From Chlorobiota bacterium (GTDB lineage: Bacteria; Bacteroidota; Bacteroidia; Bacteroidales; F082), in contig JAADIS010000118.1 in the NCBI GenBank assembly GCA_013151215.1, forward strand, positions 1 to 64,000: a stretch of DNA of 64,000 nucleotides. The letters run 5' to 3'. The notes below the pieces were generated by a model, which searched no databases, was not told the origin of the DNA, and saw nothing but the letters and a program-made list of their open reading frames with translations. The translations under genes were made by a program, and so were the position numbers. The stretch's first letter is position 1. Each line of letters opens with the position of its first letter. Of this stretch, positions 1-64,000 are shown piece by piece.

Positions 1-353
1 TCAATTTGGGAAGTATCAATTATATTTTCGAAAAAACGTATACCTCCCCATCCTCCAACCAATGTAGAAGTATCTGAAAAATCAGTTGAATCGTTTATTG
101 TAAAAAAAATTGAATCACTTTGGACTCCTCTGGCAATTAATTTACCATACACATCAATTGAATAATTCCCTTGAAATTCAACATATGTACCTGGATAAAT
201 AACTAAGGTCGCATTATTTTCAATCAAAACATTATTATATACTTTGACTGTATCTAATGTCCAAGCAGTATCATTACTAATTATTGTTTGAGATTTCACA
301 ATTGCGAACAAAAATATGAAATACAGAAATGAGATATAATACTTCATTTTCAT
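1..353 (-). CDS. Secreted protein, N-terminal part (C-terminus runs off the window); beta-helix-like start MKMKYYISFLYFIFLFAIVKSQTIISNDTAWTLDTVKVYNNVLIENNATLVIYPGTYVEFQGNY
   Basis: Manual translation of the reverse strand from ATG at 353; signal peptide followed by N-terminal segment typical of right-handed beta-helix surface proteins; no stop before the window edge. Confidence 0.6.
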   Translation of the reverse strand, partial: MKMKYYISFLYFIFLFAIVKSQTIISNDTAWTLDTVKVYNNVLIENNATLVIYPGTYVEFQGNYSIDVYGKLIARGVQSDSIFFTINDSTDFSDTSTLVGGWGGIRFFENIIDTSQI

Positions 354-404
354 CTTAATTAATAAAGGTGACCAGTTTTTAGTAGAACTGGTCACCAATA
401 AAGT

Positions 405-1356
405 TTATTCAATAGGTGGAATATTGCTAGGCAAACCATAAAAAATCTGATATCTATGCCAATATTGATTATCAGACGGATTATTATTATTAGTCCACAA
501 CTTCATAAATCTATAAACATAACTTTCTGGTCGTTCTCCCTTAGGTGTTTGACTTGAAGTATTATGTATGATATAGTGCCCTTGTGATAAGTAATATTGA
601 AGTTCTGAATATTCAATGCATGGGTCAGAGGTTGCCTCTTCATAAAATATTTTGCCAAGATAATTATTGTGATTAACTGTGGTTTGATAATATATTAGCC
701 ATGTACCGGACGTGTCCGAACTCATAGCAGGATTGTTGAATCGAACTTTAAGTTGAATCCCTGCATCAGAATCCCACTCAGGGTCAACACATTTACCCTT
801 CATATTACCATAACGCCAATTGTCTGCATTTGTAATCGGGTCGTAAAGGGCAAGAGGATTTATTCCTACTCCTCCCGTCAAGCCTAAAACAACTGTACTT
901 CCATCTCTTGTTGCTTGCTGCTCAAGGTCTCCCACAACCGAAAATTTATAATCTTCAGTGAGTTGGCTAAACTCAAAGTTTAAATCCGTTAGCATTTGAT
1001 TATAAACATTGACAACATCAGACATGTTTACTGTCCCGTTTTCATTAACAGCAAGAGAGTAAGTTCTTTCAAAAGTGACTAAATCGTTGAATGTGGTGTC
1101 GGTGGTTTGTGTTGCATTGTACAATGCCTCCAAATACCACATTGCACTGTCGGGAGACATAAACTCCTCGTCGCGCACTCCCGATTTAACCTTTTGATTA
1201 AAATTGGTGAGGTTTCGCCATATCTGCATCTCTTCGGCGTTGTAGGTTTTTTCGTTGTTGGGCTGTTTGCCGCTTAGGCCGTCTTTCTTGCAGGAGTAAA
1301 TAAAACACTGACACCGCAAGCCCCGTAAAGACTAAAAGAAAAAGTACTCTTCTCAT
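405..1356 (-). pseudogene. Putative lipoprotein interrupted by a +1 frameshift at the signal peptide/lipobox junction
   Basis: ATG at 1356 gives MRRVLFLLVFTGLAVSVF in one frame; the other frame gives FIYSCKKDGLSGKQ... for about 300 aa (track ORF 405..1319). Skipping one base near the T4 run (1302-1305, minus strand) restores MRRVLFLLVFTGLAVSVFIYSCKKDG, a normal lipobox. Confidence 0.6.
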
Positions 1357-1982
1357 TACACTAATTTTTAATTGATAATTAATTGAATTGTGTAAAACCA
1401 CGGGGGCTTGGCAAATTAATGCTTTTGGCTTACCTTTGCCGTTCCCCTTTTTGGTTTTTATATAAATGTTGCTGAACATTTTCATGTATAAATTTTTAAA
1501 GGGGTTTTTTTTATAAACCCTATTAATCTAAACAGTAAATCATATTTACCGAAAATACTTGTGCCCTGTTCCGATACACTCTTTTTCGGGATACATAAAA
1601 CCAAAATATTTCAATTTATCCTTGAAATTCAATCTCCACTAAAAAAGTATCTTGTCCTCCACTACCTTAGGTCAAATGATGTTCGGCCCGCATCTTCGTC
1701 TATTCTCTTATACCCTGCTTTCTCTTTCCAAATTGAGGGCTAAAAAACCTCTTAGCAGCACAAATGTAAAGTTTTTATATTGAACAAAGCAAGAATTTGT
1801 GATTAATTTTTTAGAAATCCCCAATCAGGGCTAATGTTTGTTGAGCGGGGGGGTGAGTATAAGGCTGTTATAGTGTTGTTTAGCATTATTATAAACTGCC
1901 CGGGCTTGTCAGGCCTTATGTTTCCCGGGCACGGGGCGGGAGCCGGCGGGGAGAACATCCCGCCTTAAACCCCTTTAACTTA

Positions 1983-2019
1983 TCAACCATAAAACGCCGG
2001 GGTGTAGGCACTTACAGCC
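1983..2019 (-). repeat. Dispersed intergenic repeat, copy A
   Basis: Reverse complement ggctgtaagtgcctacaccccggcgttttatggttga matches 5184-5220 at 33/37 positions. Confidence 0.7.
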
Positions 2020-2310
2020 TCTCAAGCTTTCTTAAATTTAGAGAAAGCCGCAGCTCGGCTCTTTTTTATCGGTGCATAGCAATATTTGCAGAAAGCTCAA
2101 CAATAGAAATCCAAGTTGCAGGGCACTACCATATTATACAAGTAAACACTACATCCTCCAATTCTTGTCTATATGGGGAAACACAGCTGCATAATAGTGA
2201 GATTTAAAACATCGTTCAGCGCATTTCGAAGCAGATGGTAAAAGCAGGAACAAATTATCTCATCATCAAATGGTTTATGTATTTTTGCCTCTCTTAACAA
2301 TTCATTTTAA

Positions 2311-3507
2311 ATGAAAAAAATACTAATAGTACCATTAAAAATAATCAGGAATTTCTTTTTGATCTTGATATTAATCCTATTCGGGTTTTATCTGATGGCT
2401 CCTGTATATGAGTTTTCAGGGCCTTCCAAGTTCTCCGGCGATAAAATTTATAATCCGTATCAGAATATCGATTCAAGTCAGTGGCGCAGATATAATTTCC
2501 AGGTTCAATCGAGAGCATGGGGAGGTATAACAAGCGGCAGAACAAATACTAATAATCTCATTGACAGTATTTACCGCCAGCTGAACTTTGATTATGTGGC
2601 TACCAGCGATTACCAAAAAATTAATCGCCACGGATCAAAAAAATCAAATTATATCCCAACTTACGAGCATGGTTACAATATTTTCAAAACCCATCAGGTG
2701 TGCATAGATGCAAAAAAAGTGGTTTGGACCGATTTGCTTTTTTTTCAGACCCTAAGCATGAAACAATGGGTAATAGATATGCTAAAACAAAACAGCACAT
2801 TGGTCGCCCTTGCACACCCAACTTTACGGAACGGTTACGAAATAGATGAAATGGCCTATCTGTCAAATTACGATTTAATGGAGGTAATAACAAATATGCG
2901 CTTGTCGTTCGACCATTGGGACGCCGCTCTGTCGGCGGGAAACCCTGTTTGGATACTTGGCGACGACGATGCCCACGATGTTACCAACAGCAATGAGGTA
3001 GGAAGGCGTTTTACGATGATTAATTCCCCCACACTAAATAAAGCCGATATTGTAAAGAGCCTTAAGAACGGCATAGCTTACGGCTACGATTTTTTTCGCC
3101 GCGACGATGAGGACATGAAAGTCAAGTATCAAAGAATCAGGTATTTACCTTATCTTTATTCGGCTAAAATTATCAACGATACATTCAAGGTCTCGCTCAG
3201 CGACACTGCTGAGAAAATATCTTTTATTGGCCAGGACGGAAAAGTATTATCAGAAATCACTTCAGCACAAAAAGCATTTTATACCATAAAAAAGCCGGAC
3301 ACTTATGTTAGGACAGTGATTACTTTTGCCGATACTTCCTCAATTTATTTGAATCCGATAGTTAGATATAGCGGCGAAAAACTAGTGTCGAAACTCAGCG
3401 CAAAAATAAATGCAAGGGCAACAAACTTTTTACGAATAGTTTATTTTCTCATCGCTTTGACGGGTGTTTACCTTTATTTGAGACAAAAACAGAAAAACAA
3501 GCGGTAA
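2311..3507 (+). CDS. Membrane-anchored PHP-domain-like metal-dependent phosphoesterase
   Basis: N-terminal TM segment, motifs ATSDY, ALAHP and GDDDAHD typical of PHP fold; C-terminal TM. Confidence 0.6.
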   Translation: MKKILIVPLKIIRNFFLILILILFGFYLMAPVYEFSGPSKFSGDKIYNPYQNIDSSQWRRYNFQVQSRAWGGITSGRTNTNNLIDSIYRQLNFDYVATSDYQKINRHGSKKSNYIPTYEHGYNIFKTHQVCIDAKKVVWTDLLFFQTLSMKQWVIDMLKQNSTLVALAHPTLRNGYEIDEMAYLSNYDLMEVITNMRLSFDHWDAALSAGNPVWILGDDDAHDVTNSNEVGRRFTMINSPTLNKADIVKSLKNGIAYGYDFFRRDDEDMKVKYQRIRYLPYLYSAKIINDTFKVSLSDTAEKISFIGQDGKVLSEITSAQKAFYTIKKPDTYVRTVITFADTSSIYLNPIVRYSGEKLVSKLSAKINARATNFLRIVYFLIALTGVYLYLRQKQKNKR

Positions 3508-3508
3508 A

Positions 3509-5080
3509 ATGAATAACAACAGCATCACCTGGCGAAAGAGGCTTTACCGGCTGGCATTTGTTTCACTACTTGTCAGGATAGTTATAGCGGCCACCATTGA
3601 GCTTGGCAACGACGAAGTTTATTATCGCCTCTATGCACTCTATCCCGATTGGTCGCATTTCGATCATCCGCTGATGGTTGGTTTGGCAATGCAATTGTTT
3701 AGTCTTAACCTAAGTCTGCACAGCGAGCTGTTTTTACGTATGTCGTCGATAATATTGGGGACGATAAATATTTTTATCGTTTTCGACATAGGCAAAAACC
3801 TGAAAAGCAAGCGCGTTGGATTTTTCTCAGCATTGCTCTATACCTCATCTGTTTATGCGTTTGTTATTACAGGCATCTTCATTTTGCCCGATACCCCCCA
3901 GCAGTTTTTCTGGCTCTTGAGCTTCGGACTTATGATGCAAACCTTGCCGGCTTGCCCCAACATTAAGAACAACTCCTTTAAAATGCTAAAGCTTGGCCTA
4001 TTAATCGGCCTTGCGATGATATCGAAATACACCAGCGTTTTCCTTTGGCTTGCCGCCGGCTTATACATAGTTTTTTTTAACCGCGAATGGCTCAGGAAAA
4101 AGAGTTTTTATTTATCTGTTTTAATAAGTTTTATAATCTGCCTCCCAATATTAATATGGAATATCCAAAATGATTTTATAAGTTTCACCTTCCATGGTGA
4201 GAGAGTTGATTTTGTTGGTTACCAAATAAACACGAATTATTTTTTTACTGAATTGCTGGGAGAGGTTTTATATAACAATCCCATAAACTATGTTTTGATA
4301 TTAATGGCTTTATCGGCTGTTTTCACAAAAAAAATTCAAATCAACAAACAACATAAACAGATTATTTTATTGAGTTCGCTTCCTTTGATAATATTGTTTC
4401 TGGGCTTTTCTTTATTCAGGTCAACATTGCCTCACTGGACCGCTCCGGGATTTACGATATTAATATTTTTGGCCGCCCTCTGGCTGGATACCGTGTTTGC
4501 CGAGAAATCAGATGATTATTTAATCCCCTGGCCCTTAAAAATCTCAGTTGGGTTATTGGTAATTACACTTTTGCTGGGCTATCTGCAAATTAATCAAGGC
4601 ATAATCAATATTGATAAAACCACTGAATACAATAGACTGGGGGAGAACGACCCCAGTCTGGACATGTTTGGTTATGAGCAAATTGCAGATAGTTTTGCTG
4701 AAATATACAAAAGAGATACAGCAACAGGGCTTATGCCCAAGGATGTCTTCATGGCCGGCAAAAACTGGTTTCCGCTGGCAAACCTCGATTATTATGTCGC
4801 AAGTCCGCTGGGAATGAAATCCTATGGTTTCGGGGATTTGGGGAAAATCCATAAATATGCATGGATAAACAAGATAAACGGAGACTTAAGATTAGGTATG
4901 GATGCATATTTTATTACCGACAGCCGCGAATACCGGGAACCTTTTACTTTCTTCAAGGAGTATTTCGATAAAATAGAGGCAGCAGATACCATACAGGTTT
5001 ACAGAGGAGGAAAAATCGCGAAAAGAGCCTTTGTTTTCAGGTTGATGGGCTTGAGGAAACTTCCAGTGGAGGAGGAATAG
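3509..5080 (+). CDS. Glycosyltransferase family 39-like (ArnT/PMT_2-type) membrane protein
   Basis: Multi-TM protein with NDEVYYRLYALYPDWSHFDHPLMVG near the N-terminus, typical of GT39/PMT_2; directly follows the PHP ORF. Confidence 0.75.
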   Translation: MNNNSITWRKRLYRLAFVSLLVRIVIAATIELGNDEVYYRLYALYPDWSHFDHPLMVGLAMQLFSLNLSLHSELFLRMSSIILGTINIFIVFDIGKNLKSKRVGFFSALLYTSSVYAFVITGIFILPDTPQQFFWLLSFGLMMQTLPACPNIKNNSFKMLKLGLLIGLAMISKYTSVFLWLAAGLYIVFFNREWLRKKSFYLSVLISFIICLPILIWNIQNDFISFTFHGERVDFVGYQINTNYFFTELLGEVLYNNPINYVLILMALSAVFTKKIQINKQHKQIILLSSLPLIILFLGFSLFRSTLPHWTAPGFTILIFLAALWLDTVFAEKSDDYLIPWPLKISVGLLVITLLLGYLQINQGIINIDKTTEYNRLGENDPSLDMFGYEQIADSFAEIYKRDTATGLMPKDVFMAGKNWFPLANLDYYVASPLGMKSYGFGDLGKIHKYAWINKINGDLRLGMDAYFITDSREYREPFTFFKEYFDKIEAADTIQVYRGGKIAKRAFVFRLMGLRKLPVEEE

Positions 5081-5090
5081 TTTTTGGGGA

Positions 5091-5182
5091 TTAATGGTAC
5101 AATGGGTTAATGTGCTAATGTGCTAATGGTACAATGGGTTAATGTGCTAATGGGTTAATGTGCTAGTGAGATAATGGTACAA
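5091..5182 (+). repeat. Short imperfect tandem repeat (taatggtacaatgggttaatgtgctaat...)
   Basis: Repeated units aatggtacaatgggttaatgtgctaat and gggttaatgtgctaat seen directly. Confidence 0.85.
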
Positions 5183-5183
5183 A

Positions 5184-5220
5184 GGCTGTAAGTGCCGGCA
5201 CCTCGGTGTTTTATGGTTGA
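5184..5220 (+). repeat. Dispersed intergenic repeat, copy B
   Basis: ggctgtaagtgccggcacctcggtgttttatggttga; 33/37 match to reverse complement of 1983-2019. Confidence 0.7.
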
Positions 5221-5286
5221 GGGTTTCGAAGCACAATAAAAAGCCAGGACTTCAACAATGAGATTAAAGCCCTGACTTATAGATAA

Positions 5287-6675
5287 TTATATCATTTTGG
5301 CAGGGTCAACCCATTCCGTAAACTCTGCATCAGTGAGAAAGCCCAATTCCAAAGCGGCCTCTCTTAAGGTTGTACCTTCCGAATGTGCTTTCTTAGCAAT
5401 CTTTGCTGCTTTTTCATAGCCTATATGAGTATTTAGCGCAGTAACGAGCATCAAGGAATTTTCGAGATTATGTTTGATTTTTTTCTTTACAGCCTCAATG
5501 CCCACAACGGCGTTTTTGGTAAAGGAAACACAAGCATCGCCAAGCAGCCGGGCAGCTTGGAGCAAATTGTAAATCATCACCGGTTTGAAGACATTAAGCT
5601 GAAAATGGCCTTGCATGCCCCCGGCAACTATGGCTGCATCGTTACCAATTACCTGTGCGCAAACCATCGACAAGGCTTCGTTTTGTGTTGGGTTTACCTT
5701 ACCGGGCATAATTGACGAGCCAGGCTCATTTGCAGGCAATTGGATTTCGCCTATGCTGCAGCGCGGGCCTGACGCAAGCATTCGAATATTGTTTGCAATA
5801 TGCATTAAACTGACAGCCAACTGTTTAAGTGCCGATGAGCTTTCAACTATGGCATCATGGGCCGATAGGGCCTCGAATTTGTTATCGGCAGTAACGAAAG
5901 GAAAACCTGTGAGCCCTGCGATTTTTTCTGCCACTTTAACGGTATAGTTCGGGGGGGTATTAATACCTGTTCCAACTGCTGTTCCGCCAAGGGCGAGTTC
6001 CGAAAGATGTGATAGTGTTGCTCTTAAAGCTTTTATTCCATGGTCAAGTTGGGAGACGTAACCCGAAAATTCCTGCCCCAATGTTAAGGGGGTGGCATCC
6101 ATAAGGTGAGTGCGACCTGCCTTAACAATTCCCATGAATGCTTCGGCTTTATCGTTCAAGGCATTTCTTAGCATTTCAACGCCCGGCAGTGTGGTTTCAA
6201 CTATCATTTTATAAGCAGCAATGTGCATGGCAGTCGGAAATGTGTCGTTGGACGATTGTGATTTATTAACGTCGTCGTTGGGATGCAGGAATTTTTTTTC
6301 ATCATCAAGTTTCCCGCCATTAATAACATGGCCGCGATTTGCCAACACTTCGTTCATATTCATATTGCTCTGTGTTCCTGACCCTGTTTGCCAAATCACC
6401 AACGGGAAATTCCCATCAAGCTTGCCGGCAATAACCTCATCGGCAGCCCTTCCTATTAGCTCTGCTTTTTTGGGATCCATCCCTCCTATTTCAGCATTCG
6501 TCAATGCTGCGGCTTTTTTAAGATAGGCGAAAGCCTCGATAATTTCCTTCGGCATGGAACCTTCGTCACCAATTTCAAAATTCATTTTCGACCTCTGGGT
6601 TTGTGCTGCCCAATATTTATCGGCTGGTACCTTAACTTCACCCATGGTGTCGTGTTCAATTCTATATTGCATCAT
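5287..6675 (-). CDS. fumC: Class II fumarate hydratase
   Basis: [28 protein letters not shown]..., signature [13 protein letters not shown]. Confidence 0.97.
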
Positions 6676-6703
6676 ATTTGTGTTTTATATTTATTATTTT
6701 GAT

Positions 6704-7045
6704 TTAGAATAACTTATCGATTTCTTCAGCTGGGTCGCCCCAAACGGCTTTATTGCCTTTTACTACTATCGGCCGCTTTAAGAGCTTAGGATTCTCAACA
6801 ATGATTTCCATCCATTCCTCATCGGTAAAATTTTTCCCCTTGAAATTCGATTTATAGATTGCCTCCTGAGTTCTGAGCATTTCGGAAGGTTTCTTGTTGA
6901 GCTTCATCAAAAGCAGTTTTAAATCATCGGTATTAAAAGTATTTTTAAGATATTCAACAACGGTGAAATCATCGGTGCGGTCCTTTACATATTGTAGTCC
7001 TGCCCGCGATTTCCGGCAACGTGGATTATGATAAACAGTGTACAT
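6704..7045 (-). CDS. ArsC/Spx-family (arsenate reductase-like) protein
   Basis: MYTVYHNPRCRKSRAGLQYVKD... LKRPIVVKGNKAVWGDP; the upstream extension in the track ORF (to 7507) overlaps the helicase gene and is unlikely to be coding. Confidence 0.88.
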   Translation of the reverse strand: MYTVYHNPRCRKSRAGLQYVKDRTDDFTVVEYLKNTFNTDDLKLLLMKLNKKPSEMLRTQEAIYKSNFKGKNFTDEEWMEIIVENPKLLKRPIVVKGNKAVWGDPAEEIDKLF

Positions 7046-7250
7046 ATTATTAGTGTTTCGAATAAACCTCAAAATTAATGAATGTAACGGAATAAGAGGG
7101 TGTTTATGGAAATTTATATTATAGTCTAAATAGGGGTTAATGGCCCGGGCTTGGCCCCGACATCCCGGAATTAAGAAAGGCATGTGTTTGCCGGCATGAA
7201 AGATAAATCCGCGGTTCAGCAGTTTATCATATAATGGAAGCGGGTTAATT

Positions 7251-8549
7251 TCAATCCCTTCTGTCGTTTCTTCTCTTAAAAGGTTTTCCCTTCCCGCTTT
7301 TATTTCTATTCTTGAAATTCTGGTTTTTACCTCTTGATTTATGATAGCCACCCGACCTTGCTTTTGGTTTAAATCCGGGCTTTCTGGGAGGTCTGTATTT
7401 CGGGTTCCACTCGGGGCCTTCGCCCAGGGCATGAGGCAAGGGCAATTTGCGCACCTCTGTTTCGATAAGTTGTTCGATCTTTCGAAACTTATACATATCC
7501 TCCTCATTTATAAGTGTCAATGCCATGCCTGTGGCATCGGCACGGGCGGTACGCCCAACCCTGTGGACATAATCTTCGGCATCGCCGGGAACATCAAAGT
7601 TGATAACAAGCTCTATCTCCTTGATGTCGATACCGCGGCTCAAGACATCGGTGGCAACCAGGACTTTTGTTTTTTTCGACCTGAAGCTCCTTAACACATC
7701 CTCCCTTTCGTCCTGGTCCAGGTCGGACGAAATGGCGGCCACAGTATATTCCTTGTTCCTCAAAGCAATGGAAATCTCGAAAACCTTTTTGCGTGTCGAA
7801 CTGAAGATCAAAATGCTTTTCAGGTTTGTCTTGTTATCGATCAACGATTTTACCAATTTGATTTTTTGGGCATTATAAACAAGGTAGGCAGCCTGCAACA
7901 CTCCTTCGGCGGGTTTCGACAAACCGATATTTATCTCGAAAGGTTTGTTCAATATGTTTTTGGCCAGCCCGCGTATTTCGGGAGGCATGGTAGCGGAAAA
8001 CAATAGCGACTGCCTTTCTTTGGGCAAATAACCTATAATCTTCATGATATCGTCGTTGAACCCCATGTCGAGCATACGGTCGGCCTCGTCGAGGATAAGA
8101 TGCTTGAGCTTATCGAATTTCACATATCCGTTTGCCAGATGCGAAATTAATTTGCCGGGTGTGGCAACAATGATATCAGTTCCCGTTGAAAGTGCTTTTT
8201 TCTGCTGCACCCAATCCTGTCCGTCGCCACCGCCATAAACGGCAAGTGAGGAAACAGGTGTAAAATAAGCAAATCCCTGTATTTGCTGGTCTATCTGCAT
8301 CGCAAGCTCACGTGTGGGCACAATTACCAAAACACTGGTTTCGTTTTGGTGCTCGCGCGATATCTGGTCAAGTGTCGGCAATATAAAAGCTGCCGTTTTT
8401 CCTGTTCCTGTTTGGGCACAGGCGATCAAGTCCTCCCCGTTTAATATTCTTGGAATAGCCATTTCCTGCACGGGAGTGGCATTTTCAAAACCCATGTGCG
8501 AAATAGCCTCTATTACATCGGGGTTTAGGTTTAATTCATCAAATTTCAT
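7251..8549 (-). CDS. DEAD-box RNA helicase (RhlE-like)
   Basis: AQTGTGKT, DEAD, SAT and HRVGRTARA motifs; basic C-terminal tail. Confidence 0.95.
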   Translation of the reverse strand: MKFDELNLNPDVIEAISHMGFENATPVQEMAIPRILNGEDLIACAQTGTGKTAAFILPTLDQISREHQNETSVLVIVPTRELAMQIDQQIQGFAYFTPVSSLAVYGGGDGQDWVQQKKALSTGTDIIVATPGKLISHLANGYVKFDKLKHLILDEADRMLDMGFNDDIMKIIGYLPKERQSLLFSATMPPEIRGLAKNILNKPFEINIGLSKPAEGVLQAAYLVYNAQKIKLVKSLIDNKTNLKSILIFSSTRKKVFEISIALRNKEYTVAAISSDLDQDEREDVLRSFRSKKTKVLVATDVLSRGIDIKEIELVINFDVPGDAEDYVHRVGRTARADATGMALTLINEEDMYKFRKIEQLIETEVRKLPLPHALGEGPEWNPKYRPPRKPGFKPKARSGGYHKSRGKNQNFKNRNKSGKGKPFKRRNDRRD

Positions 8550-8582
8550 TTACTAAAAAATATATGCGCAAATGTATTTAAA

Positions 8583-11000
8583 TTATTTGATTTTATCAGC
8601 TATGCGAAGTATATCTCCGAAAACGCCCCTGGCAGTAACCTCGGCACCGGCACCCGCTCCTTGTATTACTATTGGTTTGCTGCCATAGGATTGTGTATAA
8701 ATCTCAAATATTGAGTCCGACCCGTTTATGTTTCCCAGTGAGCCATTTGCAGTCAGCCTAAGGAGCTTAACCTCAAGTATCCCCTTGTCCTGCTGTAAAT
8801 CGCCATGCAGCTTAGCAATATATCTCAATACTTCACCGGTTTTGAGCCGGGTTTTTATTTCATTGTATTTATTGTCCAATCCCGGAATTGATTGCAAAAA
8901 ATGATTTTTTGTCAAGTCCCTGAGTTCCAGGGGGACAAGATTTTCTATTTTAACATCCCGGATTTCATTCCCGAGATCCAGTTCCCGGGCAAGAATTAAC
9001 AGTTTTCGGGCCACATCCATGCCCGACAGATCTTCGCGCGGGTCAGGTTCGCACAAGCCTTCCCCAACTGCCTCCAGTACTATCTTGCTGAAATCATCGT
9101 CGCGAAGCGAGAAATTATTGAAGATATAACTCAGCGAACCGGAAAAAATACCTCTGATAGAAGTTATGTTCTCGCCGGAAGCATGCAGCAACTTAATTGT
9201 ATCGATAAGTGGCAAACCAGCACCGACATTGGTTTCGTAAAGATATTGCTTGTCGAAAGCCTTTAAATATCGGCGAAGTTCCCGATAAAACCCAATACTT
9301 CTGGTATTTGCTATTTTATTGGAGGAAACCAAATCAAAGCCATTCTCAATTAGGGTAAAATAATTATCGGTAAACTCAAAACTGGCAGTATTATCAATGG
9401 CAACGAGATTCTCAAGATGGTGTCCCGTTGCAAAAGCAATGATTTCATTGAGCACATTCTTTGATTTATGAAGAGTTTCGAATTTAGCCCTCCAGTTCCG
9501 TGATATCCCTTTTTTATTTAATAAAACTTCATCTTTACCAGCTATAGCGAAGATATTTAGATCCAAATCGCGTTTATCGAAAATATTTTGCCAAGCATTT
9601 AAAATCTGTTCTATCAACGAAGAACCTACGTTTCCCTTACCTATTATGGCAATATTTAACCTTCGGCTAATACCGAAAATTTGAGAATGGATCACATTTA
9701 ATGCCTTGTTAACACTAGGGTTTTCAATTAACAGACTTACATTATTGCCACCTATAGTGTTGTTTATCAGCAATATATCGATATTGTTCTTTTTCAGGTT
9801 CCTAAAGGCAGTTCCAAACCCATTTATGTCTATGCCTATTACGCTAATGAGGGAAACATCGCAAATCGAATAAACAGAACTGATATCCCCGTTTTTAATT
9901 TCTGATTGAAATGTTGCCTTTAAAGCCGAAACAGCCTTGTCCGACTCGTTTTTGTTAATCACGAAGCCAACACATCGCTCCGAGGAGCCTTGCGAAATCA
10001 AGCCTACGCTAATATCCAGCGCATAAAGGGTTTGAAATATCCTGGCATCAATGCCTTTTTTCCCGAGCAATCCTTTTCCTTCAAGGTTTATTATACAGAC
10101 ATCATTTTTTATCGTTATGGATTTTAAAGTGTTGCAGGATTGCTTTTCGCACACTAAAGTTCCTTTGAAGGCGGGATTGAATGTGTTTTTTATCAGCAAG
10201 GGGATTTTACTCTCTTCTAATGGGAGAATAGTTTTGGGGTGCAGGATGGATGCCCCGAAACCTGCAATTTCGGCCGCATCGGCAAACGAAAGTTTAGCAA
10301 TGCTTCGTGCCTCTGAAACCAGGTGCGGATTGGCAGTGAAAACTCCATTTACATCAGTATAGCTTTCAACGATTCCTGCATTTATGAACTTGGCAATCAG
10401 CGAAGCCGTATAATTACTGCCGTTTCGGCCCAAAGTAGTTGTTTGTCCATTTATCGTGGATGCGACAAAGCCACTGGTCAATGGTATTTTGCCCTCAGGT
10501 AGCCTTGAGAAAACCTCTTTTGTTCTTTTAAGCGATAAATCCTCGAGCACACGGGCATTTCCAAAATTGTCATCGGTAAAAATCAAATCACGGCTATCGA
10601 TTAAATGAGCGGGCAATGATTTTTTAAGGAGCATGGAAGCAAGAGTCTTTATTGCCATTATTTCCCCCTGGGCCAAAATTAAATCCTTGCTCCTCAAGCT
10701 ATAATCGCCAACGAGGCTTATGCCTTTTAATATGCTTTGCAGCAAAGCAAACTCAACGCTTAAATCAACATCTTGGCACGGCAAGAGTTGTTGTTGTTTT
10801 AAATGTTCGAGTTTCCCGGAATAATCGCCGCCTGAGGCTGCCAGCTCGAGAATATCTTCCAGCATGTTGGTGGAATCACCTCTTGCCGAAAGCACCACGC
10901 AAAAAGTATTATCACTATGATATTGATTTTCAATAATTTCTATTATTTTGTATATGGCTTCGTTTGAAGCCGATTTACCTCCGAATTTCAGGATCTTCAT
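8583..11000 (-). CDS. thrA: Bifunctional aspartokinase / homoserine dehydrogenase
   Basis: N-terminal MKILKFGGKS aspartokinase; ACT region; C-terminal homoserine dehydrogenase. Confidence 0.95.
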   Translation of the reverse strand: MKILKFGGKSASNEAIYKIIEIIENQYHSDNTFCVVLSARGDSTNMLEDILELAASGGDYSGKLEHLKQQQLLPCQDVDLSVEFALLQSILKGISLVGDYSLRSKDLILAQGEIMAIKTLASMLLKKSLPAHLIDSRDLIFTDDNFGNARVLEDLSLKRTKEVFSRLPEGKIPLTSGFVASTINGQTTTLGRNGSNYTASLIAKFINAGIVESYTDVNGVFTANPHLVSEARSIAKLSFADAAEIAGFGASILHPKTILPLEESKIPLLIKNTFNPAFKGTLVCEKQSCNTLKSITIKNDVCIINLEGKGLLGKKGIDARIFQTLYALDISVGLISQGSSERCVGFVINKNESDKAVSALKATFQSEIKNGDISSVYSICDVSLISVIGIDINGFGTAFRNLKKNNIDILLINNTIGGNNVSLLIENPSVNKALNVIHSQIFGISRRLNIAIIGKGNVGSSLIEQILNAWQNIFDKRDLDLNIFAIAGKDEVLLNKKGISRNWRAKFETLHKSKNVLNEIIAFATGHHLENLVAIDNTASFEFTDNYFTLIENGFDLVSSNKIANTRSIGFYRELRRYLKAFDKQYLYETNVGAGLPLIDTIKLLHASGENITSIRGIFSGSLSYIFNNFSLRDDDFSKIVLEAVGEGLCEPDPREDLSGMDVARKLLILARELDLGNEIRDVKIENLVPLELRDLTKNHFLQSIPGLDNKYNEIKTRLKTGEVLRYIAKLHGDLQQDKGILEVKLLRLTANGSLGNINGSDSIFEIYTQSYGSKPIVIQGAGAGAEVTARGVFGDILRIADKIK

Positions 11001-11012
11001 TGTTGTTTACTT

Positions 11013-11978
11013 CTAGAGATATATTTGTAAAAAATTTATAATCTGCTCAAATTCAATTAAAAAGGCATCATGTCCATGAACAGAATCAATTATATAAACA
11101 TGATTTTCAATTTGCATCTTGTTAAGCCTATCAGCAGTTTTCATACATTCATCTGTTACAAACATGAGATCGGAATTTATGTTTATTTGAATAATTGTGG
11201 CCGATACATTCCTGACTGCATTCTCGAATGATCCCAATTGCCTGCTAATATCAACAGTTGAAAGAAGGTGGTTCATCATTTTATAGGCCGAAAGCGAAAA
11301 CCTTTTTTGTAATTTATGGCCATGGTGGTTTAGCCACGATTCTATATTGAACATAGAATTATCTTCCGTTCTGCCCCTATTGAATTTAAGTTTCATTGAA
11401 GGCTGAGAGCGATAAAAAAGCATTGCCATCATTCGGGCATCATATATAGGCCAACTGGAATTTTGAAGGATCTTATCCTGCACATAAGTCTGTCCGATTA
11501 TCCAATCTGTTGATTTCCAGTCGGATGCAATAGGTATGACATATTCGAAAAAACCGGGTTTTTGTGCCAGCATTTCCCAGGCTATACAACCGCCAAGGCT
11601 TCCGCCCAAAGCGGCATATACCTTTCTTACACCAAGTATCCTCAAACAATTGTTGAACAATGCTGCGATATCATAAGTCGTAAAACATTTATAATTGTCA
11701 ATTACCGACCCATCAAAAGCGTTCCCGGGAATGTTAAAACCAAGGACGGTATATTTTCCGGTATCAACAAGTTTAGATTTTCCAATTATAGTTTTCCACC
11801 AGCCCTTTTCTTCGCCGGCAACATCTGAATTGCCCGTAAGGGCATGAACAACAACCACTATGGGAGCCTTATTAATTTCCTGGCCGAAAAGCTGATAAGA
11901 GATGTCCAGCTTTTCAAAGCGGACATCTCTTTGTGTTATAAAATTACTGATGGTGATTTTATTCAACAGATTGCTCAT
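11013..11978 (-). CDS. metX: Homoserine O-acetyltransferase-type alpha/beta hydrolase
   Basis: VVHALTGNSDV, GGSLGGCIAWE nucleophile elbow, SVHGHDAFL; operonic with metY and thrA. Confidence 0.85.
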   Translation of the reverse strand: MSNLLNKITISNFITQRDVRFEKLDISYQLFGQEINKAPIVVVVHALTGNSDVAGEEKGWWKTIIGKSKLVDTGKYTVLGFNIPGNAFDGSVIDNYKCFTTYDIAALFNNCLRILGVRKVYAALGGSLGGCIAWEMLAQKPGFFEYVIPIASDWKSTDWIIGQTYVQDKILQNSSWPIYDARMMAMLFYRSQPSMKLKFNRGRTEDNSMFNIESWLNHHGHKLQKRFSLSAYKMMNHLLSTVDISRQLGSFENAVRNVSATIIQININSDLMFVTDECMKTADRLNKMQIENHVYIIDSVHGHDAFLIEFEQIINFLQIYL

Positions 11979-13252
11979 TTTGAGATATTTATAGCGTTTT
12001 CTATGTCACATATCAAGTCATGGGCATCCTCAAGGCCAATAGAAAGGCGAATTAAATCGCGGCTGACACCGGAAGATTTTTGCTGATCTTCATTTAATTG
12101 CTGATGTGTTGTGCTAGCCGGATGAATAATCAACGATTTTGTATCGCCGATGTTTGCCAGGAGAGAGAAAATACCCACGTTGTCGGTAAATTTCTTAGCC
12201 CTTTCATAACCACCTTTAAGCCCGAAGCTTATAATTCCGCTTTGGCCTTCCGGCAGATATTTTTTTGAGAGATCAAAATATTTACTGCTTTTGAGCCCCG
12301 GGTAGTTTACCCATGCCACCTCAGGGTTTTCCTCAAGCCATTGTGCTATTTTAAGTGCGTTTTCCGAATGTCGTTTAATCCTGACGTCCAGGGTTTCCAG
12401 GCCTTGTAAAATCTGAAAAGCGTTAAACGGGCTTAGTGCGCCGCCCAGGTCGCGCAAGCCTTCCAAGCGTACTTTGGCAACAAAAGCCTCCTCACCTATG
12501 GCTTCTGAATACACCATCCCATGGTAAGCTTCAGAAGGTTCGGTAAAATCGGGGAATTTACCATTAGTCCAATCAAAAGTACCGGCATCGATAAGTACCC
12601 CTCCAAGTGAATTGCCATGCCCTCCGATATATTTGGTCAGGGAATGAACAACTAAATCGGCACCGAATTTTATAGGGTTAAGCAGAGCCGGTGATGGAAC
12701 TGTGTTATCAACTATCAATGGTATCCCAAGATCTTTTGCAATCGTGGCTACAGCCTCAATATCAACTATATCCAATTTAGGATTTCCAAGGCTTTCCAGA
12801 AAAATTGCACGAGTATCCTCCTTTATGCAATGTCTGAAATTCCTTGGTTCGTCGGCCTCGACAAAATCGGTGTTTATGCCAAATCGCCTAAGAGTTACAT
12901 TAAGCAAATTATATGTCCCACCGTATAAACTCGAAGAAGAAACAATATGGTCGCCCGACTTAAGAAGTGTTAGCAAAGTAGTTGCTATTGCTGCGGTTCC
13001 GGAGGCGAAAACAGCAGCTCCTATCCCACCCTCTAGGGCAGCCAGGCGTTGTTCCAAAATATCGTTGGTGGGGTTGTTTAAACGGGTATAAATAAATCCG
13101 CTATCGCGTAATGCGAATAAATCGGCAGCATGATCGGTATCGTTAAAAACATAAGATGTGGTTTGATAAATAGGAACAGCACGTGCTCCGGCCGTCAACT
13201 TGCTCTCGTGTCCTGAGTGCAATGCTATTGTTGATTTGTTAAATGTTGTCAT
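11975..13252 (-). CDS. metY: O-acetylhomoserine sulfhydrylase (Cys/Met metabolism PLP enzyme)
   Basis: TIALHSGHE...VPIYQTTSYVF, HSLTKYIGGHG PLP-lysine motif. Confidence 0.93.
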   Translation of the reverse strand: MTTFNKSTIALHSGHESKLTAGARAVPIYQTTSYVFNDTDHAADLFALRDSGFIYTRLNNPTNDILEQRLAALEGGIGAAVFASGTAAIATTLLTLLKSGDHIVSSSSLYGGTYNLLNVTLRRFGINTDFVEADEPRNFRHCIKEDTRAIFLESLGNPKLDIVDIEAVATIAKDLGIPLIVDNTVPSPALLNPIKFGADLVVHSLTKYIGGHGNSLGGVLIDAGTFDWTNGKFPDFTEPSEAYHGMVYSEAIGEEAFVAKVRLEGLRDLGGALSPFNAFQILQGLETLDVRIKRHSENALKIAQWLEENPEVAWVNYPGLKSSKYFDLSKKYLPEGQSGIISFGLKGGYERAKKFTDNVGIFSLLANIGDTKSLIIHPASTTHQQLNEDQQKSSGVSRDLIRLSIGLEDAHDLICDIENAINISK

Positions 13253-13290
13253 TTTTTTCTGTTTTAATCTGTGTACTAATTTATTTTTAT

Positions 13291-13331
13291 AAAAAAAGTC
13301 CCTTTGGTTATGGTATTACCAAAGGGACTTT
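13291..13331 (-). terminator. Intrinsic terminator 2 of the metY leader
   Basis: Minus strand AAAGTCCCTTTGGT-AATACCATA-ACCAAAGGGACTTTTTTT: perfect 14-bp stem plus T run. Confidence 0.85.
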
Positions 13332-13351
13332 AAAAATTTGTTTTTAATCTG

Positions 13352-13432
13352 TCAGTTCAGGCAATACCGGAGCATCGATTGCATCATCATTTGCATTATC
13401 ATAAAATCCACATGTATTATTATTAAATTCAT
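13352..13432 (-). CDS. Putative Met-rich leader peptide 2: MNLIIIHVDFMIMQMMMQSMLRYCLN*
   Basis: Manual translation; 7 Met in 26 aa including MIMQMMM; lies between the two terminators; GGTATTGCC just after the Met cluster complements GGTAATACC in terminator 2. Confidence 0.5.
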   Translation of the reverse strand: MNLIIIHVDFMIMQMMMQSMLRYCLN

Positions 13433-13441
13433 TTTTTAAGC

Positions 13442-13480
13442 AAAAAAAAAGACCTTCACAATATTTGCAAAGGTCTTTTG
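13442..13480 (-). terminator. Intrinsic terminator 1 of the metY leader
   Basis: Minus strand AAAAGACCTTTGCAA-ATA-TTGTGAAGGTCTTTT followed by a T run: 15-bp stem including 2 G-U pairs. Confidence 0.85.
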
Positions 13481-13498
13481 TGTTTTAAATCTATTTTT

Positions 13499-13573
13499 TT
13501 AAACAATATCGCCCTTTGCGTAAGTATACTTACACATCATCATAGAGCACATATATGAATAATACTTTCCCAT
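13499..13573 (-). CDS. Putative Met-rich leader peptide 1: MGKYYSYMCSMMMCKYTYAKGDIV*
   Basis: Manual translation; MMM run followed by a stop and terminator 1; GCAAAGG (TAC GCA AAG GGC) complements CCTTTGC in the 5' arm of terminator 1. Confidence 0.7.
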   Translation of the reverse strand: MGKYYSYMCSMMMCKYTYAKGDIV

Positions 13574-13858
13574 TTGAATCGGCGAAATTAGAGTTTTTTT
13601 TAATTACCAAGTACATTTTCTGCGTTCTATCTAAATTTATGGGGAAACAAGCATATAACAAGGATGATTTAAATTACAGTATAGTATTGTGTATCATTTA
13701 ATTACTTGATTAAAATTGAATTATAAATTTTAATCAAGGTGGAAAAATTAAACAATAATAATATAGCCTGAAAGGCTTACATAACATTGTATGGGGCAGC
13801 GCCACATGAAAAATTTAAGTTTGTGATATAGTTTAACGAAAAAATATTTTAGCGGCGA

Positions 13859-14590
13859 CTAAAATATTTTCTGGTGCAGATTACCTCCCAGGTCATAGTA
13901 TTCGGCTATTATTTTTGCCTTACAGTTTAAGTTGAGTTCCAAACTTTTATGCATTTCTTGAAGAGCATCCTTTATTTCTGCTTTTTCGAGATAGTCTTGT
14001 AAGATCATCAATTTTAGAACAAGCACATTATTTTCTCTTTCAAGACGTGCTGATGTTTGTGCATCATTACCGAAATAGCCTGATATTTTTAAAATACCGG
14101 CAACTTTTTTAATTTCCTCAAAATTTACGTTTCCCTTATCGTAATATATTTCGTTTGAAGTTTCCCCAAACTCGATTTTCGACCCGGGGTAAGCGGGCTG
14201 GCTGATGCCAATAATGAAAGCAACCGTTAAAGTTATTACAATTCCGCCCACGGAGTATAAAGCGACCGTCCAGTTGGAAGCCTTGGCTTCGCCTTCCTCA
14301 ATTCTCCCGTCAACAATTTTCTTTAGGAAAATTCTATGGTAATAATAAGCAAATAAGGCATAAGTGGCACTGGTAACCGAGCCAACAGCACGAGCCAGTT
14401 TATCATCGCTGATATTAAAAACCACAACAAAACTGACTATCAACAACAAAAACGAAACGGACAGCACAATGTTTGCTTTTTCTTTTTGATCAAGGGTTCT
14501 CAAATTCTTATAAACCAGCAGTCCTCCAGCCAAGGGGCCACCAAAAAAAGTAGCAAATGCTGATTGTTTTTCACTGAAGTATTTTTTCAT
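13859..14590 (-). CDS. Hypothetical membrane protein
   Basis: Open 243-aa frame with several predicted TM stretches. Confidence 0.65.
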   Translation of the reverse strand: MKKYFSEKQSAFATFFGGPLAGGLLVYKNLRTLDQKEKANIVLSVSFLLLIVSFVVVFNISDDKLARAVGSVTSATYALFAYYYHRIFLKKIVDGRIEEGEAKASNWTVALYSVGGIVITLTVAFIIGISQPAYPGSKIEFGETSNEIYYDKGNVNFEEIKKVAGILKISGYFGNDAQTSARLERENNVLVLKLMILQDYLEKAEIKDALQEMHKSLELNLNCKAKIIAEYYDLGGNLHQKIF

Positions 14591-14693
14591 ATTTCCCGGA
14601 TTTTTTTAAACTTCAAATTTAATAATTATTTCAAAATAATTTGAAGCCCCGCACAAATCGATGATAGAATGATTGTTTTTCTATCTTTGCGCC

Positions 14694-15779
14694 ATGAGCA
14701 CTGATCTGGACATACTTGATGCCGAACAATGGATAAAACCGGTCGGAAAACCTTTATTGATAGCAGGTCCGTGCAGTGCCGAAAGCGAAGAACAATTGCT
14801 TGCAACGGCCATTGAACTGGCAAAAATTCCGCAGGTAAACATGTTAAGGGCAGGCATTTGGAAACCACGGACACGCCCCGGCGAATTTGAAGGTGCGGGA
14901 GAGGAAGGGCTTAAGTGGTTAAGAAAAGCAAAGCAACGAACAAATCTTCCGACTAGTGTTGAAATCGCGCGTCCTGAACATATCGAACTGGCCTTGAAAT
15001 ACGATGTCGATATTTTATGGCTGGGTGCCAGGACGGTTGTAAATCCTTTTTCGGTACAGGAAATAGCAGAGGCCTTAAGAGGCAGCAATGTGCCAATCAT
15101 GGTCAAGAACCCTATAAACCCCGACATAAAACTATGGATAGGAGCCATAGAAAGGATAAACGCAGCAGGAATAAAAAAGATTATGGCCATTCACAGGGGT
15201 TTCCATTATTTTGGGAGCTCGGAATTCAGAAACGCACCCATGTGGGAAATCCCAATTGAGTTGAAGCGTCTTGTACCGGATTTACCGATAATAGTTGACC
15301 CCAGTCATATTTGCGGGCGGCGTGACCTCATAGAAGACATTTCGCAAAAAGCCCTCGACCTGGAGATGGACGGACTGATGATAGAGACTCATTATCAACC
15401 TGATATGGCCTTAACCGATGCTGTCCAGCAATTAAGCCCCACTAGCTTGGCCACTATGATCGACAGGCTGAAAATAAGAGAAACAGGTGGTGACATAGCC
15501 TTTGAAACAAAACTTGAAAGCCTGCGTTCCGAAATTGACAAGCTTGATGTTGAAATGCTTCAGATACTGGCCAAGCGTTTGGAGATAATCGACGAAATAG
15601 GACATTATAAAAAAGATAACGACATCACTATCCTGCAAATGAAACGCTGGGCCGGAATCATCGACGACAGGCTCTCGATTGGCACTCAGCTTGGGCTGGA
15701 GGATGAATTCCTCAAACGCATGCTAAATATCATCCACAAAGAATCCATACAAAGGCAAACTGATATATTCAACTCCTGA
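14694..15779 (+). CDS. Bifunctional DAHP synthase / chorismate mutase (AroQ)
   Basis: GPCSAESEEQL, RAGIWKPRTRPGEFEG, DPSHICGRRD; C-terminal chorismate mutase helix region; likely start MSTDLD at 14694 just after TATCTTTG. Confidence 0.93.
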   Translation: MSTDLDILDAEQWIKPVGKPLLIAGPCSAESEEQLLATAIELAKIPQVNMLRAGIWKPRTRPGEFEGAGEEGLKWLRKAKQRTNLPTSVEIARPEHIELALKYDVDILWLGARTVVNPFSVQEIAEALRGSNVPIMVKNPINPDIKLWIGAIERINAAGIKKIMAIHRGFHYFGSSEFRNAPMWEIPIELKRLVPDLPIIVDPSHICGRRDLIEDISQKALDLEMDGLMIETHYQPDMALTDAVQQLSPTSLATMIDRLKIRETGGDIAFETKLESLRSEIDKLDVEMLQILAKRLEIIDEIGHYKKDNDITILQMKRWAGIIDDRLSIGTQLGLEDEFLKRMLNIIHKESIQRQTDIFNS

Positions 15780-15928
15780 AATTTTTGAGTAATTTCAATA
15801 ATATCCATTTTGTACTACATCTAGAATATTGAGGGAAATTAGGGCTTGCCCTGAAATAGTATTGCTTTATCGCTCGGAATTGGATTAATTTTACTAATTT
15901 TGGTAACTCAAACTAAATAATAACATTC

Positions 15929-18700
15929 ATGAAAAATAAATTATTAATCCAAACTCTGTGCATTTGCATGGCATGCTTCACAAATTTATCCGTTTTTTCA
16001 CAATACGATACCATACAACATTCAAGGATTTTGAAGCCGTATAATGTTACTGAAAACGACAAACTAAAGGCCCCATTGACAAACCCGATACAACTGGGGG
16101 ACATTAATGGTGACGGACTGGTTGATTTTGTAATAAAAAATTACGTTTTCAATCCTTTTACCGAAGAGATATCGGACAAAATTATATGTTCCGTTATCGT
16201 TACTGATCTTTCCGATCGCCAGACCGACATTTATCTGCCTGGAAAGTCTATAGAGAAAATAGGCGATTATAACGGCGATGGCTACGATGATTTTATTGAA
16301 AACAATTCTTCTGTAATATATTTCGGCAATCAGCAGGCAAATAACTTTGATAGTTTGCAATTACAGATATCGACAAACTTCAAAGTCAAATATATTGGCG
16401 ATTTCACCGGCGATGGTATCGAGGATTTCATTATTTCCGCATTGGAAAACAATTATCCAGACAGTTTATTAGTTGTTTCGAATCAATTTGCCAACCCGGT
16501 TAAAATCGATTTCCGAAATTTATTCAGTTATATTCCACAAATACTCTTGTTTGACAATTATGACTACGACAATGATTCAACAAAAGAACTTGTAATAATA
16601 GGTGTTGATATGAAAAAACTAAAATATGGATGGTTCTCATACGACTCGACGACAAACACTTATGTTGGGGAGAATTTGAGATATATCAATACGGACAAAG
16701 ATTTTTATTCAAGTTTCCCTTATGATATGTCGGATATAAATGGAGACGGGCATAAAGATGTTTGCCTTTCATATTATGATGATGACAGTTTTAAACTTGG
16801 CGTTTTCTTTTACAATGATGAAACAAATTATTATTACGACAATTATACTACTGTTGATCTGGGGATTCCCAACAGGCTTTTTTATAATGCCGGGGATTTC
16901 AATAATGACGGGGCCGACGACTGGTACACAAGCCTGGACGGGGATACTCTTCGTTTATTTTTGGGCAATCCGGATATTAAGGATCAAGGATTCAATATAA
17001 TAAACAGCATTGCTAATTTGGGTAATTTATTAAGTCCGCCATCCGGAATAAGCGGTTATTTAAGTTCAGATGACTACTCTGTACTTGATTACAACAACGA
17101 TGGATATTCCGACTTATTATTCAAATACTGGGAGTTTGACGAGAATGAAAGCTATAAGTTTTTCGGGCCGGAAATTATTTTGGGTAATGGAGGTTTAAGC
17201 ACAAATGATTTTGTGCAACTAAAAAATTACCCTCAGGAAAGCTTCCCCTCCAGGGGATTTGGCGCCCTGGTTAAAAATATTGGCGATATAAACGATGACT
17301 CATTTGAGGATCTTGCCATACTGGAATCAACAGCTTCTTTCCTGAATATTTATTATGGGAATCCCAGCTTTGAAACCGGTGTCGATATGGTTGTTCAACT
17401 TCCTCAATATCCTTTTGCCCAATGCAGGGACTTTGCCTTCGGTGATTTAAACAATGATGGCCAAACAGATCTTGCAGTATCCTTTTCGTCAAATCTCAAT
17501 TTAGTTGTCATTCCTGACATATTCAAGGAAAAACAAAAGATTTATGTGTTTTACGGAATTGCTCAGAATGGTGATACAGTAAACATTACCGATGCGGATG
17601 TAATATTGGAAGGCAAAAATATCGCCAAATATTTCGGCAGTAGCATGGCTGTCGTAAACAACTATAACAATGATGGTTATCGTGATTTATTCGTTGGGGG
17701 CGGTAATAGCAAAAATGGTGTTCGGGAAATCGTTTACTTTCCGGGCGGGGATGATTTTGGGGATGAGATGAAAACGCTCAGGTATCGAAACCCTACGTAT
17801 GGGCAGAATTACGGCTCTCCAACAGTGAACTGCGGTGATATAAACAACGACGGTTACGATGATTTAATGCTGGGGGATCCCAGGTTCAATTCCAGAACGG
17901 GCCATTTGGTTTTTTATTTTGGCGGGCCCCAGGCAGACTCCCTCTATGATTTTATTATCTCACCCGAGGAGGATGTCAGTGATTTTGGCAGATACGTGGC
18001 AGAATCTAAGGGCGATTATAATAATGATGGATTTAACGATATTGCCGTAAAATCGAATTCATCAGTCAATATTTATTATGGCGGGGCCGGTTTTGATAAT
18101 GATGCGGATATTATTATTAACGACACAAGTATAGACGGTTATTTTACCAAGCTGGATTTCGTTGATGCCTTTAGCAAAAAAGGCCAGTCGGATATATTGA
18201 TCTCGATGTCGTCGAACAACAATAGTGAAATGTATGTTTTCAAGGGTGGGGATTCCAATAAATCGAAGGCGGACTACATATTGCCTAATAAATACTTAAG
18301 GACTTATAGTGTTGCTGCCATCGACTTTAATAAAGATGGATATACGGAAATCATAAGCGGAAATCCCGAAGGTCCTGTTGACGGTATTGTTTATGGCGGT
18401 ATAGTGCAGATATTTCCTTCCCCTGTGCTAACAAATACAAAGGAAAATATTACAGAAAATCAAGACAATATTATCATAACACCTAATCCGGCAAGGAATA
18501 AAGCAAAAATTTTCGTCAGTTCGGAATCATCTACAACAGAAATAGTAATCACCCTTATGGATATTAACGGGCGTAAATTGACGCAAATTAAATCGACAAC
18601 AAATCAGGATACACAAATTGATTTAAGCAATCTTTCGTCGGGGATTTACCTCATTTCGGTTGAAAACACAACGGTAGTAAAAAAACTGATAAAACAATAA
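15929..18700 (+). CDS. FG-GAP/VCBS-repeat secreted protein with T9SS sorting tail
   Basis: Repeated DxNGDGxxD/DxNNDGxxDL motifs; C-terminal ITPNPARNKAKIFV...GIYLISVENTTVVKKLIKQ. Confidence 0.9.
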   Translation: MKNKLLIQTLCICMACFTNLSVFSQYDTIQHSRILKPYNVTENDKLKAPLTNPIQLGDINGDGLVDFVIKNYVFNPFTEEISDKIICSVIVTDLSDRQTDIYLPGKSIEKIGDYNGDGYDDFIENNSSVIYFGNQQANNFDSLQLQISTNFKVKYIGDFTGDGIEDFIISALENNYPDSLLVVSNQFANPVKIDFRNLFSYIPQILLFDNYDYDNDSTKELVIIGVDMKKLKYGWFSYDSTTNTYVGENLRYINTDKDFYSSFPYDMSDINGDGHKDVCLSYYDDDSFKLGVFFYNDETNYYYDNYTTVDLGIPNRLFYNAGDFNNDGADDWYTSLDGDTLRLFLGNPDIKDQGFNIINSIANLGNLLSPPSGISGYLSSDDYSVLDYNNDGYSDLLFKYWEFDENESYKFFGPEIILGNGGLSTNDFVQLKNYPQESFPSRGFGALVKNIGDINDDSFEDLAILESTASFLNIYYGNPSFETGVDMVVQLPQYPFAQCRDFAFGDLNNDGQTDLAVSFSSNLNLVVIPDIFKEKQKIYVFYGIAQNGDTVNITDADVILEGKNIAKYFGSSMAVVNNYNNDGYRDLFVGGGNSKNGVREIVYFPGGDDFGDEMKTLRYRNPTYGQNYGSPTVNCGDINNDGYDDLMLGDPRFNSRTGHLVFYFGGPQADSLYDFIISPEEDVSDFGRYVAESKGDYNNDGFNDIAVKSNSSVNIYYGGAGFDNDADIIINDTSIDGYFTKLDFVDAFSKKGQSDILISMSSNNNSEMYVFKGGDSNKSKADYILPNKYLRTYSVAAIDFNKDGYTEIISGNPEGPVDGIVYGGIVQIFPSPVLTNTKENITENQDNIIITPNPARNKAKIFVSSESSTTEIVITLMDINGRKLTQIKSTTNQDTQIDLSNLSSGIYLISVENTTVVKKLIKQ

Positions 18701-18727
18701 GATAGCGTTTATCATTGAAATTTAATT

Positions 18728-19945
18728 ATGCAACATCCGGCCGATATTAGTATTGAAGAGTATAACTATAATCTTCCCGAGCGGAAAATCGCAAAATACC
18801 CATTGGGGGAAAGGGACTCGTCGAAGCTACTGAGTTTTGCGAACGGCGATCCTATTGAATTATCGTTCAGAGATTTGCCTAATATCCTGCCTGTAGATTC
18901 CTTATTGCTTTTCAACGAAACCAAGGTAATTCAGGCCAGGATGAAATTTCAAAAAACAAGCGGGGCAAAAATCGAGATATTCTGTTTGGAGCCTGTTGAA
19001 CCTGTCAATGATTTTCAATTGGCGTTCCAGCAATCGTCGCCGGTGGTTTGGAAATGTATGATAGGCAATGCAAAACGCTGGAAATCGGGGAAATTATCAA
19101 ACGGATTTATAGTGAATGGCAAATCAGTTTTGCTTAATGCAGAAATAAAAAAACGCTTGACGGACTCATGGCTTGTGGAATTTTCGTGGAACGACAAAGA
19201 CCTTAAGTTTCATGAAATAATAGAGCAAAACGGCTTGACGCCATTGCCTCCCTACCTAAACCGCGAGGCCGAGGAGTCGGACAAAGAGCGTTATCAAACT
19301 GTTTATGCACAATTTGACGGTTCTGTGGCTGCGCCCACTGCAGGCTTGCATTTTACCGATAGTATTTTAAAACAATTATCGATTAAAGGGATTGATACGG
19401 CCAAGTTAACGCTGCATGTGGGTGCCGGAACTTTTAAACCGGTTTCGTCCGAGAAGATTAAAGATCACGAAATGCACACCGAAAGGATAATCGTTCCGGT
19501 TGAAACCTTGAAAAAAATCCGGGATAATATTCCTAAGCAAATTATTCCGGTAGGAACAACGAGCATGCGAACACTGGAAAGCCTTTTCTGGATTGCACTT
19601 AAACTGGAACAAAACAATTTTTCGATGGCCGTGGAGCAGTGGGATCCTTATGAAATGAAAGTTCCCGAAGATATGGATGCGATGAAAGCAGTAAACATCA
19701 TCATCAACTATTTAAGCGAAAACAAATTGGATTCCCTTAATGCCGAAACCCGCCTGATGATTGCACCGGGCTACAGATTCAGATTTGCCAAAGGCCTGAT
19801 AACCAACTTCCATCAACCGAAAAGCACCTTGCTTTTATTGGTTTCTGCCCTTATAGGTGATAAGTGGAAAACGGCTTATGATTTTGCTATGGAAAATAAC
19901 TTCAGGTTTCTGAGCTATGGTGATAGTTGCTTGTTTATGGCCTAG
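18728..19945 (+). CDS. queA: S-adenosylmethionine:tRNA ribosyltransferase-isomerase
   Basis: YNLPERKIAKYPLGERDSSKLL, AAPTAGLHFT, HVGAGTFKPV, TNFHQPKSTLLLLVSA. Confidence 0.95.
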   Translation: MQHPADISIEEYNYNLPERKIAKYPLGERDSSKLLSFANGDPIELSFRDLPNILPVDSLLLFNETKVIQARMKFQKTSGAKIEIFCLEPVEPVNDFQLAFQQSSPVVWKCMIGNAKRWKSGKLSNGFIVNGKSVLLNAEIKKRLTDSWLVEFSWNDKDLKFHEIIEQNGLTPLPPYLNREAEESDKERYQTVYAQFDGSVAAPTAGLHFTDSILKQLSIKGIDTAKLTLHVGAGTFKPVSSEKIKDHEMHTERIIVPVETLKKIRDNIPKQIIPVGTTSMRTLESLFWIALKLEQNNFSMAVEQWDPYEMKVPEDMDAMKAVNIIINYLSENKLDSLNAETRLMIAPGYRFRFAKGLITNFHQPKSTLLLLVSALIGDKWKTAYDFAMENNFRFLSYGDSCLFMA

Positions 19946-20047
19946 CAGTTGGGACTGAACCATATTTTACCCAAACTTCACCTTTCATCACGATTCTTCG
20001 AAATTCCATATTCAAAAGAATACCAAGATATTGATACATAAATTAAA

Positions 20048-20686
20048 TCAGCATCCGCCTTCAGCCACGGAGGTTTTCTTTTTACGTGCGATTTTAATCG
20101 ATGATTTTTTAGCCGAGGATCCAGTTTTAGCAATATTTGAACTGCTTGCCATTTCCTTATAATCAAATTTCGGGGCACCCCTTAAAAGGGCATCGTCGCC
20201 ATAGGAATCGGCCAGTTTGCCTTCCCATTGTTTATAATAATCGTATCCGCCAAGCAGTAATTTAACATTGTCGAAGCCCAATTGGCGCAAAATCATCCAT
20301 GGACCATTAGCCTCAAGTTGGTCATTTGCATAAACAACAACACAGATATTATTAGCCTTCAACTCATCAAGCCTATCAATGTTTTCTTCATTCAATAATT
20401 CAACGGAAGAAATATTTTCGGAGCCCGGGATATTTCCTTTGGCAAATTCGAAGGTATTCCTCAAGTCAACCAGCAAAACCGTATCTACCTTACCATCAAT
20501 AACATCGGCAATTTCATAAGGATAAACGCATCCTTGATCCCATTCGATCATCTCTAAGGTCTTACTCACATCTTGTTCAAACTTAAGTCGCGGCGACTTT
20601 AGCGTAATAAGACCTATAATTATAACCGCCGTGAATATGAGCAGCGTTATTGCAGTTCTTTTGGGGTTTAATTCATGTACGTGCAT
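20048..20686 (-). CDS. Rhodanese-like membrane-anchored protein, C-terminus -SVAEGGC; canonical active-site Cys absent
   Basis: N-terminal TM; LVDLRNTFEFAKGNIPGSENI; active-site loop reads VVVYANDQLEAN; ends ARKKKTSVAEGGC. Confidence 0.85.
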   Translation of the reverse strand: MHVHELNPKRTAITLLIFTAVIIIGLITLKSPRLKFEQDVSKTLEMIEWDQGCVYPYEIADVIDGKVDTVLLVDLRNTFEFAKGNIPGSENISSVELLNEENIDRLDELKANNICVVVYANDQLEANGPWMILRQLGFDNVKLLLGGYDYYKQWEGKLADSYGDDALLRGAPKFDYKEMASSSNIAKTGSSAKKSSIKIARKKKTSVAEGGC

Positions 20687-20727
20687 TTCTTTAAATTTTC
20701 TTGATTTACAAATATTACATCATAAAA

Positions 20728-21345
20728 CTAACATCCGCCTTCGGCTACCGATTGCTTTTTCTTGCGTGCTATGCTAATAGTAGTTTTTTTGCTATCGGAA
20801 GAAGATTCGATATTGTTGCCGGTAAAATATATAGAGGCTCCTTTTCTAATACTATAAAGTTCAAATTCTTCGCTCGATGCTGTTTGTTCAGGTTCCACAG
20901 GTTTTATAATTGTTGACATCCAACAATTCAAGCCGCCTTTCATCACATAAACATTACCGAAGCCAAGTCGTTTTGCAATAACCCAAGCTTGATCGGCCTT
21001 AATATCATCGTTCGAAAAGAATACCGTATTCATCCCATCGATACCCAGATAATCCTGATAACTATCCGAAATAAGACTGTCGAGAGGTATGTTAATAGCA
21101 TTCTGGAGAGTAAACTCGTCATATTCGTCGCTTGCCCTAACATCTATTAGTTCGAGCGAAGGATCATTTTCTATTATCATTTTCGCAACGGCATCGGTTG
21201 AAACAAATCGCGTGGGCTGAACGATGCTCCACATCAGATCTTCCGGATTACTATATTTCGTATTATCCCTGTCGGGAAGGAAAAACAAACCTCCTGAGAG
21301 AATAAGCATTAACAGCGTCAAATAAATATAATTCTTGTTCATCAC
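20728..21345 (-). CDS. Rhodanese-like membrane-anchored protein, C-terminus -SVAEGGC; canonical active-site Cys absent
   Basis: N-terminal TM; LIDVRASDEYDEFTLQNAINIPLDSL; active-site loop reads VFFSNDDIKAD; ends ARKKKQSVAEGGC. Confidence 0.85.
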   Translation of the reverse strand: MMNKNYIYLTLLMLILSGGLFFLPDRDNTKYSNPEDLMWSIVQPTRFVSTDAVAKMIIENDPSLELIDVRASDEYDEFTLQNAINIPLDSLISDSYQDYLGIDGMNTVFFSNDDIKADQAWVIAKRLGFGNVYVMKGGLNCWMSTIIKPVEPEQTASSEEFELYSIRKGASIYFTGNNIESSSDSKKTTISIARKKKQSVAEGGC

Positions 21346-21950
21346 TAATCGAATTTATAAGGATTAATATTTTTTCTCACTCTTTTTTCGATTATCCATG
21401 TGCCCCAAAAGGCGGCTAATCCAACAACAACCAAAATAAAGGTAAACACTTCGTTGGAGACTCCCAACATTTCACTGATAGTAATATTCCCCAGATTATC
21501 GCTATAATAAAAATCGCTGAAAAAAGGAAATGCTTCCGAGAACATGAAAATACCCAGGAAAAGTCCGCCGGTAAAAACCATTGCATCGATTTTACCTATT
21601 GCTATGGCAGTATAACTTGTGCCGGGGCAAAAGCCGCCCAAGACAAAACCAAAGCCCATGATAATTGAGCCGAGTATCATCGGTGTTAAATATGTTGGAA
21701 GGATATATAACATATCCATTGCTATCCAACCCATATAATCGAAATAAAGAAGCCCGATCATTGCAACCAAAACGGCTGTAAAGAACACTCTGAGCACTAC
21801 GAAGTTATATCCGTAAAACGCTCCCGTGATATTTCGGGAGGAGGAAAATCCTGATGCTTCCAGGATAAAGCCGAAGGCGATACCTAAAAGAAGGGCGATG
21901 ACGAAATCCCAATCGCCTGTTATAATACCTTGAGGAATAAGTGGTCCCAT
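21345..21950 (-). CDS. YeeE/YedE-family sulfur-compound transporter half
   Basis: Multi-TM, motif GFVLGGFCPGTSYTA. Confidence 0.88.
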   Translation of the reverse strand: MGPLIPQGIITGDWDFVIALLLGIAFGFILEASGFSSSRNITGAFYGYNFVVLRVFFTAVLVAMIGLLYFDYMGWIAMDMLYILPTYLTPMILGSIIMGFGFVLGGFCPGTSYTAIAIGKIDAMVFTGGLFLGIFMFSEAFPFFSDFYYSDNLGNITISEMLGVSNEVFTFILVVVGLAAFWGTWIIEKRVRKNINPYKFD

Positions 21951-21967
21951 AATATTTTATATTTTAA

Positions 21968-22504
21968 TTATATCCATAATTTTCTGAAAAAATAAGCAAC
22001 TGCATAGCCGGTTCCAAAAAGAAGCATCATAACCAAGAAGCCTCCGAATGAGAAAGATGCCGTTCCGCTAAGTGCGGCACCGCTGGAACATCCTCGTCCG
22101 AACTGGCTGCCGACACCGAATAAGATGCCACCTATTCCTGCTGCCCAGAGGCGTGTTTTTGATGATATCTTAGGTGAATGCTCAATCCGCAACTTCTTTA
22201 ATCTGCCGAAGAGCGCTCCTGAAATAAGGCCTCCGATAAATATACCCAATGATTCAAACACCAACCAATTGAACATCGGTGAGTGGTTGTCGGTAAGAAA
22301 TCTGCTATAAAAGGTACTTTCTTCGGCATGGGAAGGTGCTACCTTATCCACTGTTGTAACAACAGCGCTTTTCACTGCTCCGCTGGCACCCAGGCCACGG
22401 CCGGTGATATACATAGTCAACAGCAATAGCAAGCCGAGCAATACACCGCCAAAATATGGATTTATGTATTTTGGTCTTTTTATAGATTCTGTATGTGTAT
22501 TCAT
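21968..22504 (-). CDS. YeeE/YedE-family sulfur-compound transporter half
   Basis: Multi-TM, motif GSQFGRGCSSGAALSG. Confidence 0.88.
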   Translation of the reverse strand: MNTHTESIKRPKYINPYFGGVLLGLLLLLTMYITGRGLGASGAVKSAVVTTVDKVAPSHAEESTFYSRFLTDNHSPMFNWLVFESLGIFIGGLISGALFGRLKKLRIEHSPKISSKTRLWAAGIGGILFGVGSQFGRGCSSGAALSGTASFSFGGFLVMMLLFGTGYAVAYFFRKLWI

Positions 22505-22525
22505 TTTCTTAAAAATAAAAGTTCA

Positions 22526-23467
22526 TTAATATAAATATCTGGTTATCTGCCCTGCTTCCACCATTATAAAACGAAACATAAGACCACCAATTAAAATTAA
22601 GAGAGAAGGTATCCACATCGGGATTTTATATCCGAACAATTCCAAAGTTTCCAGAAATGCCGGGACTATAAGTCCCAAGATCATCACAAATACCCAAAAT
22701 GTTACTGTAAACTCACCACCCAGGAATAAATGCGCAGCCTCTACCTGAACCTGATTTGCAGCCAAGAAGCCCATGAATAGATGGACTATCAAAAACAACT
22801 CCACTCCGATAAGTGCGATGTCTATCTTGCTGAGCACCGAACGCTCATAATGGCTTTTCGACATCCATATGATTGCCGCAAGGCCAGTTGACATACCAGA
22901 AACCAGGAACAAAGGCCCTAATATCGAAGTGTTCCACAGTGGTCGGGCATTAAAAGCCGACAATAAAATACCTGTATAAACCCCAAGTATTATTGCCAAA
23001 CCCATCGCCAGCCAGGCAATATGTTTTCGATATTTTATCACCAAGGATTCAAATGATTCGAAGATCGGTAACCGCCATTTCCACCCAGGGACAACTTCTT
23101 TAATATAACTAGCAACCCAAAAGAACGACAAAGGCGTTATTATCATGAGTGTCCACGCACCCCACGACATTGGTGACTCCATTCTTATTGTTGTATAAAG
23201 CCTCCAGAAAAACAATTGATGTTTTAAATCCAGAAAAAGTGCAAACAAGCCAACAACTAATGCAACGGGAACCAAGAACGGGGCCCATTTAACAGTGGTT
23301 TCCATTTCTTTTTCTTTTCCCATAACAAGGAATAGTCCTGCAAAAAACATTATCCCGGCCGCAAGACCGCCCAAAAACAAATAAAGAGGTATTTCCCAAT
23401 GCCATATATTTAAAAATGGGTCGATATTTGGAATATTTCTTCCGCTAACAAATAATTCTTCTTTCAT
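22526..23467 (-). CDS. NrfD/PsrC-like polytopic membrane subunit
   Basis: Multi-TM protein following a 4Fe-4S subunit gene; N-term WHWEIPLYLFLGGLAAG typical of NrfD. Confidence 0.9.
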   Translation of the reverse strand: MKEELFVSGRNIPNIDPFLNIWHWEIPLYLFLGGLAAGIMFFAGLFLVMGKEKEMETTVKWAPFLVPVALVVGLFALFLDLKHQLFFWRLYTTIRMESPMSWGAWTLMIITPLSFFWVASYIKEVVPGWKWRLPIFESFESLVIKYRKHIAWLAMGLAIILGVYTGILLSAFNARPLWNTSILGPLFLVSGMSTGLAAIIWMSKSHYERSVLSKIDIALIGVELFLIVHLFMGFLAANQVQVEAAHLFLGGEFTVTFWVFVMILGLIVPAFLETLELFGYKIPMWIPSLLILIGGLMFRFIMVEAGQITRYLY

Positions 23468-23479
23468 GTTCTTTTAGTG

Positions 23480-24013
23480 TTAAGTAAGAAAATATAATTG
23501 AGGTTTAGTTCCTGCCTCAGGGGCAAGCACCTTCCAACTCCTGTTTTTAAGAGCCTTTGAAACATCGCTGTTCGGATCTTCCAAATCCCCAAAATAAAGA
23601 CAATTAGTAGGGCAAACTGCAACGCAAGCTGTAGTTTGACCTTTTGCCAACCTATGGTCGCAAAAGGTACATTTATCAACGTAACCTTCAGGATGTGAAT
23701 ATCTTGCATCGTAAGGACAGGATTGGATACATGCACCGCAGCCAATACATTCGTCATGTGTAACCTTAACGATACCTCCTTCGATAATATGGCTGGCACC
23801 TGTTGGGCAACAACGGACGCAAGGTGAATTATCGCAATGATTACATCTTTCCGATCTTAACTCTACTTCAACGTTAGGATAACTTCCCGAAACATTTTCA
23901 ACTATCCAATCGCGGCAAAATCCTATTGGAACATTATTTTCTGTTTGACAGGCAACCACACAGTCGCCACATCCCACACACTTTTTAGTGTCGATAGCCA
24001 TTGCGTATCTCAT
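23480..24013 (-). CDS. 4Fe-4S ferredoxin-type electron transfer subunit (PsrB/PhsB-like)
   Basis: Four Cys clusters: CVGCGDCVVAC, CNHCDNSPCVRCCP, CIGCGACIQSCPYDAR, CTFCDHR; overlaps the preceding ORF by 4 nt. Confidence 0.93.
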   Translation of the reverse strand: MRYAMAIDTKKCVGCGDCVVACQTENNVPIGFCRDWIVENVSGSYPNVEVELRSERCNHCDNSPCVRCCPTGASHIIEGGIVKVTHDECIGCGACIQSCPYDARYSHPEGYVDKCTFCDHRLAKGQTTACVAVCPTNCLYFGDLEDPNSDVSKALKNRSWKVLAPEAGTKPQLYFLT

Positions 24014-26256
24014 GATTCAACCTCCTCTATTGGTTTTTCTTTAATAAAAGTTACAAAATTTCCTCTCATTCCCGTACCGCCCATCATAGGGTCGATCATT
24101 ACATTTGTTATCAATTCCGAATCGCTGGCACCATGACCATAAGTACGTGTAAGTTTTTTATTGGTATGTCCGAAGCCATGCACCATATAAACGGAGTCCC
24201 AGCGTATCCTTTCGGTTACCCTAACTTTGACAGGGAATGTAGAAACAATACCGTCCTGATTTTGAAGCCAGACTTTCTGACCGTTTTTGATATCCCATAT
24301 ATCTGCCACCTTGGGGTTCACCCAAACGGAATTCGAATCCATTAAATCCCAAAGGTTGGGATTATTGGATGTTCTTGAGAATGTATGCATGGGAGCCCGA
24401 CCGTAAATAAGGCGATAAAAACCTTCTTCGGGTTGGGGGTGCTGAGTGAATTTAGGCATAGGGTCGAAACCGAGATCCTCGAACTCAAGCGAATACAGTT
24501 CAATTTTGCCTGTTGAGGTGTTGAACTCGTAATCCTCGCCATCCTGCAAATAAAGCCCGCCGGATTTTCTCGGGAATTTCTTGACCCCGAGTTTTTTCAT
24601 TTCATCCAAAGACGAACCGAGTTTATTAAGTTGCCATTCAAGGACTTCCTCGATGTCCTCATAGTTATAATATTCACTAAGTCCTAGGCGCTCACCTAAT
24701 TGTTTTGCGATCCACCAGGATGGTTTAGTTTCATATTTAGGCTTAAGAGCCGGGGCACGTAATGCAATACTTGGCTCGCGATGCGGAGCAGAACGGATAT
24801 AATCATATCTTTCAAGATAAGTACATTCGGGAAGGACAACATCGGCATAAGCCGTGATATCCATCGGCATGGTATCGACAACTGCTATAAAATCGACCGA
24901 TTGAGCCGCCATTTGGAAGAGTTCTTTATCCGGAATTGTCAACGGAAGGTTGGTTCCGGCAACTATCCAACTCTTTATTTGGTGTTTATAGTTAAACTCG
25001 GGTATCGATGCCCTTAAAAGCTCGGTAGTGATGCCCATTGCCGATAAAGGATATTTGCCATCCAGATTATCTTTCCAGTCCCATTTGTGATGGGGATATT
25101 CGGGTTGTGGGAATTTTGGCACTTTTACGGCTTCCTTGAAATAAAAACCTCCGCGGCGTCCCCAGGAACCTAGCAATGCATTCAAGATAGCAATTGCCCT
25201 CTCGCGTTGACTGTCGTCGCCGTACCAAACAACATGACGACCGGGATGAACAATTACCGAAGGTGAGGCAGCAGCCATCTCCCTTGCGGTTTTCCTGATC
25301 AAGTCAGGGTCGAGTGTAGTGATTCCATAGGCCCATTCAGGAGTCATATTTTTCACATGTTCCTTAAGTTGTTCGAAACCCATTGCATATTTTTCGATAT
25401 ATTCCTTATCATATAGGTTTTCATAAATTAGAACATGAATCCATGATAATAGCAATGCAATATCTGTTGAAGGTTTTATGGGCAACCAATATTTCGATTT
25501 GCTGGCAGCAGTGCTTAAACGGGGGTCAACAGTTATAATTGTCGCACCGCGGTCGATGGCTGTTGACATTTCCTGCACTTGGCCGTTATGCATGTTCTCC
25601 CCAATATGGGAACCAATCAACACGAGGCATTTAGTATCTCTTATGTCAGTAGGTTCGGGCGAGCCAATCCAGCTGCCGAAGGTTGCACCAAAGCCAACTT
25701 CGCGAGGTCCTCTGCATTGGGCCCATGCAGGCTCTCCCTCGTTTCCTGAGCCATAAGCATGAAACAAATGCTTGAAATGACTTCCGGGAGCACCATGATT
25801 GAAGAGCGCAAATGCCTCAGGGCCATGCTTTTCCCTTACTTCGGCCATTTTTGATGCAACTAAATCCAATGCCTCGTCCCATGAGGCTTTGCGAAATCGT
25901 TGCTTTCCATTAACAGTCTCCCTTATAAGAGGTGTTTTTAATCGATCTTCATCATTGTACATTCCAACACCGCCTGTACCCCTCGGACAAAGCCGGCCGT
26001 TGCAATGAGGATCGTTTTCATTTCCGATAATCTTGCGAATATTGCCTTTTTTATCGACATATGTCCATCCTGCACATTTCCAAAAGCAAACTTCGCAATA
26101 GGTTGAATGAGCTGTCATTTCTTCTTCGCTAACAGGCCCTTGGTCGTTTAAAGCATAAAGGCTATTTACCCCTTTCCAACTTAACGAACTAAGTCCTAAG
26201 GTAGCAGCTCCTGCCCCGGCAGCGGAGATTTTTATAAAATCCCTCCTAGTTTTCAT
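24010..26256 (-). CDS. TAT-exported molybdopterin oxidoreductase catalytic subunit (polysulfide/thiosulfate reductase-like family)
   Basis: RRDFIKISAAGAGAATLGLS TAT signal; CEVCFWKC...CPRG 4Fe-4S site; molybdopterin-binding motifs; probable Mo-ligand Cys in AQCRGPREVGF. Confidence 0.9.
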   Translation of the reverse strand: MKTRRDFIKISAAGAGAATLGLSSLSWKGVNSLYALNDQGPVSEEEMTAHSTYCEVCFWKCAGWTYVDKKGNIRKIIGNENDPHCNGRLCPRGTGGVGMYNDEDRLKTPLIRETVNGKQRFRKASWDEALDLVASKMAEVREKHGPEAFALFNHGAPGSHFKHLFHAYGSGNEGEPAWAQCRGPREVGFGATFGSWIGSPEPTDIRDTKCLVLIGSHIGENMHNGQVQEMSTAIDRGATIITVDPRLSTAASKSKYWLPIKPSTDIALLLSWIHVLIYENLYDKEYIEKYAMGFEQLKEHVKNMTPEWAYGITTLDPDLIRKTAREMAAASPSVIVHPGRHVVWYGDDSQRERAIAILNALLGSWGRRGGFYFKEAVKVPKFPQPEYPHHKWDWKDNLDGKYPLSAMGITTELLRASIPEFNYKHQIKSWIVAGTNLPLTIPDKELFQMAAQSVDFIAVVDTMPMDITAYADVVLPECTYLERYDYIRSAPHREPSIALRAPALKPKYETKPSWWIAKQLGERLGLSEYYNYEDIEEVLEWQLNKLGSSLDEMKKLGVKKFPRKSGGLYLQDGEDYEFNTSTGKIELYSLEFEDLGFDPMPKFTQHPQPEEGFYRLIYGRAPMHTFSRTSNNPNLWDLMDSNSVWVNPKVADIWDIKNGQKVWLQNQDGIVSTFPVKVRVTERIRWDSVYMVHGFGHTNKKLTRTYGHGASDSELITNVMIDPMMGGTGMRGNFVTFIKEKPIEEVES

Positions 26257-26398
26257 CTGTCTAAGTTTTATTATTACCTAAGTTCAATCGTATGAAACAA
26301 TGCTTATTAATCTTTGCATAGTTCAAAAATATATAAAGTCAAGACCACGTAATTACTAATTCACATATATATCTTCTTACATATTTAATTGCAAATTT

Positions 26399-26412
26399 AT
26401 GATATATATCAT
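26399..26412. promoter_or_regulatory. Perfect palindrome ATGATATATATCAT (Fnr/Crp-type TGAT-N4-ATCA)
   Basis: Seen directly, upstream of the molybdopterin operon. Confidence 0.55.
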
Positions 26413-26513
26413 TATATTGACTTCATGAAGGGCCACAACCTACTTTCACCTAAAGCATTGGATTTAAACTATTTACATTCTATATCAAGAAAGCAGAAAG
26501 CACTAAACTTACC

Positions 26514-26540
26514 GTAATTAACTGATTCTTTGTTAATTAC
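26514..26540. repeat. Inverted repeat GTAATTAAC-N9-GTTAATTAC
   Basis: Perfect 9-bp arms in the long divergent intergenic region. Confidence 0.7.
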
Positions 26541-26770
26541 AATCGTTATTTAAAAGGGGAATAAATTAGGTCTGCTTAGAGGAAATCAAGTATACAACCC
26601 TGATTATCAGATACTTTAATCTTATCTAAACCTTTTATAAATTATAATCCGAGAAAATTAGACTAGTTTATTGAAGATTGACAAATAGACAAAACTTTTT
26701 TAAGATCAGTATATTAACACTGATTTTTAAGGAAATAATATTGTAATTTACTACGAGATAGCCAAGCAAA

Positions 26771-26986
26771 TCAATGTGATGCTTTGTAACAGTTATTATA
26801 CATGCAGTATCCAAATGCTGTTGCCCCTAGTACCACTAAAGCGATCACTATTTTGTGATAAATGAAATTAGACATCCCGGCACAACATCCGAAGAAACTT
26901 GCTATGACAATAAACAAATAAGTAATAAACCCAACAATGGCAAATGACAGGGCTGCGTTAACGAATAATTTTAGACTTAATTTCAT
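26771..26986 (-). CDS. Small hydrophobic Cys-containing membrane protein
   Basis: 71-aa ORF with two hydrophobic stretches, motifs FFGCCAGM and YCMYNNC. Confidence 0.5.
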   Translation of the reverse strand: MKLSLKLFVNAALSFAIVGFITYLFIVIASFFGCCAGMSNFIYHKIVIALVVLGATAFGYCMYNNCYKASH

Positions 26987-27196
26987 GACTTTATATTTAA
27001 ATTATTTATTTTCTTTATATTACAAATATAATACAGCCAAACACATAATAACTACATATCTATATGATTAACAACATGTTGTGATGTGTTATTTTTTTCT
27101 ATCCCATGTGTTTTTTGTTATAATTACAAGTAGTTTTCATTATATAATTGTAAATCATTTGTTTCATGCACATATGCTATATATTTACATATTAAG

Positions 27197-27208
27197 TGAT
27201 GCATATCA
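27197..27208. promoter_or_regulatory. TGATGCATATCA (TGAT-N4-ATCA) upstream of Crp/Fnr gene 1
   Basis: Seen directly; TATCTTTG -7-like element at 27242-27249, ATG at 27254. Confidence 0.55.
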
Positions 27209-27253
27209 CATATTTGGATCGAATCAACTAAGGTTTTAACTTATCTTTGTAAT

Positions 27254-27931
27254 ATGAAAGATTGTATCGATTGTGCGATAAGGTCGAGGGCAGTTCAAAC
27301 CCTAACACCTGAAGAATTTAATATTCACAGGGAAAACTGTGCTGAACTTGAATTAGAGGCTGGGGAGAGTATTTTCAAGGAAGGCCAATTATCATCACAT
27401 ATTGCTTACTTAAAATCAGGACTGGCAAAGATTCACAAAAAAGGCATAAAGGGAACCGATCAAATACTTAAAATTGTTAAACCCTCACATTATATTGGTT
27501 TACAAACCATTTTACTAAACAAGGTTCATCAATACTCATCATCAGTTATTGAAAAATCAGTTGTCTGTTATGTTGACATACATTCATTTAAAGATTTGAT
27601 AACGCGAAACGCTAATTTTGCCAATGAGCTCATATTGCATATGTGCGAAGATGAAATGTCATATTTCAACAGGTTTGTTAATGTTCACCAAAAGCAAATA
27701 AACGGAAGGTTGGCTGATTCCATTTTGTTTTTCTTTGATGAAATAGCTCATTCGAATAAATTTGTGATACCTTTATCAAGAGCGGATATTGCAGCATTAA
27801 TTTGCTCCACACGTGAAAGCGTGATAAGATCCTTAAAAGATCTAATCGATATGGGAGCCATTAAAGTTCAGGGCAAGCATTTTGAGGTTATTAACAAGGA
27901 ACTACTGATATCGATCAGCAATAAAGGCTGA
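27254..27931 (+). CDS. Crp/Fnr-family transcriptional regulator (paralog 1)
   Basis: Cyclic nucleotide-binding-like domain, HTH_Crp SRADIAALICSTRESVIRSLKDL; N-terminal CIDC. Confidence 0.9.
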   Translation: MKDCIDCAIRSRAVQTLTPEEFNIHRENCAELELEAGESIFKEGQLSSHIAYLKSGLAKIHKKGIKGTDQILKIVKPSHYIGLQTILLNKVHQYSSSVIEKSVVCYVDIHSFKDLITRNANFANELILHMCEDEMSYFNRFVNVHQKQINGRLADSILFFFDEIAHSNKFVIPLSRADIAALICSTRESVIRSLKDLIDMGAIKVQGKHFEVINKELLISISNKG

Positions 27932-28134
27932 AGCAAGCATAATATTTTCATGAAACAAAAATAAACATAGACTTAATTATAGCCCATGTTTATTTATAGT
28001 TTGGTGTAATGCCACTGATTGATAAAGAGTACTAAAAATCGAAAAAAAGGATGTTGAAAAATTTTAAAAGTAAACTTGCAAATGGAAAGAATTTATGGTA
28101 ATTTTGTTGCTTATAATCTACAAATAATTATTAA

Positions 28135-30027
28135 ATGATAATTAAAGGACTAATTGATGATTTATTAAAAAATTACAACGTTGATGTTGTAGAGAAACAT
28201 CTTGTTTATGTATTTATAGAGAACAATAAATTAAATATTCAAAACAGTCCAATTATTGTAGAATTGCTAAATGATTTTAGTCTTCAGACTGAAGTGTATT
28301 TTAAATTATCATCTCATAATATTGTAGATTTAAAAATATTAGAAAACTACTTGGAACTTCTTATCCCGAAAAATGATAGAAAAGTAAATGGAGCGTTTTT
28401 TACTCCTACTTATGTAGTTGACTATATAGTCAGAGAAGTTTCTCCTAAAAATAATGATAAATGTTTAGACCCAAGTTGTGGTTGTGGCGCTTTTTTAATT
28501 GGGTTGGTAGATTATTACAAAAAAACATTTAGTAAAAGTATTAAGGAAATAATTCAAGAAAATATTTTCGGGTCTGATATTTTGGATTATAATTTAAAGC
28601 GTTCAAAAATTATTTTATCACTTTTAGGATTATTAAATAATGAAGTAATTGAAGAAACAGATTTTAATCTTTATCATCAAGATAGTTTAAAGGCGAATTG
28701 GAAAAACACCTTTGAAATAGTTGTAGGCAATCCACCTTATGTAAAATATCAAGATTTAAGCGATGAAAACAGATTATCCTTAATTAACAATTGGAAAACT
28801 ATTGAAAATGGAACTTTTAATTTATATTTTAACTTATATTTTGCTTTTTTTGAATTAGGGCATAAACTTTTGTCACCTAATGGGAAATTAGGATATATTA
28901 CTCCAAACAATTACTTTACTTCTTTAGCAGGATTATCGTTACGTCAATACTTTCTGCAAACCAAGTGTTTAACGAGAATTGTTGATTTTCGACACAAAAA
29001 AGTGTTTGATGCTCAAACATATACTGCAATTACTTTTGCAAATAATAAAACCAACGATTCTATATTGTTTGACAAGATCGGAGATAATCAAACCTGCAAC
29101 GATTTTTTAAATTCAGCAAATGGGTCAGCAAATTATTTGAAAAACTTAAATGTAAAAAAGTGGCGATTATTAAAAACTACTGAACAGGAGAATATTAAAA
29201 TAATTGAGAATATTGGGACCCCAATAAAACAATTATTCAATATTGCTGTTGGAATTGCAACTTTAAAAGATGAAGTATTTTTTGTGGATTCTGGCAATGA
29301 AAAGAATGGTTATTTTACAAAGTCAACTGATAATGGAGTCTTTTTAATTGAAAGGGAAATTACAAAACCTGTTTATAAAATATCACAATTCAAAAACCAA
29401 AATGATATTGAAAGCAATACGTTAAGAATTATTACTCCGTATCACGCTGATTCTAAAACAGCAACCCCAATTTCAGAGAATGAATTTAAATTAAAATATC
29501 CTTTGTGCTTCGAGTACTTACTTTCAGAAAGAGAAAAATTAGAAAGTAGAGACAAAGGGAAACGTAATTATTCTCCCTTTTACGTTTGGGGGAGAACACA
29601 AGGTATTACACGTTTTGGAAGAAAATTATTAAATCCTACATTTAGTAAGCACCCAAGATTCTTATTCGTTCCGGAAGAAGATGCTTATTACACTAATGGT
29701 TATGGAATTTATTTTGACAGAGACCATACAAATAAAGCATCTTTATTTGAAGATTTTACACACGAGATGTCAAAGGAAGAAAATATACTGATTGTTCAAA
29801 AAATCTTGAATTCAATAATAATGGATTATTATATTAGCATTACAAGTGTTTCGATTCAAGGTGGATTTCCTTGCTATCAAAAAAACTTCATTGAAAAATT
29901 CACAATACCAAATTTTTCAAAAGAAGAAATTGAGTTATTGAAAAATATGTCTGATAAAACTGAAATTGATGAGTTTCTCATTGATAAATATCAACTTAAT
30001 ATTCCTGTTCCAAACCTTTTATTATAA
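28135..30027 (+). CDS. Type II N6-adenine DNA methyltransferase
   Basis: GAFFTPTYVVDYIV, DPSCGCGAFLIG and NPPYVKYQD motifs; C-terminal target-recognition region. Confidence 0.92.
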   Translation: MIIKGLIDDLLKNYNVDVVEKHLVYVFIENNKLNIQNSPIIVELLNDFSLQTEVYFKLSSHNIVDLKILENYLELLIPKNDRKVNGAFFTPTYVVDYIVREVSPKNNDKCLDPSCGCGAFLIGLVDYYKKTFSKSIKEIIQENIFGSDILDYNLKRSKIILSLLGLLNNEVIEETDFNLYHQDSLKANWKNTFEIVVGNPPYVKYQDLSDENRLSLINNWKTIENGTFNLYFNLYFAFFELGHKLLSPNGKLGYITPNNYFTSLAGLSLRQYFLQTKCLTRIVDFRHKKVFDAQTYTAITFANNKTNDSILFDKIGDNQTCNDFLNSANGSANYLKNLNVKKWRLLKTTEQENIKIIENIGTPIKQLFNIAVGIATLKDEVFFVDSGNEKNGYFTKSTDNGVFLIEREITKPVYKISQFKNQNDIESNTLRIITPYHADSKTATPISENEFKLKYPLCFEYLLSEREKLESRDKGKRNYSPFYVWGRTQGITRFGRKLLNPTFSKHPRFLFVPEEDAYYTNGYGIYFDRDHTNKASLFEDFTHEMSKEENILIVQKILNSIIMDYYISITSVSIQGGFPCYQKNFIEKFTIPNFSKEEIELLKNMSDKTEIDEFLIDKYQLNIPVPNLLL

Positions 30028-38696: not shown

Positions 38697-39392
38697 ATGC
38701 CAGAATCACTGCCACCGGGAAGTTGTATAGTAGAAAGCGAACATTCTGATTGTTTCAAGGAGTTAACTGATTATGAGAGCGATCTTTTACAAAAGAACAC
38801 TATTAACATAGAATTTAAAAAGGGTGAGATCGTGGCGAAACAAGGATCGTTCGCTTCTCATATCATTTACTTGAAAACAGGATTGGCAAAGATTTATTTA
38901 AGCGGCGGAAGCAAAGACCTGATTCTGAAAATCACCCCGGAAAAAAGGTTTATCGGTTTATCGTCCATTTTTGAAGGCAACAATAAATTTATATACTCGG
39001 CATCGACATATGTTGATTCGGAGGCTAGTTTAATCGACAAGGAGTTTTTCAAATCCCTGATCCGTAACAATTCAAAATTCGCTTCGAACATCATTAGCAT
39101 TCAAAACGAAAATGCCGCCCAGGTATATAGTCGTTTTTACAGTTTGACACATAAGCAATCAAATGGCTTGGTAGCCGATCTTCTAATGTGCCTTTCGAAT
39201 AGGGTTTTTAAGTCGACAAAGTTTTGTTTGCCATTGTCGCGTAGCGATTTGGCCGATCTGGTAGGTTTGTCGGTAGAAAGCGTGCTCCGCATTTTAAAAG
39301 ATTTCAAAGAGGAAGGAATAATTGAAACCCGGGGCAAACATATTATTATCAATCAACCTGAAGCCCTCGACAAAATAAGTATTTACGGGTAA
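38697..39392 (+). CDS. Crp/Fnr-family transcriptional regulator (paralog 3)
   Basis: KGEIVAKQGSFASHIIYLKTGLAKI; HTH SRSDLADLVGLSVESVLRILKDF; TATCTTTG element at 38667-38674. Confidence 0.92.
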   Translation: MPESLPPGSCIVESEHSDCFKELTDYESDLLQKNTINIEFKKGEIVAKQGSFASHIIYLKTGLAKIYLSGGSKDLILKITPEKRFIGLSSIFEGNNKFIYSASTYVDSEASLIDKEFFKSLIRNNSKFASNIISIQNENAAQVYSRFYSLTHKQSNGLVADLLMCLSNRVFKSTKFCLPLSRSDLADLVGLSVESVLRILKDFKEEGIIETRGKHIIINQPEALDKISIYG

Positions 39393-39433
39393 TTTGATTC
39401 CTTAAATTATTATTTTAGCATTAAAATATCACT

Positions 39434-39835
39434 TTGCTCAGCGATAAAGAACATAACCGACGATTTTTTCTGAAATCTGCCTTAGCAGTCGTTGCACTTG
39501 CTTTTATTGGCCTTTGGGACAAAATGCTTATCAGGCATAAACAAATTAATAAAGTAAACACCTTCACTTTTCCTCTCAACTTCGACAAAAAAATCAGTTT
39601 TGCCGAAAACTATATAATAATAAGGAGCAAGGGCAACTTTAAAGTATTATCATCGCGCTGCACTCATTTAGGCTGCCGGATAAATGAAGCCATCAATGAT
39701 CAACTCATATGCCCTTGCCATGGCTCAAGCTACGACTTAAACGGTAATGCCACTAAAGGCCCGGCAACAAGGCCTTTGGCAACAAAGAAATTCATTATCG
39801 ATGAAAAAACTAAAACAATAAGCATTAAAAGCTGA
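39434..39835 (+). CDS. Rieske [2Fe-2S] protein
   Basis: CTHLGCRIN and CPCHGSSYDLNG; N-terminal NRRFFLKSA twin-Arg-like signal; TTG start. Confidence 0.92.
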   Translation: MLSDKEHNRRFFLKSALAVVALAFIGLWDKMLIRHKQINKVNTFTFPLNFDKKISFAENYIIIRSKGNFKVLSSRCTHLGCRINEAINDQLICPCHGSSYDLNGNATKGPATRPLATKKFIIDEKTKTISIKS

Positions 39836-39857
39836 TTTACAACATTCAGGAAATATA

Positions 39858-42557
39858 TTGAAAAAAATAAAAGCCATATTAGCTAATAATACTTACGGTC
39901 AGATATCGCTGGCACTTTTGCTAATATGCCTTCTTTCGGGTGTTTTTCTCGCGCTTCCCTACGATGTCGGGAATCCATATGGATCAATAAAAACCATACT
40001 CATATTAAATCCATTTGCTTCATTGATAAGGAATATCCATTTTTGGAGCGCACAGTTGTTTTTGGTGTTCACCTTGATTCACGTATGGGATTATTTTTCA
40101 TTAAAAGAGAAATTTACAGCCAAAGCCGGAATATGGCTTCGTTTGAGTATAGGTGTATTGATAATTTTTCTGGCAATGCTCACGGGCTTCCTTTTAAAGG
40201 CCGATGCCGACAGCCGGCAAGCATTCAGGATACTGGAATCCCTCACCGCTGAGGTTCCTTTTATTGGAAATTTATTGTCGAAATCATTTCTCGGGGCCGA
40301 AGGCGACCTGCAACTTATTTATATTCACCACATTGCAACCCTAAGCATTTTCATCGCCATCATAAGTTTTGAACACTCAAGGAAGACATGGCCTATAATG
40401 TCAAGCTTTATATATACGACAGTAATTGTTAGCCTTATCTCGTATTTTTTTACAGCACCTCTTCACGACGGAATTAATCCAAGCGTAAAGGGCCCCTGGT
40501 ATTTTGTGGGTTTTCAAGAAATATTGCATTGGTTAAGTTCTACTTCCATATCGCTACTGTTGATAGCATTGTTTGTTTTTCTGATTTATATTTATCCCTT
40601 TGGAGGGAAAAAACTTGGCTTCATAAGCAAAAGAAGTTTGCTATTCTTAAGCATTGTTTACTTTATCCTCACCTTTAGCGGGATGTTTTTCAGAGGAGAG
40701 AACTGGAAATGGACCTGGCCGTGGGAAAGCGGATATTCATATTCCGTTTTATCGTCCTTTAAAAGCTGGCCTGTCGATTTCGATGACAAAAACATCAATT
40801 TCGATAATATTAACAACGAACAACATAAAGAAGGCTGCTTAATCTGCCATGCTGAAATGCAGGGGTTTAGCTCTTCGCATTTACCGCAAGCCCTCGGTTG
40901 TTTCTCATGCCACGATGGCAATCCTTATTCATTAAACAAAAAAGAAGCCCACTCCGGAATGGAATTGATTCCGGGCAACTTCTCGAATTCCGGCAGGAGT
41001 TGCGGAACAACCGAATGCCATCCTGATATAAACAGACGCAGGAAGTCCAGTTTAATGTCCAACCTCAGCGGGATGATAAGCGTGGATCGTTATGTTTTTA
41101 ACGAAAACCACAGTCCTGACATGCTAACTTCCATCGATTATTTAAGCAATAGTCCGGCCGACGAACATTTAAAAAACCTATGTGTTGTTTGTCATCTTGA
41201 CAATGACAAGACCGAAACCGGCCCGATAAACGAAAAAAGCCGAGGAGGAGGTTGCTTGGCCTGCCACTTAAATTATGACGAACTTTCGGCCACCGCATTA
41301 TATGCCCATAATTTCAATAAATCAGACAGCACTTATTTAAAATATCATCCTTCGATAAGCATACAGGTAAGCAATCAGCATTGTTTTGGATGCCATAGCC
41401 GTTCCGGCAGGATATCAACAAATTACGAAGGCTGGCACGAAACAAATATCAAGGCAGAGGAGATGCCTTCCGGCAAGAACTACAGATTAGTTGAAGGCAG
41501 CCGGGTTTTCCGGTTTCAGCAGGCCGATGTCCATCATAATTTGGGAATATCCTGTATAGATTGTCATAATTCCTACGAATTGATGGGCGACGGCGATATT
41601 CATGCCCATCAGGAAAACCAAAGGACAATAAACTGTAGCGATTGTCATTTTAGTGGCAAAGCAAACACCGTTGAAGCCGATATGTTGGATGAGGAATCAG
41701 CAAAAATTGCTTTTATGCGCTTTGGCAGCAATACAGCCAAAATTTTTCTTGCAACTGCCAAAAGAAATATACCTTTGATAAATACCGAGCTAAAAAATGA
41801 CACTGCCTATTTCTATACAAAGAACAACAAAAAGGAATTTGTTCTTAAAAAACCAGGGGAGACATGTACAAAGGGAAATGTCCACGATAAAGTGAGCTGC
41901 TCGGCCTGCCATTCCGCCTGGGCTCCCAGCTGTATTGGGTGCCACAACAAATACGATGAAGGCGAAGCGGGCTTCGATATGCAGAAAAACGTAGAGAAAA
42001 AAGGTTCATGGGTTGAATATATCGGTGTTTTCGATGCACACGCACCTGCACTTGGCATAAGAAAAACAGAGGAAAAGGAAGAAATAGTTCCTGTTGTGCC
42101 GGGCATGGTTTTAACAATTGATATTGGCAGTTATACAAAACAACAGCAGGATTCAACAATATTTCAACGTTTGTTCGCCCCGGCAGCCCCACACACAACG
42201 TCAAAGAACGGAAGAGGCTGTAAATCATGCCATTATAACCCTGTTGCTTTGGGATATGGTCAGGGAGTATTTCGTATCGAGAACAAAAAACTGGTTTTCG
42301 AGCCAAAATATGAGGACAACATAAACGACGGTTTGCCGGAAGATGCGTGGATTGGGTTTTTAAGCGAGGTCAAAAAAAACAAATTCGCAACTCGTTCTAA
42401 CCTATTTCCGTTTAGTGTGGAAGAACAGAAAAAGATACTCAGGGTCGGGCTTTGCCTCACCTGCCACGACGACGATTCGATAATAATGCGACAAGGCTTA
42501 GCGGATTTTAAAAGCGTGGTGAAAAAACAAAGTTCCGCATGTTTTAATATTTTTTAA
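39858..42557 (+). CDS. Cytochrome b fused to a multiheme c-type cytochrome region (11 CXXCH + 1 CX4CH)
   Basis: N-terminal cytochrome b-like helices (HFWSAQLFLVFTLIHVWDYF, GFLLKADADSRQAF, HHIATLSIFIAIISFEHSR, KGPWYFVGFQEILHW); then CLICH, CFSCH, CGTTECH, CVVCH, CLACH, CFGCH, CIDCH, CSDCH, CSACH, CIGCH, CKSCH, CLTCH. Confidence 0.9.
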   Translation: MKKIKAILANNTYGQISLALLLICLLSGVFLALPYDVGNPYGSIKTILILNPFASLIRNIHFWSAQLFLVFTLIHVWDYFSLKEKFTAKAGIWLRLSIGVLIIFLAMLTGFLLKADADSRQAFRILESLTAEVPFIGNLLSKSFLGAEGDLQLIYIHHIATLSIFIAIISFEHSRKTWPIMSSFIYTTVIVSLISYFFTAPLHDGINPSVKGPWYFVGFQEILHWLSSTSISLLLIALFVFLIYIYPFGGKKLGFISKRSLLFLSIVYFILTFSGMFFRGENWKWTWPWESGYSYSVLSSFKSWPVDFDDKNINFDNINNEQHKEGCLICHAEMQGFSSSHLPQALGCFSCHDGNPYSLNKKEAHSGMELIPGNFSNSGRSCGTTECHPDINRRRKSSLMSNLSGMISVDRYVFNENHSPDMLTSIDYLSNSPADEHLKNLCVVCHLDNDKTETGPINEKSRGGGCLACHLNYDELSATALYAHNFNKSDSTYLKYHPSISIQVSNQHCFGCHSRSGRISTNYEGWHETNIKAEEMPSGKNYRLVEGSRVFRFQQADVHHNLGISCIDCHNSYELMGDGDIHAHQENQRTINCSDCHFSGKANTVEADMLDEESAKIAFMRFGSNTAKIFLATAKRNIPLINTELKNDTAYFYTKNNKKEFVLKKPGETCTKGNVHDKVSCSACHSAWAPSCIGCHNKYDEGEAGFDMQKNVEKKGSWVEYIGVFDAHAPALGIRKTEEKEEIVPVVPGMVLTIDIGSYTKQQQDSTIFQRLFAPAAPHTTSKNGRGCKSCHYNPVALGYGQGVFRIENKKLVFEPKYEDNINDGLPEDAWIGFLSEVKKNKFATRSNLFPFSVEEQKKILRVGLCLTCHDDDSIIMRQGLADFKSVVKKQSSACFNIF

Positions 42558-42703
42558 GTACTTGTTATGAAGTCGTGTCAAGAAGGTGATTTTCCAACTT
42601 TCCAATTTATTTTGAATCGCTATTGAAATTTTTAGTAAATTTGGCAGATTGCTAAGGCCAAACCAATAAATCTTTGAGTTCAACATATACTAGTTAAATA
42701 AAA

Positions 42704-45700
42704 ATGGCAGACCGTACTTCAAATCTTACTACCAACGAAAAGAATTTAGAAGAATTATACAATGAGCTAAAGGTCTTACGAAACAAAAAGAACAAATATG
42801 AATCCATCATAAACAATTCCCTAATTGGCATTATTTTTATTGATTTAAATGGTATCACTAGGGAAATAAACGATACGGCCTTGCGTTTTTTCGGTTCCGA
42901 CCGTAATAAGATAATTAATAAATACTTTCTGGACACCCCAATAGTTTACGATAAAAGCGAGGAACAGCTAAAGAATTTGTTTGCATTGGCCTTCGAGAAA
43001 AAAAACACAACGACACGGATATCATTTAAAAACCTAAAAAACCAGCCAATCCACCTCGAATGCACAACATCTATTGTAACAGAAGAAGGCAAAACAACCG
43101 GTATTCTTGTCTTTACAAACTATATCAACCCCGAGGTAGATGCCATTAAGACGATAGAAACCCACCAAGCACATTATAAAACCATAGTTGACAACAGTCA
43201 TGATGCTATATACATATATAAAAAAAGCGGTTTCGCCTTCGTAAACAACAGGCTTTGTGATCTTAGCGGGTATGCCTACGAGGAATTGATGGGCAAGGAT
43301 ATATGGTTCATGGTCCACCCCAATGATGTCCACAGGCTTCAGTCTTATGCCCTTTCAAGGATGAATGGCGAGGAAACGCCAAATAAATACAAAGCCAATA
43401 TAGTTTGTAAAAACGGGGAAGTCAAGTATTGCAGCTTTACTGTTAGCGAGACCATGTTTGAAGGGGAATACGCAGTTGTAGGCCAGGTAAGGGACATAAG
43501 CATTGAAAGCAGGATACAAAAAACGCTCACCGAGAGCAACCAAAAGTTCAAAAGCATATTCGACAATGCCCCTTTGGGAATTATGTATTACGACAGCAAA
43601 GGGACAATAATTGACTGCAACAGCTTATTTGTTTCTATAATAGGCTCATCCAAAGAAAAACTAATAGGCTTTAACCTATTGAACCAAATTATGGACTATG
43701 AGCTCAAAAAGCAGGTAATAAAAACTTTAAAGGGGGAAGTGGGCTATTATGAGGATAACTACAAAAGCATTACGTCCGAAAAAACGACCCCTGTCAGGAT
43801 TCTTTTTAAGGGAATAGAGGACGAATCCAATAACATTTACGCCGGAGTTTGCCTAGTAGAGGATATTAGCGAAACTTATGAGCAAAGAAATGAATTGCTG
43901 AGAAGCCAAAAAACATTTAAAGACCTATATAACAATTCGTTGGCTGCGGTTTACATTCAAGATACAAAAGGGAGGTTTATCGACGTCAACGAAGGTGCCC
44001 TTAAAATGTACGGCTATAAAAAAGAAGAAATCTTAGGAAAGACACCTGCTTTTCTTGCCGACCCTTCACAATATGACGAGGCCGGGTTTAAAAAGGTGTT
44101 TGCCAAGGTTCTGAAAGGAGAATCGTTTACGACAGAATTTTGGGGCAAAAGAAAAAACGGGGAGGTGTTCCCGAAAATTATAAAGTTGACGAAAGGGGAA
44201 TATTTCGGGGAAAAAGCAATAATAGTTTTCGCCCTCGAAATAACCAAAAGAAAAAAAATAGAGCAAAAACTACAAGAGAGCGAAGAAAAATTCAGGATAA
44301 TCGCGGAAACCGCCAACGATCTGATAGCCGTGGTGTCTTTTGACAAAGACCCTATCTTAACATACCTAAGCCCTTCGCATTTTCATATCCTGGGTTACAA
44401 ACCCATGGATTTATTGGGTATGCCGGCATTTGACATGGTACACCCGGATGACAGGGAGCTTTTGTTCTATCTGCTAAAGGAATATATTGGCGTCGATACG
44501 GGTAAGTCGAAAATAACACTCCAACAGATTGTTTTCAGGATTAAGAACAAATCCGGCGAATGGCGAAGTGTCGAGTCCAATATCAGCCTTTACAAGAACA
44601 GGGTAATACTGATATCAAGGGATATCACCGAGCGCATGATCCAGGAACAAAGAGTTTCGTCTGATTTATGGGTACACGAATCACTGGACGAGGCCGAAAA
44701 GGCTCTGAGAAGCTCCATTCACCTGGAAACGGCCATTGTTGAGTTGTTAAAAATAATTAACGAACGCATCCAGAGCAACGGCACCTTCCTTGCCCGCATC
44801 GACGACGATTTTAAATCCTGCGAAATAAAGTACGAAAACAGCAGCAGGGATTCCTGCCTGCATTTAAAAAACACTTTCGGAATTAAAAATTTCGATTTTA
44901 GCAAGATCATCCACGAAAAAAAACCTATCCCTATATACTCCTTAAATGGCAAACAGATCACAAAGCCGGAAGATAGCAAGGATTTTTACTCGGCATTGTG
45001 CGTAGTAATCCGCCCTACGCAGGGCAACCCCTGGCTTTTTGTCGTATGCAACAAAGTAACCAACAGAATATGGAACGAATATGAAATTAAGCTGCTTGCC
45101 GAGATCGGGAACAGGCTAACCGACAACATTAATATCATGCAGAGCCTTTCAAACCTCGAAAAAAGCAGGAAAGAGATAGAGAAAAACTCTGAGATCCTGA
45201 AGCAGACAAATGCTAATCTAAAAAACGCCCTGGAGAAAGCGGAGGAAGCAGATAAGTTAAAATCATTGTTTTTATCGAATATGAGCCATGAAATCAGAAC
45301 GCCTATGAACGGGATTATTGGCTTTTCCGACCTCATGATAAAACCTTATTCTACTGATAAGGACAGAATTACTTATGCCGAAATAATCAGCAAGAGCGGC
45401 AGGATGCTTCTTCGGCTGATCAATGACATAGTCGATATCTCTAAAATAGAGTCCAAGCAGGTAGATCTGTTCTTGAATGACTATAACCTGAATGAAATAA
45501 TATATAACCTTTACGACCAGCATAATTTTAAATCAAAAACAGGCCTAGCCGAAAATGTCACGCTTAAATACTATACCGACCTCGACGACAGTTATTTGAT
45601 AGAAACCGATGAGCTAAGGCTTAAGCAAATAATCACCAACCTTTTGGGAAATGCCATAAAATTCACCAACAAAGGAGTAATCGAGTTCGGCTATAAAAGG

Positions 45701-46369
45701 ATCAACGAGAAACTGCTCGAATTCTTTGTGCGCGACACGGGTATCGGCATATCAAACGAAGACAAGAAATATATTTTTGAAAGGTTCGGACAGGCATCAT
45801 CGACCAACAAAGCCATATTCGGCGGAACAGGCCTTGGGTTATCGATATCGAAAGGCCTTGTGGAAATGTTCGGGGGGAATATATGGATGGAAAGCATTTA
45901 CAAAAAAGGAAGCGTATTTTATTTTACTTTACCGTTAAAAACTAAACTAAAGATGAAAGCTTATAGAAATAGTGAATCAATGGAGGATATTATAAGTATG
46001 CCCAATTGGGAAAAACACAACTTCCTTGTTGTTGACGACAATATGCCCGCGCAACAACTATTTAAAGCCATGTTGAAACCTACCAGGTCGAATTTGAAAT
46101 TCGCTAACAATGCCAAATCAGCAATACAGGCAATTAAAGACGACGACAACATCGATATGGTTTTGATGGATATCAGAATGCCCGGTATTTCGGGCTTGGA
46201 AGCCACAAAAATCGTTAAAAAACTAAAACCCGGAATACCGGTTATCGCGCAAACCGCCTATGCGCTGGCAGGTGATAGGGAAAAAGCCCTGGAAGCTGGC
46301 TGCGACGACTATATCTCGAAACCAATAAACATCGACGAATTACTAAAAGTTATAGATATACATATTTAA
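42704..46369 (+). CDS. Multi-PAS hybrid histidine kinase with C-terminal receiver domain
   Basis: Several PAS modules, HisKA MSHEIRTPMNGIIGFSDL, HATPase GTGLGLSISKGLVEMFGG, REC VLMDIRMPGISG. Confidence 0.93.
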   Translation: MADRTSNLTTNEKNLEELYNELKVLRNKKNKYESIINNSLIGIIFIDLNGITREINDTALRFFGSDRNKIINKYFLDTPIVYDKSEEQLKNLFALAFEKKNTTTRISFKNLKNQPIHLECTTSIVTEEGKTTGILVFTNYINPEVDAIKTIETHQAHYKTIVDNSHDAIYIYKKSGFAFVNNRLCDLSGYAYEELMGKDIWFMVHPNDVHRLQSYALSRMNGEETPNKYKANIVCKNGEVKYCSFTVSETMFEGEYAVVGQVRDISIESRIQKTLTESNQKFKSIFDNAPLGIMYYDSKGTIIDCNSLFVSIIGSSKEKLIGFNLLNQIMDYELKKQVIKTLKGEVGYYEDNYKSITSEKTTPVRILFKGIEDESNNIYAGVCLVEDISETYEQRNELLRSQKTFKDLYNNSLAAVYIQDTKGRFIDVNEGALKMYGYKKEEILGKTPAFLADPSQYDEAGFKKVFAKVLKGESFTTEFWGKRKNGEVFPKIIKLTKGEYFGEKAIIVFALEITKRKKIEQKLQESEEKFRIIAETANDLIAVVSFDKDPILTYLSPSHFHILGYKPMDLLGMPAFDMVHPDDRELLFYLLKEYIGVDTGKSKITLQQIVFRIKNKSGEWRSVESNISLYKNRVILISRDITERMIQEQRVSSDLWVHESLDEAEKALRSSIHLETAIVELLKIINERIQSNGTFLARIDDDFKSCEIKYENSSRDSCLHLKNTFGIKNFDFSKIIHEKKPIPIYSLNGKQITKPEDSKDFYSALCVVIRPTQGNPWLFVVCNKVTNRIWNEYEIKLLAEIGNRLTDNINIMQSLSNLEKSRKEIEKNSEILKQTNANLKNALEKAEEADKLKSLFLSNMSHEIRTPMNGIIGFSDLMIKPYSTDKDRITYAEIISKSGRMLLRLINDIVDISKIESKQVDLFLNDYNLNEIIYNLYDQHNFKSKTGLAENVTLKYYTDLDDSYLIETDELRLKQIITNLLGNAIKFTNKGVIEFGYKRINEKLLEFFVRDTGIGISNEDKKYIFERFGQASSTNKAIFGGTGLGLSISKGLVEMFGGNIWMESIYKKGSVFYFTLPLKTKLKMKAYRNSESMEDIISMPNWEKHNFLVVDDNMPAQQLFKAMLKPTRSNLKFANNAKSAIQAIKDDDNIDMVLMDIRMPGISGLEATKIVKKLKPGIPVIAQTAYALAGDREKALEAGCDDYISKPINIDELLKVIDIHI

Positions 46370-46379
46370 ATCATCAAAA

Positions 46380-49166
46380 GTGACAACAATACTGGCAATA
46401 GACGACAACAAGAACAACCTCCTCACGCTTCAATCGGTACTGGAAGAAAATATCCCGAACTGCAATGTCATCACTGCTGAATCGGCGACAAACTGTATCG
46501 AACTAGCCAAACAGCACAATCCCGACACCATCCTCATTGATGTGATCATGCCCGGAATAGATGGCTTTGAGGCATGTATAATGCTGAAATCCAATGTTTT
46601 GACCAAGTCGATCCCGGTTATTTTGCTTACGGCCCTAATGACCGACACCAACAGCAAGATTAAAGGCCTTGAAGCCGGGGCAGAAGCATTCTTGCCAAAA
46701 CCCATCGATACCTCGGAGCTGATAGCACAAACACGGGCTATGATCCGAATAAAAAAGGCCGAGGAAAAACTGCAAGAAAAAAAACAAAACCTTGAAAACA
46801 TGGTTTTCGAGCAAGCACAGAAGCTAATAACGACCAACAAGGATTACAAACAAATACTCGACAACCTTGGCGAAGGCATCGGCAAGCTTGACGAAAAAAA
46901 TAATTTCACCTACATAAACAAGGCCGGGGCCGATATTTTTGAATATACAAAAGAAGAGCTCATAAACCAAAAGCTCAAGACAATATTCTCGGAAGATTGG
47001 TATAAGGTACTAATGCTTGAAAGTGCAAAGGCCGTAAAAGGGGAAGCCGCAAAGTTCCATATAAACATCTATACCAAAACAGGGATAAAGAAAACACTGC
47101 TGATAACTGCGATGACTGATTATGACGAGGATGGCAACTATAAAGGATCTACCGGCATATTCAGGGACGTCACAAAATCACTAAGGGACGAAAAACTGTT
47201 GAAATTGCAGTTCGACCTGGCAAAGATAACATCGGCCACGAGCGACATCAAGAAAATCGCCGATGCCTTGCTCAACTTTGCCCTGCAATCGGAAGATATC
47301 GACAGCGGGGAGATTTATTTATTCGACAAGGACGAACAGATGCTTAAATTGGTTAGCCACAAAGGCCTGTCGAAACGGTTTACCGATTCGGGGGATTTTT
47401 TCTCGGGAAACGACAAGCATTTAAACCTGGTGATGAAGAAAAAGCCCGTTTACGGCAATTACAAAAACATGCTTAAAGGGAAAAAACCGCCGGGACGAAC
47501 AAAAGAAGGTTTACTGGCCGCCGGAATTATCCCCATAATCCAAAACGGGAACCTCATAGCCGTTTTAAACGTTGCGTCGCATAAATTCGATAAGATAAGC
47601 GACGAGACCAAAAAGACCATCGACTATTTGGTAAATCAAATAAAATCGGCACTTAGCCGGATTTTGGCCGAACAAGAAAACCTGAACCATATCGCTAAAT
47701 ACCAAAGCCTTGTGGAAGGAACCAAAGATGCTATCCTAACTATTAAAGGAGGGCGGGTAGCCGATTGCAACAAAGCCTTGGTCGAAATGCTGAACTGCAA
47801 ATCAAAGGACGATATCATCGGCAAGAGCCCATTGGATTTCACCCCTAAAAAAACTATCAACGGAATAAATTATACCGAAAAGGGACTTTCAGCAATTAAA
47901 ACAACACTTAAAAACGGATCAGACGAATTTGAATGGGCACTTCTTAAAACTGATGGAACAATAATATGGGTTGATGCCCGCCTCTCGTTGTTCAGCATCG
48001 AAAACAAAAGGTTTATAAGTGCGATACTTCACGACCTCACAAATACGCGAAAACAAGACGAGGAAATCCGCAAGTTCAAAACCATAACCGATTCGGCAAA
48101 CTACGGCTGCCTGTTGACCGACCTTGACGGCAATATCATTTATTGCAACGATGCTTACGCACAGATGCACAAGTTAAGCTGCAGCTACCTTAAAGACAGG
48201 CACATATCGGTATTCCACACCGACAAACAAATGAACAAAATAGAACAGATAAACAAGAAGCTCATAAAAACCGGGCATTATTTAACTGAAGAAGTTTGGC
48301 ATATCGACAAACAAGGAAACCAATTCCCGACTCTTATGAACGGAGTCCTTATGAAAGACGACAAAAACGAACCTTTATATATTTCAACCACTGCCGTCAA
48401 TATCTCAGATATAAAAAAATATGAAAGCGACTTGAAACAGGCGCTGGAAAAGGCAAATGAAAGCGACAAGCTAAAAGCGGCTTTCCTGGCCTCCATATCC
48501 CACGAGCTAAGAACACCCTTGAATGCCGTTATCGGGTTTTCCCAGATTTTAGGTAGCGAACTAAATCACGACGAAGTGGTTATTTATTCTAACCTGATTT
48601 ATGAAAGCGGTTTTCATTTAAAAGAAATAGTAGAGGATATCTTTTATTTCACATTGGTTAAAAGCGGTCAGGAAAAACTAAACTATTTTAAGATAGATCC
48701 GAGATTGCTGCTTGCCGAAGCACATAAGATATCGCTGGACGTTCAAAAAAATTGCGACAAGCCGCACATTAAGCTCAAGTTGGATATTGACAAAGGGAAG
48801 TATGCCGAGACAATAATCAGCGATAAGGAAAAAGTATTGCACATTTTCAAGCTTTTAATAAAAAATGCTTTCAAGTTTACGCTCGAAGGCAACATAAACA
48901 TTGGCTTTTACACCGATGACGACAATATCCCGGTTTTCTTCGTTAAGGATACCGGCATTGGAATCCCCGAGGAAAAGCTAGATATAATTTTTGAGTTTTT
49001 CCGCCAGGCTGACGATTCCTTGTCCAGAAAATATGAAGGTACGGGAATAGGGCTTGCGATCACCCACAAGCTTATTGAAATGCTGGGCGGTAAAATTTGG
49101 GTGGAGAGCAAAATTGAAAAAGGCTCGAGTTTCTTTTTCAAGCTACCCCTTGAGCCCTTGAAATAG
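46380..49166 (+). CDS. Hybrid histidine kinase: N-terminal receiver, PAS/GAF, histidine kinase
   Basis: REC TILIDVIMPGIDGFEA; PAS/GAF middle; HisKA ISHELRTPLNAVIGFSQIL; GTGIGLAITHKLIEMLGG. Confidence 0.93.
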   Translation: MTTILAIDDNKNNLLTLQSVLEENIPNCNVITAESATNCIELAKQHNPDTILIDVIMPGIDGFEACIMLKSNVLTKSIPVILLTALMTDTNSKIKGLEAGAEAFLPKPIDTSELIAQTRAMIRIKKAEEKLQEKKQNLENMVFEQAQKLITTNKDYKQILDNLGEGIGKLDEKNNFTYINKAGADIFEYTKEELINQKLKTIFSEDWYKVLMLESAKAVKGEAAKFHINIYTKTGIKKTLLITAMTDYDEDGNYKGSTGIFRDVTKSLRDEKLLKLQFDLAKITSATSDIKKIADALLNFALQSEDIDSGEIYLFDKDEQMLKLVSHKGLSKRFTDSGDFFSGNDKHLNLVMKKKPVYGNYKNMLKGKKPPGRTKEGLLAAGIIPIIQNGNLIAVLNVASHKFDKISDETKKTIDYLVNQIKSALSRILAEQENLNHIAKYQSLVEGTKDAILTIKGGRVADCNKALVEMLNCKSKDDIIGKSPLDFTPKKTINGINYTEKGLSAIKTTLKNGSDEFEWALLKTDGTIIWVDARLSLFSIENKRFISAILHDLTNTRKQDEEIRKFKTITDSANYGCLLTDLDGNIIYCNDAYAQMHKLSCSYLKDRHISVFHTDKQMNKIEQINKKLIKTGHYLTEEVWHIDKQGNQFPTLMNGVLMKDDKNEPLYISTTAVNISDIKKYESDLKQALEKANESDKLKAAFLASISHELRTPLNAVIGFSQILGSELNHDEVVIYSNLIYESGFHLKEIVEDIFYFTLVKSGQEKLNYFKIDPRLLLAEAHKISLDVQKNCDKPHIKLKLDIDKGKYAETIISDKEKVLHIFKLLIKNAFKFTLEGNINIGFYTDDDNIPVFFVKDTGIGIPEEKLDIIFEFFRQADDSLSRKYEGTGIGLAITHKLIEMLGGKIWVESKIEKGSSFFFKLPLEPLK

Positions 49167-49751
49167 ATCATTGTTATTTCTCAAATCCCCCGGGCTGTTG
49201 AGATTGCTAAAAGTTCCGGGATTGTAATATTCCCAATCGCTTAAATCAAGCTTCTTCATCTTAATGGAACCCAAGAAATTCATCAGCTTATAATCTCCCT
49301 TATCGATGAAAGCACACAAAACGTTTATTAAGCTTGAATTATAATAAGCACATAAAGGCTCTGCTTTGTTGTTCGGGTGCACAGGGACTAAAGCATCGAA
49401 GTTCTTATCGATGTTTTTTATTAAGAAACCGATAAAGCTTGAATCGATATAGGGTGTGTCGCAGGAAAGGAAAATATTTATCTCGTTCTTCGCATGTTTT
49501 AAACAAGAGAGGACCCCTCCCATAGGGCCCACGCCAATTATCTCATCTTCAATAATTTGAATATTGTATTTTTGGTAATCAAGCGGTCTGTTGGCACTCA
49601 AGACAAGATTCCCGCAGTTTGGGCGAAGAGCCTCGATGGCGTATTCCACGAGAGGTTTCCCCATAAAGTTTTTCTGCCCTTTATCACTTCCCATCCGTGT
49701 ACTTTTCCCGCCCGACAATATAATCCCGGTAATATCAGCCTTGTCGATCAT
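49143..49751 (-). CDS. mobA: Molybdenum cofactor guanylyltransferase
   Basis: ITGIILSGGKSTRMGSDKGQKNFMGKPLVEY, GPMGGVLS, LSCDTP. Confidence 0.9.
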   Translation of the reverse strand: MIDKADITGIILSGGKSTRMGSDKGQKNFMGKPLVEYAIEALRPNCGNLVLSANRPLDYQKYNIQIIEDEIIGVGPMGGVLSCLKHAKNEINIFLSCDTPYIDSSFIGFLIKNIDKNFDALVPVHPNNKAEPLCAYYNSSLINVLCAFIDKGDYKLMNFLGSIKMKKLDLSDWEYYNPGTFSNLNSPGDLRNNNDLFQGLKG

Positions 49752-49844
49752 AAAACAAAAATAGTCATTTTATTTCCCGACATCTCAAATTAAATACTAA
49801 CTTTGAACTTAAATATCTCATAGCAAGATAAAAATCATAGACTG

Positions 49845-50576
49845 ATGAATATAAAAAACCATATTCCCAACATGCTCACGCTAACAAATATGCTGGCAGG
49901 AATTTTATCAATTTACATGGCAATGAAAGGAGACTTGGTAACGGCCTCGTATTTAATATTTATCGCTGCTGTTTTTGACTTTCTGGACGGTTTTACCGCA
50001 AGGTTGCTCAACGCTTATTCCGAGATAGGGGCACAGCTGGATTCCCTTGCCGATTTGGTCTCATTCGGCCTTGCGCCGGGGTTTGTCCTGTTTAACATGA
50101 TAAACATCAGTCATGGCCAGCCTGGCAACACAGCCTCCAGCACGACATTCATGCCTTTCCTGGGCTTTATCATCCCCCTTTTCGCTGCCTTGAGGTTGGC
50201 AAAGTTCAATATCGACGACAAGCAGCAAAACTCCTTTCTCGGCATTCCAACACCGGCAGTTGCAATACTGATAGCATCCTACCCCCTAATCAAAAGTTAT
50301 CTTTATCATGACAGGGGTTTGTACTATATGATCATAACAAACACTTATTTCCTTACCGCAACTGCGTTTGCCATGTCGTTTTTGATGGTTGTCCCGCTTC
50401 CGATGTTCGCATTTAAATTTAAAAACTACGGATGGAAGGACAACAAAGTGAAATATGTTTTTCTCGCGTTAAGCCTAATACTGATAATAATATTTAAATC
50501 AGTGGCAATACCTGTAATAATCGCGTTCTATTTATTATTGTCGCTCGTTTTTTATCTTACTGATATACAAAGTTGA
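49845..50576 (+). CDS. pssA: CDP-diacylglycerol--serine O-phosphatidyltransferase
   Basis: IPNMLTLTNMLAGI; DFLDGFTARLLNAYSEIGAQLDSLADLVSFGLAP. Confidence 0.93.
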   Translation: MNIKNHIPNMLTLTNMLAGILSIYMAMKGDLVTASYLIFIAAVFDFLDGFTARLLNAYSEIGAQLDSLADLVSFGLAPGFVLFNMINISHGQPGNTASSTTFMPFLGFIIPLFAALRLAKFNIDDKQQNSFLGIPTPAVAILIASYPLIKSYLYHDRGLYYMIITNTYFLTATAFAMSFLMVVPLPMFAFKFKNYGWKDNKVKYVFLALSLILIIIFKSVAIPVIIAFYLLLSLVFYLTDIQS

Positions 50577-50590
50577 TCGCTAATGGTTTT

Positions 50591-51328
50591 TCAAGAGAAA
50601 TCCTTGCGCCTCAACTCGAAGTTTTTCCCCAAATAAACGTTCCTGACATGCTTGTCGTTAGCCAGCTCCTCCGCTGTGCCTTGTTTCAATATCGACCCTT
50701 CGAACAATAAATAAGCCCTGTCAACAATGGTCAGCGTTTCGTGAACGTTGTGGTCGGTTATGAGGATGCCTATGTTTTTTTCCTTCAGCTTTGAAACTAT
50801 CATTTGTATGTCTTCCACGGCTATCGGGTCAACGCCTGCAAAAGGCTCGTCCAGCAATATAAAATTGGGGCTTACTGCCAGGGCCCTGGCAATTTCCGTC
50901 CTGCGGCGCTCCCCGCCCGACAACTGTATGCCTTTGCTCTTGCGGATATGTTGCAGGCCGAATTCGCCGAGCAAGGACTCCAGCTTTTCTGCTTGCTCCG
51001 TTTTTGTCATCTTGGTAAACTGCATCACGGCCTTTAGGTTATCTTCTATGCTAAGCTGGCGGAATACCGATGCCTCCTGGGCCAGGTAGCCAACTCCCAA
51101 CTGAGCGCGCTTATACATCGGCATTTGCGTAATCTCCTGATCATCAAGATGCACAGAGCCCGAATTTGGCTTTATCAATCCTACTATCATATAAAAAGAA
51201 GTTGTTTTCCCGGCTCCGTTTGGCCCAAGCAACCCAATAATCTCACCTTGGTTCACTTCTACCGAAACATTGTTGGCAACAGTCCGCTTGCCATACTTCT
51301 TTACCAAATCCTTTGTCCAAAGCTTCAT
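50591..51328 (-). CDS. lptB: LPS export ABC transporter ATP-binding protein
   Basis: LLGPNGAGKTTSFYMIVGL, LSGGERRRTEIARAL, LLDEPFAGVDPIAVEDIQ. Confidence 0.95.
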   Translation of the reverse strand: MKLWTKDLVKKYGKRTVANNVSVEVNQGEIIGLLGPNGAGKTTSFYMIVGLIKPNSGSVHLDDQEITQMPMYKRAQLGVGYLAQEASVFRQLSIEDNLKAVMQFTKMTKTEQAEKLESLLGEFGLQHIRKSKGIQLSGGERRRTEIARALAVSPNFILLDEPFAGVDPIAVEDIQMIVSKLKEKNIGILITDHNVHETLTIVDRAYLLFEGSILKQGTAEELANDKHVRNVYLGKNFELRRKDFS

Positions 51329-51345
51329 AGGTTTGTAAAATTAGT

Positions 51346-52305
51346 TTAAAATATCCCTTCGTTCAATATATCGTGCAAATGTATAACTCCTTTATATTTT
51401 CCGTCGTCAACAACAAGCAGCTGTGTAATATTATTCTCGCGCATTACGGACAAGGCATTAACCACAAGCTCATCCCTTTCAATAGTACGAGGGTTTCCCG
51501 ACATGATTTCACGGGCTTTCAATCTTGCAAAATCAGGGTTCTTTTCTATCATCCTCCTTATGTCGCCATCTGTTATAACCCCGATCAGGGCCCCGCTATC
51601 AAGAACTGCGGTAGCCCCAAGTCGTTTCGACGATATTTCGATTATCACTTTTGTTGCCGACTCGCTTGCCTCGACAACAGGAACTTCGTTTTTTATTGAA
51701 ATATCGCCCACCCTGACGAACATGCGCTTACCCAAGGCCCCGCCCGGATGGAATTTCGCAAAATCGCTGGGGGTAAAGCCTTTCAGGTCCAACAAACTTA
51801 TAGCCAGGGCGTCGCCCATAACCAATTGTGCCGTGGTGCTGGATGTGGGAGCCAGATTGTTCGGGCAGGCTTCGCGCTCCACAGTAGTGTTTAAAATATA
51901 ATCAGACCGCAGCGCCAAATACGAATCAAGATTGCCCACCATGGCAACGAGCATGTTTCCACGGGCTTTTATTAAAGGTGCAAGAATTTTTACCTCAGGA
52001 GTTTCGCCGCTTTTTGATATGGCTATAACGATATCGTTTTGCTGGATAATCCCCAAATCGCCATGAATAGCATCGGCAGCATGCATAAATATCGAAGGGG
52101 TGCCAGTTGAATTAAGGGTGGCGACAATCTTGTTCGCTATAATCGCACTTTTGCCAATACCCGTAATTATCACCCTTCCCTCGGAATTAAAAATATCCTT
52201 GACAACGCTGATAAAATCATCATTGACCGATTTTAACATTGACTGTATGGAAACTATTTCATTTTCAATGGCTAAAAGAGCCGACCTCCTAATTTTTTCG
52301 TCCAC
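51346..52305 (-). CDS. kdsD: Arabinose-5-phosphate isomerase (SIS + CBS domains)
   Basis: VIITGIGKSAIIANKIVATLNSTGTPSIFMHAADAIHGDLG; C-terminal CBS pair. Confidence 0.93.
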   Translation of the reverse strand: MDEKIRRSALLAIENEIVSIQSMLKSVNDDFISVVKDIFNSEGRVIITGIGKSAIIANKIVATLNSTGTPSIFMHAADAIHGDLGIIQQNDIVIAISKSGETPEVKILAPLIKARGNMLVAMVGNLDSYLALRSDYILNTTVEREACPNNLAPTSSTTAQLVMGDALAISLLDLKGFTPSDFAKFHPGGALGKRMFVRVGDISIKNEVPVVEASESATKVIIEISSKRLGATAVLDSGALIGVITDGDIRRMIEKNPDFARLKAREIMSGNPRTIERDELVVNALSVMRENNITQLLVVDDGKYKGVIHLHDILNEGIF

Positions 52306-52447
52306 TTTTATTTTTTTTTAAATAAACTTGTTATACTCAGATTTATTATAGCTATATTTGTAATAATCGAATATAAGAAAAACAAGCAAAATAAGTTATT
52401 AATCATTATATTTGTAAAGATTAATATAAATACAAAGATAATTTTTC

Positions 52448-54667
52448 TTGATAATGAGTATTAATAAAACGAAAGTTGATCTGAAACGCACACTGAAGTC
52501 GTTTTTCGGCTTTAACAGTTTCAAAGGAAATCAGGAGCCGATTATTGAAAGCGTTTTAAATGGGGAAGACACTTTTGTGGTTATGCCTACGGGGGGGGGG
52601 AAATCGTTATGCTATCAGCTTCCGGCAATTAACAGGCCCGGAACGGCAATTGTGGTTTCACCTCTTATAGCGCTGATGAAGAACCAGGTTGACATGATAA
52701 GGAACTTCGGCAGCGAAAGATGCATAGCCCATGTGATGAATTCCTCGCTTTCAAAGACCGAGATGATGGAGGTTAGGGCCGATTTGCTTGCCGGCAATAC
52801 AAAATTGCTCTATATGGCGCCCGAATCACTTACCAAGGAAGAAAACATAGAATTCTTGCGCAATATAGAAATATCCTTTTATGCCATCGACGAGGCTCAT
52901 TGCATCTCTGAATGGGGGCATGATTTCAGGCCTGAATACCGTAAATTACGGCCGATCATTGATGCAATCGGCCATAAGGTACCTATTATCGCCTTAACCG
53001 CAACTGCCACCTTGAAGGTTCAGGAAGACATCTTAAAAAATCTTGAGATACCAAATGCCACTGTTTATAAATCATCTTTCGACAGAACAAACCTATATTA
53101 CGAAGTAAGGCCGAAAACAAAGAATGTTGTAAAAGACATTATAAAATATATAAAAACACAAGCTAACAAATCGGGGATCATTTACTGCCTTAGCCGCAAG
53201 AAAGTTGAGGAAATCGCTGAATCGCTGGTAGTTAACGGAATAAGGGCCCTGCCGTACCATGCCGGCCTGGATGCGGCTACGAGAAGGAATAACCAAGACG
53301 GCTTCCTTATGGAAGAGGTAGAGGTAATTGTTGCCACGATAGCATTTGGTATGGGGATAGACAAACCCGACATACGCTTTGTTATACACCACGATATCCC
53401 AAAAAGTATTGAAGGCTATTATCAGGAGACCGGAAGGGGAGGCCGCGACGGCGGCGAAGGCAATTGCATTACTTTTTATAGCTATGACGATATTCAGAAA
53501 CTAGAAAAGTTTATGAAAGACAAGCCTGTTGCCGAACAGGAAATAGCAAAAGAACTATTGTTCGAAACTGTTGCTTATGCTGAATCCTCAGTATGCCGGC
53601 ATCGTTTGTTGCTTCATTACTTTGGGGAAATATATACTAAAGACAATTGTGGAGCCTGCGATAACTGCCTCACCCCTAAAGAGAAATTCGAAGGCATGGA
53701 AGATATTAAACTGGTCATCGAGGTTGTTGATGCCTTAAAAGAACAGTTCAAGGCTAAATTGATTTCCGATTTTATCTCTGGCCATAAAAGTGGCGACATA
53801 AAGTCGATCAAACTTGACAAACACGAACTGTTTGCTTCGGGAAAAGAAAAGAGCGACGACCCGAAATACTGGATGACTACTATTAGACAGGCTCTCATAA
53901 ATAGGTTTATCGAAAAAGAGATTGAGAACTATGGCATCCTAAAAGGTACGGAAGCAGGAAGGAAATATGCAAAAAACCCATACAGCATCCTCATTGCCAA
54001 AGATCATGATTATGACAACAGCGGCAACGACGGAATAATTACGAATAGCGGGGGACAAAAAAACAGCGGTACTGACAACTCCTTGTTCTTAATGCTCAAG
54101 GATTTAAGAAAAGACCTGTCGAGAAAGGAAAAACTTCCTCCTTTTGTTATTTTTCAAGACCCGTCACTTGAGGATATGGCAATCCAATATCCGATAAGCA
54201 TGGATGAAATGCAGCAAATTATAGGTGTTGGCGCCGGAAAGGCAAAGAAATACGGCAAACCTTTCCTCGAATTGATAAAGCAATATGTTGAGGAAAACGA
54301 TATTACACGCCCTAACGATATGGTTATAAAGTCAGTGGTAAATAAATCAGGCCTAAAAGTTTATATTATCAAAAGTATCGACCGCAAATTGCCATTGCCC
54401 GACATAGCCCATGCCAAGAACCTAAGCCTAAGCGAGCTTCTAACAGAAATTGAACGGATAGTTTCGTCTGGCACAAAGGTTGACCTGAATTATTATATTC
54501 AGGAATTTGTTGATGAATATCATCAGGAAGATATTTTTGATTATTTTTCGGAAGAAGCCGAAACCGACTCGCTTGAAGATGCCTTGACTGAACTTGGCGA
54601 GGCTGAATATAGCGAGGAGGAAGTTAGGTTGATGAGAATTAAATTTTTATCGGAAGTTGGAAACTAA
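52448..54667 (+). CDS. recQ: ATP-dependent DNA helicase RecQ
   Basis: MPTGGGKSLCYQLPA, DEAHCISEWGHDFRPEY, QETGRGGRDG, HRDC-like C-terminus. Confidence 0.96.
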   Translation: MIMSINKTKVDLKRTLKSFFGFNSFKGNQEPIIESVLNGEDTFVVMPTGGGKSLCYQLPAINRPGTAIVVSPLIALMKNQVDMIRNFGSERCIAHVMNSSLSKTEMMEVRADLLAGNTKLLYMAPESLTKEENIEFLRNIEISFYAIDEAHCISEWGHDFRPEYRKLRPIIDAIGHKVPIIALTATATLKVQEDILKNLEIPNATVYKSSFDRTNLYYEVRPKTKNVVKDIIKYIKTQANKSGIIYCLSRKKVEEIAESLVVNGIRALPYHAGLDAATRRNNQDGFLMEEVEVIVATIAFGMGIDKPDIRFVIHHDIPKSIEGYYQETGRGGRDGGEGNCITFYSYDDIQKLEKFMKDKPVAEQEIAKELLFETVAYAESSVCRHRLLLHYFGEIYTKDNCGACDNCLTPKEKFEGMEDIKLVIEVVDALKEQFKAKLISDFISGHKSGDIKSIKLDKHELFASGKEKSDDPKYWMTTIRQALINRFIEKEIENYGILKGTEAGRKYAKNPYSILIAKDHDYDNSGNDGIITNSGGQKNSGTDNSLFLMLKDLRKDLSRKEKLPPFVIFQDPSLEDMAIQYPISMDEMQQIIGVGAGKAKKYGKPFLELIKQYVEENDITRPNDMVIKSVVNKSGLKVYIIKSIDRKLPLPDIAHAKNLSLSELLTEIERIVSSGTKVDLNYYIQEFVDEYHQEDIFDYFSEEAETDSLEDALTELGEAEYSEEEVRLMRIKFLSEVGN

Positions 54668-55142
54668 AATTATTCTTAAACTCATCGCCCCTCTGTTGTT
54701 ATTGATGATTTCGTCATGCTATAACGTTAATAAAAATGAAGTGGTAAAACCTGGGCATTTCTTCAATGAGGAGAAAATGATAAACGTTTTAACCGATATC
54801 CAAATTGCCGAGGGAACCCTAAGCTATGAACGGACAAAAAGGATCGACATTAAAGATTTAAAAGCAGCCTACTATAACCAGGTGTTCTTAAAATATGGCA
54901 TTACCGCCGTCGATTTTAAGCAAAACATGGATTATTATAACTCCTCGCCCGAAAGAATTGAAAAAGTCCTCGAAAAAGTTTTGGAAAACATAAATCAGAT
55001 GCAAGGCGACCTGGAAAGGAAAATCGCCGATTCGCTGAGGGTCATTCGTGTTCAGGACAGCATTAGGAAGGCAGATAGCATTGTACTTATAATAAGAAAC
55101 GACAGCCTGAGGCTTTTGGACAGCTTAAACGCCCACGATTAA
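54657..55142 (+). CDS. DUF4296-like lipoprotein
   Basis: Lipobox LMISSCYN; VLTDIQIAEGTLSYER...YYNQVFLKYGITAVDFKQNMDYYNSSPERIEKVLE. Confidence 0.75.
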   Translation: METKIILKLIAPLLLLMISSCYNVNKNEVVKPGHFFNEEKMINVLTDIQIAEGTLSYERTKRIDIKDLKAAYYNQVFLKYGITAVDFKQNMDYYNSSPERIEKVLEKVLENINQMQGDLERKIADSLRVIRVQDSIRKADSIVLIIRNDSLRLLDSLNAHD

Positions 55143-55168
55143 ATGTGTTTTACACAACGAAAAAAACA

Positions 55169-56068
55169 TCATTCAATGATCGCATTATAGATGTTATCCG
55201 CCAAACGGCTTGCCCCTATCCTAAAATAGCCTTTGTTAAGCCACTCTTCACCAAGAATATTTTTTACGAGCAGATAATAAGAAACAGCCTCCCCGGGAGT
55301 TGATATTCCACCGGCAGCCTTAATACCGATCATCTTACCCGTTTTGTCGAAATATTCCTTAATGGTATCCAGCATTATCAAAAACGCCTCATGGGTGGCG
55401 GCAGGTTCTATTTTGCCCGTTGAGGTCTTCAGGAAATCAGCCCCGCCCAAGATAGACAACTCACATGCTTTGCGTATTAAGGAAGGCTTTTTTAATTCGC
55501 CTGTTTCGAGTATCACTTTCAAATGCGTCCCGCCACAAACGGCCTTGATTCCCTTGACTTCATTCATCACAAAATCATAGTCGCCCTCCAGCAACCGTCC
55601 TCGGCTAATAACCATGTCGATCTCGTCAGCGCCCTCGGCAATCGCATAAGCAACTTCGGCAATGCGCAGGTCAAGAGGCGAATGCCCGCTTGGGAAAGCA
55701 CCGGCTACACAAGCCGTATTTATTCCCGAGCCGTCGAGCCCGGACGATACCAGCTTCGCAAAAACAGGATAAACACAAATGGCTGCCACATTAGGTATTT
55801 CTTGTGAATCATCAGCGTACGACATCCCTTTCAGGCATAAGTTTTTTACTTTTTTAATGTTGTCGGCGCCGCTTAAGGTAGTGAGGTCTATTAAGCCGAG
55901 AATGTCCTTATATACTTGCTTAATCGCAGCCCCCGATAAATTCATACTTATCGCGCCGCAGCGCTTCTTCAGCTGTTGTATATCGAAATTATAGTCGTTG
56001 AAATTATGCATTATCATTTTTTCTGCAAATTTAATATTATTCGTTAACGGATAATTCCTGCTATCCAA
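55169..56068 (-). CDS. deoC: Deoxyribose-phosphate aldolase
   Basis: DLTTLSGADN..., VCVYPVF, LKVILETGEL, DFLKTSTGK, GIKAAGGI. Confidence 0.93.
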   Translation of the reverse strand: MDSRNYPLTNNIKFAEKMIMHNFNDYNFDIQQLKKRCGAISMNLSGAAIKQVYKDILGLIDLTTLSGADNIKKVKNLCLKGMSYADDSQEIPNVAAICVYPVFAKLVSSGLDGSGINTACVAGAFPSGHSPLDLRIAEVAYAIAEGADEIDMVISRGRLLEGDYDFVMNEVKGIKAVCGGTHLKVILETGELKKPSLIRKACELSILGGADFLKTSTGKIEPAATHEAFLIMLDTIKEYFDKTGKMIGIKAAGGISTPGEAVSYYLLVKNILGEEWLNKGYFRIGASRLADNIYNAIIE

Positions 56069-56233
56069 TACCGTAAGAAAGATATGGTCAAAGGCGCCAT
56101 TATCATTGTATTTAAAAAAATAAAATAATTTAATGAATTTTATATGCTGTATGTCAGTTCATTATGATTATGAAGAATAATATTGCCCATTATGGCACAA
56201 CTGTTGAGAACAACTTCACCTCTAATTTAATTT

Positions 56234-56383
56234 ATGTTGAATTCAGGTGTAGGACAGGAGAAACCCGTAAAGGTTTCCAAGAAGAGATATTTTAAGTGCG
56301 ACCGCTGCGGTTATATCACTATAATCCGCGATTCGTATTGTCCTATATGTGCCAAAGACGGCAAGAAAATCCAGATGAAATGA
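56234..56383 (+). CDS. Small zinc-ribbon/rubredoxin-like protein (49 aa)
   Basis: Manual translation MLNSGVGQEKPVKVSKKRYFKCDRCGYITIIRDSYCPICAKDGKKIQMK*; two CxxC knuckles; shorter than the track cutoff. Confidence 0.65.
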   Translation: MLNSGVGQEKPVKVSKKRYFKCDRCGYITIIRDSYCPICAKDGKKIQMK

Positions 56384-56577
56384 ATAATTATACATTGGAA
56401 ATAAATCACACTTACTCCGAGAATCAGGTTGAATCAATTGGTTTGATTCCCAAGAAAGCGGAAAAAATCAGTTCAAGGATTTTTATCAAGAACGATAAAG
56501 TGTATTTTTTTGAAGATCTTAAAAACAATAAACTGAGATTGTTCTCAATTATAAACGAAAGATCGTTTTTTCTATAA
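56380..56577 (+). CDS. Hypothetical 65-aa protein, ATGA-coupled to the zinc-ribbon ORF
   Basis: MNNYTLEINHTYSENQVESIGLIPKKAEKISSRIFIKNDKVYFFEDL...; start overlaps the upstream stop; followed by a strong terminator. Confidence 0.6.
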   Translation: MNNYTLEINHTYSENQVESIGLIPKKAEKISSRIFIKNDKVYFFEDLKNNKLRLFSIINERSFFL

Positions 56578-56660
56578 GATCATATTTCTGGTCAATTTTA
56601 TAAATATCAAGTTTTGGGATGTTTATTTTTACTGGATATATTCCCGATTATGTTCTATAT

Positions 56661-56688
56661 AAGTCCGCTCAAAAGAGCGGACTTTTTT
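56661..56688 (+). terminator. Intrinsic terminator
   Basis: AAGTCCGCTC-AAAA-GAGCGGACTTTTTTTT. Confidence 0.9.
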
Positions 56689-56935
56689 TTGGCCACAAAA
56701 GGATTTTTCCAGGAATCATGTAAATCACGAGGTGCCGGGGCAAAATCGAATACTCACAAACTCTATTGTAAAATACTGATATGGTGATATTAACGAATGT
56801 CCATCCGTTTTTTATGCGCTAACCAGGCTAAATTCGCATGCTGTTATTGTTAAATTATTGACGATTTAGCTTTATTATTCTCAATTGTTTCTATTTTTGT
56901 GGAAAATATCATAAAAATTAATAAAACTAAATAAT

Positions 56936-57925
56936 ATGAGAAAACTATTACTTTTTATTCTTCTTGCATTTTTTACATCTTTTGGATTTGCTCAAGAATG
57001 CAGCGACCTGTTTATCTCGGAATATGTTGAAGGTTCCGGTAACAACAAAGCGATCGAAATTTATAACCCGACCCTTGATGCCATTGATTTAAGCGCGTAT
57101 CAACTAGTCCGATACTCCAATGGAGGTTCCGAACCTTCTCCTGTTGGACTAAGCGGGACAATAGAATCAAAAGGAACTTTTGTTGTTGTTCTCGACAAGC
57201 GGAATCCTGACGGAATAGGTTTTGAACAACCTGTTGACTCAGTTTTGCAAGAAAAAGCCGACATCTTCCTATGTCCTATCTACGAGATAAACAAGATGAT
57301 GTATTTCAATGGTAATGATGCAGTTACACTTGAAAAAACAACAGGGGAAGTAGTCGATATATTTGCACTTATCGGGCCTCCGATGACAGGCGACGATAAT
57401 GGTTGGTGTAATTTTACCGATACAACTATTACGTATAACAGCGGTGGGAACCCAACTGAATACACTATTGAGCATTATAATGTAGGACCGCTGTTTTGGC
57501 TGGCCTGGACCAAGGATCATACATTAATCCGAAAATACGATGTTTCTTATGGTGTAACCGAGAACCCTGATTTGGACTTTATCGTGGATCAACAGTGGGA
57601 TTCAATACCTAAAAACACATTCGACTCGCTGGGTTTCCATAATTGCAACTGCAGCACTTTCAGTATCGACGAAAATAAAATAAATGCCAGTGTTGATATA
57701 TTCCCCAACCCTGTCAGCGATAATAATTTCTCAATCAATGCCAACCAAGCAATTAAATCAGTTGAAATGTTTGATATTACAGGCAAGGTCATCCAACGGT
57801 TTACAATTTCCGACAATTCGTTTACAGGTAATTTTTCCGTTAAGGAAAACTTTAAAGGAATTCTGTTTGTTTCGGTAAAACTTGAATCCGGAACAACAAA
57901 AACAAAAAAGTTGATATTCAAATAA
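56936..57925 (+). CDS. Lamin-tail-domain secreted protein with T9SS sorting tail
   Basis: DLFISEYVEGSGNNKAIEIYNPT; C-terminal VDIFPNPVSDNNFSIN...KTKKLIFK. Confidence 0.9.
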   Translation: MRKLLLFILLAFFTSFGFAQECSDLFISEYVEGSGNNKAIEIYNPTLDAIDLSAYQLVRYSNGGSEPSPVGLSGTIESKGTFVVVLDKRNPDGIGFEQPVDSVLQEKADIFLCPIYEINKMMYFNGNDAVTLEKTTGEVVDIFALIGPPMTGDDNGWCNFTDTTITYNSGGNPTEYTIEHYNVGPLFWLAWTKDHTLIRKYDVSYGVTENPDLDFIVDQQWDSIPKNTFDSLGFHNCNCSTFSIDENKINASVDIFPNPVSDNNFSINANQAIKSVEMFDITGKVIQRFTISDNSFTGNFSVKENFKGILFVSVKLESGTTKTKKLIFK

Positions 57926-57947
57926 ATTTTTAGGTAAACAAGATTAG

Positions 57948-57978
57948 AAGGCTTCAAGCAAAATTTGCTTGAAGCCTT
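57948..57978. terminator. Terminator hairpin
   Basis: AAGGCTTCAAGCAAA/TTTGCTTGAAGCCTT. Confidence 0.85.
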
Positions 57979-58017
57979 TATCGGCTTATCACATACGGTT
58001 TTACATCAAATTTCAGC

Positions 58018-64000: not shown

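Follow-up and report, generated by a model that had tools for sequence, protein, structure and literature searches.

Tandem Met-rich leader peptides form two predicted serial transcription attenuators before metY in Bacteroidota

The metY-metX-thrA genes of this Bacteroidales genome are very probably controlled by two ribosome-mediated transcription attenuators arranged in series behind one promoter, which would sense the charging of tRNA-Met and probably also of tRNA-Cys. This reading draws on sequence comparison and in silico folding, both within the window (the whole 64,000-nt stretch of DNA analysed) and at related metY loci. In each unit, a ribosome would trail RNA polymerase through a short open reading frame (ORF) in which Met codons, and often Cys codons, abound. 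A shortage of charged tRNA-Met or tRNA-Cys would stall the ribosome at those codons and leave exposed a segment slightly downstream (region 2), whose pairing with region 3 would block the terminator and allow transcription to continue. When charged tRNA is plentiful, the ribosome would reach the stop codon and cover region 2, leaving region 3 to pair with region 4 and transcription to end. Because metY would be reached only by polymerases that had passed both gates, the repression exerted by the two should multiply. The known means of methionine control in bacteria are repressors, SAM riboswitches and T-boxes; a methionine attenuator that reads codons poses a conceptual difficulty, since Met is also the first residue of every protein.

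Read along the minus strand, the region holds a gene of unknown family, a promoter-like TTG...TAATTTCG, leader ORF1, terminator 1, leader ORF2, terminator 2 and metY, the start of which (13252) lies downstream of terminator 2 (Table 1). The preliminary description had named a 24-aa ORF, a terminator with a 15-bp stem, a 26-aa ORF, a terminator with a perfect 14-bp stem and metY in series, and we found all of them on this strand; the two alternative pairings that it had proposed also lie where it had placed them. Each unit consists of a Met-rich ORF of 24–26 codons with a pairing arm in its final codons, followed by a terminator whose 5′ arm is complementary to that pairing arm. Leader peptide 1 has its start Met, four internal Met and two Cys, and leader peptide 2 its start Met, six internal Met and one Cys. 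As in known attenuators, an intrinsic terminator stands between leader ORF and first gene: the stem of terminator 1 includes two G·U pairs (ΔG −15.9, z −6.0) and that of terminator 2 is perfect (ΔG −20.3, z −6.1), each followed by a T run. In the alternative structure, GCAAAGG pairs with CCTTTGC over 7 bp in unit 1, and GGTATTGCC with GGTAATACC over 9 bp, one of them G·U, in unit 2. With a 4-bp overlap between metY and metX and a gap of 12 nt before thrA, the three genes likely form one operon. MetY scored above its NCBIfam cut-off, and MetX and ThrA are best matches, both below the equivalog cut-offs. A 243-aa protein encoded upstream of the leader (13859–14590 in the window) had no NCBIfam or Pfam match.

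Table 1. Features of the leader and operon, in window coordinates
Feature	Position	Strand	Remarks and basis
Possible promoter −33 TTG	13608..13610	−	Starts 20 nt 5′ of the −7-like element; inferred from sequence
Bacteroidota −7-like element TAATTTCG	13583..13590	−	17 nt 5′ of ORF1; one mismatch to TAnnTTTG
Leader peptide 1 ORF, MGKYYSYMCSMMMCKYTYAKGDIV and stop	13499..13573	−	24 codons; sequence and detector
Possible region 1:2 hairpin, GTGTAAG-TATA-CTTACGC	13518..13535	−	Pairing over 17 loci
Region 2, unit 1 (antiterminator 5′ arm), GCAAAGG	13513..13519	−	Duplex comparison, covariation, folding
Region 3, unit 1, CCTTTGC	13467..13473	−	Common to antiterminator and terminator
Intrinsic terminator 1	13447..13479	−	Stem, T run, folding, pair counts
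Leader peptide 2 ORF, MNLIIIHVDFMIMQMMMQSMLRYCLN and stop	13352..13432	−	26 codons; sequence and detector
Region 2, unit 2, GGTATTGCC	13360..13368	−	Duplex comparison, pair counts, folding
Region 3, unit 2, GGTAATACC	13312..13320	−	Duplex comparison, pair counts
Intrinsic terminator 2	13295..13331	−	Stem, T run, folding, pair counts
metY, O-acetylhomoserine sulfhydrylase	11975..13252	−	TIGR01326, 632.7 bits (cut-off 495.1)
metX-like homoserine acyltransferase	11013..11978	−	Best match MetX NF001209, 170 bits, below cut-off
thrA, bifunctional aspartokinase/homoserine dehydrogenase	8583..11000	−	PRK09436, 718 bits (cut-off 726)

We gathered metY upstream regions from the window's family, from named genomes and from across the phylum, and ran on 179 of them, at fixed settings, a detector for a Met/Cys-rich short ORF followed by a terminator. 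At least one unit was detected in 52 of the 179 regions (83 units), compared with 0/179 reverse complements and 0/179 in each of two dinucleotide-shuffle sets, which argues that these units are not due to chance, with the reservation that the loci are phylogenetically related and the shuffle counts overstate their independence. Two units stand in tandem 5′ of metY in 32 of 113 related loci, and the same order of Met-rich ORFs and terminators recurs in the same genus, the same family, Flavobacteriaceae, Saprospiraceae and others. The arrangement is not confined to Bacteroidales, since Flavobacteriaceae, Saprospiraceae and more distant Bacteroidota also carry it. MetY of the window's type passes E 1e-80 in 17/120 genomes of the window's family and in 2/5 of its genus, and on the MetY tree the window's protein clusters with Flavobacteriaceae and Saprospiraceae sequences; operon and leader may possibly have been acquired by horizontal transfer.

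The preliminary description had also proposed that relatives be compared at metY, and in these upstream regions both the Met-rich ORFs and the alternative pairings proved to be conserved, with covariation. Antiterminator scores within a locus, across loci and with region 2 shuffled were 17.0, 13.8 and 12.5 for unit 1, and 22.9, 16.9 and 13.0 for unit 2. The antiterminator helices had 85.8% (unit 1) and 79.8% (unit 2) of cells paired and the terminator helices 94.6% and 93.6%, values that were reached in 0 of 500 shuffles for either kind of helix, although the pair counts for all four helices are inflated by related rows. The strongest sign for alternative structures comes from three-way changes in unit 1: at one position shared by regions 2, 3 and 4, one group has A-T-A and nine other loci have G-C-G; at another, a single locus (L061) has T-A-T where most loci read C-G-C. 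In unit 2, the long antiterminator is kept with different letters in L041 (AGATATTGCCAAA with TTTGGTAATATCT), L011 (CATGTGCAGAAG with CTTCTGCACATG) and L058 (CTATTGCGAAAGG with CCTTTTGCAATAG). As expected of an attenuator, the conserved antiterminator and the terminator are mutually exclusive. The best unit 1 duplex was weak or displaced in L024, L025, L032 and L034, and the alternative pairing was no better than chance in some distant loci and convincing in others, for example in both units of L188.

These data bear on whether one unit alone is a true attenuator, the other being a relic or no more than a terminator that follows a short ORF. The 11 of 113 related metY loci with a single detected unit would fit such an arrangement, which we nevertheless consider unlikely: ORF, antiterminator and terminator are kept in both units among relatives, with covariation. 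One of these single-unit loci is from Flavobacterium (L149/L262); there a TonB receptor gene has been inserted, with unit 1 on its 5′ side and unit 2 on its 3′ side, before metY. With the TonB-dependent receptor between the units (L262, 457–5372), the receptor would be subject to a single gate and metY to both, if the gates work.

Two serial attenuators would also need ribosomes to act from the right distance. At most loci, region 2 of unit 1 starts 14–18 nt past the A of the final ATG, and its end lies 11 nt upstream of the stop codon; in unit 2 the commonest distances are 7 nt from the last ATG to the start of region 2, with further ATGs upstream, and 2–6 nt from its end to the stop codon. 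We folded the leaders in silico with an assumed ribosome footprint that extends 12 nt past the first base of the A-site codon. With a ribosome at the best Met codon, the mean probability of the antiterminator was 0.88 in unit 1 and 0.97 in unit 2; at the stop codon it was 0, partly a consequence of the assumed footprint. In the model with this footprint, a stalled ribosome frees region 2 and a terminating one covers it. Without a ribosome, the mean probability was 0.48 in unit 1 and 0.80 in unit 2, and 0.99 for both units of the window. Folding thus predicts that default termination without translation is not assured, the antiterminator being favoured ribosome-free in many loci, and that blocked initiation would switch the operon on. 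A candidate 1:2 hairpin in unit 1 follows directly on the last Met codon and overlaps region 2 by 2 nt. Its 5-bp core had 90.6% of cells paired over 17 loci, compared with 13–68% for slid versions, and no significant covariation was found over these 17 loci; such a hairpin could protect region 2.

The leader ORFs hold clustered codons for the pathway's own amino acid. Met makes up 17.7–21.6% of leader residues in peptides chosen by Met alone, compared with 1.4% in six proteins of the window. In the same Met-picked peptides Cys accounts for 9.1% of residues in unit 1, where the TGT of a frequent Met-Cys-Lys falls within the candidate hairpin and may be kept for structure, and for 8.2% in unit 2, compared with 0.8% in the six proteins; at least one Cys occurs in 37 of 44 leader peptides picked by Met content. 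The early description of these as Met-codon leaders is borne out by the Met enrichment, but Met alone is probably too narrow: Cys codons are enriched about tenfold, so that Met and Cys are probably sensed together. Peptide sequences vary freely (MMCMCCCM, MMMCCCFMMC, MMSMMM) yet retain Met and Cys, a pattern that points to selection acting on the codons themselves, as opposed to a constant RNA motif or a constant peptide.

In a search of the whole window, no Rfam family reached its gathering score, and this holds for the SAM riboswitches too. A SAM riboswitch covering the leader, which the preliminary description had raised as evidence that would speak against attenuation, is thereby ruled out as its identity, as is any other Rfam RNA. 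At related loci the two kinds of control replace each other: among 113 related metY loci, SAM-I occupies the leader position in 65, leader-peptide units are present in 43, five have neither and none has both. A MetY tree, built by a quick method, implies at least four changes between the SAM-I and leader-peptide kinds. Lutibacter has leader peptides at metY and also a SAM-I, which lies shortly 3′ of the gene. Four loci (L029, L038, L159 and L170) had neither a leader-peptide unit nor SAM-I in the stretch searched 5′ of metY. At seven loci of distant Bacteroidota (L185, L186, L201, L203, L204, L207 and L224), one Met/Cys leader peptide with its terminator is followed by SAM-I, and a further distant locus, L188, carries two leader peptides but lacks SAM-I; gate 2 thus comes in both kinds. 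In Flavobacterium, the stretch 5′ of metX (L232, 991–1165 and 1631–1739; likewise L233 and L234) contains in succession a short ORF with Cys codons at its end (MNKSLQMNKMFNVARICVCVC), a terminator-like element and a SAM-I riboswitch; this ORF is possibly a separate Cys leader.

The exchange with SAM-I also helps to weigh what the leaders sense. Leaders that respond to general slow translation or ribosome-targeting stress, in the manner of erm-type leaders, and not to Met or Cys charging, would agree with the folding, since any stall ahead of region 2 would antiterminate and the state without a ribosome is predicted ON too. We regard this as very unlikely, as Met and Cys are specifically enriched in freely varying peptides, the genes downstream belong to Met biosynthesis, and SAM-I takes the leader's place at this same operon. 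That this place is taken by a riboswitch in relatives could also suggest a riboswitch of a new class, with Met, SAM or homocysteine as its direct ligand and with incidental short ORFs, but this is extremely unlikely given the lack of any Rfam match, the little conservation of RNA outside terminator and antiterminator, and the in-frame Met/Cys codons kept in variable order and number.

The placement of promoter motifs bears on the order of the gates. An exact TAnnTTTG, the consensus of the Bacteroidota −7 element, occurs within 45 nt 5′ of ORF1 in 13 of 25 loci and 5′ of ORF2 in 1 of 24, and a same-genus relative has TAATTTTG at the place of the window's TAATTTCG. With no second promoter in sight, polymerase would have to pass both terminators, and we infer that both gates lie in series under a single promoter before unit 1.

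The leader module is not tied to metY. Besides the Flavobacterium receptor gene, tandem matches to the unit models lie 5′ of an operon encoding OsmC-like, metX-like, aspartokinase-homoserine dehydrogenase and Cys-Met PLP-enzyme proteins in a genome without a close MetY (L260, 425–6001). A search with the unit-1 model over the class gave few strong matches, one of them 5′ of another Met operon. Searching the window's own genome with the unit-2 model gave one convincing match, at metY, the others looking like ordinary terminators; phylum-wide, unit-2 matches near 40 bits were mostly ordinary terminators, the Flavobacterium metY loci being real. With moderate confidence we propose a broader reading, in which gate 1 reads the charging of tRNA-Met and tRNA-Cys, a leader peptide and SAM-I can stand in for each other as gate 2, and the module serves before sulfur amino-acid operons of Bacteroidota; it would be the first methionine attenuator. 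If the serial-gate reading is true, a single leader could integrate the charging of tRNA with the level of SAM in an AND-like decision. The exchange of a conserved tandem leader with a riboswitch would offer a natural comparison of aminoacyl-tRNA and SAM sensing at the same gene, and the tandem leader would mark a widespread control layer of Bacteroidota that is missing from Rfam.

Leader-peptide control is barely documented in Bacteroidota. The mechanism proposed here is classical; what appears to be new is the methionine version in tandem, as we found no methionine attenuator or Met-rich leader peptide in the openly searchable literature; an earlier prediction may exist elsewhere (e.g. Lopatovskaya et al. 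2010, cited in PMC4833913). In the same phylum, inferred leader peptides of Flavobacterium psychrophilum are described as ‘strong clues’ for attenuation before amino-acid operons in a paper whose main text does not mention methionine (PMC9723704). Cys leader peptides of actinobacterial cys operons are likewise short ORFs with runs of Cys codons before sulfur genes; in that study the Cys leaders lacked conserved terminator hairpins and methionine operons lacked conserved RNA structure (PMC1262725). The Salmonella mgtCBR leader also carries two short ORFs, mgtM and mgtP, each in an attenuator, which respond to ATP and proline and were called a singular example by the authors (PMC3641672), whereas the two ORFs described here are both rich in Met and precede a biosynthetic operon. 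The S-box or SAM-I riboswitch (RF00162) shares with the tandem leader its position before metY in relatives and the expected termination when Met or SAM is plentiful, but it senses SAM by an aptamer and is absent from the window's leader, the sole copy in this genome sitting before metH. The trp, his, leu, thr and ilv leaders of Proteobacteria resemble the tandem leader in their short ORF, which contains codons for the amino acid that the pathway makes, their mutually exclusive antiterminator and terminator, and a region 2 within reach of a stalled ribosome; they differ from the arrangement described here, with its Met (and Cys) codons, two serial units, occurrence in Bacteroidota and exchange with SAM-I.

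Follow-up and report, generated by a model that had tools for sequence, protein, structure and literature searches.

Rhodanese-fold protein pairs with a C-terminal cysteine as putative extracytoplasmic sulfur carriers linked to a split YeeE channel

Rhodanese sulfurtransferases use a catalytic cysteine in their active-site loop, and the locus described here raises the question of what two adjacent rhodanese-fold proteins, here referred to as twin A and twin B, may do when this residue is replaced and a cysteine is found at the very end of the polypeptide instead. The window, i.e. the whole stretch of 64,000 nucleotides that was analysed, further comprises genes for a putative sulfur reductase, a split sulfur channel and additional exported rhodaneses (Table 1).

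Table 1. Positions of the twin genes and of related features in the window.
Feature	Position	Strand	Characteristics
Twin B, TM-anchored rhodanese-fold protein, 212 aa	20048..20686	-	Ala120 in place of the catalytic Cys; ends in RKKKTSVAEGGC
Twin B Lys-rich GGC tail, last 12 residues	20051..20086	-	Near-identical to twin A tail
Twin B codon at the catalytic-Cys column, Ala120	20327..20329	-	Alignments
Twin A, TM-anchored rhodanese-fold protein, 204 aa	20728..21342	-	Ser110 in place of the catalytic Cys; ends in RKKKQSVAEGGC
Twin A Lys-rich GGC tail, last 12 residues	20731..20766	-	Near-identical to twin B tail
Twin A codon at the catalytic-Cys column, Ser110	21013..21015	-	Alignments
YeeE/YedE-type sulfur channel, N-terminal half, PmpB-like	21345..21950	-	Pfam Sulf_transp 1.4e-15, profile 3-160 of 310; GGFCPG Cys
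YeeE/YedE-type sulfur channel, C-terminal half, PmpA-like	21968..22504	-	Sulf_transp 5.3e-20, profile 171-308 of 310; GRGCSSG Cys
PsrC/NrfD membrane subunit	22526..23467	-	Pfam NrfD 8.8e-41
PsrB-like iron-sulfur subunit	23480..24013	-	CxxC-rich ORF between psrA and psrC; syntenic homologues
PsrA/PhsA molybdopterin subunit, twin-arginine-type signal	24010..26256	-	NCBIfam PhsA 476 bits, below the model's cut-off of 694
Lipoprotein rhodanese, YCKKGKRS, C-terminal GGC	31178..31696	-	Pfam 5.4e-23; adjoins cytochrome b561 and octaheme cytochrome
Cytochrome b561	31701-32483	-	Ni_hydr_CYTB 5.5e-28; part of the 31701..34166 pair
Octaheme tetrathionate-reductase-family cytochrome	32577-34166	-	TIGR04315 583 bits, cut-off 375
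Two-domain exported rhodanese, YCRTSVRA in domain 2, C-terminal GGC	35397..36296	-	Pfam 2.8e-31, two stretches

Loop and tail cysteines of the twins and their relatives

Both twins match Pfam Rhodanese (PF00581) with the same E-value of 3.4e-13, and the best Foldseek matches of both structural models in the PDB are rhodaneses. Similarly, phmmer searches of the PDB with the twins returned generic rhodaneses only, and no NCBIfam model scored above its cut-off for either protein. For twin A, which in the ORF list begins with a GTG at 21345, one codon ahead of 21342, AF2 predicted a rhodanese core (mean pLDDT 75.7) with residues 177-204 below 50; the model of twin B is weaker (mean pLDDT 58.7), with a core of about 75-87 and residues 156-212 below 50. 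These low values suggest that the tails are flexible. The active-site loop reads CVVVYANDQLEANGPW in twin B and NTVFFSNDDIKADQAW in twin A, and alignments confirmed what a preliminary description of this DNA had proposed, namely that alanine and serine, respectively, occupy the column of the catalytic cysteine, leaving both proteins without the loop cysteine of a rhodanese sulfurtransferase. A search for an alternative cysteine in the loop revealed none that is conserved, the AF2 models consisting of a rhodanese core and a low-confidence tail, and the twins have presumably lost enzymatic activity. Further cysteines (C53 and C115 in twin B, C140 in twin A) are not conserved either. Both proteins terminate in RKKKxSVAEGGC, and as 14 of the last 18 residues are identical, compared to 28% identity overall in the pairwise alignment, the tail is the most conserved part of the twins.

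The relatives of the twins bear out the claim that the terminal cysteine is the only conserved thiol. Among 128 short homologues from the order of the window, a cysteine aligns with Cys212 of twin B in 126, the next best cysteine column being occupied in 16, and the loop cysteine is absent in 121 (Ser in 71, Gly in 29, Ala in 13, others in the remainder). Homologues with the canonical cysteine and no GGC, which would have spoken against the proposed relocation, amount to two of the 128, and each of these still possesses a tail cysteine (KGSCG; DENCPDLN). In a set of 171 proteins comprising the short homologues of the order, fusion proteins and phylum-wide members, the loop cysteine is missing from 163 and present in 8. 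A Gly-Cys tail occurs in 166 of the 171, the ends being GGC in 150 and of another x-G-C type in 16; deviant tails are few, with three members having another cysteine near the end (e.g. ECPDLN) and two having no tail cysteine at all. Given this pattern, the retention of the tail cysteine and the near-invariant residues D74, R76, G146 and G147 (twin B numbering, family alignments), the loss of the loop cysteine is old and stable and not a sign of decay. Eight of 131 order-level members keep the loop cysteine, and some paralogues of twin B have other loop cysteines, e.g. CGACGPW, so that some paralogues may still be catalytic. The family is widespread: a twin profile (E <= 1e-15) found matches in 110 of 295 genomes of the order of the window and a broader profile in 56 of 396 genomes of a phylum sample, which corresponds to about 37% of the sampled order and 14% of the sampled phylum.

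Two deviations from the common tail were observed within the family. Second paralogues at L105:4564-5247, L133:1023-1637 and L136:953-1576 end in FDE(N/E/D)CPDLN instead of GGC, which still places a thiol near the tip, and their neighbours are twin A proteins with ordinary GGCG tails. At L049:9569-10201, a twin B homologue is halted by a TGA before the tail region, the sole member of this kind seen; selenocysteine was rejected as an explanation since the frame runs on as unrelated sequence with no GGC tail, and the gene is either degraded or affected by a sequence error.

GGC ends are not a general trend of the genome, as the GGC-stop pattern with TGG allowed as last codon gave 44 matches, compared to 58 in a reversed control. 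The genome (3.7 Mb) has 33 true GGC-stop sites, of which only 4 end well-supported long ORFs, and since all four encode exported rhodaneses of the cluster in the window, GGC at rhodanese ends is not due to chance. Another GGC-ending open frame, at least 108 aa long, extends to a contig edge and is presumably a CarB fragment broken at the contig end; two more, of 68 and 84 aa, are unsupported as genes. Rhodaneses without GGC are also encoded in this genome, i.e. a multi-domain protein on C12, an MnmH-like protein on C88 and a two-domain lipoprotein rhodanese at 37508-38497 of the window. In this genome, GGC thus marks a subset of exported rhodaneses, and nothing else with this end was seen. The rhodanese at 37508-38497 has a catalytic-type cysteine in both domains, and its homologues in relatives often end with the GGC tail of their operon.

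Membrane side and operon context

In the TM-anchored members of the family, the mean charge is +1.6 before the hydrophobic segment and +0.3 after it, a positive-inside signal that is clear on average and ambiguous for single proteins, twin B included. Together with the signal anchors and the lipoprotein paralogues that carry the same tails, this suggests that the twins are located on the extracytoplasmic side.

Upstream of the twins, genes for a molybdopterin subunit, an iron-sulfur subunit and an NrfD subunit follow each other in the order of PsrABC/PhsABC, and two Sulf_transp half-domains (PF04143), each with its channel cysteine, correspond to a split YeeE/PmpAB. The closest solved structure to the PsrA/PhsA subunit is 2vpw, deposited as thiosulfate reductase (639 bits). 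The PmpA-like half matches S. thermophila YeeE (6leo, 2.9e-05), and a phmmer search of the PDB with the PmpB half gave no match. Among 108 homologues, the channel motifs GG.CPG and G.GC are found in 107 and 80, respectively. Split YeeE halves have been named PmpB and PmpA and were proposed to form a heterodimer with equivalents of Cys91 and Cys293 (PMC11582611), and for YedE1E2, which is of the PmpAB type, import of zero-valent sulfur was described for which both cysteines are essential (PMC10812762).

The gene order psrABC / yeeE-C / yeeE-N / twinA (/ twinB), all in one direction, recurs in relatives and across the phylum, where the operons usually encode a single K-rich tail rhodanese ending in EGC. 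Operons of a second type encode an octaheme tetrathionate-reductase-family cytochrome together with a cytochrome b561 where the others have psrABC, and in them the N-terminal (PmpB) half of YeeE is fused to a GGC rhodanese. In total, 22 such fusions were identified among the fetched loci, and a hydrophobic segment is kept between the two parts in all six examined. The genes at 31701..34166 of the window encode this pair of cytochromes, which stands in for PsrABC as reductase in the second-type operons of relatives. As had been described, the neighbouring lipoprotein rhodanese and the two-domain exported rhodanese retain the loops YCKKGKRS and YCRTSVRA, respectively; both also end in GGC, and both are possible sulfur donors to the twins. 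Domain 1 of the two-domain protein has an aspartate (VVYDGG) at the position of the catalytic cysteine, which is present in domain 2 only.

Several additional observations concern the surroundings of these genes. In one operon fragment (L147, G589:C4), PsrC is directly followed by two tail rhodaneses without YeeE halves in between; thus, the channel may not be obligatory and tail rhodaneses may work without YeeE. Elsewhere in the genome of the window, and without link to the twins, a full-length YeeE (G000:C50:15692-16588) and a weak TusA-like match below the cut-off (G000:C19:2403-2597) are encoded. At 39434-42557 of the window, a Rieske protein and a cytochrome b fused to a multihaem part are located, and one or both of their homologues adjoin the psrABC operon in eight loci (L048, L049, L052, L053, L172, L175, L177 and L178), suggesting a common electron chain. 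A DNA-methyltransferase-like gene (NPPY motif) and a converging 277-aa gene at 28135-30824, possibly a restriction-modification pair, sit between a Crp-type regulator (27254-27931) and the lipoprotein rhodanese. As homologues of the latter two genes are adjacent in a close relative (L039: 180-698 and 773-1450), the pair looks like an insertion.

Operon-specific matching of the tails

A comparison of twin A and twin B within and between operons revealed that the tails match in an operon-specific fashion. In a set of 24 non-redundant operons, the five residues that precede GGC agree by 75% within an operon and by 27% between operons, and the values for eight residues are 77% and 41%; the bodies of the paralogues, which are about 25% identical, show 24.9% within and 24.7% between. 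For 38 operons, the agreement over the last five residues is 0.674 within and 0.216 between, and in permutation tests on both the 24 and the 38 operons, none of 20,000 permutations reached the observed value. The effect persists when Lys/Arg matches are not counted (0.345 versus 0.088, 38 operons) and is nearly gone in the upstream linker (residues -30 to -19; 0.132 versus 0.101). In eight operons of the second type, the values are 0.40 within and 0.21 between (10 of 20,000 permutations). Third paralogues with lipoprotein signals share the tail of their own operon (L057, L058, L128 and L131), e.g. EEEGGC in L057 and KKSVQGGCS in L058, and PmpB fusions elsewhere in an operon match as well. Also the charge of the tails, counted over 15 residues, differs between operon types, with a mean of +4.0 in PsrABC operons and +0.5 in octaheme operons (p = 2.5e-10, uncorrected for shared ancestry). 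As the tails match within and not between operons while the bodies do not match, the simplest reading would be that all tails of one operon dock in a single partner that drifts over time.

Matching tails might, however, also originate from gene conversion between neighbouring paralogues instead of co-evolution with a partner, an explanation that would fit the tandem arrangement of the genes and the finding that 8 of 38 operons, as against 2 of 1406 cross pairs, have tails identical over their last eight residues, but that we regard as quite unlikely. Tail codons differ about as often as body codons: at identical residues, synonymous codons are the same in 98 and different in 86 cases in the tail, and in 430 and 514 cases in the body (Fisher p = 0.06). 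These counts argue against a recent conversion tract, and the bodies show no excess of matches; moreover, the matching extends to the third paralogues and PmpB fusions located elsewhere in the operon. Recent gene conversion is thus not favoured as the cause of tail matching, and an older conversion followed by selection may have contributed.

A matching tail does not by itself point to sulfur transfer. The tail cysteine could be structural or anchoring, forming a GGC-GGC disulfide between twin A and twin B (and third paralogues) or serving as a site of modification or attachment, as would agree with the frequent occurrence of paralogues in twos or threes with matching tails and with the sterically free position of the terminal residue. 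Such a role is unlikely, however, as several operons encode a single tail rhodanese (L055, L060, L061 and L172-L178), which renders a partner tail dispensable, the twins and the lipoproteins are anchored anyway, by TM segment and lipid, respectively, and all operons examined are sulfur-redox operons. Operon-specific matching would equally be expected of any tag read by a dedicated partner, and the tail might be such a tag, recognised during assembly or export, in which case its cysteine would bind a metal or haem and the rhodanese domain would only scaffold a PsrABC/YeeE complex. We consider this rather improbable, since a lone cysteine without a conserved His or Cys partner makes a poor metal site, and since the neighbouring reductases are of two unrelated kinds and yet the split YeeE is present nearly always, which points to sulfur handling. 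The Gly-Gly motif near the C-terminus, finally, is reminiscent of precursors that are cut behind Gly-Gly so that the new C-terminal GG can undergo thiocarboxylate chemistry of the ThiS/MoaD type. This is highly improbable: the cysteine is the most constant residue, with EGC, DGC, GSC and ECPDLN tails losing a glycine and keeping the cysteine, Pfam identifies Rhodanese only and no ThiS/MoaD-type domain, and the twins appear to be extracytoplasmic, where, to our knowledge, an ATP-dependent adenylating enzyme would not be expected.

Proposed role and comparison with known systems

The absence of the loop cysteine and the presence of a tail cysteine in the homologues support the proposal that the twins are carrier or binding proteins and not classical sulfurtransferases. 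The cysteine relocation noted in the preliminary description is correct and far wider than first described, since it extends across the phylum and includes the operon, the PmpB fusion and tail matching. We consider it fairly probable that the twins are membrane-anchored extracytoplasmic 'swinging arm' carriers of sulfane sulfur, whose tails dock on a shared co-evolving partner, the channel and/or the reductase. The sequence-based evidence consists of the loss of the loop cysteine, the conserved tail cysteine, the operon context, the fusion to the PmpB half and the operon-specific tail matching; from these we infer the sulfur chemistry, the identity of the docking partner and the direction of flow. 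In this model, the reactive thiol would have left the active-site loop and would now sit at the end of a flexible C-terminal arm that is rich in lysine and terminates in GGC. As the pocket cysteine is gone, this arm would have to be loaded in trans with sulfane sulfur, as a persulfide or as a thiosulfonate from thiosulfate, with either the reductase or an exported rhodanese that has kept its cysteine (31178-31696; 35397-36296) as a plausible donor. Once loaded, the arm would swing into a docking site that the twins share. This site would lie on a product of their own operon, the PsrABC reductase and/or the sulfur channel formed by the split, PmpAB-type YeeE, and the sulfur would there be reduced to sulfide or imported. 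Since the split YeeE recurs next to reductases of two unrelated kinds, and since its N-terminal half is found fused to the rhodanese, the channel is most likely where the sulfur is delivered, and the reductase would supply or consume it; docking may occur at PsrA, at the channel or at both, the genomic data being compatible with each.

More tentatively, it might be hypothesized that these phylum-wide pseudo-rhodanese carriers give zero-valent sulfur from the GGC arm directly to the split YeeE (PmpAB), sometimes within one polypeptide, and that the terminal residues represent an operon-specific address co-evolving with the common docking site of the carriers. Such a delivery would parallel that by YeeD, a cytoplasmic carrier whose cysteine acts as the 'fourth cysteine' of YeeE (PMC11073785), and the transfer from the SoxY cysteine into a YeeE-like channel that has been proposed for SoxT (PMC11582611). 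The presentation of sulfur to YeeE/SoxT-type channels from outside the cell has been described as poorly understood (PMC11582611), and the twins are natural candidates for the missing outside carrier. The PmpB-rhodanese fusions offer a ready single-chain test object, and exchanging the operon-specific tails could reveal the docking partner. The evolutionary route would be simple: the rhodanese fold was kept, the catalytic cysteine dropped and the thiol placed on an arm. A literature search that mainly covered openly accessible journal papers found no description of this gene combination or of rhodanese carriers with a C-terminal cysteine.

Several known systems share single features with the twins. 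Sud of Wolinella is a periplasmic rhodanese-fold polysulfide-sulfur transferase that gives sulfur to polysulfide reductase; it resembles the twins in fold and in their proposed sulfur transfer, but uses the active-site-loop cysteine that the twins lack. DsrC, a cytoplasmic sulfur carrier, similarly exposes cysteine near the tip of a flexible C-terminal arm, but differs in fold, compartment and the use of two cysteines, which form a trisulfide with DsrAB. Rhodanese domains without the sulfurtransferase cysteine are also found in eukaryotes, where that of TBC1D23 reportedly serves binding in a trafficking role; we know of no tail thiol in domains of this type. Of the channel halves of the window, the N-terminal one is the counterpart of PmpB and the C-terminal one that of PmpA, and both have the conserved cysteine; in contrast to the described PmpAB/YedE1E2 pairs, which are mostly proteobacterial and linked to PDO (PMC11582611, PMC10812762), they are tied to a reductase and a tail rhodanese and occur in PmpB-rhodanese fusions. 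YeeD/TsuB, the TusA-type partner of YeeE/TsuA, is likewise a small sulfur-binding protein that is sometimes fused to YeeE, and it adds a cysteine to the Cys relay of the channel (PMC11073785). However, YeeD is cytoplasmic, with a TusA fold and CPxP, whereas the twins are predicted to be extracytoplasmic and have a rhodanese fold and GGC, with no TusA match in Pfam and no CPxP in their sequences; their operon contains no TusA gene, and the only TusA-like match of the genome is the one below the cut-off. A further likeness is to SoxY of SoxYZ, an extracytoplasmic protein of a sulfur pathway with a Gly-flanked cysteine on a mobile C-terminal arm as its sole key thiol, for which the sulfur-binding role of the GGCGG cysteine is established (PMC6067878). 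The low pLDDT of the twin tails is compatible with such a swinging arm. In contrast to SoxY, the twins have a rhodanese fold, with Pfam Rhodanese as the only domain and YeeE instead of SoxZ as neighbour, are anchored by membrane segment or lipid, and possess a Lys-rich arm usually ending at the cysteine, i.e. GGC or xGC followed by no more than two residues and never GGCGG in the tails listed. Their partners are PsrABC or the octaheme cytochrome together with the split YeeE, and no sox genes were seen in these operons. The best explanation is that the twins are neither SoxY nor classical rhodaneses and that their arm works like the GGCGG arm of SoxY on a rhodanese fold. The recurrence of this design across the phylum beside sulfur reductases and the split channel suggests an extracytoplasmic sulfur-carrying arm of a little-known type.
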